A DNA stretch of 64,000 nucleotides. It comes from Clostridiales bacterium DTU069. Lineage in GTDB: Bacteria > Bacillota > Clostridia > DSM-8532. Below the pieces are notes generated by a model, which saw nothing but the letters and a program-made list of their open reading frames with translations, did no database searches and was not told the DNA's origin. Position numbers and translations under genes: made by a program. Positions 1 through 64,000 of the stretch are shown piece by piece; position 1 is the stretch's first letter; every line of letters starts with the position of its first letter. The DNA lies in the NCBI GenBank assembly GCA_001512485.1, contig LFRV01000040.1, positions 1-64,000 on the forward strand, in the 5' to 3' direction.

Positions 1-198
1 CGCGGGTCCTGGTTCGGGTGTTTCGTTTCCTAGGTCGACAAAGCACATACCGGCAACACGCTCCAGATCCTGTTTTATTTTCACATAGAGGTCTCCATAT
101 CCCGGGTTGCTCATTAACCCGCTCCACATTTGCCTGTAAGCAGCAGGGCGTTGAAGAGTGTCGCCCGTCGTCACCGAAAGCACCCGAACCACCCGCTG
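1..198 (+). repeat. Dispersed ~200 bp repeat, copy A (may continue upstream of the window)
   Basis: Nearly colinear and roughly 88% identical by eye to 41848-42046. Left end CGCGGGTCCTGGTTCGGGTG is an inverted match to right end CACCCGAACCACCCGC. Confidence 0.9.
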
Positions 199-270
199 CC
201 TTTTCTGCGTAACTCTTGCAGGTTGCTTAAAAGAACTATTGTACATTAGTTCAGGAAGTGAAATGTTTGC

Positions 271-305
271 ACACTATTTCCGCGGGTCCTGGTCTGGGTA
301 TTTCA
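271..305 (+). repeat. Partial repeat, left-end motif only (ACACTATTTCCGCGGGTCCTGGTCTGGGTATTTCATT)
   Basis: Matches the left end of copies A and B; ends a few nt from the rluA-like stop codon. Confidence 0.8.
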
Positions 306-308
306 TTG

Positions 309-1235
309 TTAAAACAATTCCCCGGTTTTAAGGATTTCGTTAAGGCTGCTGTGGGGCAGTGAAAAAGACTTACCGTTCAGGTAATTCAGAACAGATGCGT
401 CCCTAGAAAACGAAAACGTCAGGCCTGTGCTCCAAAGAAGCTGCCGTTTAAAACCGTATTTGCGGTTAATTGCGTTCTTCCCGTATTTCCCGTCGCCAAG
501 CACGGGATATCCTATATGGGCAAGATGGGCTCTTATTTGGTGTGTCCTTCCGGTAATCGGCCTGACTTCGAGAAGAGACAGCTCGCCTGTAGTTTCAAGC
601 AGCCTGTAGTTTGTTTTAATTTTAACTGCTCCGGCTCTTTTTTTGTCATATATTTTAACATAACTGTTCTCCGGGTCTTTTATCAAAAAGCTTTCCAGTT
701 CCATATAAGGCTTTTCGGGACAGCCGTAAACGACGCATATGTACTTTTTTTCAATTTCCCTGTTTTTAAATTTATCAATTAATATTTCCAGCGATACCTG
801 GTTTTTTGCGAAAAGAACAAGTCCCCCGGTGTTACGGTCGAGCCGGTGACATGGCGATGGAAACCCCTTTTGCAGAGTGTCAATGCCGGAACCGGAATAA
901 AGCTGCGCGAGATATTTTTCAACTGAAGGCTCTGCGGCACTTATAACCGCTATTCCGCTGGGCTTATTGACAATCGCGATATTCCGGTCTTCATATATTA
1001 TCGGAATGGTCAGGTTTTCAGGGCGTGATTCAAGTACGTCGTCAGGCAGGTACAATTCTACTCTGTCCCCGGCATATATAATGTGGTTCTGCTTTACCCG
1101 GATCCCGTTAACTTTTACATCACGCTTTCGGAATGTTTTTGCAAGCAGCGGGAAAGGGAGCTGTGGCAGTTTTTTTTGTATGAAACGATCAACGCGCTGA
1201 CCGTTATTTCCCGAATCGGCAATAAATGTTCGCAT
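309..1235 (-). CDS. RluA-family RNA pseudouridine synthase
   Basis: Motifs PCHRLDRNTGGLVLFAKN and GRTHQIRAHLAHIGYPVLGDGKYG; N-terminal S4-like region. Confidence 0.92.
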   Translation of the reverse strand: MRTFIADSGNNGQRVDRFIQKKLPQLPFPLLAKTFRKRDVKVNGIRVKQNHIIYAGDRVELYLPDDVLESRPENLTIPIIYEDRNIAIVNKPSGIAVISAAEPSVEKYLAQLYSGSGIDTLQKGFPSPCHRLDRNTGGLVLFAKNQVSLEILIDKFKNREIEKKYICVVYGCPEKPYMELESFLIKDPENSYVKIYDKKRAGAVKIKTNYRLLETTGELSLLEVRPITGRTHQIRAHLAHIGYPVLGDGKYGKNAINRKYGFKRQLLWSTGLTFSFSRDASVLNYLNGKSFSLPHSSLNEILKTGELF

Positions 1236-1259
1236 AGAAAAAACTCCGAAAGGATTGAA

Positions 1260-2876
1260 TTAAGGTTTATTTCCCGGCGCGACAGCAATAATTTCGGCAA
1301 GGGGGCTATATGTAGTCGTATGCATTTTGTAGTTTTTTATTATGTTCTGATTATTTCTCAGTATAAAAAACGTGTCAACTACCGCGCCTTCCATACCCTT
1401 CTGCTTAATGACGGTGCTTCCTTCCTCAACGGTTTCGTCTTCAACATATTGCGTGTCATATGGTATTGTCTTTAAGACAGTAGGGACGATTGAAACCTTT
1501 AAATCAGGGTGTTCATTGGTTCCGCGGATGGTAAACAGTATCCTGTTATCTCCGGTAACCCTTCCTTCTATTTTCACCGGCCAATTTGTAGTGTTTGTAA
1601 ATTTCAAATCCTCCGTTCCGTATGAAACTGCCGCATCCCTTCCCAAAGGAACATACGGAACGATATACATATGGGGGTTTCGTTCGGTAATTTTCAGGTT
1701 TGCTTCCAGCGCTGCGTTGTACAATGTGGTAGACACCTGGCATACACCGCCGCCGACACCCGCGGCTATTCCGCTGGAAGTGTAAATGTTAGCAATGTGG
1801 TAACCTTTGTCGGCAGTGCGTTTGCCTACGGTTTCATTGAACGAAAAAACGTCACCCGGTAGTAATATCGTGCCGTCTATCGCCTCAACGGCAAGACGTA
1901 TATTAACCGAACGGCTGCGGTCGTTTTCAGTGTCGGTTGTAAATACTGTTTCATAACCGGACAGTACATCCCGGAATAATGATTGCTCAATAGTTTCCTT
2001 TGTTATCGCAGGTTTGGTGAAATTAACCGGCAACTCCTTTTCAAAAAGATATTTGCCGGATTTACTTTCAACCTCGGCGACACAGGACAGGAAGGCATTC
2101 TTCTCAATGAACCTTCCGATAACTTCGGGGATAATCCGTATATTGCCGTTTTCAATTTCGATACGGGCATCCTGCGGTTCCTGGACTATTTTTTCATAAA
2201 ATGAATCGGCATCGATTTTTGACGGTAGTATTTCATCTACCGGAACAATTACGATTCCGGATTCCAATTTTTTAATTTGGTAAAGTATACGTTCTCTCAA
2301 TTTTTCCTTATTTACCTTTTGGCCGTTCAGACCGGAGCGGATAAAAGCTTCGTTTTCAAAAATGACCAAAGCAGGAGGAACCGCTGGTTTGTAAGTTTCG
2401 GAATATATGGTATCTTCAAGGCTTTTTATTGCTTCCATATCGATATTGACCTTTGTTTCAAGATACAAATGGTTTTTTTTGAACTTATATATTTCAATCA
2501 GCCTTTTTATAAAATTTCCCTGCCTGCCTGAGTTATAAACCATATCGAGCATTACTTCCTTGTCTATGCTTACGTTAAGGTCCATGAAGGTAAGCTTTAG
2601 TGGATATTCTTTATGATATATGCTTATAACCATCGAAGAGAAATCCTTATCGTATTTGTTGTTTATATAATTTCTCAAAGAAAGCTTGTCCAGGCCGCCC
2701 ATGTGTATCCCGTCAAGATAAACGCCGGTATAAACATAAGGTGTGTTTAAGATCGCTTTAACCAGAAAGATAAATATTATAAGCAGAACGGAAAAAACCG
2801 CCATCATAACTCCGAGTTTTTTTAATTTTTTCTTATCGCCGTTCTTTGCAAATCCGGTAATGTAATTTAGTTTCAT
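1260..2876 (-). CDS. VanW-family protein with N-terminal TM segment and peptidoglycan-binding-like region
   Basis: VanW motifs FSFNETVGKRTADKGY and GVGGGVCQVSTTLYNAALEANL. Confidence 0.88.
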   Translation of the reverse strand: MKLNYITGFAKNGDKKKLKKLGVMMAVFSVLLIIFIFLVKAILNTPYVYTGVYLDGIHMGGLDKLSLRNYINNKYDKDFSSMVISIYHKEYPLKLTFMDLNVSIDKEVMLDMVYNSGRQGNFIKRLIEIYKFKKNHLYLETKVNIDMEAIKSLEDTIYSETYKPAVPPALVIFENEAFIRSGLNGQKVNKEKLRERILYQIKKLESGIVIVPVDEILPSKIDADSFYEKIVQEPQDARIEIENGNIRIIPEVIGRFIEKNAFLSCVAEVESKSGKYLFEKELPVNFTKPAITKETIEQSLFRDVLSGYETVFTTDTENDRSRSVNIRLAVEAIDGTILLPGDVFSFNETVGKRTADKGYHIANIYTSSGIAAGVGGGVCQVSTTLYNAALEANLKITERNPHMYIVPYVPLGRDAAVSYGTEDLKFTNTTNWPVKIEGRVTGDNRILFTIRGTNEHPDLKVSIVPTVLKTIPYDTQYVEDETVEEGSTVIKQKGMEGAVVDTFFILRNNQNIIKNYKMHTTTYSPLAEIIAVAPGNKP

Positions 2877-3293
2877 TTTTCCTCCTGTTTGCCAAAAAGC
2901 GCCATTTAAAAAAGATGCTTATATCAAGCTTTAACCATATATAAATTTTATCGGCATTAAACACTAATGATCAAGACGTTCAGGAAGTTTAAACTCATGT
3001 TTATGTAAATGTATATTTACGAAATGCCTCAGTTAATTTTGATATGTAGAAATGACGATATTTGTATATATAACATTTGCTGTATTATGATAATTACAGC
3101 AAGGTAAAAGGCGTATTCAGGCCCTGCTTTTATAAGCATTCCTTATAGTATGCCGGTGTATGGTATTCGGGTTTGAATCATTCGCCTTGTTAAAATTGCA
3201 TATTGGAATTGCCAGGCAATTTCTTCAATTGTTTTAAACTGATACAATAGGAATTAGGCAGGCTTTTTTAAGCGGTCGGTGGAGGAAAGCAAA

Positions 3294-3962
3294 ATGAGCT
3301 TTATACGCCGGAAAAAACGTTTACATTTTGATATTGCCACCCTGAAAAAGAATGATATTACCATCCTGACACTGGATGAGCGCTGGAACAGGCTGTTTCA
3401 GATTATACCAATCAGCACCCGCGTAAAAAAACGTCAGGATTTGCTTAACAAGCTCCTTGCACAAGAATCCGGCCTTTACCAGGAAAAAAACAGTATAGAA
3501 CCTGAAAAGAAAAAACTTATGAATACAATCATATCGCTAACACCGGAAGCCTTCGATAAAAACGATGAGAACGCAAAATTAACGCTTCAGAAATCAAAAC
3601 AAAGGATAGAAGCCTTGAACAGACGGGCGGAGGAACTGGAAGAAGAACTCTTCGCAAAAAAAGAAGAAATCCGGCGCGCTAATTTTAAGCTGCTTGAAGA
3701 AACCGTTAGGCTTGTTTACAGCGAAATGCACAAATCAAGAAAGAAGGAACTGCAGATTGAAAAAGAAATAGAAAGTCTGAAAAAAAGACTTAAAGAGCTT
3801 CAAAAACAAAAACAGAGTATCACGACGGACTGGACCGATGTTTATGCGTTTTTTCACGCCTTACTTGGAGCCGAGGAACTGACTAAACTGGATCAACTGT
3901 TTTTAAAACCGGAGGTGGAAATATATGAAGATGGCGAATCCGGATCAAATGAAAAGAATTGA
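3294..3962 (+). CDS. Hypothetical coiled-coil protein
   Basis: Lys/Glu-rich heptad-like sequence; GGAGG RBS before ATG 3294 (ORF track starts at GTG 3279). Confidence 0.75.
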   Translation: MSFIRRKKRLHFDIATLKKNDITILTLDERWNRLFQIIPISTRVKKRQDLLNKLLAQESGLYQEKNSIEPEKKKLMNTIISLTPEAFDKNDENAKLTLQKSKQRIEALNRRAEELEEELFAKKEEIRRANFKLLEETVRLVYSEMHKSRKKELQIEKEIESLKKRLKELQKQKQSITTDWTDVYAFFHALLGAEELTKLDQLFLKPEVEIYEDGESGSNEKN

Positions 3963-5523
3963 TCAATTGGCTATCAGTAAGTATAAAATACCAGGCGTTA
4001 TTCTTATGGAGACGGCAGCGCAGCGTGTTGCGGAAAAGGCAAGGGAAATGCTTGGTGAAAGCCTTTTTGATAAAAAGACGGTGATAATCGCAGGAAAAGG
4101 AAACAATGGCGGCGACGCTTTTGCGGCAGCACGCCATTTGCATCAGTGGGGCTGCCCGGTTACTATGGTTTCGTTGGCGCCTTTTGAGCAAATAAAAGGC
4201 GAGCCGGAAATATATGTTGGAATACTTGAACAATTGGGTGTTGACATTAATTGCTTATATCGCGAAGAAGATCTGCCGGTAATTGAGAAATTGGTAAAAG
4301 AAGCGGATCTTGTTATAGATGGAATTTTCGGCACAGGCATATACGGCGACATTACCGGGTTTATCGCGAACGTAATAACTGCTGTGAATAACAGCACTGC
4401 AAAAGTGCTGTCTATTGATATCCCATCCGGCATAAACGGAAGTACCGGCCAGGTATGCAGTGCGGCCGTAAAAGCCGACGAAACGGTTACTTTTGCCCTG
4501 CCAAAGCCAGGTCTTTTTCAATATCCCGGAGCAAAATACGCGGGGAATATTTCCATCGCCGATATTGGAATTCCTCCCGATGCAGTAAACGAAGTAAATC
4601 CGAATGGGCGTTTGATTGACAGCAGGGCAGTTGCAGACTTTTTGCCTGAAAGGCCTGCCGACGGGCATAAAGGTACATTCGGAAAACTGATGATAATTTC
4701 CGGTTCCGCCGGAATGAGCGGATCGGGAACACTCGCTGCCAGGGCGGCATTTAAAACGGGAAGCGGGCTTGTTTACCTCGCGGTTCCAAAATCTCTTGCG
4801 TTTATATACAATGTCGCGGTACCTGAAGCGATAACCCTTCAGATGCAGGATGACGACGGCATAATCACATCTGACAACCTGGAAGCCCTTAAATATATCT
4901 CAAATACGATGGACGTTGCGGTAATAGGTCCGGGGCTCTCAACAAAACCTCAGGTTTCCAATTGGGTTGGAAATTTTGTCGCCGAGTGCCGTAAGCCTAT
5001 TGTAATTGACGCAGATGCATTGAATATTATTGCCAAACAGCCGCATATACTGCTTGAAAGAAAAGCTCCAACCGTTATTACCCCGCATCCGGGTGAATTC
5101 TCGCGGTTAACCGGTCTGCCTGTTGAAGATATTCAAAAAAACAGGATTGACGAAGCACTCGGTTTCAGTTCAAAATATAACGTAACGGTTGTATTGAAAG
5201 GAGCCGGAACCGTTATAGCAAACCCGAACGGGGAATACTTCGTTAATCCCACAGGGCATCCGGGCATGGCAGTTGCCGGTTCCGGGGATGTTCTTGCCGG
5301 AATAATAGGTTCTCTTATAGGACAGGGTGTCAATCATGAAAAAGCCTGCGCGGCTGGTGTGTTTATCCACGGCAGGTGCGGGGAGATCCTGGCGGGATTA
5401 AATTCGGGGCAGTCAGGTTTTCTTGCGGGAGAGCTGTGCGGCTTAATTCCGGAAGCTGCTGCGGAGATTGTTAAAAATGCGCAGGCCAGCACGGGAGACG
5501 GAAGGTGGATTGCATTTGAATAG
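3925..5523 (+). CDS. nnr: Bifunctional NAD(P)H-hydrate epimerase / ADP-dependent NAD(P)H-hydrate dehydratase
   Basis: YjeF-N motif GKGNNGGDAFAAARHL plus carbohydrate-kinase-like domain (TPHPGEFSRL, GSGDVLAGIIG); GGAGG RBS. Confidence 0.93.
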   Translation: MKMANPDQMKRIDQLAISKYKIPGVILMETAAQRVAEKAREMLGESLFDKKTVIIAGKGNNGGDAFAAARHLHQWGCPVTMVSLAPFEQIKGEPEIYVGILEQLGVDINCLYREEDLPVIEKLVKEADLVIDGIFGTGIYGDITGFIANVITAVNNSTAKVLSIDIPSGINGSTGQVCSAAVKADETVTFALPKPGLFQYPGAKYAGNISIADIGIPPDAVNEVNPNGRLIDSRAVADFLPERPADGHKGTFGKLMIISGSAGMSGSGTLAARAAFKTGSGLVYLAVPKSLAFIYNVAVPEAITLQMQDDDGIITSDNLEALKYISNTMDVAVIGPGLSTKPQVSNWVGNFVAECRKPIVIDADALNIIAKQPHILLERKAPTVITPHPGEFSRLTGLPVEDIQKNRIDEALGFSSKYNVTVVLKGAGTVIANPNGEYFVNPTGHPGMAVAGSGDVLAGIIGSLIGQGVNHEKACAAGVFIHGRCGEILAGLNSGQSGFLAGELCGLIPEAAAEIVKNAQASTGDGRWIAFE

Positions 5524-6685
5524 TAAAATGAACAGAGCTTGGGCTGAGATAAACCTTGACAATATAGCTTACAACGTCAGGCAAGTGAAACGTCGCATCG
5601 GAAAGATGACCGAAGTAATGGCTGTTGTGAAAGCGGATGCTTATGGACACGGCGTAATCGAAACAGTACCTACCCTTCTTGAAAACGGGGTGAGCCGTCT
5701 GGCCGTTTCAATGCTTGATGAAGCTATACAGTTAAGGGAGCTTGGTATTAAAGTTCCGATACTCGTATTGAACTATACTGATCCGGTCAGGGCCGAGGAA
5801 ATAATTAAGTATAATATTACGCAAACGGTATTCAGCCACGATCTGCCGAGAGCGCTGTCAAAAGCGGCGATAAAAATGGGAAAGGAAGCACGCATTCATA
5901 TAAAAATCGACACAGGCATGACGCGTGTCGGTTTTAAACCGGGTTACGAAGCGGTTAAGGATGTTGTAGAAATATACAGGCTTCCGGGTATAGTAATCGA
6001 AGGTCTGTTCAGTCATTTTTCTTCCGCCGATGAAGATGAACCCGGTTTCACGATGATGCAGTACGAACGCTTTGAAAGCATTGTTAATGAACTGAACCGT
6101 ATTGGGATTATTATACCCGTTAAGCATATTGCAAACAGCGCGGCGGTAATGCGCTATCCAAATCTTGACCTTCAAATGGTCCGGCCGGGTATTATTCTTT
6201 ACGGTTTGTATCCGTCCGACCAGTTGAAAAAAACTGCTATTGATCTAAAGCCTGCGATGGAGCTAAAAGCCAATGTAATACTGGTTAAGGATGTCGAAGC
6301 TAATGTTCCGGTAAGCTATGGCCGTACCTATGTAACCAAACGAAAAACAACGATTGCCACACTGCCCATTGGTTATGCGGACGGTTATTCAAGGCTGTTG
6401 TCGAACAGGGGGAGGGTACTGATCAACGGTGAATATGCGCCGATAATCGGTACTGTTTGCATGGATCAGTGCATGGTTGATGTGACAGACATAAAACATG
6501 CCGTAAGAACCGGCGATGAAGCCGTATTAATCGGGTCGCAGGGGGGTAATTCCATTACGGTCGATGAGATAGCAAGTCTTACAAACACTATTAATTATGA
6601 AGTGGTATGCCTTATCGGGAAACGCATACCAAGGGTTTATATCAAGGGCGGGGAAGTTGTAAAAGTGGTAAATTACCTGATTTAG
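5516..6685 (+). CDS. alr: Alanine racemase
   Basis: PLP lysine motif VMAVVKADAYGHG and C-terminal GTVCMDQCMVDVT. Start TTG 5516 or ATG 5528 preferred over 5468. Confidence 0.95.
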   Translation: MNSKMNRAWAEINLDNIAYNVRQVKRRIGKMTEVMAVVKADAYGHGVIETVPTLLENGVSRLAVSMLDEAIQLRELGIKVPILVLNYTDPVRAEEIIKYNITQTVFSHDLPRALSKAAIKMGKEARIHIKIDTGMTRVGFKPGYEAVKDVVEIYRLPGIVIEGLFSHFSSADEDEPGFTMMQYERFESIVNELNRIGIIIPVKHIANSAAVMRYPNLDLQMVRPGIILYGLYPSDQLKKTAIDLKPAMELKANVILVKDVEANVPVSYGRTYVTKRKTTIATLPIGYADGYSRLLSNRGRVLINGEYAPIIGTVCMDQCMVDVTDIKHAVRTGDEAVLIGSQGGNSITVDEIASLTNTINYEVVCLIGKRIPRVYIKGGEVVKVVNYLI

Positions 6686-6898
6686 TACGGGATAAGCCCT
6701 GGCTTCCGGGTAAAAACCCGTACCGGTTTAGGGAAATTGAAATGAGATGTATGAATTAAATACAATATTGCAATACTTAATTATATACAGGAATAGAAAG
6801 ACCTGCATGTAACGGACATTTAATTTGACGGGGTTGCCGATAAAAAATATAATGAAACTGTAAGGGAATATCTGTGGGGTCAAATCCGATACCGGGGA

Positions 6899-7267
6899 GT
6901 GAACTATGTGGAAATCAGGAGAGGAGATATCTTCTATGCGGATTTGAGTCCTGTGATAGGTTCGGAACAAGGCGGCATCAGGCCTGTTCTGGTTATACAG
7001 AATGATGTGGGAAACCGGTACAGCCCGACCATAATCGTATCGGCGATTACTTCAAAGCTTGATAAGGCAAAACTGCCTACCCACATTGAAATACCGGGCG
7101 ATTTGTATGGGTTGAACAAGGATTCGGTAATTCTGCTGGAACAGGTAAGAACAATTGACAAAAGAAGGTTAAGGGAAAAAGCGGGGCACTTGGATGAATT
7201 TCTTATGGCAAAAGTAAATGAAGCGCTGAGTACCAGTTTCGGCCTTGAATCGCGGTTTGTGCAGTAA
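6899..7267 (+). CDS. MazF/EndoA-type mRNA interferase toxin
   Basis: [45 protein letters not shown] is characteristic of Firmicute MazF/EndoA. Confidence 0.95.
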
Positions 7268-7384
7268 CGATACATATCGCCGTTCCGTTTATCGGATCTG
7301 ATGAGAGGCGATTCCGGACAGGATAAAATTATAAAAGGCCGCTGACAAAACCTTTAGTTTTATATGGCAGGGGGTCTACAAAAG

Positions 7385-8005
7385 ATGAATAAAAACAGAC
7401 GTGTTATATTTGTTGCAATTGCTTTGGTATGCGTGACCTTAACTTTCACAGCGGCGCACGCCGCCAATACATCCGCGCAGCCCGGAAGCGAGTTTGATCC
7501 GCTCGTCACGAAAAGTTATGTGGATGAGCAAATACAGAAACTTGCGCAGAAAATAGGAAGCGGGTCGTCAGGCAGACCTTCAACCGGAACAAGTTCAGGA
7601 AGTGTTGATGAACAGGTTATTAATAACCTGAGAACCGACGTTTCGGATCTGACAAGCCTTATAATTGAAGCGTACATGAGAATTCAAAGTCTTGAAAAAC
7701 AGAATATGGAGCTTATTCAAAAGGTTGAAGAACTGGAACGCGGTTTTGCCGTGGTTGAAGCGGCTAAAGGACAGAGAATACTATTGGGCGCCGGTGCGGA
7801 AGTCATTGTAAGAAGCGGTGAAACATTGGCGATTTCAGGTGAATTGGGAGGTCTTGCCGATGTCACGGCAGCGAAGGATCTCACCGAAGGCATGCAAGTA
7901 ACAAACCAGCATCTGCTTATTTCCTCGCGAAAGGACGGGAGAGGCCTGCGGGTGGTTTCAGATGTTGCTTTCCTTCTGATTCGGGGCAGCTATACAATAG
8001 AATAA
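7385..8005 (+). CDS. Secreted hypothetical protein
   Basis: Signal peptide MNKNRRVIFVAIALVCVTLTFTAAHA; no confident domain. Confidence 0.65.
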   Translation: MNKNRRVIFVAIALVCVTLTFTAAHAANTSAQPGSEFDPLVTKSYVDEQIQKLAQKIGSGSSGRPSTGTSSGSVDEQVINNLRTDVSDLTSLIIEAYMRIQSLEKQNMELIQKVEELERGFAVVEAAKGQRILLGAGAEVIVRSGETLAISGELGGLADVTAAKDLTEGMQVTNQHLLISSRKDGRGLRVVSDVAFLLIRGSYTIE

Positions 8006-8056
8006 ATATAGATGTTTAATCACCCATCCGGCATTCATGTGCTGAAAGGTAGAAAT

Positions 8057-9892
8057 ATGAGGATGAAACACGGTGTCCGAAATATAATAATAATGGTTTT
8101 GTTTATCTTGACCTTTTGGTTTGGAATCCGGCCCATTATTACCGGCGATGAATTTGAAAACAGGATTAAGAAAATGAAAGGTACAACGGGCGGTGACGAG
8201 TATGCTCTTGTCGTGTTCGGAACCGAACCGGAAGGTATAGCCGCGGCGCTGTCCGGTGCCAGACTGGGGCTGAAAACGCTTCTTGTTACGGAGGATATTG
8301 ATCCCGGAAGCTATATAAAATCTGGGCTTATTACATATACATCACCTGACTATGCGACGATTGACGGCGAGAAAATAAAACTGAATACCGGAATTTATAC
8401 CGAGCTTTTTGGAGAAACCGGCGGGAATTTCTCCCTTGAGAATTATATAAATACTGTTATCAAAAAACTTGAAAGAGAATCAAATCTTGATGTTTTCTAC
8501 AATGCCGGCATTCTGTCGGCACAGACTGATGGAAATCTAGTCGAGAGCGCATCTGTTTATTACAACGGCGAAACAAGGCAAATTAAAGCATCTTATTTTA
8601 TCGATGCGACAGAAGACGGAAAATTTTTGGAGTTGTGCAATGTACCGTATTTTACTGGCTCGGGCGATATTGGCGTTCAAAATGCCTATATGCCGGTTCA
8701 CTATAATTTTATAATCTCCAATGTGAAATGGGAGGACATCGAAAGCATAAGGAAGCAGATTCAGAACGTGCATGATTTCCGGCAGGTTCTGGCACAATAT
8801 GAGAGGGTCAGCAAGAAAACACAAATCTCAAATCTCAATTTTATCGGCCAACCTAATAACAATATGGTGATCAGCGGAATAAAAATGATGCAGGTTAATG
8901 TGGATGATCCTTCGGCGATCGAAGCAGATCTGAAAAATGCGTCAGCCGAAGCTAAAACGCTGACAGCTTTTTTGCAGTACACTTTTGTTCCGTTTGAGAA
9001 CAGCTCGTTTGTAGCGGGCGCCTCCCGTTTTTACATACCGGAATATAGACATTTTAGCGGCAGATACCGGCTTACTGTTGAAGATGTGCTCGAAAACCGT
9101 AATTTCCGTACTAAAATTGTACTTGCCTCCGCTCCCGTTGACGGGGAAAAATTTGTAAGTCCGGAGTTTGCCGAGGAATATACTTATATAATAGGTTCAC
9201 CCATAGTATATTCAATTCCTCTTGAGTGTTTTATTGCGCAAAATTACGACAATTTAATGATGGTTGGAAAAAAGGCTTCGTTTTCTTCCCTCGCTTCAAC
9301 GAGCGCCGGACGAATGCCCGTGAGCATATCGAGCGGGAACGCATTGGGGGTAACGGCTGCATATTGTTATCTTAACGGTCTTACGCCGGCGGAGCTTGCC
9401 GCAGCTTCGGACAAAACCCTTCAGGAATATCAGAAATTACTGAAACGGGCAGGCATTACCCTTGTTGATTTTGATGAACCAAACCCGAACAAGGACCACT
9501 GGGCATGGTCGTCGGTTAAGGTGTTGACGGAATATGGGCTTATTGCCGGAGGAGTGGAGAACGACTACCTGTTTGAACTCGAAGCCAGTCAGGAAAATCT
9601 TGCGATACTTATTATTAATATGATTGTGAAGGTTTTACCCGATATGTATTCTCTTGATTTGGATACAAGAATTCGCGCTTATGCGGTCGATGAAAGATTA
9701 ACCGGAGAAAAAGCGTGCGAAATCGTTCTTGAAACCCTTGATATTTCGTATGTGCAGGGAAGTGCATTTGATAAAGCCGAAAAAGAGGGTATTATTTCAA
9801 AAGATATCCTCGAACGGATTAGTCCCGACAAACCCGTTACACTGGACTGCGTTTATGCTCTTACCATAGATCTGATCAACCGTATGAAATAG
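8057..9892 (+). CDS. Membrane-anchored FAD-dependent oxidoreductase with SLH-like C-terminal segment
   Basis: N-terminal hydrophobic anchor IIIMVLFILTFWFGI; Rossmann-like VVFGTEPEGIAAALSGARLGLKTLLVTED; C-terminal DHWAWSSVKVLTEYGLIAGG. Start 8057 preferred over 8012. Confidence 0.75.
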   Translation: MRMKHGVRNIIIMVLFILTFWFGIRPIITGDEFENRIKKMKGTTGGDEYALVVFGTEPEGIAAALSGARLGLKTLLVTEDIDPGSYIKSGLITYTSPDYATIDGEKIKLNTGIYTELFGETGGNFSLENYINTVIKKLERESNLDVFYNAGILSAQTDGNLVESASVYYNGETRQIKASYFIDATEDGKFLELCNVPYFTGSGDIGVQNAYMPVHYNFIISNVKWEDIESIRKQIQNVHDFRQVLAQYERVSKKTQISNLNFIGQPNNNMVISGIKMMQVNVDDPSAIEADLKNASAEAKTLTAFLQYTFVPFENSSFVAGASRFYIPEYRHFSGRYRLTVEDVLENRNFRTKIVLASAPVDGEKFVSPEFAEEYTYIIGSPIVYSIPLECFIAQNYDNLMMVGKKASFSSLASTSAGRMPVSISSGNALGVTAAYCYLNGLTPAELAAASDKTLQEYQKLLKRAGITLVDFDEPNPNKDHWAWSSVKVLTEYGLIAGGVENDYLFELEASQENLAILIINMIVKVLPDMYSLDLDTRIRAYAVDERLTGEKACEIVLETLDISYVQGSAFDKAEKEGIISKDILERISPDKPVTLDCVYALTIDLINRMK

Positions 9893-9911
9893 TCTGTTAA
9901 CCGTCATCACG

Positions 9912-11042
9912 TTAAATTTCCTCGTCCTCCAGAAAATCCGCGATAAGTAAATCTGCAAATTTCCCATAACTTTGCAATCCGTCGGGCTGGTTATTGCTTT
10001 TTAGATAATACTCATTTATATCATCCGCGATTTTTGTAATCTTCTCCCTTTGATGCGCGTCCCAGAAATCCCTTATATTGCGCTGATCGGATTTTATTTC
10101 ATCGCTCAGAAGCGACGATATCTGTTCATATAAATCCGGAGATTGCCTGTATAATTCATTGCCGACATAAGTAATCGCGGACAGGTATCCGGAGTATTGA
10201 AACAATGGATCGGCGTGATTTTTACATGCTAAAAACCCGATATAATTCGCCTCGTCTTCAAAAGTAATGCCCATTTGATGCGCGATTTCGTGGCATGCGG
10301 TGTGCGGCAGCGTGACTAAAGGAGGTTCTATGTTTATGTTTGGCTCGCCCGTTAAAAAGCTGTACACTCCTGCATATCCGGATATAGTTTGAATGCGCGA
10401 AAAAAGAAGCCCCTTTACCTTTACGCGTTTGGAGCGGAAAAAGGGATATATATCGGAAAGCGGCTTGTACCCTTTCCATGCGGTATTTAGTACTGTTCTT
10501 ACCATTTCGCGTCCGGATGTATTTTCATTCGTTAACTGCAGACCGGAACGAATTTCATTTGCACGCAGAACAAGAGCTTTATATGTCGCAGACAATTCAG
10601 AAACCGAATACTTGTTTACCTGAAGGCCGAGCCGGTCTTTTAACGGGACTCGGAAATTATTAAGATTCCATAAGAAGTTAAACAGGAACCACCCTAACGA
10701 TGCTGCAAAAAGAACAAGGGTGACAAAACGCACCGCCTCTTTTACAAAGTTTTTCAGATATATCGAACGTACCAGCCTGAACAGCATGTACACGAAGAAA
10801 AGCACAATCAGCAGTATGAATATTTCATACAGCGAGAACGGAAAAAGGTTTGCAATGCCTGTCTGGATTGCCGAGGTGACAGGGAAAATACCGCGGGAAT
10901 AATATTTTTCAGTAATATCCGGCCGTGAAACGGCCAGCTTTCTTGCCGCAAATGTTAAAACGGCAAGAATTACAGATATAAGCAATATTATACGGATACG
11001 GCTTTTCTTTTTTCTTGCAGACACGCTTACCTGGATATACAT
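9912..11042 (-). CDS. DUF3810-like membrane protein with HExxH motif
   Basis: N-terminal TM helices and a CHEIAHQMGITFEDEANYIGFLAC motif. Confidence 0.75.
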   Translation of the reverse strand: MYIQVSVSARKKKSRIRIILLISVILAVLTFAARKLAVSRPDITEKYYSRGIFPVTSAIQTGIANLFPFSLYEIFILLIVLFFVYMLFRLVRSIYLKNFVKEAVRFVTLVLFAASLGWFLFNFLWNLNNFRVPLKDRLGLQVNKYSVSELSATYKALVLRANEIRSGLQLTNENTSGREMVRTVLNTAWKGYKPLSDIYPFFRSKRVKVKGLLFSRIQTISGYAGVYSFLTGEPNINIEPPLVTLPHTACHEIAHQMGITFEDEANYIGFLACKNHADPLFQYSGYLSAITYVGNELYRQSPDLYEQISSLLSDEIKSDQRNIRDFWDAHQREKITKIADDINEYYLKSNNQPDGLQSYGKFADLLIADFLEDEEI

Positions 11043-11053
11043 AACTGCACCTG

Positions 11054-11785
11054 TTATTTATTAAATATACGTTTTTTAATTGTCAGAATAATAAAACGGG
11101 GCAGATCCATCATCCGCTTATAGCGCCTTGGTTCACGGATAAGCCGGTAAAGCCATTCAAAGCCGAGCTTTCGGATTGTTTCGGGAGCCAGCGATGCTTT
11201 TCCGGCAAATATATCAATAGCTCCGCCTACGCCAATACATACCTTGCAGGACAGCCGGTACATATTACGGTGTATCCAGAATTCCTGTTTTGGGGCTCCC
11301 ATCCCGACAAGTAGGATGTCCGCTCTCGATTCGTTTATCAGTTCAATAATGTGATCTTCTTCATCAGGATTAAAATAACCGTTATGATAACCTGTAATTT
11401 TTACTTTCCCGTATTTCTCCATTATATTTACAGCGGCGATTTCAGCTACTCCGGGACGGCCTCCCAGTATATAAAACCCCACGTTTTTGCCCGCAAAAGT
11501 TTCAAAAAGTTTTTTTGTGAGATCAATTCCCGAAACCTTTTCCTTCAAAGGCGTTCCGAGTATTTTTGAAGCAAGCACGACGCCAGCACCGTCGGGGATC
11601 AAAAGTCCGGCGTTATTAAGAATACTTTTCAGTTCGGGGTCCCTCTGCGCCTGCATGATAATTTCGGAATTAGGAGTGTAGACCGCGTTAATTGAATTGC
11701 CGTTAATCCACTCCATGACTTTTTCAACAGTTTCCCGCATTGTTATATTATTAATGTATACGCCATGAATGTTTACCCTGTCCAT
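11054..11785 (-). CDS. WecG/TagA/CpsF-family glycosyltransferase
   Basis: YTPNSEIIMQAQRDPEL, IPDGAGVVLASKILG, VGMGAPKQEFWIHRN. The ORF to 11932 runs into repeat DNA, so the start is placed at MDRVNIHG (11785). Confidence 0.9.
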   Translation of the reverse strand: MDRVNIHGVYINNITMRETVEKVMEWINGNSINAVYTPNSEIIMQAQRDPELKSILNNAGLLIPDGAGVVLASKILGTPLKEKVSGIDLTKKLFETFAGKNVGFYILGGRPGVAEIAAVNIMEKYGKVKITGYHNGYFNPDEEDHIIELINESRADILLVGMGAPKQEFWIHRNMYRLSCKVCIGVGGAIDIFAGKASLAPETIRKLGFEWLYRLIREPRRYKRMMDLPRFIILTIKKRIFNK

Positions 11786-11890
11786 TTCAAATTCTCCGGT
11801 TTCAACTTTTTTAGCAGCAATTTTAAAAGTCATACTTTTTTCCCCGTTATTATATAACATAATGGCATTTTTTAAAAGGATAAGGCAAAA

Positions 11891-11990
11891 CACCCGAACC
11901 AGAGCCGCGTACCAACAGGAACGCGGCAGCACTGCCTCGACCCGTTAACCACCCGCTGTCTATATGACACTATTTCCGCGGGTCCTGGTT
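11891..11990 (+). repeat. Rearranged partial repeat, copy C
   Basis: CACCCGAACC ... AACCACCCGCTG ... GACACTATTTCCGCGGGTCCTGGTT, the same end motifs as copies A and B, with an extra ~50 bp hairpin-bearing segment. Confidence 0.8.
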
Positions 11991-12095
11991 CATGCTGTTA
12001 AAAAAATAATATAAAAAAGAACAGACGTTTGCATTAGTTCTTTTTAAATTGTATAATTACTGTATGTTTATTTTCGATATATTACCGGAGGGTTT

Positions 12096-14315
12096 ATGGA
12101 ACTGATAGAAGGATTGAATCCGCAGCAAAAAGAAGCAGTTTTGCATACAGAAGGGCCGTTGCTGGTTTTAGCCGGCGCCGGTTCTGGGAAAACGCGCGTA
12201 ATTACCCACCGTATTGCGTATCTTATACAGGAAAAAGGTGTTGCGCCGTGGAATATATTGTCGTTGACGTTTACGAATAAGGCGGCAAAAGAAATGAGAG
12301 ATCGCATCGAAGCGATCATTGGAGCAAGGGTATTGGACATATGGTGCGGTACTTTTCATTCGTGCTGCGTTCGTATTTTGAGAAGAGAAATTGAAAGACT
12401 CGGCTTTAACCGCGACTTTGTCATATATGATACCGATGACCAGGAAACGTTGATAAAAGACTGTCTTGAAAGGCTTGGGTATAACGAAAAAAATTTTCCA
12501 CCAAAACAGATTCTTGCGTATATAGGAAGGGCAAAGGATGAGCTGATTAATCCTGAAGCGTATTCAATTAACGCTGCCTCCGATTTTCGCTTGCGGAAAA
12601 TATCCAATATTTATACATTGTACCAGAAAAAGCTGAAGGCAAACAACGCTCTCGACTTTGATGATATTCTGCTGCATACCCTTAAAATTTTTGACGAAAA
12701 TCCGGATGTTCTTGCGTATTACCAGGAGAAATTTAAATATATTCTTGTCGATGAATATCAGGATACAAACACGGCTCAATATATGCTTGTGTCAATGCTC
12801 GCAAAAAAGCACCGTAATATTTGCGTGGTCGGGGATGACGATCAGTCAATATACGGATGGCGGGGCGCAAATATGCGGAATATACTCGATTTTGAAAAAC
12901 ATTTTCAAGGCTGCCGGGTAATAAAGTTGGAGCAGAATTACCGTTCAACGGAAAGGATTCTTGAGGCGGCAAATAACGTTATAAAAAACAATTTTGGCAG
13001 GAAACCGAAAATACTCTGGACAAAAAACTCGGCAGGAGAGCCGGTATATGTGTATAGGGCATATGACGAAAAGGATGAAGCGGATTTTGCAGCGGGTATG
13101 ATACGGGACGCTGTTACACGCGGAGAAAATGAGTACGGTGATTTTGCCGTATTATATCGTATTAACGCTCAATCCCGCGTATTTGAAGACGCTTTTATCA
13201 GGATGGGGGTTCCTTACAGACTTATAGGCGCGCACAGGTTCTATGACAGGAGAGAAATAAAAGATATAATTGCCTACCTTAGGGCAGTAAATAACCCGCA
13301 TGATGATATCAGCCTTAAACGCATTATAAATGTTCCAAGAAGAGGGATAGGAAAAGTAACTCTCGACAGGGCAGAGCAGCTTGCATACGATAATGGCGTC
13401 AGCATTTACTCAATTTTAAAGGAAGCTTACAGGATAAACGAGTTGGCAAGAGCATCGGCTAAAATAAAGAGTTTTGTCGAATTGCTCGTGAACCTTAGGA
13501 CGCTTGCGGAATACCTTGATTTAACCGAATTAATTAAAGAGGTAATAGACCAAAGCGGGATAGTTAAGGAACTTGAACAGGAAGATACCGTAGAAGCAAG
13601 AACCAGAATAGAAAATATACGGGAATTCCAATCCGTTGTGTTGGATTTTGTACGAAACAGCGAGGAGGAAAATCCCGGTCTAAATGATTTTCTGGCTCAT
13701 GTTTCGCTTATTGCCGATGTTGACAATATGGACAATGGACAGGATAAGGTTGTGCTAATGACGATGCACAGCGCGAAAGGGCTTGAATTTCCGGTTGTTT
13801 TCCTCGCCGGCATGGAGGAAGGCGTTTTCCCGAGCTACCGTTCAATAGGTGAAGAAAGCGAGATGGAGGAAGAGCGCAGGCTGTGTTATGTTGGCATTAC
13901 ACGCGCAAAAGAAAAGCTTTTCCTTACTTTGGCAAAATCCAGAACTCTTTTCGGGAATACAACATATAACAGGCAATCACGTTTTATTGATGAGATACCG
14001 GAGGACCTTTTGAAATATGTCGGCGAAAACGGCTGTGTTTTTAACAGTAATACCGGCAAACCGGTTATCAGGCAGGTTGGCGCAGATGAGTGGAAACAGC
14101 GCACGGCGTCTTTTATTAAAGCGGAGGAATTAAATATTGACGAACTGGTTGTAGGAACCAGGGTAATACACAAAAAGTTCGGTACCGGCACTATAACGGC
14201 AAGGGAGCAGGAAGGCAACGATTTCAAGCTTGAAATAAATTTTGACGGGCTTGGGATGAAAAGGCTGATGGCTTCGTTCGCAAAACTGAAATCCGCGCCT
14301 TCGGACAATATGTAA
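12096..14315 (+). CDS. pcrA: UvrD/PcrA-family ATP-dependent DNA helicase
   Basis: LNPQQKEAV, AGAGSGKTRVITHRIAYL, VDEYQDTN, GDDDQSIYGWRGA, MTMHSAKGLEFPVVFLAGMEEG. Confidence 0.96.
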   Translation: MELIEGLNPQQKEAVLHTEGPLLVLAGAGSGKTRVITHRIAYLIQEKGVAPWNILSLTFTNKAAKEMRDRIEAIIGARVLDIWCGTFHSCCVRILRREIERLGFNRDFVIYDTDDQETLIKDCLERLGYNEKNFPPKQILAYIGRAKDELINPEAYSINAASDFRLRKISNIYTLYQKKLKANNALDFDDILLHTLKIFDENPDVLAYYQEKFKYILVDEYQDTNTAQYMLVSMLAKKHRNICVVGDDDQSIYGWRGANMRNILDFEKHFQGCRVIKLEQNYRSTERILEAANNVIKNNFGRKPKILWTKNSAGEPVYVYRAYDEKDEADFAAGMIRDAVTRGENEYGDFAVLYRINAQSRVFEDAFIRMGVPYRLIGAHRFYDRREIKDIIAYLRAVNNPHDDISLKRIINVPRRGIGKVTLDRAEQLAYDNGVSIYSILKEAYRINELARASAKIKSFVELLVNLRTLAEYLDLTELIKEVIDQSGIVKELEQEDTVEARTRIENIREFQSVVLDFVRNSEEENPGLNDFLAHVSLIADVDNMDNGQDKVVLMTMHSAKGLEFPVVFLAGMEEGVFPSYRSIGEESEMEEERRLCYVGITRAKEKLFLTLAKSRTLFGNTTYNRQSRFIDEIPEDLLKYVGENGCVFNSNTGKPVIRQVGADEWKQRTASFIKAEELNIDELVVGTRVIHKKFGTGTITAREQEGNDFKLEINFDGLGMKRLMASFAKLKSAPSDNM

Positions 14316-14428
14316 GCCATGCCTCTATCCGTTTTGACATCATATGTATCCCCTGAAATACAGTGTGTGAATTTTCATAAAAACCGTGAATAATTTCATG
14401 CCTGAAGGATAAGATATGTTCCGAGGGA

Positions 14429-14650
14429 GTGATCGACTTGAGTGAAACATTGACACAGGAACAACTTAAACTTATAGGTGAAAATTGCAGCCAGTACAGG
14501 CCGGTAAGCCAGGGTTATTCGGTAGTAATGGGAATAAATGTGGATGAGGGGATATCCTGCGGTACATGCAGGTATTGGTCAGGTTCGGAATGCGTTATAG
14601 ACGCGCTTGATAATGTTGCGGTTAATCTGGGCATACTTCCGGAAGAATAA
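14429..14650 (+). CDS. Small Cys-containing hypothetical protein
   Basis: 73 aa with SCGTCRYWSGSECVIDAL; GAGGGAG-like RBS upstream. Confidence 0.6.
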   Translation: MIDLSETLTQEQLKLIGENCSQYRPVSQGYSVVMGINVDEGISCGTCRYWSGSECVIDALDNVAVNLGILPEE

Positions 14651-14725
14651 GAATTAATACCTTTGGAATTTATACCGTAATTAATTACCATTTCACATAT
14701 AAACAGAATACACCGGTACGTAATT

Positions 14726-14799
14726 TGTCGCGGACCGCATCCGGATTATTTCCGGAAAAGCGCAATACGACAGGTTAAGACAATTGATCCATGTATAAT
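14726..14799 (+). promoter_or_regulatory. Candidate Spo0A-dependent spoIIE promoter
   Basis: TGTCGCG (14726) and TACGACA (14766-14772) resemble 0A boxes. TATAAT at 14794-14799 lies 21 nt after the second box. Confidence 0.45.
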
Positions 14800-14834
14800 C
14801 TAGTCATACTAATGATAAACCGGGGGTCTGTTTT

Positions 14835-17198
14835 ATGAGAAATTTCACTTCTGCTCAGAAAGCGCCGGCATCCGGCAGTAAAAAAGTCCATTTCGCGGAA
14901 CAGCTAAAAGCATTAACGATATTTGATATACTATCGTGCATTTTTTGCGGAGTTTTGTCCAGAGGCACATTTTTTGGAACTGTCAGCCCGTTTGGTCTTG
15001 CTTTATATGCCGCATATTCCGGAAACGGTTTTGCAAAAGCGATTATGACGATTTCAATAATCTCTTTCAACTTATTCGGCGGAGATTTTCTTAAAGCATT
15101 AAAACAGACTGCGACGATATTTTTATTTGAATGGCTTATTATCCTGTTTAAAAAAAACAGCAAAGAAGCGGGCCATATCGGAAAAGCGTTCTTTATGGCG
15201 GTATCATCCGCCATTACGGGTATATTAGTATTTTTAATAAACGGCCAGCTTATGCTTGAATTCGTTTTTATTCTTATTAATGTGATGCTTATCGCCGCAG
15301 CTTCTCCGATTATTTCACTCGTTATCGAAGAAAAGGCAGGTACAAAAGAATACCAGGAACGAAATCACCTGAAACTGCTTGGTTTTTTGATTCTTTTAAG
15401 CGCATTTTTGCTTGGCATATCGGGATTCAGCATTTTTGGCATACAAGCCGATGCGGTAATGGCCGGCATTTGCGTACTTATGCTCGCGAGACATTTTGAT
15501 CCGGGCATTGCAGCATGTGCGGGCGCAATAGCCGGGATTTCCGTTTCCCGCGGCGGTATTGCCGAATTAACATCATTAGCCGGGGTATACGCGATTACCG
15601 GTATGACGGCGGGTATATTAAAAAAGTCTAAAATGGCTTCAGGTATTGCGTTTTTTATAATCCAGGCTGTTGTCATTATCCTTTCAAAAGAATATTTTAC
15701 CGGTTGGGCGGAAATTGTTATACCGACAGTTTTATTCATACTGCTCCCTGATATAAAACCTGGAAGAATTCATGCGTTAAAGTGTCATATCGGCGAATAT
15801 GACGATGAAACACAAAAGGTAAACAGGGTTAAAAGCATTGTTACAAAAAAGTTGTCCGATATATCAAAAGCTCTTATAAGACTAGCAAATACGGTTGAAA
15901 AACAGATTAAAGACAGACTTGGCGGGCAGGAAATAAACGCGAACGCGGTAATTGAACAGCTTACGGCCGAAGTTTGCAGCCAATGCGCAAAAGGTTCGTC
16001 CTGTTGGGATATGGGACTGGTGAATACATATAAAACGGTGATATGTATTGCTTCACGTCTGGAGGAAGGTACGACGGCACATAAAGAGCATATGAAAGAT
16101 CTGGGCAGGTTTTGCGCAAAACCCTCCGCGGTTTTGGAGGCGCTCTCGAAAATTATTGAAATAAAAAGAATAGAGAAAATATGGCAGGGGATAGTTTATG
16201 ACAGCATAAGCATAATTCCGGAACAAATATACGGTATGTCCGAAATTATAAAAACGATATCGGGCGGATTTTTCCGAGAGATAGCACACCATGCCGAAGA
16301 AGAAAAAAAGATTAAAAAAGCTTTAACAAAAAAAGGATATTTGATTACTAATGTTGAGGTCAATAAAAACCGATGCGGCAGATTTACATGCGAAATTCAG
16401 GTTGAAGGCTGCCGCGGAAGGAAAGATTGCATAAAGAGCATTGAGACAGTTACTTCCGGGATATTGGGTTTACCAATGAAAGTTGAAGAAGGCGAATGCA
16501 AGGATCGGGGAAAGGAAAACTGCTTTCTTTTTTTAAAGGAGAAAGAAGTTCTTGGAGTCACTACAGGAATAGCAAGGGTTAAAAAAAATAAATCAGGTGT
16601 TTCGGGAGATTCATTTACCTTCCTGAAAACACGTGACGGGGAATATGTTGTGGCAATAAGCGACGGAATGGGCAGCGGCAGTGAAGCGAACAGGCTCAGC
16701 GAAACAACAATTGGCCTTTTGGAACAGCTTATTGACTGCGGACTTTCAATCCGCGACAGTCTTCGTATGATAAACATAATGATGAGTATGAATCCTGAAA
16801 AATACTCAACAGTGGATATTTCAGTTATTGATTTATACAGCGGTAATACCGAGTTTTACAAAATGGGAGCTGTTCCAAGCATTATTGCGAACGGAAAAGA
16901 TATAGAGTTAATACAAACGGACAATCTCCCCGCAGGTTTTTTAACTGACAGCGCGGTACGGCCCGAAAAACGGAAAATATCCGATGGGGAATTTGTTATT
17001 ATGATGACCGATGGTTTGTATGATCGTCTCAACGGTTCGAGCGGTAAGAACATGATCAAAAGGGCAATAGTCCGAGAAAACACGCTGAACCCTCAGGAAC
17101 TGGCGGAACATTTATTGGAAAAAGCCTGTTCAGGTAAAAAAGCCATTACCGATGATATGACGGTTATAATCACAAAGCTTTGGCGAAAAACCGGCTGA
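14835..17198 (+). CDS. spoIIE: Stage II sporulation protein E (SpoIIE)
   Basis: Multi-TM N-terminus and PP2C-like phosphatase motifs (VVAISDGMGSGSEANRLSE, FVIMMTDGLYD); length and organisation fit SpoIIE. Confidence 0.93.
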   Translation: MRNFTSAQKAPASGSKKVHFAEQLKALTIFDILSCIFCGVLSRGTFFGTVSPFGLALYAAYSGNGFAKAIMTISIISFNLFGGDFLKALKQTATIFLFEWLIILFKKNSKEAGHIGKAFFMAVSSAITGILVFLINGQLMLEFVFILINVMLIAAASPIISLVIEEKAGTKEYQERNHLKLLGFLILLSAFLLGISGFSIFGIQADAVMAGICVLMLARHFDPGIAACAGAIAGISVSRGGIAELTSLAGVYAITGMTAGILKKSKMASGIAFFIIQAVVIILSKEYFTGWAEIVIPTVLFILLPDIKPGRIHALKCHIGEYDDETQKVNRVKSIVTKKLSDISKALIRLANTVEKQIKDRLGGQEINANAVIEQLTAEVCSQCAKGSSCWDMGLVNTYKTVICIASRLEEGTTAHKEHMKDLGRFCAKPSAVLEALSKIIEIKRIEKIWQGIVYDSISIIPEQIYGMSEIIKTISGGFFREIAHHAEEEKKIKKALTKKGYLITNVEVNKNRCGRFTCEIQVEGCRGRKDCIKSIETVTSGILGLPMKVEEGECKDRGKENCFLFLKEKEVLGVTTGIARVKKNKSGVSGDSFTFLKTRDGEYVVAISDGMGSGSEANRLSETTIGLLEQLIDCGLSIRDSLRMINIMMSMNPEKYSTVDISVIDLYSGNTEFYKMGAVPSIIANGKDIELIQTDNLPAGFLTDSAVRPEKRKISDGEFVIMMTDGLYDRLNGSSGKNMIKRAIVRENTLNPQELAEHLLEKACSGKKAITDDMTVIITKLWRKTG

Positions 17199-17211
17199 TA
17201 TCAGGATAGTG

Positions 17212-18615
17212 TTATCCTACCGCCCGAATTTTTTTTTCCTGAAGGAACATATTACCGATTTGATCAACATTCCCGGCGCCCATTGTAAGAATTAAATCGC
17301 CGGGTGAAGAATCCTGTATAAGACGATTTACAATATCGTTAAACGATGCGATATATACTGCGTTATTAGTAACACTGTTAATATTTTTTACGAGATTCGA
17401 TGCGTCCACTTTCCCGGTGTTTTTCTCCCTGGCCGCATATATATCCGTTATATAAACACGGTCGGCAAATGCAAAGGCTTTTGAAAACTGTTCCATAAGT
17501 TCCGATGTTCTTGAGTAAGTGTGCGGTTGGAACACACAAAGGATTTTTCCGTGAGTACAGCTTTTTGCAGCCTTTAGTGTTGCGACTATTTCGGTAGGAT
17601 GATGGGCATAATCGTCAACAACCCGTATCCCGTCAACCACTCCCTTATGCTCAAAACGGCGGCGCGGGCTTTTAAACCTGGCAAGTGTCTTCTTAACAAT
17701 ATCTACCGGAATATCGAGCAAATGGCATACGGCGAAACAGGCCAGGCTGTTCGAAACGTTATGCAAACCCGGTATTCCCAATTTCAAGCGGAATAAATTC
17801 TTTTTGTTGTGAACGACACTGAATGATGCAAAACCATTGTCGTCGAATGTAATTTTTCTTGCCGTCCAATTGGCTTCCGGGGAGGTTAATCCGTATGACA
17901 CTGCCCGTCGGCCAAGCTTTTTCATTATTAATGACACGCGCTCGTCATCGGCATTTCCGACAAAAAAGCCTTTTTGCTGTATTTGATCGGCAAAGCAGGA
18001 AAATGACAGCTGAATATGCTCTATATCGCGAAAATAATCGAGATGATCCGGTTCAATATTTAAAACAACCCCAACATAAGGCCTGAATTTCAGAAAACTG
18101 TCTTTATACTCGCATGCTTCCGTTACGAAATACCCGGATTTGCCGATGCGGGTGGTTCCGCCGATTGAATCCAGAATTCCGCCTATATGAACGGCAGGAT
18201 CTTTCTCTGCTTCAATAAGGCAGGAAGATATCATTGATGTCGTTGTTGTTTTCCCGTGGGTACCTGAAATCGCAATGCTGTATTCGTACATTTTCATAAT
18301 TTCGCCAAGCAGTTCGGCCCTTGATATTACCGGAATACCTTTACTTCTTGCCGCTTCCAGTTCAGGATGGTTGTAAGGCATTGCGGCGGTATAGACAACC
18401 AATTTCTGATTTGTTATATTTGATGGCTCCTGAATCAGTGAAATAGGAACATTTTTCATTTTTAACCGTTCCACATTGGGAGAATAATTAATATCGGAAC
18501 CTGTAACATTGATACCAAGACTCAACAGGATTTCAGACAGGCCGCTCATGCTTATTCCGCCTATGCCGACCATATGAACGGTATGGCCAATCAAATTTTG
18601 TAAAAGACTATCCAT
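17212..18615 (-). CDS. murC: UDP-N-acetylmuramate--L-alanine ligase
   Basis: HMVGIGGISMSGLSEIL, ISGTHGKTTTTSMISS, VDDYAHHPTEI. Confidence 0.96.
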   Translation of the reverse strand: MDSLLQNLIGHTVHMVGIGGISMSGLSEILLSLGINVTGSDINYSPNVERLKMKNVPISLIQEPSNITNQKLVVYTAAMPYNHPELEAARSKGIPVISRAELLGEIMKMYEYSIAISGTHGKTTTTSMISSCLIEAEKDPAVHIGGILDSIGGTTRIGKSGYFVTEACEYKDSFLKFRPYVGVVLNIEPDHLDYFRDIEHIQLSFSCFADQIQQKGFFVGNADDERVSLIMKKLGRRAVSYGLTSPEANWTARKITFDDNGFASFSVVHNKKNLFRLKLGIPGLHNVSNSLACFAVCHLLDIPVDIVKKTLARFKSPRRRFEHKGVVDGIRVVDDYAHHPTEIVATLKAAKSCTHGKILCVFQPHTYSRTSELMEQFSKAFAFADRVYITDIYAAREKNTGKVDASNLVKNINSVTNNAVYIASFNDIVNRLIQDSSPGDLILTMGAGNVDQIGNMFLQEKKIRAVG

Positions 18616-18901
18616 AAATTATACCTCTGTTTCACCGCAAAAGGTTCTACACGTTCTATTATACCCAAATGCCCGGTATTTAACGCATTAACCGGAACTC
18701 AATAAGATTATACTATACATAGGGCGGTCAAACAATAGAAAGGCTTTTAAGCAGTTTGGTTTTTTCCTCTGCACGGATTTAAGCGGCATTATACTGGCTC
18801 CTTTTGTGTTTAATTCGGTCAATATTCATTATATGCATATGATATATTATATTTACATTCACATCTGCAATAAAAATTATGATATATTTTATAAAAAAAG
18901 A

Positions 18902-18927
18902 AGGAATTTTTAAATTTATGGCGAATA
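18902..18927 (+). promoter_or_regulatory. Candidate SigH promoter of spoVG
   Basis: AGGAATT - 14 nt - GAATA, about 100 nt upstream of spoVG; fits the SigH pattern AGGAWWT-N14-GAAT. Confidence 0.6.
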
Positions 18928-19028
18928 ATACTCTATAACGGAAAATTTAGGTATTACTGTGCAGTTAACTTGCTGGAAGCCGATATTTTCCGTAACCACA
19001 ACATTAGGATACGGAAGGTGATACAGAG

Positions 19029-19340
19029 ATGGAGATTACAGACATCCGCATTAGAAGAATTGATTCGGAAGGGAAAATGAAGGCTGTTGTTTCAGTGACA
19101 TTCGACAATGAATTCGTGGTGCACGATATTAAAATTATTGAAAGTCAAAGTGGCCTGTTCATTGCGATGCCAAGCAGAAAAACACCGAGCGGAGAATTCA
19201 GGGATATAGCGCACCCGATTCATTCTGAAGCCCGTTCCACAATTCAATCCGCAATTCTTGAAAGATATCACACCATGCTGGTGGAAGAGGAAACAGGAGC
19301 AACAGAAGAAAAAGTTCCAATGGCTGAAACAGAAGAATAG
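19029..19340 (+). CDS. spoVG: Septation protein SpoVG
   Basis: [38 protein letters not shown]...[23 protein letters not shown]. Confidence 0.97.
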
Positions 19341-19356
19341 GTTTATAAGAAACAGA

Positions 19357-19389
19357 AAGGCACTTGCTGATTGTAAGTGTCTTATTTTT
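19357..19389 (+). terminator. Rho-independent terminator of spoVG
   Basis: GGCACTTGC-TGATT-GTAAGTGTC hairpin followed by TTATTTTTG. Confidence 0.75.
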
Positions 19390-19718
19390 GTCCGAAAATT
19401 AACATCAAGCATGGATGATTTTCAATTATTAAGGTTCTCATTCATCTGCCGGAATAACTGGGGAGAATGCCTGACTACACGTTATGCAGTGCTGGACAGA
19501 TGAAAGCGCGGTGAAGCGAAAACGGCACAGAGGCGGCATTACCGAATAAAAAAGGTGATTATTGAAATATTATATCAAACATGAGAGAATTATTATTGTC
19601 CGGTTTTGTTTTATTGGGTTTTTACAAAAAATATTAAATTATTTATGTTGTATTTTAACTCTTTATTTAATAGTATGCTGTATAATGGGTATATGGAAAC
19701 CGAAAGGGGTCTTCGTTA

Positions 19719-21110
19719 ATGGAAGATGTTTATGCTGTAATCTTGGCTGCCGGAGCCGGAACAAGGATGAAATCCGAAAAAGCGAAAGTAACGCATGAAT
19801 TATGCGGGAAGCCAATGATTAATTGGGTTATAGATGCCGTTAAAGGAGCCGGTGTGACGGAAGTTATTGTTGTTACGGGTTACCAGGAGGAACAGGTGCG
19901 CAGCCGCATATCTGAAGATGTTATTTTTGCGAGCCAGAAAGAACAGCTTGGAACGGGACATGCGCTTATGCAGACCCTGCCGCTGCTTAACGACAAAAAG
20001 GGCTCATGCCTGGTTCTATGCGGCGATATTCCGTTAATTACCGCGCAAACATTGAGACATATGGTAAAAGATCATATACACAACGGCAGGGCTATGACAT
20101 TATTAACAGCCGTTGTAGAAGATCCTGACGGATATGGGCGTATTATTCGTGACAGCGGCGGAAATGCGTGCCGTATAGTCGAACATAAGGATGCCGATGC
20201 TGAACAGCTGAAAATTAAGGAAATAAACTCGGGGATATACTGTTATGACATTCAATGGCTTGTGAAGTCATTGAAAGGACTGGATAATAATAATGAGCAA
20301 AAAGAATATTACCTGACCGATACAATGGCTATAATTTATGAGAACGGCGGGAATATCGGCGCGATAATACTGGACAACCATGAGGAAATGCTCGGGATAA
20401 ACGACAGGGTCCAGCTCGCTGCTGCGGAAAGAGTATTAAACAGAAGGATAATAGAAAGGCACATGAAAAACGGGGTAACTTTTTTAATCCCCGATAGTTG
20501 TATTGTTGAAGAAAGTGTAAGCATCGGCCCCGATACGGTGATATATCCCGGCACAATACTGAAAGGTTCCACTTCAATTGACTCCAACTGTGTAATCGGT
20601 CCGAATTGCATGATATCCGACACGATGATAGGCAAAAATACTAAAGTAATCTGCTCGATTATAAGCGAAAGCCAAATCGGCGAACATACAACCGTAGGCC
20701 CGTTTGCTTATTTAAGACCCGGAAGCATCGTTGGGGAAAAAGTAAAAATCGGCGATTTTGTTGAAATAAAAAAATCCATAATCGGTGATGAAACGAAGAT
20801 ATCTCACCTGACATATGTAGGTGACGCCGAAATCGGAAAGAATGTTAATTTAGGCTGCGGCGTTGTTTTTGTTAATTATGACGGAAAGGTAAAAAATAAA
20901 ACAATCGTCGGTGACAACAGCTTTATTGGTTGTAATGTGAACCTAATATCCCCTGTCGAAGTTAAGCCTAATTCTTATATTGCGGCAGGCTCCACGATTA
21001 CCGAAGAAGTGCCGGAATATTCGCTTGCAATAGCCAGAAGCAGGCAAACAATTATAAAGGATTGGGTTATAAAAAGAGGAAGATTGCGCGGAAAAGAATC
21101 AGACAATTAA
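19719..21110 (+). CDS. glmU: Bifunctional GlmU
   Basis: VILAAGAGTRMKSEKAKV; C-terminal left-handed beta-helix repeats; followed by prs. Confidence 0.96.
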   Translation: MEDVYAVILAAGAGTRMKSEKAKVTHELCGKPMINWVIDAVKGAGVTEVIVVTGYQEEQVRSRISEDVIFASQKEQLGTGHALMQTLPLLNDKKGSCLVLCGDIPLITAQTLRHMVKDHIHNGRAMTLLTAVVEDPDGYGRIIRDSGGNACRIVEHKDADAEQLKIKEINSGIYCYDIQWLVKSLKGLDNNNEQKEYYLTDTMAIIYENGGNIGAIILDNHEEMLGINDRVQLAAAERVLNRRIIERHMKNGVTFLIPDSCIVEESVSIGPDTVIYPGTILKGSTSIDSNCVIGPNCMISDTMIGKNTKVICSIISESQIGEHTTVGPFAYLRPGSIVGEKVKIGDFVEIKKSIIGDETKISHLTYVGDAEIGKNVNLGCGVVFVNYDGKVKNKTIVGDNSFIGCNVNLISPVEVKPNSYIAAGSTITEEVPEYSLAIARSRQTIIKDWVIKRGRLRGKESDN

Positions 21111-21145
21111 ATTAATACAGAAAAATTACGGAGGTTAAAATAAAG

Positions 21146-22105
21146 ATGAACATTCAGGGAAAAGACATTAAAATATTCGCCGGAAATTCCAATATACCTC
21201 TTGCCCAGGAGATAGCGGCAAAAATCGGATTGCCGCTGGGAGAGTCAATTGTGGGACGTTTCAGCGATGGTGAAACAGCGATAAGCATTAATGAAGTTGT
21301 TCGTGGTTCCGATACTTTTATCATTCAATCCACATGCACGCCGGTGAACGATAATCTCGTGGAACTTTTAATACTGATTGATGCATTAAAGAGAGCGTCC
21401 GCGGGAAGGATTACCGCAGTCATACCATATTTTGGTTATGCAAGACAGGACAGGAAAGTAAAGGCAAGGGATCCTATTTCGGCAAAGCTTGTTGCGAATC
21501 TGCTTACCGTTGCAGGAGCAGACAGGGTATTGACAATGGATCTTCACGCTACACAGATCCAGGGTTTTTTTGACATTCCTCTTGATCAACTGATGGGAAC
21601 ACCGATTTTAGCGAAATACATGTCCGAGAAATTTACAAATCTCGATGATCTTGTTGTGGTATCGCCCGATATAGGAAGTGTTTCGAGATCAAGGAAGTTT
21701 GCGGAAAGGCTTGAAGTTCCGCTTGCGATTATTGATAAAAGACGTCCGAAGGCAAATGTATGTGAAATAATGAATATAATCGGGGATGTGCGCGGTAAAA
21801 AGGCTATTCTTGTTGATGATCTTATAGATACCGCAGGCACTGTAAAAACAGCATCGGAAGCGCTGATGGAAATGGGCGCGAGCGAAGTTTATGCCTGCTG
21901 CACTCACGGCGTATTATCGGGTCAGGCGATAGAACGGATAAAAAATTCGCCGATTAAGGAGCTTGTTATGTTAAATACGATTCCGCTTCCGAAAGAAAAG
22001 AGGTTGGACAACATAACGGTACTGTCCGTAGCGGATATCTTTGCTGAGGCAATTGAATGCATATACGGCAATATTTCCATTTCAACACTGTTCACTCAGC
22101 GTTAA
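21146..22105 (+). CDS. prs: Ribose-phosphate pyrophosphokinase
   Basis: [42 protein letters not shown]. Confidence 0.97.
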
Positions 22106-22197
22106 CGGGATTAATAAAGCACACATACATAGTTCTTCCAAATGCTCCTTTACTTAGCTGAAGTCACGTTCCGCTTTATCTTTAGGGAGGTTTTTTA

Positions 22198-22785
22198 ATG
22201 TTTGTAATTGCGGGGCTGGGTAATCCCGGAAGAGAATACGAAAGAACGCGTCATAATATAGGTTTTCAGTGCATTGATTATCTGTCTGCTCTTTACCGCA
22301 TACCTGTTTCTAAAATTAAGTTTAAATCATTGATAGGAGAGGGAATCATACAAGGGAAAAAGGTTATTCTCGCGAAACCGCAGACCTATATGAATAACAG
22401 CGGGGAGGCCATTAAGGCTATTGTGGATTATTACAAGGTTGATGCGGGCAATGTTGTGATCATATACGATGATGCCGACCTGGAACCGGGTGTTATCAGA
22501 ATACGGCCTAAGGGAAGTTCGGGGACGCATAATGGCATGAAATCAATCATATACCATATGCAGACCGACGAATTTCCGCGTTTCCGCATTGGTATCGGAA
22601 AGCCGCCGGAGAAAATGGACCTGGTTTCATATGTATTGGGCGTGTTCAGTGAGGAAGAACAGCGGATTATGAATGAGGTTATTGAAAGAACCGCGGCTGC
22701 CGTAGGGGATTTTCTGGCCGCAGGGATTGAAACGGCAATGTCAAAGTATAACTGTAAAAACAATAACGATAAGAATAATGATTGA
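22198..22785 (+). CDS. pth: Peptidyl-tRNA hydrolase
   Basis: FVIAGLGNPGREYERTRHNIGF, KPQTYMNNSGEAI, GSSGTHNGMKSI. Confidence 0.96.
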   Translation: MFVIAGLGNPGREYERTRHNIGFQCIDYLSALYRIPVSKIKFKSLIGEGIIQGKKVILAKPQTYMNNSGEAIKAIVDYYKVDAGNVVIIYDDADLEPGVIRIRPKGSSGTHNGMKSIIYHMQTDEFPRFRIGIGKPPEKMDLVSYVLGVFSEEEQRIMNEVIERTAAAVGDFLAAGIETAMSKYNCKNNNDKNND

Positions 22786-22798
22786 ATCCGGAGCTTTT

Positions 22799-25700
22799 AT
22801 GAATATAAAACGATGGTACGAATGGAAAGAGATAAAAGAAATACAAAAAGATATTAATGAAGGCTCTTCAATTGCGATAAACGGCCTGTCCGATACACAG
22901 AGGCACCATCTTGTTTCTTCCTTAATTGAAGGTGTGGGGAAAAAAGCATTATATATTGCCGCAAACGATTTGCAGGCAAGGAAGGCGTTCCGTAACCTTG
23001 AAAGCCTGTTCGGGGAACGGGTTTACTATTTCCCGTTTCGCGAGAAAATGCTCTATGATGTTGAATCAAAAAGCCGCGAGCAGACGTTTCAAAGGATAGA
23101 ATGCCTCGGAAGACTGCTTGAAAGCGACTACACGGCTGTTGTTTTATCATGCGAATCAATTATTGATTATTATATGCCCCCTGATGAATTCAAATCTTAT
23201 TTTGTATCGTTAAAAGCGGGGGATACGGTCAATCTCGAAGAGCTCATACATCGCCTTGCCGCTGCCGGCTATGAAAGAGAGGAAATGGTTGAAGCAAGGG
23301 GTCAGTTTTCGGTAAGGGGAGGCATTATTGATGTTTTCCCGGTACAATACGAGAAGCCTGTAAGAATTGAATTGTTTGATATAGAAATTGATTCGATGCG
23401 CATATTTGATGTCGAAAGTCAGCGATCATATCAAAATGTTGAGCAAGTACGCATATTTCCCGCGAAAGAATTTGTTTTCACCGAAGAACAGGCACACAGA
23501 ATAACCGAAAGACTCGACGCGGAGCTAAATGAATATTTAAGCAGAATCAACGACAGGGATTTAACCGCATTGTTCAGATCCAATTTCGGCAGGTATGCCG
23601 AAAAACTTAAAAACAGCGGAAATTTCGCGGGAATAGATAAATTCATCCCATATTTTTATGATAGCAGGCATTCGATTTTTGAATACATTTGTTCAAACAC
23701 GGTTATATTTGTCGAGGATACGGAGCGTTTGAAACAAAGGCTGGAAAACGTTATAGAAGAACATGTGCAACAGTGTGAAATACTTATAGAAAAGGGTATG
23801 GTGCTTCCGGGAACATTTGATATGTATTTTAACCCGAAAACCTTATCTTCGCTTATCGGAAACATTCAGGCGGTATACCTTAACAGCCTTGACGAAGGGG
23901 AGAGCCTTGCCGGTATCCGCAGAAGCCATTTAATAACCGGAAAAAACATTGAACCGTACCGCGGCCATCTTGAACAACTAAAGAAGGATATAAAGAACTG
24001 GATAAGCGGTGAATATCAGGTTACGCTGCTTGCGTCAACGGATAAAAGAAAAAGCGGCCTTAAAGAATTGTTAGCCGAAGAGAATATAAATGTCTATTCC
24101 GACGAACCGCCGGGAAATATTCCATGTGTTATTGTAAGGCAGGGGCAGCTTGAAAACGGTTTTATATATCCGCAGATAAGATGGGCTGTCGTGACTGAAA
24201 GCGATATAATTTCAGCTGCCGTGAAAAAGCCGGAGATTAAAATTGAAGGTGCCCGGAAAATAAAGGCCTTTACCGATTTGAAAGTCGGAGACTATGTTGT
24301 TCACCAGATGCATGGAATAGGCTTGTATACGGGCATTGAAACACTAACTGTAGAAGGCGTTAAAAGGGAGTACCTGAAAGTTGAATACCGCGACGGTGGT
24401 TTTTTATATATTCCGGTAACCCAGATGGAGTTGATACAGAAATATATAGGTACGGAAGGAAGAACACCAAGACTGAACAAACTGGGCGGAACCGAATGGA
24501 TCAGGGAAAAGAAGAAGGTCAAGGAATCGCTGAAAGAACTTGCTGCCGACCTTATAAAGCTTCAGGCCGAAAGGGAAACGCGGAAAGGCTTTGCTTTCTC
24601 ACCCGATACCGTATGGCAAAAGCAGTTCGAAGACTTGTTCCCATATAATGAAACAAAGGATCAACTGCGGTGCGCTGAAGAGATAAAACGCGACATGGAA
24701 ACCGATAAAATAATGGATAGGCTCCTATGCGGAGATGTGGGATACGGAAAAACCGAAGTGGCGTTAAGAGCGGTATTCAAAGCCGCGATGGACGGGAAAC
24801 AGTCTGCGTTTCTTGTTCCGACTACTGTTTTGGCCTCACAACATTTTGACAATTTTAAAAGAAGGTTTGCCCCTTTCCCGATAACGGTTGAAATGCTAAG
24901 TCGTTTCAGGACGCCCAGCGAACAAAAAAGAATAATCAGGGGCTTAAAATCTGGGCTTATAGATGTTGTTGTCGGAACTCACAAACTTTTTAACAAAGAA
25001 GTGAAGTTTAAGGATCTTGGACTGCTCGTAATAGATGAAGAACAGCGTTTTGGAGTCGAGCACAAGGAAAAGATAAAAAGCATGTATCCGAGTGTGGATA
25101 TACTTACGCTGTCAGCAACTCCCATACCCAGAACACTTCATATGTCCCTTACGGGTCTGAGGGATATAAGTACTATTGAAGAACCGCCCGAGCAAAGATA
25201 TCCAGTGCAGACCTATATACTTGAATACAGGGATGATGTTGTTGAGGATGCGATTAAAAGGGAAATCGCAAGGGACGGGCAGGTTTTTTATTTATATAAC
25301 AGGGTAAAAGGGATCCAGGCGAAAGCCGCACAACTGCAGGAACTGGTGCCACAAGCCAAAATCGGGTATGCGCATGGTCAAATGAGTGAAAGACAGTTGG
25401 AGAAGGTCATCCTGTCATTTTTAAACAGGGAGTTTGACGTACTTGTGTGCACTACCATTATTGAAAACGGGATAGATATGCCGAATGTAAACACTATTAT
25501 AGTTGAAAACGCAAACAGGCTTGGGCTTGCGCAGTTGTACCAGTTAAGGGGAAGAGTCGGGCGTTCAAACCGCCTTGCCTACGCTTATCTGACATATCGA
25601 AAAGATAAAGTTCTTAATGAGATCGCGGAGAAAAGACTGAAAGCAATACGCGAATTTACCGAATTTGGTTCCGGTTTCAAAATAGCGATGAGGGATCTTC

Positions 25701-26290
25701 AAATAAGGGGTGCGGGAAATCTTTTAGGACCTGAACAGCATGGACATATGGAAGCCGTCGGATACGATACTTATATAAAACTTTTGGATGAAGCGGTTAA
25801 GGAACTGAAGGGACAAACCCATATCGAAGAGGAAAAAGAAGTTTTTGTGGAATTCAAAATGGACGCATACCTTGAAAAGACTTATATTGCCGATGAAAAA
25901 GCAAGGCTTGACATGTATAAGACAATAGCGGCTCTTGAAACCGAAGAAGAAGCCATTGATGTACGTGATGAATTGATTGACCGGTATGGCAATATTCCTG
26001 AAGCGGCTTCAAACCTTATAGATATCGCTCTTGTGAAAAACATGGCCGGAGAATGCGGCTTTAATATGATAAAACAAAAAGAGGATATGGTTGTTTTGTA
26101 TTTTGCGGATAAAAATAACCTGCCGCTTGCGCTGCTCAACGAACTGATCTCGAAAGAAAAAGGTAAATTGATGTTTTCGGCCGGAAAGAACCCGTACCTG
26201 TCATACAGGGTAAAAGGGACAAGTAACCGGGAAGCTCTTAACAATATTAAAATTCTGTTACAGGATATTCTGAAATTGAAGTCGGGCTAA
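22799..26290 (+). CDS. mfd: Transcription-repair coupling factor
   Basis: UvrB-like N-terminus, DYVVHQMHGIGLYTG, GDVGYGKTEVALRA, DEEQRFGVEHKE, TRG motif region. Start ATG 22799 preferred. Confidence 0.96.
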   Translation: MNIKRWYEWKEIKEIQKDINEGSSIAINGLSDTQRHHLVSSLIEGVGKKALYIAANDLQARKAFRNLESLFGERVYYFPFREKMLYDVESKSREQTFQRIECLGRLLESDYTAVVLSCESIIDYYMPPDEFKSYFVSLKAGDTVNLEELIHRLAAAGYEREEMVEARGQFSVRGGIIDVFPVQYEKPVRIELFDIEIDSMRIFDVESQRSYQNVEQVRIFPAKEFVFTEEQAHRITERLDAELNEYLSRINDRDLTALFRSNFGRYAEKLKNSGNFAGIDKFIPYFYDSRHSIFEYICSNTVIFVEDTERLKQRLENVIEEHVQQCEILIEKGMVLPGTFDMYFNPKTLSSLIGNIQAVYLNSLDEGESLAGIRRSHLITGKNIEPYRGHLEQLKKDIKNWISGEYQVTLLASTDKRKSGLKELLAEENINVYSDEPPGNIPCVIVRQGQLENGFIYPQIRWAVVTESDIISAAVKKPEIKIEGARKIKAFTDLKVGDYVVHQMHGIGLYTGIETLTVEGVKREYLKVEYRDGGFLYIPVTQMELIQKYIGTEGRTPRLNKLGGTEWIREKKKVKESLKELAADLIKLQAERETRKGFAFSPDTVWQKQFEDLFPYNETKDQLRCAEEIKRDMETDKIMDRLLCGDVGYGKTEVALRAVFKAAMDGKQSAFLVPTTVLASQHFDNFKRRFAPFPITVEMLSRFRTPSEQKRIIRGLKSGLIDVVVGTHKLFNKEVKFKDLGLLVIDEEQRFGVEHKEKIKSMYPSVDILTLSATPIPRTLHMSLTGLRDISTIEEPPEQRYPVQTYILEYRDDVVEDAIKREIARDGQVFYLYNRVKGIQAKAAQLQELVPQAKIGYAHGQMSERQLEKVILSFLNREFDVLVCTTIIENGIDMPNVNTIIVENANRLGLAQLYQLRGRVGRSNRLAYAYLTYRKDKVLNEIAEKRLKAIREFTEFGSGFKIAMRDLQIRGAGNLLGPEQHGHMEAVGYDTYIKLLDEAVKELKGQTHIEEEKEVFVEFKMDAYLEKTYIADEKARLDMYKTIAALETEEEAIDVRDELIDRYGNIPEAASNLIDIALVKNMAGECGFNMIKQKEDMVVLYFADKNNLPLALLNELISKEKGKLMFSAGKNPYLSYRVKGTSNREALNNIKILLQDILKLKSG

Positions 26291-26405
26291 TAATTGATTA
26301 TAATGATATTATTCGCAGTTATGCTAAATTTGCTTAAGTGATACGAAATGTTATTGTTCACCGCCTGTTCCTGTTTTCAACACCGTGCTAAAAAAGGTGA
26401 AACCA

Positions 26406-27026
26406 ATGAATAAAAGGGTATCTATAATAATATTTGCACTAATTGTTATTGGGGCTTCAGTTGGTTATTATATATGGGAATCCGGCAGTTATGTCGCTAA
26501 AGTCGGAAACCATAAAATTTTAAACCATGAATATACCTTTTTTTTACGCACACAGAAAAAAAACGCTGAAGCGGAAGCAGGCGCATTCAGCGAGAAAGAG
26601 ATAAGGGAATTATGGGAGAGTCCAGCCGGCGGTGAAGATCCCGTTGCTATAATAATGAACAGGGCCCTCGAGAATGTAAAGGAATTCAAAATACAGCTAA
26701 TAATGGCCGAACGGGAGAATTTCAGACTGTCCGACAGCGAACTGAGCCAGATCCGCCAGTCCATCGATAACCTGTTGGATGACAGGGAATCCGCCAGCAT
26801 AATATTAAAAGATCTCGGTCTGAATCCGGCGCAGTATAAGGACATGATCATAAAGAGAAAACTTGTTGAGAAATACGTTGATAATTATTTGCGGACACAC
26901 AATGTTGAAATGTCCCAGTATATCGTAAAACTCGAAGAATGGAAAAACGATCCGGCGTTCAATCTCGTTAAGAACGAGAGAGTGCTTCAAAAAGTGACAA
27001 ATAAAAGCATGATTCTGCCAAAATAA
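26406..27026 (+). CDS. SurA-N/PrsA-like lipid- or membrane-anchored chaperone lacking a visible PPIase domain
   Basis: N-terminal TM; VAKVGNHKILNHEYTFFLR resembles the foldase/SurA N-domain; located between mfd and spoVT. Confidence 0.65.
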   Translation: MNKRVSIIIFALIVIGASVGYYIWESGSYVAKVGNHKILNHEYTFFLRTQKKNAEAEAGAFSEKEIRELWESPAGGEDPVAIIMNRALENVKEFKIQLIMAERENFRLSDSELSQIRQSIDNLLDDRESASIILKDLGLNPAQYKDMIIKRKLVEKYVDNYLRTHNVEMSQYIVKLEEWKNDPAFNLVKNERVLQKVTNKSMILPK

Positions 27027-27238
27027 GCATTTCGATAGAAGTTTTTCGTTCGTGTTACGCAAGTCATTTTATACAAGCATTCCATGAAAACCATACAGAT
27101 AAATTTCCTGCAATAAAGTGTGGTTTTGTAAATATAAGGAGTGATTCCCTGAACTCCCTTTTAGCAGACTTTTTTTATGATTTTAATTTATACTCAGTAA
27201 AACCACGTTATGGCTGGCAACATTTATATTGGTATGTT

Positions 27239-27269
27239 TGCATAAAAACGACAGAATATATTCATAATA
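27239..27269 (+). promoter_or_regulatory. Candidate SigG promoter of spoVT
   Basis: TGCATA - 18 nt - CATAATA, matching the forespore consensus TGMATA-N18-CATAMTA, about 40 nt upstream of spoVT. Confidence 0.7.
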
Positions 27270-27309
27270 AGAACGGAAGATTTCTTAGGTTGAAAGGAGG
27301 CAACGGACC

Positions 27310-27861
27310 TTGAAAGCAACAGGCATCGTTAGGAGAATCGATGATTTGGGACGCGTGGTAATTCCCAAAGAAATCAGAAGAACATTGCGTATTCGTGAAG
27401 GAGATCCGTTAGAAATATTTACCGACCGTGAAGGTGAAGTTATTCTTAAAAAATACTCTCCGATTGGTGAATTGGGAGATTTCGCAGCGGAGTATGCCGA
27501 ATCCCTTCATAATACCAGCGGCCATATAATATGCGTGGCGGACAGAGATTCAATTATTGCTGTTTCGGGCGCATCAAAAAAGGAATATCTTGAAAAGCAG
27601 TTAAGCGGCGAGCTTGAAAAGATTATGGAATCAAAAAGCACGTTTGTCGCTCCCTCGGTCGACGCGGCAAAGGTTACAATTCTAAATGACGAAAACGGGG
27701 ATAAGTATACTTCGCAGGTAATTACGCCTATTATATCCGAAGGCGATCCTATAGGCGCGATTATGTTTTTATCAACTGACCCGAAAACTAAAATGGGTGA
27801 TGTTGAAACGAAATTAGCCCAGTCAGCGGCGAATTTTTTGGGAAAGCATATGGAACAATAA
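27310..27861 (+). CDS. spoVT: Stage V sporulation protein T, AbrB-like regulator
   Basis: MKATGIVRRIDDLGRVVIPKEIRRTLRIREGDPLEIFTDREGEVILKKYSPIGEL; GGAGG RBS. Confidence 0.97.
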   Translation: MKATGIVRRIDDLGRVVIPKEIRRTLRIREGDPLEIFTDREGEVILKKYSPIGELGDFAAEYAESLHNTSGHIICVADRDSIIAVSGASKKEYLEKQLSGELEKIMESKSTFVAPSVDAAKVTILNDENGDKYTSQVITPIISEGDPIGAIMFLSTDPKTKMGDVETKLAQSAANFLGKHMEQ

Positions 27862-27863
27862 AC

Positions 27864-27890
27864 AAGAGAGCCGACAGGCTCTTTTGTTTA
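27864..27890 (+). terminator. Rho-independent terminator after spoVT
   Basis: GAGAGCC-GACA-GGCTCTTTTGTTT. Confidence 0.75.
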
Positions 27891-28213
27891 TTTAGTCCGG
27901 CCGGTCGATTTTCACGTTTTTTATATTTCAAATAAGCTAATCCGGTGCTGTTCCCCTTAAGTTATCTGACAATAACGAATTGCGGAGAAAAAATAAGGAA
28001 AAGTGATGGCGCGTATCCTAAAAATAAAAATAGTTAAATTTATGTAAAAATTTTTAAATAATTGCTCCTTTAATTTGATTTATAATATATAGACGGATAC
28101 AGCAGCTCTAAACATTTCTTCTGTTGTTTAAAAGGGATTCATATTACTCTTTGACGTCGAGGGTAATAATGAATAATATATTTTGTATTACAGGTTTAAA
28201 GGAGGAGTTGTAT

Positions 28214-29542
28214 TTGAAAAAACTAATTTCACTGGTACTGGTATTCGCGTTCATTTTTGCGGTTTTAGCAGGATGCGCACCTACAGGAACACCTGGGAGT
28301 TCAACAGAAACAACACAGCCTGGCAGTGATAGTAAACCGGCGGCAAAAACGACATTAAACTTCTGGACATTTCAGGAATTACATAACAGTTTTATGGACG
28401 ATGCAGTAGAAACATGGAACAAAGCAAACCCGGACAGGCAGATAGAACTCAAAACAGATGTTTACCCGGTCGATGATATGCATAATAAGCTGTTAATAGC
28501 ACTGCAATCCGGGACCGGCGCTCCCGACATAGTGGATATCGAATGCGGACGCTTTCCGACATTTCTGAAAGGTACACCTGCGTTAGTTGAGTTTAACAGA
28601 GTAGTAGAACCGATAAAAGACAAATTAATTATGGGTAGATTGGAGAACTACGCTAAAGACGGTAAATACTACGGTCTGGATTACCATGTCGGTGCACAGG
28701 TCATATATTACAATAAAGAAATTCTTGATCAGGCAGGAGTAAATGCTGACGATATAAAAACCTGGGATGATTTTATAGCCGCAGGGAAACAGGTAGTCGA
28801 GAAGACAGGCAAACCGATGACTACGTTTGAAATAACCGACCACTGGGCTTATTATCCTCTGATTACTATGCAGGGCTCCGATTACCTGACAAAGGATGGA
28901 AAACCTCAGCTTGATAACGAAGCAAATATCAGGGCATTAAAATTGCAAGCGGATATGATGTTTGAACATAAAATTGCCATTATAGCTCCCGGAGCATGGC
29001 ACCATGCGGAGGAATATTGGGCATGGATGAACCAGGGAGGTGCAGCGTCGGTTTGGATGCCCATGTGGTATATGGGAAGATTTACCCAGTACATGCCTGA
29101 TTTGAAAGGTAAAATCATAATCCGTCCGATGCCTACTTTCCCAGGCGGAGCTTTATCAGCCGGTATGGGCGGCACAGGAACGGCTGTTACGAACCAGAGC
29201 AAGAATAAAGACTTGGCTGTGGATTTTCTCGCCGATGCAAAACTTTCCCTTGAGGGCAGCATAAAAACATGGACCATCCTCGGATTTGACCCAATTAGAA
29301 AAGATGCATGGTCACACCCTGCAATGGAGGCCGAGAATGAATATACGCAATATTTCGGCAGTGATATATTCAATACTCTGAAGGATGTAGTGGCTGATAT
29401 CGGACCAATAAATTACGGGGATTTGTATCCGGAAGCTTTATCGCTTATACAGAAGAATGTATTGTTCAAGGTGTTGCAAGAACGCAGTGAAACGCCTGAG
29501 GAAGCATTGAAGAAAGCCAATGATGAACTTCTTGCGAAATAA
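28214..29542 (+). CDS. Carbohydrate ABC transporter extracellular solute-binding lipoprotein
   Basis: Lipobox LAGCA after KKLISLVLVFAFIFAV; family-1 SBP features; followed by two permeases. TTG start with GGAGGAG RBS. Confidence 0.92.
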   Translation: MKKLISLVLVFAFIFAVLAGCAPTGTPGSSTETTQPGSDSKPAAKTTLNFWTFQELHNSFMDDAVETWNKANPDRQIELKTDVYPVDDMHNKLLIALQSGTGAPDIVDIECGRFPTFLKGTPALVEFNRVVEPIKDKLIMGRLENYAKDGKYYGLDYHVGAQVIYYNKEILDQAGVNADDIKTWDDFIAAGKQVVEKTGKPMTTFEITDHWAYYPLITMQGSDYLTKDGKPQLDNEANIRALKLQADMMFEHKIAIIAPGAWHHAEEYWAWMNQGGAASVWMPMWYMGRFTQYMPDLKGKIIIRPMPTFPGGALSAGMGGTGTAVTNQSKNKDLAVDFLADAKLSLEGSIKTWTILGFDPIRKDAWSHPAMEAENEYTQYFGSDIFNTLKDVVADIGPINYGDLYPEALSLIQKNVLFKVLQERSETPEEALKKANDELLAK

Positions 29543-29612
29543 AAGCTCTCAAGCTGTAATGCGGAAGCGGCATAAGGAGATCAGCTTGGCTTGGTATTAT
29601 CAATAACGGTTT

Positions 29613-29665
29613 AGTAAAATCTCCTCTTAAAAATATATGTTATATTTGCAGGAGGAGATTTTACT
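29613..29665 (+). promoter_or_regulatory. Intercistronic compound stem-loop between SBP and permease genes
   Basis: AGTAAAATCTCCTC / GAGGAGATTTTACT, a 14-bp perfect stem. Loop contains a second hairpin AAATATA-TGT-TATATTT. Confidence 0.8.
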
Positions 29666-29764
29666 TATCACAGTATAAGAAATATTTTATCATGAGAGAT
29701 AATAAGCCGCTTTTATCTGATATATGCCGAATAAGCAAGCGGTTGCGGTGAACGGAGGGTTACA

Positions 29765-30697
29765 ATGACTAATAATAGGACTGGTGCTGTAATACCCCAA
29801 AAAAAACATAGAAAGTTTGCCTTTAGACGGCAGAAAATAGCTCCGTATATATTTGTTATGCCCTTTATAATCTCATTCCTCATTTTCTTTCTATACCCGA
29901 TAATAAATACGGTAATAATGAGTTTCCAAGAGATACTCGGACCTGAAGACATTACATTCGTAGGGTTCAGAAACTATAAAAGCATGGTGAATGAACATTT
30001 TGGAAACGCGATATGGGTCACGACCAGATATACTTTTTGGACAATATTTGTTTTAGTACCGGTACCAATCATAGTCGCGGTATTTTTAAACCGTAAGAAC
30101 ATGAAAGGCAGGAATTTTTTCCGATCGTCATTTTTCATGCCTGCATTGACATCGGTCATTGTTGCGGGACTTTTTTTCAGGTTGGCTTTCGGTGAGCAGG
30201 ATACAACATTAGTCAATATGATTCTGGGGCTGTTCGGCATCCCAAAAAGGGCGTGGCTGCATCAGCGGAATACGGCAATGCTCGTAATGGTGGTATTGTG
30301 TACATGGAGATGGCTTGGTGTAAATGTTGTCTACTTCCTCTCGGGTCTACAGAACATACCGGTGGAACAATATGAATCCGCGTCGATAGACGGCGCGAAT
30401 GAATGGCAGAAACTCATGAGAATAACGGTGCCGGGTCTGAAGCCGGTTATTGTATATGTTGTTACAATAAGTGTATACGGTGGATATGCCATGTTTTCGG
30501 AATCATACATATTATTCGGCGCAAGATCGCCGGGCGATATAGGCTTGACTCTTGTAGGCCTGATTTATCAGAAGGGATTTTTCGAGAATAACTTTGGGGT
30601 AGGATCAGCATTAGGTATTACATTGCTTGGTATTGTAATGATTGTTAATCTGATTCAGCTTACATTGACAGGCTTCTTCAAAAAGGAGAGTGAATAA
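29765..30697 (+). CDS. Sugar ABC transporter permease (MalF-like)
   Basis: Multi-TM; EAA loop VEQYESASIDGANEWQKLMRITVPGLKPV. Confidence 0.93.
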   Translation: MTNNRTGAVIPQKKHRKFAFRRQKIAPYIFVMPFIISFLIFFLYPIINTVIMSFQEILGPEDITFVGFRNYKSMVNEHFGNAIWVTTRYTFWTIFVLVPVPIIVAVFLNRKNMKGRNFFRSSFFMPALTSVIVAGLFFRLAFGEQDTTLVNMILGLFGIPKRAWLHQRNTAMLVMVVLCTWRWLGVNVVYFLSGLQNIPVEQYESASIDGANEWQKLMRITVPGLKPVIVYVVTISVYGGYAMFSESYILFGARSPGDIGLTLVGLIYQKGFFENNFGVGSALGITLLGIVMIVNLIQLTLTGFFKKESE

Positions 30698-30698
30698 A

Positions 30699-31547
30699 AT
30701 GGCGTCGAAAGCATTAAAAAGCAAAATAACCAATGCTGCAATATTTATAACATTGTTCGCAATTGCCGTATTCTGTCTGGCGCCATTTGTTTTTCTGTTC
30801 GTTTCGTCTTTTAAGCCAGGCGCAGAAATGATTAGGAACGGTATTACTTTTAAACTGGATATCAATAATATGAATCTTAATAATTACAAGCTTCTGTTGG
30901 AAGGAAGAGATGGCATATACCTTTATTGGTACAGAAACAGTCTAGTGATTACGTTCCTCGGCACTGTTTTATCACTGTTTTTTACGTCTTTGGTAGGTTA
31001 TGGGCTCGCAATATATGATTTTAAGGGCAGAAATTTTCTTTTCATACTCATATTGATAGTAATGGTTATTCCGATTGAAATACTGATTCTGCCGCTGTAT
31101 AAACTGTCAATTTCATTGAAATTGATTGATACCTACTGGGGCGCGGTACTGCCGTTTGCTGTATCGCCGTTTGCGGTATTCTTCTTCAGGCAGTACTCGA
31201 TTAAGCTTCCGCGAGAATTGCTTGACGCGGGCAGGATAGACGGATGCACCGAAATAGGTATATATTTCAGGATTATGGCTCCGCTTATGTTGCCGGCATT
31301 TGGAGCAATGACAATACTGCAGGCGATGAATTACTGGAACAGCTTTGTATGGCCGTTGATAGTGCTCAGATCGAATAATATGCTTACATTGCCTATAGGA
31401 CTGCAATCATTGATTACTCCATACGGCAACAACTATGATTTATTATTGTCCGGTGCGGTTGTATCGGTTTTTCCAATTATGATTATATTCCTTTTAAATC
31501 AAAAAGCTTTTATCGAAGGTTTAACGGTAGGTGGTGTAAAAGGATAA
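30699..31547 (+). CDS. Carbohydrate ABC transporter permease (MalG-like)
   Basis: Multi-TM; EAA loop PRELLDAGRIDGCTEIGIYFRIMAPLMLPAFG. Start ATG 30699 after AGGAGAG. Confidence 0.93.
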   Translation: MASKALKSKITNAAIFITLFAIAVFCLAPFVFLFVSSFKPGAEMIRNGITFKLDINNMNLNNYKLLLEGRDGIYLYWYRNSLVITFLGTVLSLFFTSLVGYGLAIYDFKGRNFLFILILIVMVIPIEILILPLYKLSISLKLIDTYWGAVLPFAVSPFAVFFFRQYSIKLPRELLDAGRIDGCTEIGIYFRIMAPLMLPAFGAMTILQAMNYWNSFVWPLIVLRSNNMLTLPIGLQSLITPYGNNYDLLLSGAVVSVFPIMIIFLLNQKAFIEGLTVGGVKG

Positions 31548-31667
31548 GTGAGAAAAGTTATGTAACAGATTAATCCTGTACAAGTGTTGTAAATGTATTA
31601 TAATATTTATTAAGAAATAATTGGAACTAACCAGGGCAGGCTAATTTAGCGAAGGAAGGGTTGTTTT

Positions 31668-33542
31668 ATGAAGTCGTTTTTATCTTTCATTAAATGGCTT
31701 TCTGATTCTATTAACCGTTCTTTTGCTAGAATTGCTTCTTTGTTTAGAAATACAAATATACAAATACGCCTGTTGCTTTTTTCGATAACGCTTTCAGTAA
31801 TACCTCTCGGGATAACAAGCATCTTTTCTTACAGGGAAACAGCAGCAGCCATAAAAAATAAAATCAGTACATACTCCATTCAAATAGTAAACCAGATTGC
31901 GATTAATGTTGAGAGGGAACTCAATCGCCTGGAAATAGACAGCGTGGACATTGAACTGCTGGATCTGACGCAGGATGTATTGGTAAACTATGATCAAATG
32001 TCGGAATGGGAAATTGAAAATGTCCAGTTTGCTTTAAAAGAAATTCTGGTAAAAAAGTTTTCGTTTTTGCACGATGTTTCGGATGTACAGTTATTCACTA
32101 ATGATGGAAAAAGGATAATAGCCTACGGTGATAAAAGCTTTCCGCTGAACATAAAAAAGGATTTTTTGGATACATATCTACAACAATTGGTTGAAAAAAA
32201 AGGTGTTCCACTTTGGAAAGCCCTGAACCAGGAGATTGAGGAGAGACTCGTAAAGTTTGCCACAAGTCCGGAAAAAATGAACAAGAGCGATTGCATTTTA
32301 CTCGGAAGGGCAGTTCTTTCCCTTGAAAACAGGGAAATAATAGGCACTATTATTATTCGCACAAATGAAAGATATTTTTCAAACATTTATAGAAACATAG
32401 ATATGGGTACTGACGCGGATATTTTTATAATTGATTCGGATGGCATTGTCGTTTCAAGCAGAAATTCGTCAATCACTGTCGCAAAACAGTATAAAAACCC
32501 AAATCTTATAGACGAACTGTTAGATAGACAAAAAAGCGAAAGCAGAATATTTAACATTAACATCGATGACAGACCTTATCTGGTGGCATTTTCATATATA
32601 CAAAATGCTGACTGGTTTGTGGTAGGCACTGTCCCGTATTCATATTTGAACTCGGAAGCTAAGGATATTCGTTCAAAAATATTGCTGCTTTATTTAGGGT
32701 GTTTTGCTTTAACGGTGCTGTTATCATACATTTTCACACTGTCAATTGCAGATCCGTTAAGAAAATTGGTATCCGCAATGGATGAAGTTCAGAAAGGGAA
32801 CCTGTCGGTTAGCATAAATGACAGGTGCAGTGATGAAATAGGCGAAGTAACGCGCAATTTCAACGCGATGCTTCACGAAATTAAAAACCTTATGGAAAAT
32901 GTGAGGATCCAGGAAAAACAGAAAAGAAAAGCTGAGATAGCGACTCTTCAGGCTCAAATCAATCCACATTTTCTGTCTAACACTTTGAATACCGTTAAAT
33001 GGCTAGCAAGCGCCCAGAAAGCGGAAAATATTGAGTCTATTGTGTCGTCATTGATTCAATTACTGCATATCAGCATGGGGAAGGGCGGAGATTTAATCAC
33101 AATACGTGAAGAGATTAATTACATAAAAAGTTATATCAACATTCAGCAATACCGGTATTACGATAAATTTAAAGTGGTATTTGAAATGGAGGATGATATT
33201 CTTGACTATAGAGTATTAAAATTCTTGATCCAGCCGGTTGTTGAAAATTCGATTATACACGGCATAAAGCCTTCAACAGAACAGGGGCTCATTGTAATAA
33301 AAGGCTATAGATATAATGATGTTTTAAAAATTACGGTAACAGATAACGGCGTAGGCATACCGGATGATAAGCTGAACGTACTGTTCGATAAGGAGAATAA
33401 TAAGCTGAAATTCAGTGGTATAGGAATAAATAATGTAAATGACCGAATTAAGATGAATTTTGGCGAAAAATACGGGCTGCGAATTGAAAGTGTACCGAAT
33501 CTTTTTACAACCGCAGAATTAACTCTTCCGATAATCACTTAA
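31668..33542 (+). CDS. YesM-type sensor histidine kinase
   Basis: dCache-like extracellular region, HAMP, ATLQAQINPHFLSNTLNTVKWLA, HATPase motif VTDNGVGIPDDKL. Confidence 0.94.
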   Translation: MKSFLSFIKWLSDSINRSFARIASLFRNTNIQIRLLLFSITLSVIPLGITSIFSYRETAAAIKNKISTYSIQIVNQIAINVERELNRLEIDSVDIELLDLTQDVLVNYDQMSEWEIENVQFALKEILVKKFSFLHDVSDVQLFTNDGKRIIAYGDKSFPLNIKKDFLDTYLQQLVEKKGVPLWKALNQEIEERLVKFATSPEKMNKSDCILLGRAVLSLENREIIGTIIIRTNERYFSNIYRNIDMGTDADIFIIDSDGIVVSSRNSSITVAKQYKNPNLIDELLDRQKSESRIFNINIDDRPYLVAFSYIQNADWFVVGTVPYSYLNSEAKDIRSKILLLYLGCFALTVLLSYIFTLSIADPLRKLVSAMDEVQKGNLSVSINDRCSDEIGEVTRNFNAMLHEIKNLMENVRIQEKQKRKAEIATLQAQINPHFLSNTLNTVKWLASAQKAENIESIVSSLIQLLHISMGKGGDLITIREEINYIKSYINIQQYRYYDKFKVVFEMEDDILDYRVLKFLIQPVVENSIIHGIKPSTEQGLIVIKGYRYNDVLKITVTDNGVGIPDDKLNVLFDKENNKLKFSGIGINNVNDRIKMNFGEKYGLRIESVPNLFTTAELTLPIIT

Positions 33543-33556
33543 GGGGGTTTTCTCCA

Positions 33557-35173
33557 ATGCTGAAAGTGCTGATTGTGGATGACGATTCCGTAGCGATTAC
33601 AAACATCAAGGTAATGATTGAGTGGGAAGAAAATGGTTTTGAAATTTGCGGGGAAGCGGCAAACGGAGAAGAAGCGATCCAAAAAATAAAACAAACTGAT
33701 CCGCAGATCGTCATAACCGATATCAGCATGCCCGTTATGGATGGGATAGCGCTGATAGATTATTTGAATATTAATTATCCTCAAATAAAGATAATAGCGC
33801 TAAGCGGATACCAGGATTATGACTATGTAAGAAAAAGCATGTTAAAAGGAGCGGTGGATTACATATTAAAACATACCCTTGGCGCACAGAGCCTGCTGGA
33901 AGTTTTGAGAACCGCGAAGACCAAATTATTGGATGAGTTGTCGGAACACGCAAAAAAAAGAATGATGGAGGATCAGATTAAGAAAAGCAGAACGCTTCTA
34001 GTGCAAAAGTTTATAAATCAGCTGGTACATGGAGAAATAAGTGAAATTGGAGAAATAAAACAGCAGATTGCCGATCTGAACCTTGATATTTGTGATAAAA
34101 ACCTGGCTATTGTTTTGTTTGAAATCGATGATTATAACAAAATCAGCGAGAGTTCCTCCCCTAAGGAAATGCATAAGTTGATAGCGTCGGTACAGAATAT
34201 CTGTTCCGAAATTTTGAAAGAATACGTAAAGGGGGCGGTTTCACACGTTCAGAATGGCAAGTTTGTAATTGTTTTTTCTTTTGGGGCTATAAGAAGCAAT
34301 TTGTTTATAAACAACACAATAGTTACAACGATTAACAGGGTAAAGTCGAGCATAAAAAGGTATTTAAATATAACTGCCTGTTTCAGTTACAGCAGACCGT
34401 TTGCTGATATCAGTGAAATACATGAATATTATAAGGAGGCTGAAGCCATACTGCAAGGCAGGTTCTTTAAAGGAAAAGACAAAATAATAGACGAATTGTC
34501 GCACAGCAATGAATATCTGAATTTGGATTTGGATGAAGAAAGAACAATAATTGATGCTTTAAGGACAAAAAATAATGAAAAAATCGAAGAGTACCTGGAT
34601 AGGATATTTACGAAATTTGTTACAAATAAAATCAGCTATAACTCGATACAGATGATATGCGCCGAATTAATAAACATAGCAAACAGGGTTGCAAGGGAGA
34701 TAGGGATAGATATAAAGAGGATATACAACGATAAAGACATACCTTATTCCAGCATTAATAAATTTGAAACGCTCGTGGAGATGAAGACCTGGATTCTCAA
34801 TTTATATAAGAATTTAATTTGTCTTATTGACGAAACGAAATTCAACCCCAATTATTCAGAATATACAAGAAAAGCCATATGCTATATTCAAAACAACTAT
34901 AAAAGTGACGTGTCATTAAACGAAGTGGCTGAATACTTAGGCGTAAACAGTTCCTATCTTAGCAGATTGTTTAAAGAAGACTGTGGAATTGGTTTTGTTG
35001 AATATCTTAACCAAATTCGCGTTGGTCATGCTAAACAGATAATTGAAAACAGGGAGCTAAAGCTGAAGGATGTCGCGAAAGAAGTGGGTTTCAACAATTA
35101 CACATACTTTTTTAAGGTGTTTAAAGATGTGTTGAATGTGACTCCCGTCGAGTTTAAAAGGATTTACAGATAA
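33557..35173 (+). CDS. AraC-family response regulator (YesN-type)
   Basis: Receiver LKVLIVDDDSVAI...VITDISMPVMDG; C-terminal HTH SLNEVAEYLGVNSSYLSRLFKEDCGIGFVEYLNQIRV. Confidence 0.95.
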   Translation: MLKVLIVDDDSVAITNIKVMIEWEENGFEICGEAANGEEAIQKIKQTDPQIVITDISMPVMDGIALIDYLNINYPQIKIIALSGYQDYDYVRKSMLKGAVDYILKHTLGAQSLLEVLRTAKTKLLDELSEHAKKRMMEDQIKKSRTLLVQKFINQLVHGEISEIGEIKQQIADLNLDICDKNLAIVLFEIDDYNKISESSSPKEMHKLIASVQNICSEILKEYVKGAVSHVQNGKFVIVFSFGAIRSNLFINNTIVTTINRVKSSIKRYLNITACFSYSRPFADISEIHEYYKEAEAILQGRFFKGKDKIIDELSHSNEYLNLDLDEERTIIDALRTKNNEKIEEYLDRIFTKFVTNKISYNSIQMICAELINIANRVAREIGIDIKRIYNDKDIPYSSINKFETLVEMKTWILNLYKNLICLIDETKFNPNYSEYTRKAICYIQNNYKSDVSLNEVAEYLGVNSSYLSRLFKEDCGIGFVEYLNQIRVGHAKQIIENRELKLKDVAKEVGFNNYTYFFKVFKDVLNVTPVEFKRIYR

Positions 35174-35222
35174 CGTGATTTACCACTTGCAAGTGTCAGG
35201 GTAATTCAGTATAATTACAGTT

Positions 35223-35489
35223 GTCGTGCTAGATGGGGAGGTAGCGGTGCCCTGTACCTGCAACCCGCTGTAGCAGGGTCGAATTCCTGCCCGAGGCATA
35301 TTACTGTGGAAAAGGGCTTTGATTTGGGGGCAATGAAGATTGGGTCTTGCGCAATTCAAGGCTGTGAACCCCGTCAGGTTCGGAAGAAAGCAGCGGTAAG
35401 CAGTTTTCTGGATGTGCCGCAAGGGCGCCTGGTCAGAGTTTCCGGTCCTAGTACCGTCCGTAGTCGTATGTCGACGGCAGGTGCACGGC
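35223..35489 (+). ncRNA. ffs: Large (Bacillus-type) signal recognition particle RNA
   Basis: Domain IV GTCAGGTTCGGAAGAAAGCAGC; 5' GTCGTGCTAGATGGGGAGGTAGCGGTGCCCTGTA; closing stem GTCGTGC/GCACGGC; ~267 nt. Confidence 0.96.
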
Positions 35490-35491
35490 TT

Positions 35492-36061
<570 letters not shown>

Positions 36062-36322
36062 TTATTGATAAGAATTATGGCTCGCACAAAGCCCTGCAGT
36101 TTTGCAGCTAACTATATTATATATTTGTTTAACAAAAAATTGCAACAGCGGCAGAGTATATGTTAGAATATAATAAGTTTTGGGAAAAACATAGCGTACT
36201 TTTTTTATTATCTTACAAAAAAGCAGTTTTTTTAAAAAAAACTATTGTATACAGAGGAAATCTGCCCGATAGATAAAATAAAGAGTTTATTTTATGATCA
36301 ACCGGTAGGCGGGTAAAACAAC

Positions 36323-38242
36323 ATGTGGGGAAAAAACAAAAGAAAAAGGCAAACAATTATAGTTTGCGCGGCTTTCAGCTTATTTTGGATAGATTTTAGT
36401 TTATTGAAATCGAATTTAGTATGGGAGTTATACAATAAACCGGTTATACGAGGTTTTATTCTTTCCGTTCCGATAGCATCAATACTTGTTATTTACTATC
36501 TTATCAATCACATTGGCATACTCAGTGATGATTTAAAAAAATCCAACCGTTATATTCGTGAAATAATCGAAGAAAATGATTCTTTGAAAGAACCGGAAGA
36601 ATCAGCGATTCCCGTTGTTAACAGCATAAACCAATCCATAGCGGAACTGTCGAAAATCAGGATTAGTGAATTAGCTGAACTGAACAAAAAAACAGCCCAA
36701 TTAAATGAGAAAAATATTGAACTGAACGATGCGTACATGCAGCTTGAGTCATCATTCGGGCAGCTTCAGGCCGTATTGGAGCAATTGAACGATTCAGAGA
36801 AAAAGTATCACTCGCTCGTGGTTAACATACCCGATATAGTACTTACGCTGGACAGCAGCGGAGTAATTACATATGCAAGCCGCGCATGTAAAGATATATT
36901 GTCGTTCAGGCGTCGTGATATTGTAGGAAAGCCGTTCAACTACATAATTCATGATTCCTTCGCGGATAGTTTTAACTTTGACGAACTAATAACAAGAATC
37001 AAAAACAGCGGTGAACAGCGCATTGATATATCACTCCGAAGAGTAGACAATACTGTGATACAGACTGAAATTAAATTTACCGCCATTGTTGATTCTCCAA
37101 ATAACGACTGCGTACAGGCCATTATTCGTGATGTAACCGAACAAAAGCGCATGGAGGACACACTGCGGCAAAACAACCGCAGGCTGGAGATATTAAACGG
37201 ATTCAGCCACAAACTAGCCTCTGCCACGGAACTGACGGACATCTACAAGACCTGTGTCAATACCGTGACAAATGAGCTGGGCTTTTATGGCTGCATCTAT
37301 TTTATAGTGGATAAAAACGAGAGATTTTACAAAATTAAGGAATATACGGGAGAGTATTTTAATGAACCCGGAAGGATTGAGCAGTTCACATATATAAACC
37401 GGAATGCGAAGGCTCTTTCGTACAATGATTACGATGGAATCGTTCTTGATTATGAACAGGTACCCAAATACCTGGTAATGAATGATAAAATTGAGGTTGC
37501 AGGTTGTTACAGGCAAGCGTACATTCAGCAGCTTCGAATAGGAGGACATGCATCGGGGCTATTTATTGTACTGAATAAATCGGTTTTTATAGAGGAAGAA
37601 CTGAATGTCCTGCGATCAATAGGCCATACGACACTCGTAGCGGTTGAGAACACGATGCATCTTATCGAATCTAAAAACAATTTTGTGCAGACAATAGATG
37701 CCCTCGTTGCCGCTATAGAAGCCAAGGATCAATATACAAGGGGTCATTCGCAGAGAGTGTCGAGTATTGCTGTTAAAATAGCCGATAGAATAGGAATGGC
37801 AAAACAGCAGATTGAAGAGCTTAGGATTGCCGGTATTTTGCATGATATCGGGAAGATAGGAATAAGCGACCGGATATTGCTTAAGAAAGGGCCTCTGACC
37901 AAAGAGGAATACGAGATTATAAAAAAGCATCCCGCGATAAGCAACAGGATACTATACCCGATTGGACTGTCGGAACGAATATTAAAAGCTGTTGCGTTCC
38001 ATCATGAGCGTTTTGACGGTAAAGGTTACCCATTCGGACTGACAAATGAGAGCCTTGGCCTGGAACCTCAGATTATTGCGGTTGCCGATGCATACGATGC
38101 AATGACATCTTCAAGACCGTACAGGGGTGCGCTGTCGTATGAAAAGGCGGTAGCTGAGTTGAAAAACAATAAAGGCAGCCAGTTTCATCCGGGAATTGTC
38201 AACGTAATGCTTCAATTGCTTGAAGAAAAAGAGGTAATATAA
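36323..38242 (+). CDS. PAS-GAF-HD-GYP domain protein (likely cyclic-di-GMP phosphodiesterase)
   Basis: PAS region and HD-GYP motifs RVSSIAVKIADRIG, GILHDIGKIGI, AFHHERFDGKGYPFGL, IAVADAYDAMTSSRPYR. Confidence 0.9.
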   Translation: MWGKNKRKRQTIIVCAAFSLFWIDFSLLKSNLVWELYNKPVIRGFILSVPIASILVIYYLINHIGILSDDLKKSNRYIREIIEENDSLKEPEESAIPVVNSINQSIAELSKIRISELAELNKKTAQLNEKNIELNDAYMQLESSFGQLQAVLEQLNDSEKKYHSLVVNIPDIVLTLDSSGVITYASRACKDILSFRRRDIVGKPFNYIIHDSFADSFNFDELITRIKNSGEQRIDISLRRVDNTVIQTEIKFTAIVDSPNNDCVQAIIRDVTEQKRMEDTLRQNNRRLEILNGFSHKLASATELTDIYKTCVNTVTNELGFYGCIYFIVDKNERFYKIKEYTGEYFNEPGRIEQFTYINRNAKALSYNDYDGIVLDYEQVPKYLVMNDKIEVAGCYRQAYIQQLRIGGHASGLFIVLNKSVFIEEELNVLRSIGHTTLVAVENTMHLIESKNNFVQTIDALVAAIEAKDQYTRGHSQRVSSIAVKIADRIGMAKQQIEELRIAGILHDIGKIGISDRILLKKGPLTKEEYEIIKKHPAISNRILYPIGLSERILKAVAFHHERFDGKGYPFGLTNESLGLEPQIIAVADAYDAMTSSRPYRGALSYEKAVAELKNNKGSQFHPGIVNVMLQLLEEKEVI

Positions 38243-38424
38243 CAGCAAAAAAGCTATGTTTTAAAAAGTAACTGCAGAACTTTAAGCATTTATGCCATTT
38301 AAACTCAAATTATTGGCAATATTATTTTTGTGTGTTATAATCATAAAGGTTTTGAGGACGGGTTACCGGACTTTTTTTGTTTGTCTTTGCCGTGTAGCTC
38401 AATATTTATGCAGGAGGCTATATA

Positions 38425-39717
38425 ATGAAAACAAGTGTGGAAAATATAGGTAATAATGTTGTAAAACTTAGAATTGAATTAGAAGCGGAGGCATTTAACG
38501 AAAGCATTAAGAAAGCATATTTAAAAAACAGGAACCGGTTCAGCATTCCGGGGTTTAGGAAAGGTAAAGCTCCGCAAAATCTGATTGAGAGATATTATGG
38601 TGAAAGCATATTTTATGAAGAAGCTTTTAACCTTGCATGCCCTGAAGCGTACGAACAGGCGCTGAAAGATAATAATATACAGCCGGTTGATCATCCGGAA
38701 CTGGATATTGAACAGATAGGAAAAGGAAAAGACCTTGTGTTTACGGCAAAGGTCACTGTTAAACCGGATGTTAAGCTGGGCGAGTATAAGGGATTCAAAA
38801 TAAAAAAAGATAAGGTAAAAATAACCGATGATGACGTTAAGAAAGAACTGGAAAGGATCCAGGAAATCAATGCAAGGCTTATATCAATCGAAGACAGGCC
38901 GGTTAAAGACAAAGATATAGTAAATATAGATTTCGAGGGCTTTGTTGACGGTGAGCCGATTGAAGGAGGCTCTGCAAAGGGATATAGCATCGTTATCGGC
39001 TCGGGAAGCTTTATACCCGGCTTTGAAGAACAACTTATAGGTGTTGAAAAAGGCAGTACAAAGGAAATAAAGGTAACATTTCCCGAAGACTACGGCAATG
39101 AATCATTAAAAGGGAAGGAAGCGGTTTTCAATGTTACCGTTAATGAAATAAAAGAAAAAGAACTGCCGGATATTAATGATGAGTTCGCACAGGATGTAAG
39201 CGAATTTGACACACTGGAGGAGTATAAGGCGGACATAAGAAAAAAACTTGAAGAAAACGCAAAGAATGCGGCAGACAAGAAGTATGAAGATGAAGTAATT
39301 AAAAAAGTGGTTGATAACGCGGAAGTCGACGTTCCTGAAGTAATGGTTGAGCGCCAGATTGACGAGATGATGAGGAGACTGGATTTGACTCTCAGATACC
39401 AGGGTATGGATATAAATTCGTATATGGAAGTGATGAAGACCGATGTGCAGTCGTTAAGAAACGAACATCGGGAAATGGCCTTGAAGCAGGTTAAAACACA
39501 GCTTGTTCTTGAAAAAATATCACAGGTAGAGCAAGTGGATGCTTCTGAAGAGGAAATTGATGCTGAAATTGCCAAAATGGCCGAAAACTACAAGCAGAAT
39601 GCGGAAGATTTTAAGAAACATTTAAAGAATGACGATATAGAATATATTAAAGATACTGTCATCACAAGAAAAACAATAAAAATTATGACAGAAGGAAAAA
39701 ATGAGTCGGAACAGTAG
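38425..39717 (+). CDS. tig: Trigger factor
   Basis: NRFSIPGFRKGKAPQNLIERYYGESIFYEEA; FKBP-like FEGFVDGEPIEGGSAKGYSIVIGSGSFIPGFEEQLIG. Confidence 0.96.
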   Translation: MKTSVENIGNNVVKLRIELEAEAFNESIKKAYLKNRNRFSIPGFRKGKAPQNLIERYYGESIFYEEAFNLACPEAYEQALKDNNIQPVDHPELDIEQIGKGKDLVFTAKVTVKPDVKLGEYKGFKIKKDKVKITDDDVKKELERIQEINARLISIEDRPVKDKDIVNIDFEGFVDGEPIEGGSAKGYSIVIGSGSFIPGFEEQLIGVEKGSTKEIKVTFPEDYGNESLKGKEAVFNVTVNEIKEKELPDINDEFAQDVSEFDTLEEYKADIRKKLEENAKNAADKKYEDEVIKKVVDNAEVDVPEVMVERQIDEMMRRLDLTLRYQGMDINSYMEVMKTDVQSLRNEHREMALKQVKTQLVLEKISQVEQVDASEEEIDAEIAKMAENYKQNAEDFKKHLKNDDIEYIKDTVITRKTIKIMTEGKNESEQ

Positions 39718-39856
39718 TTAGAAAAAAGTCGGGCAATTATGTTTAAAAGATTGCGGACGGGGAAATTTAATTGTATATAATAAACAGAATACTTTTAATA
39801 TGATTAAGTATATGATTGTCTCGATGAGATCATATTAAAGAAAAGGGGGATGCGAG

Positions 39857-40441
39857 ATGGCATTAGTACCTATTGTTGTTGAGCAGAGCAGTAGAGGAGA
39901 ACGTTCATATGATATATATTCACGTCTTTTAGAGGATCGGATTGTTTTTCTCAGTGATGAAGTCAATGATGTTACAGCCAGCCTGGTTGTTGCGCAGATG
40001 TTGTTCCTGGACGCCAAAGATCCTGACAAGGATATCCAGTTTTATATTAACAGCCCGGGCGGATCGGTAACGGCAGGCATGGCTATTTATGACACGATGC
40101 AGCATGTGAAGTCGGATGTGTCCACAATTTGCGTCGGCATGGCTGCCAGTATGGGAGCTTTCCTTTTGGCATCGGGCACTAAGGGAAAGAGGTTTGCTCT
40201 TCCTAACAGTACGATAATGATCCATCAACCTGTCGGCGGAGCAAGAGGCCAGGCTACCGATATAAAAATTCATGCTGAATGGATTTTAAGGGTTAAAGAT
40301 AATATTAACAGAATTTTGAGTGAAAGAACGGGCCAGCCGCTTGAGAAAATTCAGAATGACGTAGAAAGGGATTTTTTTATGTCGGCTGAAGAAGCAAAAG
40401 AATATGGTATCGTCGACCAGGTTATGGAACATAAGAAGTAA
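39857..40441 (+). CDS. clpP: ATP-dependent Clp protease proteolytic subunit
   Basis: [50 protein letters not shown]. Confidence 0.98.
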
Positions 40442-40455
40442 CGGGGTGATTTTCA

Positions 40456-41751
40456 GTGTCAAGATATGATGAAAAGAAACAATTAAAGTGCTCTTTCTGC
40501 GGGAAAGCCCAGGAACAGGTAAAGCGTCTTGTCGCCGGACCCGGTGTTTATATATGCGACGAATGTATTGAACTGTGCTCGGAGATTATTGGCGAAGAGT
40601 TTGAGGACTCAAGCGTTGATATACAAATTGATGAAATTCCGAAACCCGTTGAAATTAAATCTACGCTCGACCAGTATGTGATCGGGCAGGAAAAAGCAAA
40701 ACGGGCAATGGCCGTTGCGGTTTACAACCATTATAAGAGAATTAATGCCGATATTGTTACGTCTGACGTTGAACTGCAAAAAAGCAATATTCTAATGATT
40801 GGTCCTACAGGTTCCGGGAAAACTTTACTCGCACAAACCCTGGCAAAGATATTAAATGTTCCTTTTGCCATTGCTGATGCTACATCGTTGACCGAGGCCG
40901 GTTATGTAGGCGAGGATGTGGAGAACATTCTCCTGAAACTTATTCAGGCGGCGGATTACGATATTGAGCGCGCAGAAAAGGGAATCATTTATATAGATGA
41001 GATTGACAAGATAGCCCGTAAATCCGACAATCCGTCAATTACAAGAGATGTAAGCGGAGAAGGTGTACAGCAGGCGCTGTTGAAGATACTGGAGGGTACT
41101 GTCGCGTCGGTTCCCCCGCAGGGCGGAAGGAAGCACCCCCATCAGGAGTTTATCCAGATCGATACGACGAACATATTGTTTATATGCGGAGGAGCTTTTG
41201 ACGGGCTGGAAAAAATAATTCAAAACAGGATAGGCAAAAAAACAATCGGTTTTGGTGCCGTGACGGAAAGCATAAAGGAAAAGGATATCGGAGAACTTTT
41301 GCAGTTGGTTTTGCCACAGGACTTGTTAAAATATGGGTTAATTCCTGAGTTTATCGGCAGGATGCCTATTGTGGTTTCCCTGCATTCATTGGATCGTGAT
41401 GCGCTGATAGAAATCCTTACAAAACCGAAAAATGCACTTGTAAAACAATATAAGAAATTTTTCGAAATGGACGGCGTGGAGCTTGAGATTGAAGAAGAAG
41501 CCCTGCATGCAATTGCGGATAAAGCGCTGGAGAGAAAGACCGGGGCAAGAGGCCTTCGCGCTATAATGGAAGAAATTATGCTCGATGTAATGTATGACAT
41601 ACCATCCAAAAGAAATGTTGAAAAGTGTATAATTGACAAGGAAACCGTAGTTTTGGGGAAGCCCCCGGCTCTTATATTTAATGAGACAAAAAAGGCAATC
41701 AGTCCGGCGAAAAAGAAAAAACACAGCGAAAACATTGACTCGGCTTCATAA
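40456..41751 (+). CDS. clpX: ATP-dependent Clp protease ATP-binding subunit ClpX
   Basis: N-terminal Zn finger [45 protein letters not shown]. Confidence 0.98.
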
Positions 41752-41791
41752 GCACATGTACACTGCTGTTTGAACTATCATGCCAATAATG

Positions 41792-41831
41792 CAAAAAGCG
41801 CGGAATATCAAATATGTTCCGCGCTTTTTTA
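41792..41831 (+). terminator. Rho-independent terminator of the clpX transcript
   Basis: AAAAGCGCGGAA-TATCAAATATG-TTCCGCGCTTTTTT. Confidence 0.92.
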
Positions 41832-41847
41832 AACTGTACATTATTTC

Positions 41848-42046
41848 CGCGGGTCCTGCTTCGGGTGTTTCGTTTCCTAGGGCGACAAAGCACGTACCGA
41901 CAACACGCTTCAGATCCTGTTCATTTTTCTGTTGAGAGGTCTCCATATCCCGGGTCGCTCATTTGCCCGCTCCACATTTACCTGTAAGCAGCAGGGCGCT
42001 GGAGCATGTCGCCCATCGTCACCGAAAGCCCCCGAACCACCCGCTG
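41848..42046 (+). repeat. Dispersed ~200 bp repeat, copy B
   Basis: Near-full-length match to 1-198; same inverted ends with two left/right mismatches. Confidence 0.92.
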
Positions 42047-42090
42047 TGTTTGCGGTTTTAGTTCGCCGTATGTTGTTCATATAAAAAATT

Positions 42091-42108
42091 ATTGTACAAT
42101 TGTACAAT
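42091..42108. repeat. 18-bp perfect palindrome ATTGTACAATTGTACAAT between repeat parts
   Basis: Sequence equals its reverse complement; a related half (TATTGTACATTAG) occurs at 237-249. Confidence 0.85.
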
Positions 42109-42128
42109 AGTTTAGTTAGCAGCGTATT

Positions 42129-42195
42129 AACACTATTCCCGCAGGTCCTGCTTCGGGTGGTTCGGTTCCCTGGGCGGCATAGCGCGGGCTTGATG
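42129..42195 (+). repeat. Partial repeat, left-end motif
   Basis: AACACTATTCCCGCAGGTCCTGCTTCGGGTGGTTCGGTTCCCTGGGCGGCA matches the left end of copies A and B. Confidence 0.8.
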
Positions 42196-42283
42196 GAACT
42201 GCTTGCGCAATTTTTGCCGATATTATAATATAGAAGGGGATAATTAAAAGAAAACCTTATTTAAAGCGGAGGCAGATGCACAA

Positions 42284-44260
42284 ATGACAAGGAAAACCCG
42301 AAACTACGGGAATGAAAGCATATCGGCGTTAAAAGGCGCAGATCGTGTCAGGCTCCGGCCTGGTGTCATATTTGGTTCCGACGGGCTGGAGGGCTGCCAG
42401 CAGTCATTTTTTGAAATTCTTTCAAATTCTATTGATGAAGCCCGGGAAGGTTTTGGAAAAGAAATACGGATTATACGTCACCGCGACTGGTCAATAACCG
42501 TTATTGACCACGGACGGGGCATTCCGGTGGACTATAACCAGAAAGAACAGAAATACAACTGGGAACTCGTTTTCTGTGAACTGTATGCCGGAAGCAAGTA
42601 TGATAACATCACCGGCGAAGTTTACGAATACAGCCTTGGATTGAACGGCCTTGGCGCTTGTGCTACGCAGTACAGTTCGGAGTTTATGCATGTAACGGTA
42701 TTCAGGGATGGGTACAAGTATTCGCTGGAATTTAAAAAAGGCGAAAATGTCGGGGGATTGAAAAAAGAAAAGGCAAAGTATGACCGAACGGGTACGACGA
42801 TATACTGGAGACCCGATCTCGAAGTATTTACCGAAATCAGCATCCCGATAGAGTATTACAGGCAGACTTTAAAAAGGCAGGCGGTAATAAACCCCGGAAT
42901 TACGTTCATTCTTGAAGACGAGGAATCCGGAAATACGGAAGTGTTCTATTATGAGCGTGGAATTGTGGATTATGTGAAAGAGTTGGCCGGGGAATCCGCT
43001 TTTACCGACGTACAGTATTTTGAGTCTTCGGCAAAGGGACGCGACAGGGAAGATAAGCCAGAGTACAAAGTTAAAATGCAGATAGCTTTTATGTTCAGCA
43101 ATGAGGTAAACGTACTGGAGTATTACCATAATTCAAGTTTCCTCGAATACGGAGGCGCTCCCGACAGGGCTGTGAAAAACGCCTTTTTGTTTGCGATTGA
43201 CAATTATCTTAAGAATAACAATAAATATAATAAAAATGAATCCAAAATAAGTTTTTCCGATATTCAGGACAGCCTTATCCTTGTCAGCAGTTCCTTCTCA
43301 ACTGTTACAAGCTACGAAAACCAGACCAAAAAGTCGATAACGAATAAATTTATCCAGGAAGCGATGACCGAGTTTCTTAAATCGCAGCTTGAAATATACC
43401 TTATAGAAAACAGGGAAGAAGCTGAAAAGATAGCCGGTCAGGTTCTTGTGAACAAAAGGAGCCGTGAAACGGCCGAGAGGGCAAGAATCGATGTGAGAAA
43501 AAAGCTTTCGGGGAAAATTGACATCTCAAATCGCGTGAAGAAATTTGTCGACTGCAGGACCCGTGACATATCAAAGCGTGAATTGTATATTGTCGAGGGA
43601 GACTCGGCGCTGGGATCCTGTAAAATGGGAAGGGATGCGGAATTCCAGGCAATTATGCCCGTACGGGGCAAAATATTGAATTGCCTTAAAGCGGACTATG
43701 AAAACATTTTTAAGAATGAAATCATAGTTGATCTTCTAAAGGTGCTTGGATGCGGCGTAGAGATCAAAACGAGACATAACAAGGATTTAAACACGTTCAG
43801 CCTTGATAACCTCAAATGGGATAAGATTATCATTTGCACCGATGCCGATGTTGACGGGTTTCAAATACGCGCACTTATTCTTGCGATGCTGTACCGGCTT
43901 ACCCCGACGCTGATACAAAAGGGGAAGGTATATATAGCAGAATCTCCGCTGTTTGAAATAACATATAAGGATAAAACATGGTTTGCTTATAATGAAAAAG
44001 AGAAAAACGCAATACTTCAAAAGCTGCAGGGAAAGAAAGTAACCATCCAGCGGTCGAAAGGGCTTGGTGAAAACAATCCTGAAATGATGTGGCAAACCAC
44101 AATGAACCCGGAAACCAGGAGGCTTATAAAAGTTTTGCCCGATGACGCGGAAATGACGCGTGAATTCTTTGACCTGCTGTTAGGTGACAATCTGCAGGGC
44201 AGGAAGGAATATATTACGTTGCACGGGCATGAGTATATGGATATGCTGGATGTGAGCTAA
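42284..44260 (+). CDS. Divergent GyrB/ParE-like type IIA topoisomerase subunit
   Basis: IDHGRGIPVDY, GLNGLGACATQYSS, VEGDSALGSCKMGRDAEFQAIMPVRGKILN, CTDADVDGFQIRALILAMLYRL, GLGENNPEMMWQTTMNPETR. Confidence 0.92.
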   Translation: MTRKTRNYGNESISALKGADRVRLRPGVIFGSDGLEGCQQSFFEILSNSIDEAREGFGKEIRIIRHRDWSITVIDHGRGIPVDYNQKEQKYNWELVFCELYAGSKYDNITGEVYEYSLGLNGLGACATQYSSEFMHVTVFRDGYKYSLEFKKGENVGGLKKEKAKYDRTGTTIYWRPDLEVFTEISIPIEYYRQTLKRQAVINPGITFILEDEESGNTEVFYYERGIVDYVKELAGESAFTDVQYFESSAKGRDREDKPEYKVKMQIAFMFSNEVNVLEYYHNSSFLEYGGAPDRAVKNAFLFAIDNYLKNNNKYNKNESKISFSDIQDSLILVSSSFSTVTSYENQTKKSITNKFIQEAMTEFLKSQLEIYLIENREEAEKIAGQVLVNKRSRETAERARIDVRKKLSGKIDISNRVKKFVDCRTRDISKRELYIVEGDSALGSCKMGRDAEFQAIMPVRGKILNCLKADYENIFKNEIIVDLLKVLGCGVEIKTRHNKDLNTFSLDNLKWDKIIICTDADVDGFQIRALILAMLYRLTPTLIQKGKVYIAESPLFEITYKDKTWFAYNEKEKNAILQKLQGKKVTIQRSKGLGENNPEMMWQTTMNPETRRLIKVLPDDAEMTREFFDLLLGDNLQGRKEYITLHGHEYMDMLDVS

Positions 44261-44310
44261 GGTGCCGGGCAGAATCAATAGCGGGCAAATCATCTGATGC
44301 GGGGGTTTAT

Positions 44311-46482
44311 ATGAAGTTTACAGGTCAGAAAATAGTGGAAACACTAAAGAAAAACTATATGCCGTACGCGATGAGCGTTATAGTTTCGCGCGCAATTCCC
44401 GAAATAGACGGATTAAAACCGTCCCATCGAAAACTTTTATATACAATGTACAAAATGGGCCTTTTAAAGGGCGACAGAACAAAATCCGCAAATGTGGTCG
44501 GTCAGACTATGAAATTGAACCCGCATGGAGATTCGGCTATTTATGAAACCCTTGTCAGGCTCACGGCCGGAAACGGCGCGCTGCTGCATCCGCTTGTCGA
44601 TTCAAAGGGCAATTTCGGTAAAGTATATTCAAGAGATATGAAATATGCGGCGCCCAGGTATACGGAAGTAAAATTAGCGGAAATCTGTACCGAATTCTTC
44701 AGGGATATAGAAAAGGATACGGTTGATTTTACGGATAATTATGATGGTACGATGAAAGAACCGGTCCTTTTGCCGACCGTTTTTCCGAATATTCTTGTCA
44801 ACCCGAACCAGGGCATTGCTGTCGGAATGGCCAGCAACATATGCAGCTTTAATCTATCTGAGGTCTGCAATGCCACTGTTGCATATATAAAAAAGGACAG
44901 CATCAATCTTGTTGATTACCTTAAAGCTCCTGATTTTCCGACCGGAGGAGAAATAATCATTAAAGAAGGCGAGCTTGAGAATATTTATGAAACCGGAAGG
45001 GGAAGTTTCAAGGTACGTGCCAGGTACAGGGTAGACAGGAAAAACAGCTGCATAGAAATCTTTGAAATACCATATACAACGACTGCCGAAGCGATTATTG
45101 ACACGGTTGCGGATTTGGTAAAATCCGGGAAAATAAAAGAAGTTACCGATGTACGTGATGAAACAGATCTTAACGGGCTGAAGATTACACTTGACATCAG
45201 GCGCTCCGCCGATCCTGAAACATTAATGAACAAACTGTATAAACTTACGCCGCTTGAAGACAGCTTTAACTGCAACTTTAATGTTCTGATAGACGGTGTT
45301 CCGCAGGTTCTTGGCGTAAAGGGGATACTTGACGCATGGATCGATTTCAGGATGCAGTGTATCAGGCGCCAGACAGTTTTTGACATTCAAAGGAAATCCG
45401 AACGACTTCATTTGCTTGAAGGTCTTAATAAAATACTTCTCGATATCGACAAGGCCATACGCATCATACGCGGCACCGAAAAGGAAGAACAGGTTGTGCC
45501 AAACCTGATGAAAGGTTTTTCGATTGATGAAGCCCAGGCTGAATTTATCGCGGAAATAAGGCTCAGACATCTGAACCGGGAATACATACTCAATAAAGTA
45601 TCCGAAATTGAAACGCTCCGATCGGAGATCTCCGAGCTTAAGGATATATACGGTAAGGAATCAAAGATATTGGAAATAATCTGCAGGCAGCTTGGCGAAA
45701 TTTCGAAAAAATACGGTCAGCCGAGAAAGACGGGAATAATTAGCGAAGCTAACGTGGATGAAATAACTGAAGAAGTCCTTATTGAAGACTACAATGTAAA
45801 ACTGTTTTTAACCGCACAGGGTTACCTGAAAAAGATCCCGCTTATATCACTGCGCTCGGCCGGCGAACAAAAACTGAAAGAAGACGATGTGATAATCCAG
45901 GAAATTGAGGCAAGGAACAAATCCGATTTAATCCTGTTTTCAACCGGCTGCGTGGTATATAAATTAAAGGTGCATGAAATAAACGACTGCAAGGCTTCAA
46001 CACTGGGTGAATACCTCGGAAACATCCTTGATCTGAATGAGGAAGAAAAAATTACTTATATCGTTGCAACAGAAGACTATTCCGGACATATGCTGTTTTC
46101 TTATAAAAACGGTAAGTGTGCGAAAATCCCGCTTAAGAGCTATGCTACGAAAACGAATCGCAGAAAGCTTATCAACGCATATTCCGGTTTGTCGCCCGTC
46201 TGTAATATAAGGTATCTGCAGCAGGATACGGAACTGGTTGCATTTTCCGACATAGGCAAGGTATTGGTTTTCAATACCTCCGCAATTAATGAAAAAACAA
46301 CCAGAAACTCTGCCGGAGTACAGGTTTTAAAGCAAAAGAAGGGCAGCAGCATGGTCAAAATAAAAGATGTAAGCGAAGTTTCTTTTGAGGATGTTGATTA
46401 TTACAGGACTAAAAACATTCCGGCGGTAGGGCGTTATTTAAAAGAAGAGGATAAAGAAGACAGGCAGATCACGTTGTTTTAG
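44311..46482 (+). CDS. Divergent GyrA/ParC-like type IIA topoisomerase subunit
   Basis: YAMSVIVSRAIPEIDGLKPSHRKLLYTMYKMG, MKYAAPRYTEVKLAEI (catalytic Tyr context), NPNQGIAVGMASNICSFNLSEV. Confidence 0.93.
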   Translation: MKFTGQKIVETLKKNYMPYAMSVIVSRAIPEIDGLKPSHRKLLYTMYKMGLLKGDRTKSANVVGQTMKLNPHGDSAIYETLVRLTAGNGALLHPLVDSKGNFGKVYSRDMKYAAPRYTEVKLAEICTEFFRDIEKDTVDFTDNYDGTMKEPVLLPTVFPNILVNPNQGIAVGMASNICSFNLSEVCNATVAYIKKDSINLVDYLKAPDFPTGGEIIIKEGELENIYETGRGSFKVRARYRVDRKNSCIEIFEIPYTTTAEAIIDTVADLVKSGKIKEVTDVRDETDLNGLKITLDIRRSADPETLMNKLYKLTPLEDSFNCNFNVLIDGVPQVLGVKGILDAWIDFRMQCIRRQTVFDIQRKSERLHLLEGLNKILLDIDKAIRIIRGTEKEEQVVPNLMKGFSIDEAQAEFIAEIRLRHLNREYILNKVSEIETLRSEISELKDIYGKESKILEIICRQLGEISKKYGQPRKTGIISEANVDEITEEVLIEDYNVKLFLTAQGYLKKIPLISLRSAGEQKLKEDDVIIQEIEARNKSDLILFSTGCVVYKLKVHEINDCKASTLGEYLGNILDLNEEEKITYIVATEDYSGHMLFSYKNGKCAKIPLKSYATKTNRRKLINAYSGLSPVCNIRYLQQDTELVAFSDIGKVLVFNTSAINEKTTRNSAGVQVLKQKKGSSMVKIKDVSEVSFEDVDYYRTKNIPAVGRYLKEEDKEDRQITLF

Positions 46483-46508
46483 ATTATCCGGTTTTTGCCT
46501 GGCATAAA

Positions 46509-46545
46509 GAAAAGCCTGCTTGATGACAAAGCAGGTTTTATGTTG
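46509..46545 (+). terminator. Rho-independent terminator after the topoisomerase pair
   Basis: AAAAGCCTGCTT-GATGACA-AAGCAGGTTTTAT. Confidence 0.75.
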
Positions 46546-46578
46546 TAGTAAAAATGTTATTTTTTACTGTTCTTTTGA

Positions 46579-46607
46579 TTGACATACAAAATTAAAAGAT
46601 ATATAAT
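46579..46607 (+). promoter_or_regulatory. SigA-type promoter of the his operon
   Basis: TTGACA (46579-46584), 17-nt spacer, TATAAT (46602-46607). Confidence 0.75.
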
Positions 46608-46663
46608 AGGTACATTAATGCTGCAATACTTTATCGAAATGCAGCGATAAAGGGGTGTAGTGA

Positions 46664-47872
46664 ATGAAACGCTGGAACATCTATACTCCCGATGGCATGC
46701 AGGATATTCTTTTTGACCGCTGCTATGTAAAAAGGGATTTGGAAAACAAGCTCAGAGAACTGTTTCTTGTCAGCGGGTACAGGGAAGTTGAAACACCTAC
46801 CGTAGAATTCTTTGATGTGTTTTCAGGCGATCAAAACCTTATTCCGCAGGAAAGCATGTTCAAGTTTACCGATCAACAGGGACGGATTCTTGTTTTAAAG
46901 CCCGATATGACTATACCCGTTGCGAGGATTGCGGCTACTAAGCTCAAAGATAACATTTGGCCCGTGAAGTGTTGTTATATAGGCAACACATTTTCATATG
47001 ACGAACTGGGCGGCGGAAAACAAAAAGAATTTACTCAGGCGGGTGTCGAGATACTTGGAGTAAAAAGCCCTGAAGCCGACGCGGAGGTAATAGCTCTTGC
47101 GGTACAGGCTCTTCAGTTATCGGGGCTTGAAGAGTTCCAGATTGATATCGGCCAGGTCGATTTTTTCAGGGGATTGATGGAGGAATCCGGGTTGTCGCCC
47201 GCGGAGACGGAAGAAATAAGGGAACTGATTGACCGGAAGGATTTTGTAGGTGTCGAGCATTTGGTAAACAGTCATGCGATGCCTGATGAAATTAAGGATA
47301 TAGTTCTTAACCTGCCCGGGTGTTTCGGTTCGAAAGAACTGATAGAGGAGTTCGAACGGAGGAACATAACAGGCAAGGCATTAAAAGCGCTGGAATATTT
47401 AAAAAATGTGCTCGATATACTCGATGACTGGGGTTATGGGAAATATGTCTCGGTCGATCTCGGAATGGTACAGAGCATGAATTATTATACCGGCATTGTT
47501 TTCAGGGGTTTTACCTACGACGTGGGATTTCCGGTTTTAAGCGGGGGCAGGTATGACAACCTGATAATTAAATTTGGCAAAGACTGTCCCGCAACAGGCT
47601 TTTCACTCGGGGTAAATATGGTATTGACAGCCCTTGAGCGGCGGAGAAAACTTCCCGCGGCGCCAGCCGGAGGTTATTTCATTCTTTATCGCCGTGAAGG
47701 AAGGAAAAAAGCGTTTTCGATATTGAATAAATTGAAAAATGATAATATTAAAGCAGAACTCGATATATCCGGAATGAATGTTGAAAAGGCAAAAATATAC
47801 GCGAAAAGCAAAGGTTTTGATAAAATAATTCTCGTGATTAATGAAGAGGATACCGAAACAATACACGTTTAA
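46664..47872 (+). CDS. hisZ: ATP phosphoribosyltransferase regulatory subunit
   Basis: HisRS-like, [28 protein letters not shown]; directly upstream of hisG. Confidence 0.92.
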
Positions 47873-47972
47873 CCGAAACATCCACGGTTTTCTTGCCTGC
47901 AGCATTAATCCCGCTGTTTGGCTGTTATCCTTTGATATGAAGAAGAACCGTTTTTCAGAAGGAGAGTATTAT

Positions 47973-48620
47973 ATGAGATATTTAACGATGGCGTTGTCAA
48001 AAGGGCGGTTAACGGATTTGTCGATAGAGCTTCTCGAAGAAGCCGGTATCGACTGTTCGGAATTGAAGAAGAACACGCGGAAACTAATACTTACCGATGA
48101 AAAAAACCGGATCAGGTTTTTTCTCGCAAAACCTTCCGATGTTCCAACCTATGTCGAATACGGCGCGGCCGATATGGGTATTGTCGGAAGAGACACGCTT
48201 TTGGAAGAAGGAAGAAATCTATATGAAGTACTAAACCTCGGCTTTTCGGCATGCAAAATGTGTGTCGCCGGTCCGAAGGAACTTGCCGGGAATATGGATA
48301 ATCTTACGATTACGCGTGTCGCGACGAAATACCCCGAAATAGCAAAAGAATATTTCCGGCATAAACGGCGTGAATCCGTGGAGATAATTAAGCTTAATGG
48401 CTCTGTTGAACTTGCTCCTCTCGTTGGACTCTCCGAGGTGATTGTGGATCTTGTTGAAACGGGAAAAACGCTTAAGGAAAACGGACTTGTCATTTTGGAC
48501 GTAATCGCCGATATAAGCGCGAGGATGATTGTAAACAGGGTAAGCATGAAAATGGAAAGCGAGAGAATAAGCCGTATTATCAGAAATATAAGAAGATGCT
48601 TGGAAAAGCGCAGTGTTTGA
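47973..48620 (+). CDS. hisG: ATP phosphoribosyltransferase, short form
   Basis: [54 protein letters not shown]; start 47973 has an AAGGAGAG RBS. Confidence 0.95.
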
Positions 48621-48636
48621 AAGCGGAGGTGGATAT

Positions 48637-49938
48637 ATGAGAATAAAAATTGATAAAATAACGCAGAAAGACTTTGAAAAGCTGCTTGTTCGCCTGCGGC
48701 AGAGAAGCAGCGAAGAACTTGAAGAAGTATCCGAGTCGGTGCGAAGTATTATCAGAGAAGTCAGGAATAATGGGGACAGCGCAGTTTTTGAATTTACAAA
48801 AAAATTTGACGGTATCACGCTCGACAGGCTTGAAATAGATAAAAACATTATTTCGAATGCCATTAAAAGTTTGAAGCCCGAACTTGTTTCAACTATAAGA
48901 AAAGCAGCTGATAATATCCGCAGATTTCATGAAAAGCAGAAAATAAATTCATGGTTTTTTAACGAAGAGAACGGCATCCTTATGGGGCAGAAGGTTACCG
49001 CGCTTGAAAGGGTCGGGGTATATGTACCCGGCGGCACGGCACCTTTGCCGTCATCGGTTCTTATGAATGTCATACCGGCAAAGGTTGCCGGCGTTAAAGA
49101 GATAATCATGTGTACGCCGCCGGGCAAAAATGGTTTGCCCGATCCCGTTATTCTGGCCTGCGCTGATATTGCCGGGACCGACAGGGTATTTACGGTCGGC
49201 GGCGCCCAGGCTGTTGCGGCGATGGCCTATGGAACGGAAACAATACCAAAGGTGGACAAAATAACCGGACCGGGGAACATATACGTCGCAACCGCCAAAA
49301 AGATGGTTTACGGCATCTGCGGCATAGACATGATCGCGGGGCCGAGCGAAATACTGATAATAGCCGATGAAACCGCAAACGCGAAATTCATTGCGGCGGA
49401 TTTGCTGTCACAGGCTGAACATGATATGCTCGCTTCGTCAATACTTATAACCACGTCTTTTGAATTGGCGGAAAAGGTTGAAGGCGAAATTGCTAAACAG
49501 GTGGAGAGACTTCCGAGGAAAAATTTTATCTCCCATTCGTTAAACAGCTATGGAGCGATAATTTTAGCCGATACGCTGAAAGATGCAGTTATGATGTCGA
49601 ACAGGATAGCGCCTGAACATCTCGAGCTCTGTGTTGAAAACCCGTTCGAGCTGTTAGGGGATGTAACGAACGCGGGAGCCGTGTTTCTTGGAAATTACTC
49701 TCCCGAACCGCTTGGAGATTATATTGCAGGACCTAATCACGTACTGCCGACAAACGGTACGGCAAGGTTTTATTCGCCGCTGTCCGTCGACGATTATTTA
49801 AAGAAAACAAGCGTGATATCGTATTCAAAACAAGCCCTGGCAGGTATCATGAAAGATGTATGCCTGTTTGCCGAAGCGGAAGGGCTTACAGCCCATGCCA
49901 ATTCCGTAAGGATCCGTTTTGAGGAGGAAAACAAATGA
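48637..49938 (+). CDS. hisD: Histidinol dehydrogenase
   Basis: YVPGGTAPLPSSVLMNVIPAKVAGV, DMIAGPSEILIIAD, APEHLELCVENP, GPNHVLPTNGTARF. Confidence 0.96.
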   Translation: MRIKIDKITQKDFEKLLVRLRQRSSEELEEVSESVRSIIREVRNNGDSAVFEFTKKFDGITLDRLEIDKNIISNAIKSLKPELVSTIRKAADNIRRFHEKQKINSWFFNEENGILMGQKVTALERVGVYVPGGTAPLPSSVLMNVIPAKVAGVKEIIMCTPPGKNGLPDPVILACADIAGTDRVFTVGGAQAVAAMAYGTETIPKVDKITGPGNIYVATAKKMVYGICGIDMIAGPSEILIIADETANAKFIAADLLSQAEHDMLASSILITTSFELAEKVEGEIAKQVERLPRKNFISHSLNSYGAIILADTLKDAVMMSNRIAPEHLELCVENPFELLGDVTNAGAVFLGNYSPEPLGDYIAGPNHVLPTNGTARFYSPLSVDDYLKKTSVISYSKQALAGIMKDVCLFAEAEGLTAHANSVRIRFEEENK

Positions 49939-50993
49939 ACCGATTCTGGAGTAAAACAGTCTCCGATATCAAGCCGTATATTCCGGGAGAACAGCCGCGC
50001 GAAAAAAAATACATAAAGCTCAATACGAATGAGAATCCATACCCCCCTTCGCCAAAAGTATTGGAATCGATAAGGAATGAAACGTCGGCGGATGTAAGGC
50101 TGTACCCTGATCCCGATGCGGCGGCGCTTAAAGGTGCGATTGCGCTTTTTTACCAGGTGGACTGCAATGAAGTATTTGTCGGAAACGGATCGGATGAAGT
50201 CCTCGCGTTTTGTTTTCCCGCTTTCTTTAATCCGGGCGATGCAGTTTCGTTTCCTGACATTACATACAGCTTTTTTCCGGTGTACTCACAGCTGTTTGGG
50301 GTGAAATACGAGACAGTACGGCTGAACGACGATTTTTCAATCCCGTTTGACGATTTTCCTTCCGGGGTGCGCGGGATACTTGTTCCGAATCCTAATGCGC
50401 CTACAGGCCTTGCCGTAGACACCGATAAGGTTGAAAAGCTTTTAAAAAAGTTTCCCGATACGCTTGTTATCGTCGATGAAGCATATGTTGATTTCGGGGC
50501 ATGCTCGTCTGTTCCGCTGATTAACAAGTATGACAACCTCCTCGTTGTTCAGACGTTTTCGAAATCCCGGTGCCTCGCGGGGCTTCGAGTAGGTTTTGCA
50601 ATCGGGAACAGCGGGCTTATAGAGGCCCTCGAACGTGTGAAGAACTCGTTCAATTCATATACAATCGACAGGATTGCACAAAAAGCCGCAGAAGCCGCGA
50701 TTGAAGACAAACATTATTTTTATCAGACGGTAAAGCGCATTGTGAACACAAGGGAAAAAACGGCTCAAGAGCTTGAGCGTCTGGGTTTTACGGTGATTCC
50801 GTCAAAAGCCAATTTTTTGTTTGTTTCACATAAAGATATTGCGGCGGAGGATCTTTTTGTAAAGCTCAGACAGGAAGGAATACTTGTACGGCATTTTAGA
50901 ACGTCCCGCATTGAAAACTGGCTCAGGATATCGATAGGCACCGAGGATGATATGGCTGTATTGATTGAAAAACTGAAAGCGATGATGGTATAA
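49935..50993 (+). CDS. hisC: Histidinol-phosphate aminotransferase
   Basis: LNTNENPYPPSPKV, FVGNGSDEVLAF, VDEAYVDFG, TFSKSRCLAGLRVGFA. Confidence 0.95.
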   Translation: MNRFWSKTVSDIKPYIPGEQPREKKYIKLNTNENPYPPSPKVLESIRNETSADVRLYPDPDAAALKGAIALFYQVDCNEVFVGNGSDEVLAFCFPAFFNPGDAVSFPDITYSFFPVYSQLFGVKYETVRLNDDFSIPFDDFPSGVRGILVPNPNAPTGLAVDTDKVEKLLKKFPDTLVIVDEAYVDFGACSSVPLINKYDNLLVVQTFSKSRCLAGLRVGFAIGNSGLIEALERVKNSFNSYTIDRIAQKAAEAAIEDKHYFYQTVKRIVNTREKTAQELERLGFTVIPSKANFLFVSHKDIAAEDLFVKLRQEGILVRHFRTSRIENWLRISIGTEDDMAVLIEKLKAMMV

Positions 50994-51042
50994 TTGATTG
51001 AATTGTTTCAATCGTTTTTAATAAAGTAAAGGTGATTCAGTT

Positions 51043-51630
51043 ATGGAGAGAAAATCCGAAATTAACAGAAAAACATCGGAAACGGAAATCAGTGTGAAAT
51101 TGAACATTGATGGTACGGGAAATTCCCGGGTTGAAACCGGCATCGGTTTTTTTGATCATATGCTTGCATTAATGGTAAAGCATGCTCTTATAGATATGGA
51201 GGTTTCCGTTAAAGGGGATATTCACGTGGATGAGCACCATTCCGTTGAAGACGCCGGGATAGTCATAGGTCAGGCTATTTCAGCGGCGCTGGGAAGCAAG
51301 GAAATGATAACGCGATATGGGACAGCTTTTGTTCCAATGGATGAAGCTCTCGCAATGGTATCGCTCGATCTTTCATCGAGACCGTTTCTTTATTTTGATG
51401 TTCCGTTTTCACGGGCAAAAATCGGAGAAATGGAATCGGAAATGATAGAGGAATTCTTCAGGGCTGTCTCGGTTCATGCTGGTATTACGCTACATATTAA
51501 AATGCTTCACGGGAAAAACAATCATCATATGGCCGAGGCTGTTTTCAAAGCATTTGGACAGGCGCTCCGCCGTGCCGTTTTAATAGACGAACGGATACAG
51601 GGCGTGTTTTCTACAAAAGGGGTTCTGTAA
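51043..51630 (+). CDS. hisB: Imidazoleglycerol-phosphate dehydratase
   Basis: TGIGFFDHMLALMVKHALIDM, VDEHHSVEDAGIVIGQA, HGKNNHHMAEAVFKAFGQALR. Confidence 0.96.
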   Translation: MERKSEINRKTSETEISVKLNIDGTGNSRVETGIGFFDHMLALMVKHALIDMEVSVKGDIHVDEHHSVEDAGIVIGQAISAALGSKEMITRYGTAFVPMDEALAMVSLDLSSRPFLYFDVPFSRAKIGEMESEMIEEFFRAVSVHAGITLHIKMLHGKNNHHMAEAVFKAFGQALRRAVLIDERIQGVFSTKGVL

Positions 51631-51678
51631 CGACAACGTTAAAGCTATTTATATTTTTTATCAAGGTGGTATATTGAA

Positions 51679-52389
51679 ATGATTATATATCCGGCAGTCG
51701 ATATCAGGAACGGCCGCTGTGTAAGGCTGCTGCAGGGAAGGTTTGACAGCGAAACGGTTTACGGCTGTGATCCTGTTGAAATGGCAAAAAAATGGGCGTC
51801 AATCGGAGCCGAATGGCTGCATGTAGTGGATCTTGACGGGGCGCGGAGCGGGGCTTCAAAAAACCGAAGCATTATAGCGGATATCGTTAAACAGGTAGGA
51901 ATATCCGTGCAGACCGGAGGAGGCATACGGACGATTGACGATATTGACGAAGTTATGGCTTTAGGCGCCGCAAGAGCCGTGCTCGGAACCGCTGCCGTCA
52001 AAAACCCGCAGCTTGCTAAAGAAGCGGTTGATAAATACCGGGACAGAATTGCCGTCGGCATTGATGCAAAAGACGGCAAAGTTGCCATGGAAGGATGGGA
52101 AACAATAAGCGGACAAGATGCCGTGGAATTTGCAAAAAGGATAGAACAGCTTGGCGTTTCGGTGATTATATATACCGATATTTCAACCGACGGAATGCTT
52201 ACGGGGCCTAATCTTAAGGCTGTAGAGAAGATGGTCGGCACGGTTGGAATTGATGTTATAGCATCGGGCGGTGTAAGCTCGATACAGGATTTAATAAACC
52301 TTAAAAATACGGGTGCGGCCGGTGCAATTACCGGAAAGGCAATTTACACCGGCGCGATCGATTTAAGTCAGGCTTTGAAATCGGTTTAG
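51679..52389 (+). CDS. hisA: Phosphoribosylformimino-5-aminoimidazole carboxamide ribotide isomerase
   Basis: [29 protein letters not shown]-like [27 protein letters not shown]. Confidence 0.95.
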
Positions 52390-54059
52390 CCTTTTGATCC
52401 GATATCTTTATCCCGAATTTCCACTCTGCGGATTTTCCCGCTTATTGTTTTTGGAAGCTCCTGAACAAATTCAATTACCCTTGGGTATTTGTATGGAGCG
52501 GTTACATTTTTTACATGATCCTGAAGTTCCTTTACCAGCTTGTCGGAAGGTGTGTATCCGTCGGTCAAAACAACGGTGGCTTTTACAATCTGTCCTCTCA
52601 GTTCATCGGGTATCGCCGTTATTGCGCATTCAAGCACGGCAGGATGTTCAACGAGCGCGCTTTCAACTTCAAACGGCCCAATCCGGTAACCCGAGCTTTT
52701 TATTACATCGTCCGCACGCCCGACAAACCAGAAATAACCATCTTCGTCTCTCCAGGCCATATCTCCCGTGTAATAAATATCGTCATGCCACACGGAATCG
52801 GTTAATTCTTTATCGCGGTAGTAGCCGTCAAAAAGGCCGACTGGCCGGATTCTGTCGGTTCTAAGGACAATCTGTCCTTCCTCACCGATATCACACACAT
52901 TTCCGTCCGAATCATGTATTTCAATATCATAAGTAGCGACAGGTTTGCCCATTGACCCGGGCTTTGGATTCATCCACGGCAAGGTTGCTACCGCAACTGT
53001 CATTTCGGTTTGACCGTATCCTTCCATAAGCTTAAGCCCGGTTGCTTCGTAAAACTGCCTGTACACTTCGGGGTTTAACGGCTCTCCTGCGACAACGCAG
53101 TATTTCAGGCTGTTTAAATCAAAAGCCTTTAGGTCGCATTTGATGAAAAAACGATATATTGTGGGAGGGGCGCAGAAAGTTGTAATTTTGTATTTCCCAA
53201 TCAATTTTAAAAGGTCGGTCGGATGAAATTTACCGCCATAATCATAAGCAAATACAGCACTGCCGCAAATCCACTGGCCGTAAATCTTTCCCCAGACGGA
53301 TTTTGCCCACCCCGTATCGGAAACAGTAAAGTGCAGGCCGTTATCCTGAACATTCTGCCAGTATTTTGCGGTAATAATATGGCCTAACGGGTAGCTGAAG
53401 CTGTGCTGAACCATTTTGGGCATTCCCGTGGTCCCTGAAGTAAAATAAATAAGCATCCTGTCATGTGCGGTAACAGCGTCAGCACCGGAAGGACGCGGAA
53501 AGACGTCCGGAAAAGACTCATATTCGCCGTGGAACGTATGCCAGCCTTCACGTTTGCCGTCAAGCACAACCTTAATTTTAAGCGTGGGGGATTCGCTCGC
53601 GGTGGCGTCGACACTGTCGAGGACCTGCTGATCGTTAACGGCAACAATCATTTTGATATCAGCGGCATTGTTGCGGTATGCAATATCCTTCTTCGTTAAA
53701 AGGTGGGTTGCGGGAATGCAGACAGCGCCTATTTTATGCAGGGCAAGTATGCAGATCCAGAATTCATATCTTCTTTTAAGTACCAGCATAACGGGATCGC
53801 CCTTTACAATGCCAAGGGATTTGAAATAATTCGCCGCTCGGTTGCTCATTGATTTAAGATCCGAAAACGTGAAAACGGCTTCTTCACCCTCATCGTTGCA
53901 CCAGACGAGAGCTCTTTTGTTCTTTTCAGTTTCGGCATACACATCAACAACATCAAATGCAAAATTAAAATTCCTCGGTACGCAGACCGAGTATGAATGA
54001 ATAAAATCCTCGTAGGATTCAAATTCCGTTTTATCCAAAAACTTTTCCAACAATGACAT
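52386..54059 (-). CDS. AMP-forming acyl-CoA synthetase
   Basis: [91 protein letters not shown]. Confidence 0.94.
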
Positions 54060-54076
54060 AATTCCATTCTCCCTTA

Positions 54077-54637
54077 TTAAAATATGATTGCAAGAAATTC
54101 GGCCGTTTTGTCACCCAAAGCCTTCATTCCGTGCTGCAGGTTCGCGTCAAAATAGATTGAATCGCCTTTGTTCAGTACAAATTCCTTATTGTCAATCAGT
54201 ATCAAAAGCGTGCCTTCAAGAACATAATTAAACTCCTGTCCGGGATGTGAATTCTTTGGAACCTCGGCGCCCCCGGAAGGTTTGACTGTAACCAGGAAAG
54301 GTTCCGCTTTTTTGTTAATAAAGTTATAAGCAAGGCTCTGGTAACGGTAAGGAGCTCTTCTTTCAACATTTACTCCCTTTCCTTTTCTTACGAGACTATA
54401 CCGACGGAGTCTTGGAGAGTCTCCCGTTAAAAGTTCGGTTAAGTCAACGTGGAATTTGTTTGCGAAACTATTTAGAAATCCGATGGGTATATCCGTACTG
54501 CCGTCCTCATAAGCTGTATATTCATCAACAGTGATATTCAGCATTTTTGCTGTTTCTTCAACCGATAAATCTGAGATTTCACGAAGTTCACGCATTCTGG
54601 CCGCAATCGAATCGATCTTTCCGGACACAAACAACAC
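54077..54637 (-). CDS. XRE-family regulator with cupin domain
   Basis: N-terminal HTH ([31 protein letters not shown]) and C-terminal cupin ([43 protein letters not shown]). Confidence 0.9.
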
Positions 54638-54810
54638 CTCTCATTCTAATTTGGCATATATGAACCCGGCACTGTTTATGCATGGGTACATATTACATAC
54701 AATTGTAATCTTGTTTCCCATCATTTACAAGTGATATTGATTCGTTTTTTTGCTGAAAATGTTGAGAAATAATCGGAACGGTGTTATAATAAATTTACAG
54801 ATTGGTTCAT

Positions 54811-55020
54811 GTTCCTGAAATGTCCGGTTGTACCTATTTATTTTGAACCTACAGTAGACATACGGGAGCCCGACGTTTTTATTTGTAGCACAGGCCTCAA
54901 GATAATACCGACATCGGCGGACAGACCGGTGCAACGGCGGAGGAAGTGCGAAGAATAAATCAGGGCACCCACCTGGCGATTGGCTAGGTGTCAAAATATA
55001 GGGAAACGGCATTTTGGGGC
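54811..55020 (+). ncRNA. ssrS: 6S RNA (SsrS/BsrA-type)
   Basis: Closing stem GTTCCTGAAATGTCC / GGCATTTTGGGGC pairs with small bulges; GTTGTACCTATTT...GAACCTACAGTA...GGGAGCCCGAC and ACAGGCCTCAAG resemble Bacillus 6S RNA; TATAAT at 54784-54790 upstream; no ORF. Confidence 0.8.
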
Positions 55021-55063
55021 ATGAAAAAATGAAAGGGATTGCATAATCTCGTTAATATTTGAC

Positions 55064-55096
55064 AAACCCCAAGCATAGTTTGTTTGGGGTTTTTCT
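55064..55096 (+). terminator. Rho-independent terminator downstream of the 6S RNA
   Basis: AAACCCCAA-...-TTGGGGTTTTTCTTT. Confidence 0.85.
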
Positions 55097-55112
55097 TTGC
55101 AAAATACTCGAT

Positions 55113-55140
55113 ACATATTAATAAAAAAAGCCCATATAAT
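55113..55140 (+). promoter_or_regulatory. Candidate SigE promoter of the spoIVF-like operon
   Basis: ACATATT - 13 nt - CATATAAT; one mismatch from the CATACAnT -10 pattern. Confidence 0.45.
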
Positions 55141-55173
55141 TATTTTAGAACATGCTTTGCAGGATGGGTTTGC

Positions 55174-55491
55174 TTGAACAGTACAATAGGAACAATACGT
55201 TACCGGAGAAAACATTCCGGTTATCCGTTATATTTAAGGCAAACAAACAAAAAAAACACCGATAACTGGAAGACAATACTTGCAAAGAAGATAATTACAC
55301 AATCTCTTGTATGCATTTTTATTTTATTTGCTGTTTTGTGGCTGCAAAATAAAACTGAAAAATCGGCAAGGGAAATAATTGTGCAAATAAAATCGCAATT
55401 GGTGGAGAAGAATATTTCCGCAGGGGAAATATACCGGTCGTTTGCAGGTGCATATGATGAATGCAAACAGTATATACAAGGTGTCAACTGA
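55174..55491 (+). CDS. Short SpoIVFA-like membrane protein lacking the peptidase-like domain
   Basis: Single TM ITQSLVCIFILFAVLWLQ, translationally coupled (TGATG) to the SpoIVFB-like gene. ORF track starts at 55084, but the terminator and promoter there favour TTG 55174. Confidence 0.55.
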   Translation: MNSTIGTIRYRRKHSGYPLYLRQTNKKNTDNWKTILAKKIITQSLVCIFILFAVLWLQNKTEKSAREIIVQIKSQLVEKNISAGEIYRSFAGAYDECKQYIQGVN

Positions 55492-56273
55492 TGCCGGATT
55501 GGCTTTATTACGTTCTGGCTTTGTGTATACATGAATTATTCCATTATATTGCCGCAAAATTGTTCTACAAACAGGGAATAATGATCGGTTTGACTGCAGG
55601 GGGGTTTCTTGCGAAATGGAAGGGACCGCAGCCCGAAAAAAGCCGTCAATGCGCCATATATGCTATGGGTCCAACCGGGAATTTTGCTGCTGCTCTTGTA
55701 ATTTCCATTATACCCGTCAGCGCTGCCGTTAAAAATAAACTCATAAATGCGAATATTTTTATTGGGTTGTTTAATCTGATACCTCTTTGTCCGATGGACG
55801 GCGGAAATATCCTTCTTATCGTGCTGTATGATTTTATAGGCCTTAGCAGGGCATATACTGTTATGGAACGGATCGGTTTAAGGATACGGCTTTTACTAAT
55901 TGCTGCAGGACTTGTTTTGTGCATTTTTGATAACAACCCGAGCCTTCTTTTGGCAATAGTGTTTATCCCGGGTACAAAATTTATGAAAAGGACGGTGAAA
56001 AGATTGAATTTAAACGCGCTTATACATAGAAAAGAAAGGATATTGAAACGAAGATCATATCCGGTCCGGCATATTTTGGTTCTTAAAGAAGTACTGCTTG
56101 GCGAAGTACTCTCTCTTATAGACTATGATCAGTTTCATATAATACATATAGCGGATGATACCATGAAACTCATATGTGAGATAACCGAACAGCAGCTAAT
56201 TGACGCAATGGTGAAGGAAAATGCGGCAAAAACGCTGGAGGAGGTTTTTCTAAAGCCTCCCAATGTTTTTTAA
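55491..56273 (+). CDS. SpoIVFB-like M50 intramembrane metalloprotease
   Basis: HExxH in ALCIHELFHYIAAKLFYKQG; second motif NLIPLCPMDGGNILL; C-terminal CBS-like domain. Confidence 0.88.
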   Translation: MPDWLYYVLALCIHELFHYIAAKLFYKQGIMIGLTAGGFLAKWKGPQPEKSRQCAIYAMGPTGNFAAALVISIIPVSAAVKNKLINANIFIGLFNLIPLCPMDGGNILLIVLYDFIGLSRAYTVMERIGLRIRLLLIAAGLVLCIFDNNPSLLLAIVFIPGTKFMKRTVKRLNLNALIHRKERILKRRSYPVRHILVLKEVLLGEVLSLIDYDQFHIIHIADDTMKLICEITEQQLIDAMVKENAAKTLEEVFLKPPNVF

Positions 56274-57119
56274 TATTGAATGTGTCGCATCGACCCTGTT
56301 CATTGTATTAATGTGTACCCCTTTTACGCCATTGTCGAGAAGATCGCGTATCTGCTTTGAGGCATATTCGATACCCGCTTTCTCCATATCGGGCGTATTT
56401 TTGTATTTATCAAGCAAAATGACCAGTTTTGCAGGCATTGACGCCCCGCACATAAGGGCGATTCGTTTTATCTGGTCTGCTTTAAAAACAGGCATGATAC
56501 TGGGTAGTATCGGGCAAGTAATATTATACGCCTCACATTTATCCAAAAAATCATAAAGAACCCTGTTATCAAAAAACAGTTGGGTTATAAGAAAGTCAAC
56601 TCCCTGGTCGACTTTTATTTTCAGATAGTGCATATCATCTTTTATCCGCGGTGAATCGACATGGCCTTCAGGATAAGCCGCGGCAGCTATGCAAAAGTCA
56701 TGCTGCTTTCGAATATGTCTTATCAAATCCGAAGCATGGGCAAAAACATTTTTTGAGAAATCAAAATTCGGATTATCGAGAGGGGGATCACCCCTAAGTG
56801 CCAAAATGTTGTCAAGGCCTTCCTTCTCCATTTGCGCTAGCATACTGTCTATTTCGGAAATTGAATGACCGACACAGGTAAAGTGGGCAAGGCACTCTGT
56901 TTTATATTCATTTTTTATTTTTGTTGATATTTCAATAGTTCGTCCTTTTTTTGAACCTCCCGCGCCATAAGTGACGCTGATAAAATCAGGCTTCATTGAA
57001 ACAAAATCCCCAAGCTTTTTATATATTGTTTCAATAGGGGTATCAAGTTTCGGCGGAAAAATTTCAAATGAAATCGATTGCTTACTGTTTGTGAACAAGT
57101 CGCTTATTCGCATAGACAA
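56250..57119 (-). CDS. metF: Methylenetetrahydrofolate reductase
   Basis: SFEIFPPKLDTPIET, DFISVTYGAGGSKKGRTIEIS, NILALRGDPPLDNP, DFLITQLFFDNRVLYDFLDKC. Confidence 0.95.
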   Translation of the reverse strand: MSMRISDLFTNSKQSISFEIFPPKLDTPIETIYKKLGDFVSMKPDFISVTYGAGGSKKGRTIEISTKIKNEYKTECLAHFTCVGHSISEIDSMLAQMEKEGLDNILALRGDPPLDNPNFDFSKNVFAHASDLIRHIRKQHDFCIAAAAYPEGHVDSPRIKDDMHYLKIKVDQGVDFLITQLFFDNRVLYDFLDKCEAYNITCPILPSIMPVFKADQIKRIALMCGASMPAKLVILLDKYKNTPDMEKAGIEYASKQIRDLLDNGVKGVHINTMNRVDATHSILKNIGRL

Positions 57120-57513
57120 CCTCCGTAAGCGTTAATTTATATTATCTTAATACAGGAACTAAATTCTGTCAAGTACATTTATTTAGCTATTTTATTATAC
57201 TTAAATACACCCATATTTATTACTGCACAAATCAGATTATAGTGATTTTTTACCTTCTCATAAAAACCGGTCCGTTAATTAATAGACATTTTTCGTTATT
57301 TTTCGAATAACTTTGTCGGAGTGCTCCAGTTTCAATTATCGCATATTGGTTCAAAGAAGTGTCAAAATAATAGTAAACAAGCCGGATTTCTGCGGCAAAT
57401 AAACGACACGGTTGCAAAAGATACATATACTATGGTAGAATTCTATAACGAGGTTGAATTTGTCCCTGGCATCTACAGGTGTTGGGTGCTTATTTTCAGG
57501 AGGTTTAAGCTTA

Positions 57514-58017
57514 ATGGATGTTTTTATGGAGAAAATTGTTAAGAAAAAAAAAGACATAAAAGATCACCTTTTAACGGTTGTAATAATTATTGCTGCGTTA
57601 ATTCTTATGTTTTTGGCACTGAATTTTGTTCCGCCGCAGCTTAGCCTGTTTTTTATCGTTGGAATCGGTTATATTTCATATATGCTTATTACAAACAGAA
57701 ACATTGAATATGAATATGCTGTGACAAACGGTGATTTGGATATTGATAAAATTATCGCTCAGCGGAAAAGGAAACGTGTTTTCAGTGAGAACTGCAAGAA
57801 CTTTGATATTGTTGCAAAGGTTAAAAGCCATCATTACACGCCCCAGTACAGAAATTTCAAAAACCAGATGAACTATGCGTCTTCGCTTGACAGTGATGAT
57901 GTATACTTTATTGCTTTGCAGTATAATAACGAGCAGACTATTGTATATTTCGAACCATCGGAGAAAATGCTTCAAAGCTTCAGAACATATATTCCAAGGA
58001 AAGTGTTTATTGATTAG
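57514..58017 (+). CDS. Conserved hypothetical membrane protein (DUF6106-like)
   Basis: Two TM helices then a conserved cytosolic domain; AGGAGG RBS before ATG 57514. Confidence 0.7.
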   Translation: MDVFMEKIVKKKKDIKDHLLTVVIIIAALILMFLALNFVPPQLSLFFIVGIGYISYMLITNRNIEYEYAVTNGDLDIDKIIAQRKRKRVFSENCKNFDIVAKVKSHHYTPQYRNFKNQMNYASSLDSDDVYFIALQYNNEQTIVYFEPSEKMLQSFRTYIPRKVFID

Positions 58018-58110
58018 CCTGTAAGCGGCAGGGACTTGGAGCTGTTTTTGGATTAATCCCCGGCTGATTATTTCCGCGGGGACCGCTTCGGGTATTTCAT
58101 TTCAATAATT
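58018..58110 (+). repeat. Partial dispersed repeat, copy D
   Basis: GCCTGTAAGCGGCAGGG.CTTGGAGC matches the interior of A/B; CCCCGGCTGATTATTTCCGCGGGGACCGCTTCGGGTATTTCATTTC matches the end junction. Confidence 0.8.
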
Positions 58111-58274
58111 CTGTGTATATTTCCAGGAGACTTTTGTCGAAAAAAAATGTATAATGTAAACGATAGTCATTAAAGACAGGAATTCGAATAGCAATATATT
58201 AAGGTTTATTTGGCGTAACGCAAAACGCTGACTTTACGGAGCTATTATTCTGTCTAGTTTTTTCGGAGGTCAGG

Positions 58275-60026
58275 ATGAAAAAAGATATTATCCTGTTTTT
58301 CGTCATTTTAATATTTGTTGTGGGGTGTGCCTGTGCCGCAGCTTATTTTTACAAGCTCTATTTCATGCCAAATGAAACTGTTATCGCTGTAGGCGGAGAT
58401 GCTGATGCATTACTGGTTATTGAAGGAGATTTGATTCTTGAACAGCACCCTCCGGTAGTTAAGGATGGACAGGTTTTACTGCCTTTTGATACTGTCAAAA
58501 CCCATATCGATCGCTATATCTGGTGGGATGAAACGCTGAAAAAGGTTACGGTTACTACAAAAGACAGGGTAATCCGTATGGAAACCGAGAATCTGAACGC
58601 TTATATTAATGAAGAACCTATAGAACTGAAATTTCCCGCAACAGAAATTGAAGGAGTTATATACCTGCCGATTGATTTTTTGGCCGAGTTTTATAAAATA
58701 CGGATACAATATGCGGAGAGCACGAATATTGTTATGATCGACAGGATGGAAACAATCCGCAGGGTCGGGTATCCGGTGTCTACCGAAGCTGTCGTACGGC
58801 AGGGCCGGCATATCAGATATCCTATAGTCAAGCAGTTCAGCGGACAGGATTTAAATAATGATTCATCAAAAATGTATGTATATGACGAATATGATGAATG
58901 GTATAAGGTTAGAACCGCAGAAGGCATTATCGGGTATATCAGCAAAAAGGATATAGTAATTAAAGAATATGAACTGGGATTGATACCCGAAACAATTAAA
59001 AAAAAACCTGTATTGCCTTCTGGGAAGATAAGCCTTGTATGGGATCAGATGTATAGTCCGACAAAGTCCTATCTTGAACGCAATAAAAAAGAAGGTATTG
59101 ATATATTGTCTCCGACATGGTTCCAGGTAGCAAACGTAAACGGAGATTTAATAAACCGTACCGATCCCCAGTATGTGGAATGGGCGCATGAGAACGGATA
59201 CCAGGTTTGGGTACTGGTTGCAAATGACTTTAATAATATTGAAGATACGAGCCGGATACTGAACGACGAGCAGAAAAGAGAGCACATAATAAAGCAGCTT
59301 CTTGCGTTTGCGGCGTTGTATCAGTTTGACGGGATAAATATTGACTTTGAGAATATGTTTAAAAGCGACAAGGACGCGTTTACGCAGTTCATGCGCGAGC
59401 TTGCACCGATGGCGAGGGAGCAGAATCTTATAGTTTCGGTTGATGTGACAGTGCCGGGCGGAAGCGATACATGGTCAAAATGCTATGACAGAAAGGCGCT
59501 TGGCGAAACTGTCGATTACGTTTGCCTGATGACATATGATCAGACCTGGGCCGGCAGCCCTGTAGCCGGGTCAACCGCGCAGCTGGACTGGGTGGAAGAA
59601 AACCTAAAGAAAACGCTCATGGAGGTGCCCGCCGAAAAGCTTTTGATGGGGATACCCCTTTATACAAGACTCTGGACTGAATATATTGATGAAAGCGGGA
59701 AAGTGAGAGCGGAAACGGGAAAGGCTTTGTCGATGGAAGCTGCTGCAAGACTGATCGAGGAAAACGGAGCACAGCCCGTATGGGATGAAAAAAGCGGCCA
59801 ATATGTTGTCGCCTTTGAAAAGGACAATGTTACCTATAAAATGTGGCTTGAGGATGAGCATTCGGTTAATTACAAATCAATTTTGGCGCATAAATATAAT
59901 CTTGCGGGAACATCGGCATGGAGCCACAATTTTGCGAATGAAAAAGTGTGGGATGTTTTTGCCGAGAATTTGAAAAAAATAGCCCATTACGAGGAGTGGA
60001 AGGGCAAAAGTTTTGCAGCCAAATAA
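58275..60026 (+). CDS. GH18 glycosyl hydrolase with copper-amine-oxidase-N-like and SH3-like domains
   Basis: GH18 active-site motif YQFDGINIDFENM; MTYDQTWAGSPVAGS; N-terminal INEEPIELKFPATEIEGVIYLPIDFLAEFY; SH3-like YDEWYKVRTAEGIIGYISKKDI. Confidence 0.88.
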   Translation: MKKDIILFFVILIFVVGCACAAAYFYKLYFMPNETVIAVGGDADALLVIEGDLILEQHPPVVKDGQVLLPFDTVKTHIDRYIWWDETLKKVTVTTKDRVIRMETENLNAYINEEPIELKFPATEIEGVIYLPIDFLAEFYKIRIQYAESTNIVMIDRMETIRRVGYPVSTEAVVRQGRHIRYPIVKQFSGQDLNNDSSKMYVYDEYDEWYKVRTAEGIIGYISKKDIVIKEYELGLIPETIKKKPVLPSGKISLVWDQMYSPTKSYLERNKKEGIDILSPTWFQVANVNGDLINRTDPQYVEWAHENGYQVWVLVANDFNNIEDTSRILNDEQKREHIIKQLLAFAALYQFDGINIDFENMFKSDKDAFTQFMRELAPMAREQNLIVSVDVTVPGGSDTWSKCYDRKALGETVDYVCLMTYDQTWAGSPVAGSTAQLDWVEENLKKTLMEVPAEKLLMGIPLYTRLWTEYIDESGKVRAETGKALSMEAAARLIEENGAQPVWDEKSGQYVVAFEKDNVTYKMWLEDEHSVNYKSILAHKYNLAGTSAWSHNFANEKVWDVFAENLKKIAHYEEWKGKSFAAK

Positions 60027-60175
60027 TTAAGTAAAAAAATCAGGTTTTGCTTTTAAAATGTGCTATAATGTAATAAAGTATAAAGTGGTTTTTCGTTGTT
60101 AGTAAAATACCGCAGCATGGAATGTTTTATATTATTTAAAAGTACTGAATTGATGGATTCTTTCAGGAGAATAAT

Positions 60176-60832
60176 ATGGAGTATTCAAGAACAGAATGGG
60201 ATTTGTTACTTTGGCCCCGGACATGGCATAACCGCTTAAATTCCGTTGCCTCAACACTTATTCCCGGTATAATTATTGTAGGCCTGTTTGATATGCTTAC
60301 ATCAAGCGATACAATTATTACGGAACTTTTGTCGGCAAGCAGAGAATCGGGGTTTATTGTAAAAATCCTGGCGTTTATTATAGTATCTGCCGTTATCGGT
60401 TTCATAGATGTTTTTTGTTTTGCGTGGCCTATTGCGGATTTATGCCGTTATATTGCAAAACGCAGCGAAAAATTTATAACGCCGGGTTTTAATATTATCT
60501 TTATGAAATCCTACGCGTTTTCCCATATTTATTTTTTACCTCTTATTATTTACATGAATTATGCGGCTTTCAGGCTTGAAAACATTGGACCTGAAACACC
60601 GTTTATCAGCAAGCTGCTTATAATACTGCTCGTTATAATGGCATTTACGCAACAGTTTTGGCAGCTTGGCATTATGCTGCGCACAATAAGTGTAAAAACA
60701 AAGTTAGAGCTTCCGGGCAAATTGATTGCCGCTGCCGCGATGCTTTTCTGGAGCAATATAACAGTTTATGCCTTTTACTATTTAATAGGCATTGCACATA
60801 AACTGCTTGACACAATAGGGAAAACTGTCTGA
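60176..60832 (+). CDS. Hypothetical integral membrane protein
   Basis: About five hydrophobic segments; GGAGA RBS; no recognised family. Confidence 0.65.
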   Translation: MEYSRTEWDLLLWPRTWHNRLNSVASTLIPGIIIVGLFDMLTSSDTIITELLSASRESGFIVKILAFIIVSAVIGFIDVFCFAWPIADLCRYIAKRSEKFITPGFNIIFMKSYAFSHIYFLPLIIYMNYAAFRLENIGPETPFISKLLIILLVIMAFTQQFWQLGIMLRTISVKTKLELPGKLIAAAAMLFWSNITVYAFYYLIGIAHKLLDTIGKTV

Positions 60833-60898
60833 TGCAAAAATGATTTGAAAATATTCTTTTTGCGGGTTATAATATTGTCTGTAATAAAGACGATATTT

Positions 60899-60973
60899 GT
60901 CCCGATGGTCTAATGGATAAGACAGTAGATTCCGGTTCTACTAATGTGGGTTCGATTCCTACTCGGGACGCCA
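60899..60973 (+). tRNA. tRNA-Arg (anticodon CCG), CCA encoded
   Basis: Acceptor GTCCCGA/TCGGGAC, anticodon arm GTAGA-TTCCGGT-TCTAC, T-arm GTGGGTTCGATTCCTAC, terminal GCCA. Confidence 0.96.
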
Positions 60974-60976
60974 TAC

Positions 60977-61007
60977 GAGCACAGGCAAATTATTGCTTGT
61001 GCTTTTC
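60977..61007 (+). terminator. Rho-independent terminator after tRNA-Arg
   Basis: AGCACAGGCAA-ATTA-TTGCTTGTGCTTTTC. Confidence 0.85.
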
Positions 61008-61089
61008 AGTATAACCGGGCTGAAGATGTCTCCTCACCGTATTTACTTTCGTTGTTTTAAACTGCTGAACTTGTGAAGGGTTAGTTGAA

Positions 61090-61500
61090 ATGGGTATTTG
61101 CTGCGGCGTTGATATGGTTGAAATACAGCGAATAAAAGACTCCATAGAAAAATATGGCGAGTCTTTTTTGCGAAGGGTTTTTACGCAGGGAGAAATCAAT
61201 TATTGCGAGAGCAGAAAAGAAGGCAGGTATGAAAGTTATGCCGCCCGTTTTGCAGCTAAGGAGGCTGTTTCGAAAGCGCTCGGAACAGGCATTGCGCGCG
61301 GCGTTTCGTTGAAAGGCATAGAACTTGTCGCGACTAAGGAAGGAAAACCGAAAGTGATTCTTCATGGAACGGCTAGGGAAAAATATATCGACATGGGCGG
61401 CAAATCAATTGATGTCAGCCTTACTCACAGCAGGGAATATGCCACCGCGTTTGTCGTATTGCTCACGGACGGGAATATGTCTGCGATAGAACAGGACTGA
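61090..61500 (+). CDS. acpS: Holo-[acyl-carrier-protein] synthase
   Basis: GVDMVEIQRIKDSI, ARFAAKEAVSKALGTGI, VSLTHSREYATAFVVL. Confidence 0.94.
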   Translation: MGICCGVDMVEIQRIKDSIEKYGESFLRRVFTQGEINYCESRKEGRYESYAARFAAKEAVSKALGTGIARGVSLKGIELVATKEGKPKVILHGTAREKYIDMGGKSIDVSLTHSREYATAFVVLLTDGNMSAIEQD

Positions 61501-61505
61501 TTAAT

Positions 61506-62645
61506 ATGGTACAAGAAGTTTCGTTTGTCCACTGCGCCGATATACATCTTGACGCGTCTTTTAAAGGTGACGGCAGTCATTCCTTTTCCTCGGAACGACG
61601 CAAGGATTTGAAAAAAACATTCGAGGCCATTATAAACATCGTACTTGAGAAAGATGCGGATTTTCTTCTGATTTCCGGTGATCTTTATGAGCATGATTAT
61701 GCTTCAAAGTCTACGATAAACTGGCTTAACGAACAGTTTTCAAAGTTGGGGGACAAGCCTGTCGTAATTGTTACCGGAAACCACGATCCTTACGTAAAAA
61801 ACGCGTGGTACAGGATATATCCGTGGAGAGAAAATGTACGGATTCTTACAACGGCGTCGCCTGAGTTTATGGATAACACGAGGAATGTTTATTTCTACGG
61901 GATAGGCTTTGATACTTTCCGGCAGGAACGGCTTCCCGATATCAAACCCCCTTCAATATCCACGGAAAAAATAAATATATGCCTATTTCACGGCACACTT
62001 GATATGGATTTTACCGGAAACCCGTATAATCCTGTAAGCTCGGAGGAACTGCATAGGCTTGGTTTCGATTATTATGCACTGGGCCATTTCCACAGGAAAA
62101 ACGAATCACTTGCGGAAGCAGGAATGATTTATCCGGGCAGTCCCGAACCGCTTGGGTTTGACGAACAGGGAGAGCACGGTGTTTATTTTGTAAGTATAAG
62201 CAAGGAAAACGGGAAAGCGGAAACGCGGTATCATTTTATTCAAATCCAGCAAAGAAAATACGTGGAGTATAATCTGGATGCCGGAGGGATACAATCCGAA
62301 GAAGAACTTATAAAAAGAGCCGAACTGCTGCTTTCAAGCAGTAATGCCGAAAGGGATATTGTAAAGATTAACCTATCCGGCAGGATACCGGCGGATATTA
62401 GTTTGGATTTGGCTGCTTTGGAACATGCCCTCGCAGACAGGTGTTTTTCATTAGACATTAACGACTGTACGTATCCGGACTATGATCTTGATGAACTGGC
62501 TAAAGAAAAAAACATTACCGGTGTTTTTATAAATATGATGAAAGAAAAGATTGATAATGCAAGCGGAGATGAAAAACAGATGCTTGAAAAAGCGCTTTAT
62601 TTGGGCCTGGAAGCGCTACTTACCGGAAAAGTGGATATATCCTGA
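61506..62645 (+). CDS. SbcD/YhaO-like metallophosphoesterase (DNA repair exonuclease)
   Basis: FVHCADIHLDASF, LLISGDLYEHD, VTGNHDPYV, CLFHGTLDM, YYALGHFHRK. Confidence 0.92.
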   Translation: MVQEVSFVHCADIHLDASFKGDGSHSFSSERRKDLKKTFEAIINIVLEKDADFLLISGDLYEHDYASKSTINWLNEQFSKLGDKPVVIVTGNHDPYVKNAWYRIYPWRENVRILTTASPEFMDNTRNVYFYGIGFDTFRQERLPDIKPPSISTEKINICLFHGTLDMDFTGNPYNPVSSEELHRLGFDYYALGHFHRKNESLAEAGMIYPGSPEPLGFDEQGEHGVYFVSISKENGKAETRYHFIQIQQRKYVEYNLDAGGIQSEEELIKRAELLLSSSNAERDIVKINLSGRIPADISLDLAALEHALADRCFSLDINDCTYPDYDLDELAKEKNITGVFINMMKEKIDNASGDEKQMLEKALYLGLEALLTGKVDIS

Positions 62646-62675
62646 GTTTTGTAATTTATAAGCGTGGTGAACCGG

Positions 62676-64000
62676 ATGAAAATAAATAGACTGGAAGTAA
62701 ATGGTTTTGGACGGCTTGAAAACAGGTCTTTTGTATTTGGACCCGGAATGAATGTAATATATGGCTGTAACGAATCAGGAAAGTCAACATTGCAGGCTTT
62801 TATTAAGGCTATGCTTTTTGGGCTGAAGGGAGGCCGCAGATCCAAAGAAGGTTTTTTGCCCCCCGCAAAACAGTACAAGCCGTGGACAGCCCGTATGTAC
62901 GCAGGCACTATCGAATACGAATTGGATGACGGGCGCAGGTATTCCGTTAACAGAAATTTTGAAAATAACACATTAGCAATATATGATGAGCATGCAAATA
63001 ACATAACCGGGGAATTTCCCGCAGGTAAAGAAGAAGGTGTCAGGTTCGCCGAGCAGCACCTTGGTTTGTCCGAAAACTGCTTTAACCGGACAGTATTTAT
63101 CGGGCAGCTTCAAAGTGTTGTTGACAGTGAGGGGAAGAAAATCCTAGCTGAACGGATGACGAATATCCGGCAAAGCGGAGATGAAGAGGTATCATACCGC
63201 AAGGCCGTAAAAGCATTAAAAGAAGCCCAACTTTCCCACGTCGGCAGCGAACGAAGCACAACCCGTCCGTTGAATATTATATCGTCACGTCTTGAAGAAG
63301 CGATCCGCGAAGAACAGGCGGCATCAAAACTGCACGAAGACAGTATCAGTATTTTTATCGATCTTGACAATGCTAAAAAGGAAGAAACAATTCTAAACAA
63401 AGAACTCGAAACTCTTCTTTCGAAAAGGAAAAAACTTCAGGATATTGCCGAGGTAAAAAGTCTTCGTGATACGATACAAACGCTTGAACAATATATTGAT
63501 AAGCTTAACAAAATAGATTTGCGCAAAAAAGAAATAAAAAATGAGATAAAGTGCGTAGAAATGAAGATGGAACCACAAAAAAGCTATGAGAATTTTTCAC
63601 AGGAAGATATCGACTCAATGGTTGAGGACAGTGCGCGTTTCGGATTTATTGACGAAGATTGCCGGCGTATACTCCGTCAGAAGGATGAACTGGAAGAAAA
63701 AATAAAAGAGGATGAAGATATTTTGTCGGAGTATGATATCTTCAATAAATATGGAACGGAAATTGATACCGTGTTGGATAAAATTCTTAATGATGAACAC
63801 GGACAAGCCGGAATTGAACAGGAAAGCACAGAAAAAAGAAATCGCATGAATAAACGTTTTAAAACACGAAAAAGAATTTCGGCTGGCGGAGCTGTACTCT
63901 CATTTCTTTTACTGCTGTCGGCTGTTTTATTCCCGCGGTATTATCCTCAAAATGCCTATTTGCCGTTGTTAATCAGCGGTATCGTTGTTCTTGCGGGAAT
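62676..64000 (+). CDS. YhaN/SbcC-like AAA ATPase, truncated by the window end
   Basis: ATG 62676 gives MKINRLEVNGFGRLENRSFVFGPGMNVIYGCNESGKSTLQAFIKAMLFGL (Walker A), then coiled coil; open to 64000. Confidence 0.88.
   Translation, partial: MKINRLEVNGFGRLENRSFVFGPGMNVIYGCNESGKSTLQAFIKAMLFGLKGGRRSKEGFLPPAKQYKPWTARMYAGTIEYELDDGRRYSVNRNFENNTLAIYDEHANNITGEFPAGKEEGVRFAEQHLGLSENCFNRTVFIGQLQSVVDSEGKKILAERMTNIRQSGDEEVSYRKAVKALKEAQLSHVGSERSTTRPLNIISSRLEEAIREEQAASKLHEDSISIFIDLDNAKKEETILNKELETLLSKRKKLQDIAEVKSLRDTIQTLEQYIDKLNKIDLRKKEIKNEIKCVEMKMEPQKSYENFSQEDIDSMVEDSARFGFIDEDCRRILRQKDELEEKIKEDEDILSEYDIFNKYGTEIDTVLDKILNDEHGQAGIEQESTEKRNRMNKRFKTRKRISAGGAVLSFLLLLSAVLFPRYYPQNAYLPLLISGIVVLAG

Follow-up and report, generated by a model that had tools for sequence, protein, structure and literature searches.

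E1, an intergenic palindromic repeat family found in mosaic islands of a group of uncultured Clostridia

Repeat modules in the window and extent of the E1 family

The window examined here (the first 64,000 nt of contig LFRV01000040.1 from Clostridiales bacterium DTU069) carries two large copies of a palindromic repeat, designated E1, together with a series of smaller modules (Table 1). Copy A opens at base 1 of the contig (C94) and its 5' end is therefore missing. The original prediction described these copies (nt 1-198 and 41848-42046) as near-identical with inverted ends; they share 89% identity over 199 nt (E ~1e-71) and the inverted ends are present. The partial copies it listed are also genuine, the last of them (nt 58013-58103) being decayed. 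Overlooked at that stage were the ordered mosaic islands, the repeat E2 described below, and the fact that most of the 'partial copies' are regular arm modules adjoining full copies. Two congeners have a 5' arm at the place orthologous to the one upstream of the gyrB-type gene. The window also includes the genes for large SRP RNA (nt 35224-35488) and 6S RNA (nt 54809-55024), both ordinary.

Table 1. Repeat modules of the window
Feature	Position (nt)	Strand	Parts and context
E1 copy A	1..202	+	5' arm (cut by contig start), variable region, core GGTCTCCATATCCCGGG, 3' arm
p module	233..252	none	20-bp palindrome GAACTATTGTACATTAGTTC, mini form of E2
Truncated E1 5' arm	271..308	+	closes the island of copy A
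Mini 'inside-out' hairpin	11887..11991	+	3' arm with 47-bp insert, spacer TCTATATGACACTATT, 5' arm
E1 copy B	~41839..42050	+	complete; flanked by clpX and gyrB-type gene; begins CATTATT
Degenerate p palindrome(s)	42083..42112	none	around TTGTACAATTGTACAATAG
Truncated E1 5' arm	42131..42186	+	upstream of gyrB-type gene
Decayed remnant of E1 3' half	58013..58041	+	
Decayed E1 5' arm	58066..58103	+	

The E1 unit is ~212 bp long (CATTATTYCCGCGGG…CACCCGCTG), with boundaries at CATTATTYCC at the start and near CACCCGCTGKKTT at the end. A genome-wide family had been predicted, and the search for further copies in the source genome (a draft of 2.55 Mb in 130 contigs, 91% complete) returned 61 matches at E<=0.01, of which ~37 are close to full length. 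This abundance is far above chance: the 5'-arm pattern occurs 80 times in the same genome against 0 occurrences of a reversed control. Copies are intergenic, at ~70-100 nt from genes, and the surrounding gene context resembles the background. An early count suggested a bias of E1 orientation relative to genes, which was not significant after de-duplication (19 vs 11, p=0.20).

The congeners G001 and G002 gave 56 and 47 matches, respectively. In another genus of the same family, genome G019 has 37 matches to its own type of E1, which shares ~70% identity with copy B. A few matches were found in G007. In all, copies at ~70% identity occur in two other genera of the family. The distribution is patchy: E1 is carried by all three genomes of the genus and by one of four in genus g3, with traces elsewhere, while most other family members, including the closed genome G010, gave no match. 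When 85,462 species genomes were scanned for the pattern, the only hits were MAGs named 'Clostridiaceae bacterium', which from their isolate names we take to be anaerobic-digester Clostridia, and one contig of a Leptolinea MAG (JAAYYW010000428.1). The end of this contig is identical over 27 nt to a sequence in G006, and the contig is therefore probably mis-binned. Plasmid and phage records contained no E1 match. Comparison with Rfam, which had been named as a way to overturn the idea of an unrecognised family, matched no entry even at E<=1.

Mosaic islands and turnover between species

E1 copies lie in islands built from a small set of modules: E1 itself, truncated E1 arms, the 20-bp palindrome p, a 47-bp stem insert and E2. 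The recurring order begins with a 3' part of E1, followed by a spacer, a tail-p-linker or a tail-E2-linker, continues with zero to three full E1 units, and in most islands closes with an E1 5' arm truncated at ~20-70. The other palindromic repeat, E2, measures 204 bp, has the ends GAACTATTGTACAATA and is present in ~29 full copies in the source genome (L178-L205; 82-98% identity, nearly all 91-98%). It is nearly always flanked by an E1 3' end on one side and an E1 5' arm on the other, in a single orientation. Genome G004 has dozens of E2 copies and no E1, so elsewhere E2 is independent of E1. The 47-bp insert (GAGCCGCGTACCCACCGGAACGCGGCAGCAATGCCTCGACCCGTTAA) has a small hairpin of its own and was found at L013, L016, L164, L242 and other loci, in either arm of the E1 stem and in reverse-complement form when in the 5' arm. 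In addition, AAATTCATGGTATAATAACCTCACCCGTTACCGAAATC is a third repeat, scattered in many copies through these genomes, for example downstream of the L024 island and at many places in G002.

Comparison of orthologous sites shows that E1 has spread and undergone turnover. At the clpX/gyrB site, which holds copy B in the source genome, G001 carries a 3' fragment, a full E1, E2 and a 5' arm, G002 carries a 5' arm beside contig ends, and G019 has only a short E2-like palindrome. Other same-site pairs differ by one extra tandem unit (L027/L068), by E2 in place of E1 (L202/L131), or by E1 against a mini-hairpin with a shared right boundary (L020/L242). An empty orthologous site in a relative had been proposed as a check, and one probable example was found, in G001 (L016/L246); with this single site, and with breakpoints blurred by flanking modules, a target duplication is not definable. 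In a tree of 71 E1 copies the species label changes 12 times, compared with 31.5 when labels are shuffled, and the copies thus cluster mainly by species, although two orthologous pairs cluster by site. The retained pair L027/L068 has diverged about as much as its intergenic flanks and L026/L054 somewhat less than the DNA on either side of it, which suggests turnover, with the source copies under constraint rather than every individual copy.

Terminal stem, coding potential and the structured RNA alternative

Alignment of 102 E1 copies shows that the ends pair into an interrupted stem of ~28 bp in two parts, CGGGT(CCT)GGTTCGGGTGTTTCG with CGAAANCACCCGAACCACCCG and GGGCGACA with TGTCGCCC. Over the whole predicted structure, the alignment has 85 double-change cells where shuffling gives 25.7±3.9, and 16 pairs showing such changes where shuffling gives 9.3±1.9; most lie in the terminal helices. 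The shuffles leave relatedness in, so these counts are to be read as support and not as a probability. The strongest covarying pairs join columns 17/202 (U-A in 57, C-G in 33), 43/176 (G-C in 87, A-U in 11) and 29/190 (C-G in 90, U-A in 8). Covariation, which had been proposed as a check, is thus present in the terminal stem (mainly helices 1, 2 and 4), while the interior helices are mostly devoid of double changes (zero in helices 5-7, a few in helix 8). Two interior hairpins previously singled out fared poorly in the alignment: GGGTT-GCTCATT-AACCC forms a 5-bp hairpin in copy A only, its closing (inner) pair being formed in 6% of copies, and compensatory changes are absent from GGGCG…CGCCC.

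The reverse-strand frame of E1 is mostly open and protein-like by eye. Protein coding was nonetheless rejected, in agreement with the earlier view of a non-coding element, since variation is flat across the three codon positions (0.122-0.145) and stops occur in many copies. Searches against Pfam and PHROGs returned nothing convincing, no Pfam family being matched.

A functional cis-acting structured RNA copied to many genes, as an attenuator or a 3'/5' UTR element, would account for the strong stem with compensatory changes, for the core GGTCTCCATATCCCGGGTCGCTCA, which is kept across genera, and for the intergenic position at ~70-100 nt from genes. Departures from stem pairing are more often A-C (72) than G-T (42), a weak hint that the reverse strand is the folded one. 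Against this, covariation in the interior is scant, orientation relative to genes is not significantly biased, the gene context resembles the background, orthologous sites show replaced content, the closed relative has no E1, Rfam gave no match, and one orthologous pair that was retained has diverged at roughly the rate of the flanking DNA. A structured RNA, one of the options originally offered, is accordingly considered unlikely.

Mode of spread and relationship to known repeats

Taken together, E1 is probably (we estimate roughly 0.6) a non-autonomous MITE/BIME-like palindromic repeat that is spread by a trans-acting enzyme and reshuffled by recombination. The original suggestion of a non-coding MITE- or REP-like intergenic family with inverted ends in Clostridia is supported by the copy number, the copies in relatives, the flat codon-position variation and the covarying ends. 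The terminal stem would be retained because spread requires it, and a trans-acting enzyme probably recognises it, whether in the form of inverted ends or of a single strand folded on itself. An unseen transposase may have copied E1 in bursts, after which modules (E1, arms, 47-bp insert and E2) would have been expanded, truncated and exchanged at intergenic islands of fixed position, presumably when direct or inverted repeats recombined. A host function would not be needed, and incidental effects on neighbouring transcripts may occur.

Transposition by an enzyme is inferred, as a candidate driver was found neither among arm pairs nor in the Y1 family. At none of the loci examined does a 5'-arm/3'-arm pair of E1 enclose a gene, and an autonomous E2 parent recognisable by paired terminal repeats was likewise rejected, no wide pair being seen among the places listed. 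The Y1 (tyrosine) transposase family (PF01797) was discarded as the E1 driver because it was not found in G001 (99% complete) or G002, both of which are rich in E1. The source genome is a 91% complete draft, and a parental IS may therefore be missed. As a counterpoint, the conservation of the core columns (94%) is higher than dead copies should retain, unless the source copies are constrained.

The arms also allow a different choice of basic unit. Inside-out hairpins (3' arm-spacer-5' arm) commonly stand alone, some with E2 and some lacking it, and the unit may be such a hairpin (~80-140 bp). E1 would then consist of two hairpins flanking the 110-bp interior, perhaps arising through joined-end circles that insert where a hairpin already exists, much as cassette arrays are built. 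This would fit the 5' arm that terminates most islands, the mini-hairpin in G001 where the source genome has E1, an apparent mini form in G002 at the E2-bearing L183 site (judged from match coordinates), and a paired double change within one such hairpin (L277). Agreement between arms is, however, weaker across the inside-out spacer (59/80) than within one E1 copy (82/89), some E1 copies have their own termini at host junctions, and a recombinase was not found, so that this scheme appears doubtful. A rather remote prospect is an extension of this scheme to both repeats. The inside-out hairpin, made of the joined ends of one element, would then fold into a site at which a putative recombinase or transposase adds, stacks or exchanges E1 and E2 units, always in fixed orientation, giving gene-less, cassette-like arrays. 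Spread by reverse transcription of a reverse-strand RNA, leaving one intact end and variable truncation, is very improbable: many copies do consist only of a variably truncated 5' arm (the 3' end of the reverse strand), but truncation points cluster near the stem base, copies of only the other half are common too, and no poly-A, target duplication or link to a reverse transcriptase was seen.

In architecture, E1, taken as a MITE/BIME-like element, is closest to the bcr repeats (PMC3446304) and to BIME/REP mosaics (PMC2817692, PMC3116915). The comparison with bcr1-bcr3, intergenic repeats of the Bacillus cereus group that have been called MITE-like (PMC3446304), is by architecture only: both are intergenic, multicopy and non-coding in Firmicutes, whereas E1 forms mosaics of regular order in which a second repeat keeps a fixed orientation, and a target duplication was not seen. 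With the proteobacterial REP/BIME and REPIN elements (PMC2817692, PMC3116915) E1 shares palindromic modules, intergenic mosaics, recurring linkers and, probably, mobilisation in trans. It differs in unit length (~210 bp against 20-40 bp), in its head-to-tail arrays and in that PF01797 does not track it; the GTAG tag of REP/RAYT systems is missing from the E1 consensus ends, and the ~212 bp unit lies outside the 20-40 bp expected of their palindromes. CGTC-tagged REPs, which include dRS3 of Neisseria and have stems of 8-9 bp opening with A-T pairs and loops of 4-5 nt (PMC3733652), were considered because a CGTC motif adjoins the E1 3' arm. They also have no dedicated transposase, and the Neisseria copies lie in mosaic intergenic clusters, but assignment to this class was rejected, as E1 has an interrupted stem of ~28 bp and a 110-bp interior in place of the short stem and loop. 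Like classical MITEs (such as Correia and Nezha), E1 is short, non-coding and intergenic, with terminal inverted repeats and a high copy number, although neither a target duplication nor a parental IS is demonstrable for it here.

E1 had not previously been filed, yet it belongs to an already known sort of genomic repeat and is not a new system. Proteobacteria and bacilli are the groups in which interspersed palindromic repeats are best known, and E1 supplies dozens of structured copies with a covarying stem per genome in an uncultured group of Clostridia. Copies are also found at contig ends, where the assemblies are broken, a warning that MAG contigs of this group end at such repeats. Same-site comparisons across three species allow the growth of islands and the swapping of modules to be read directly.
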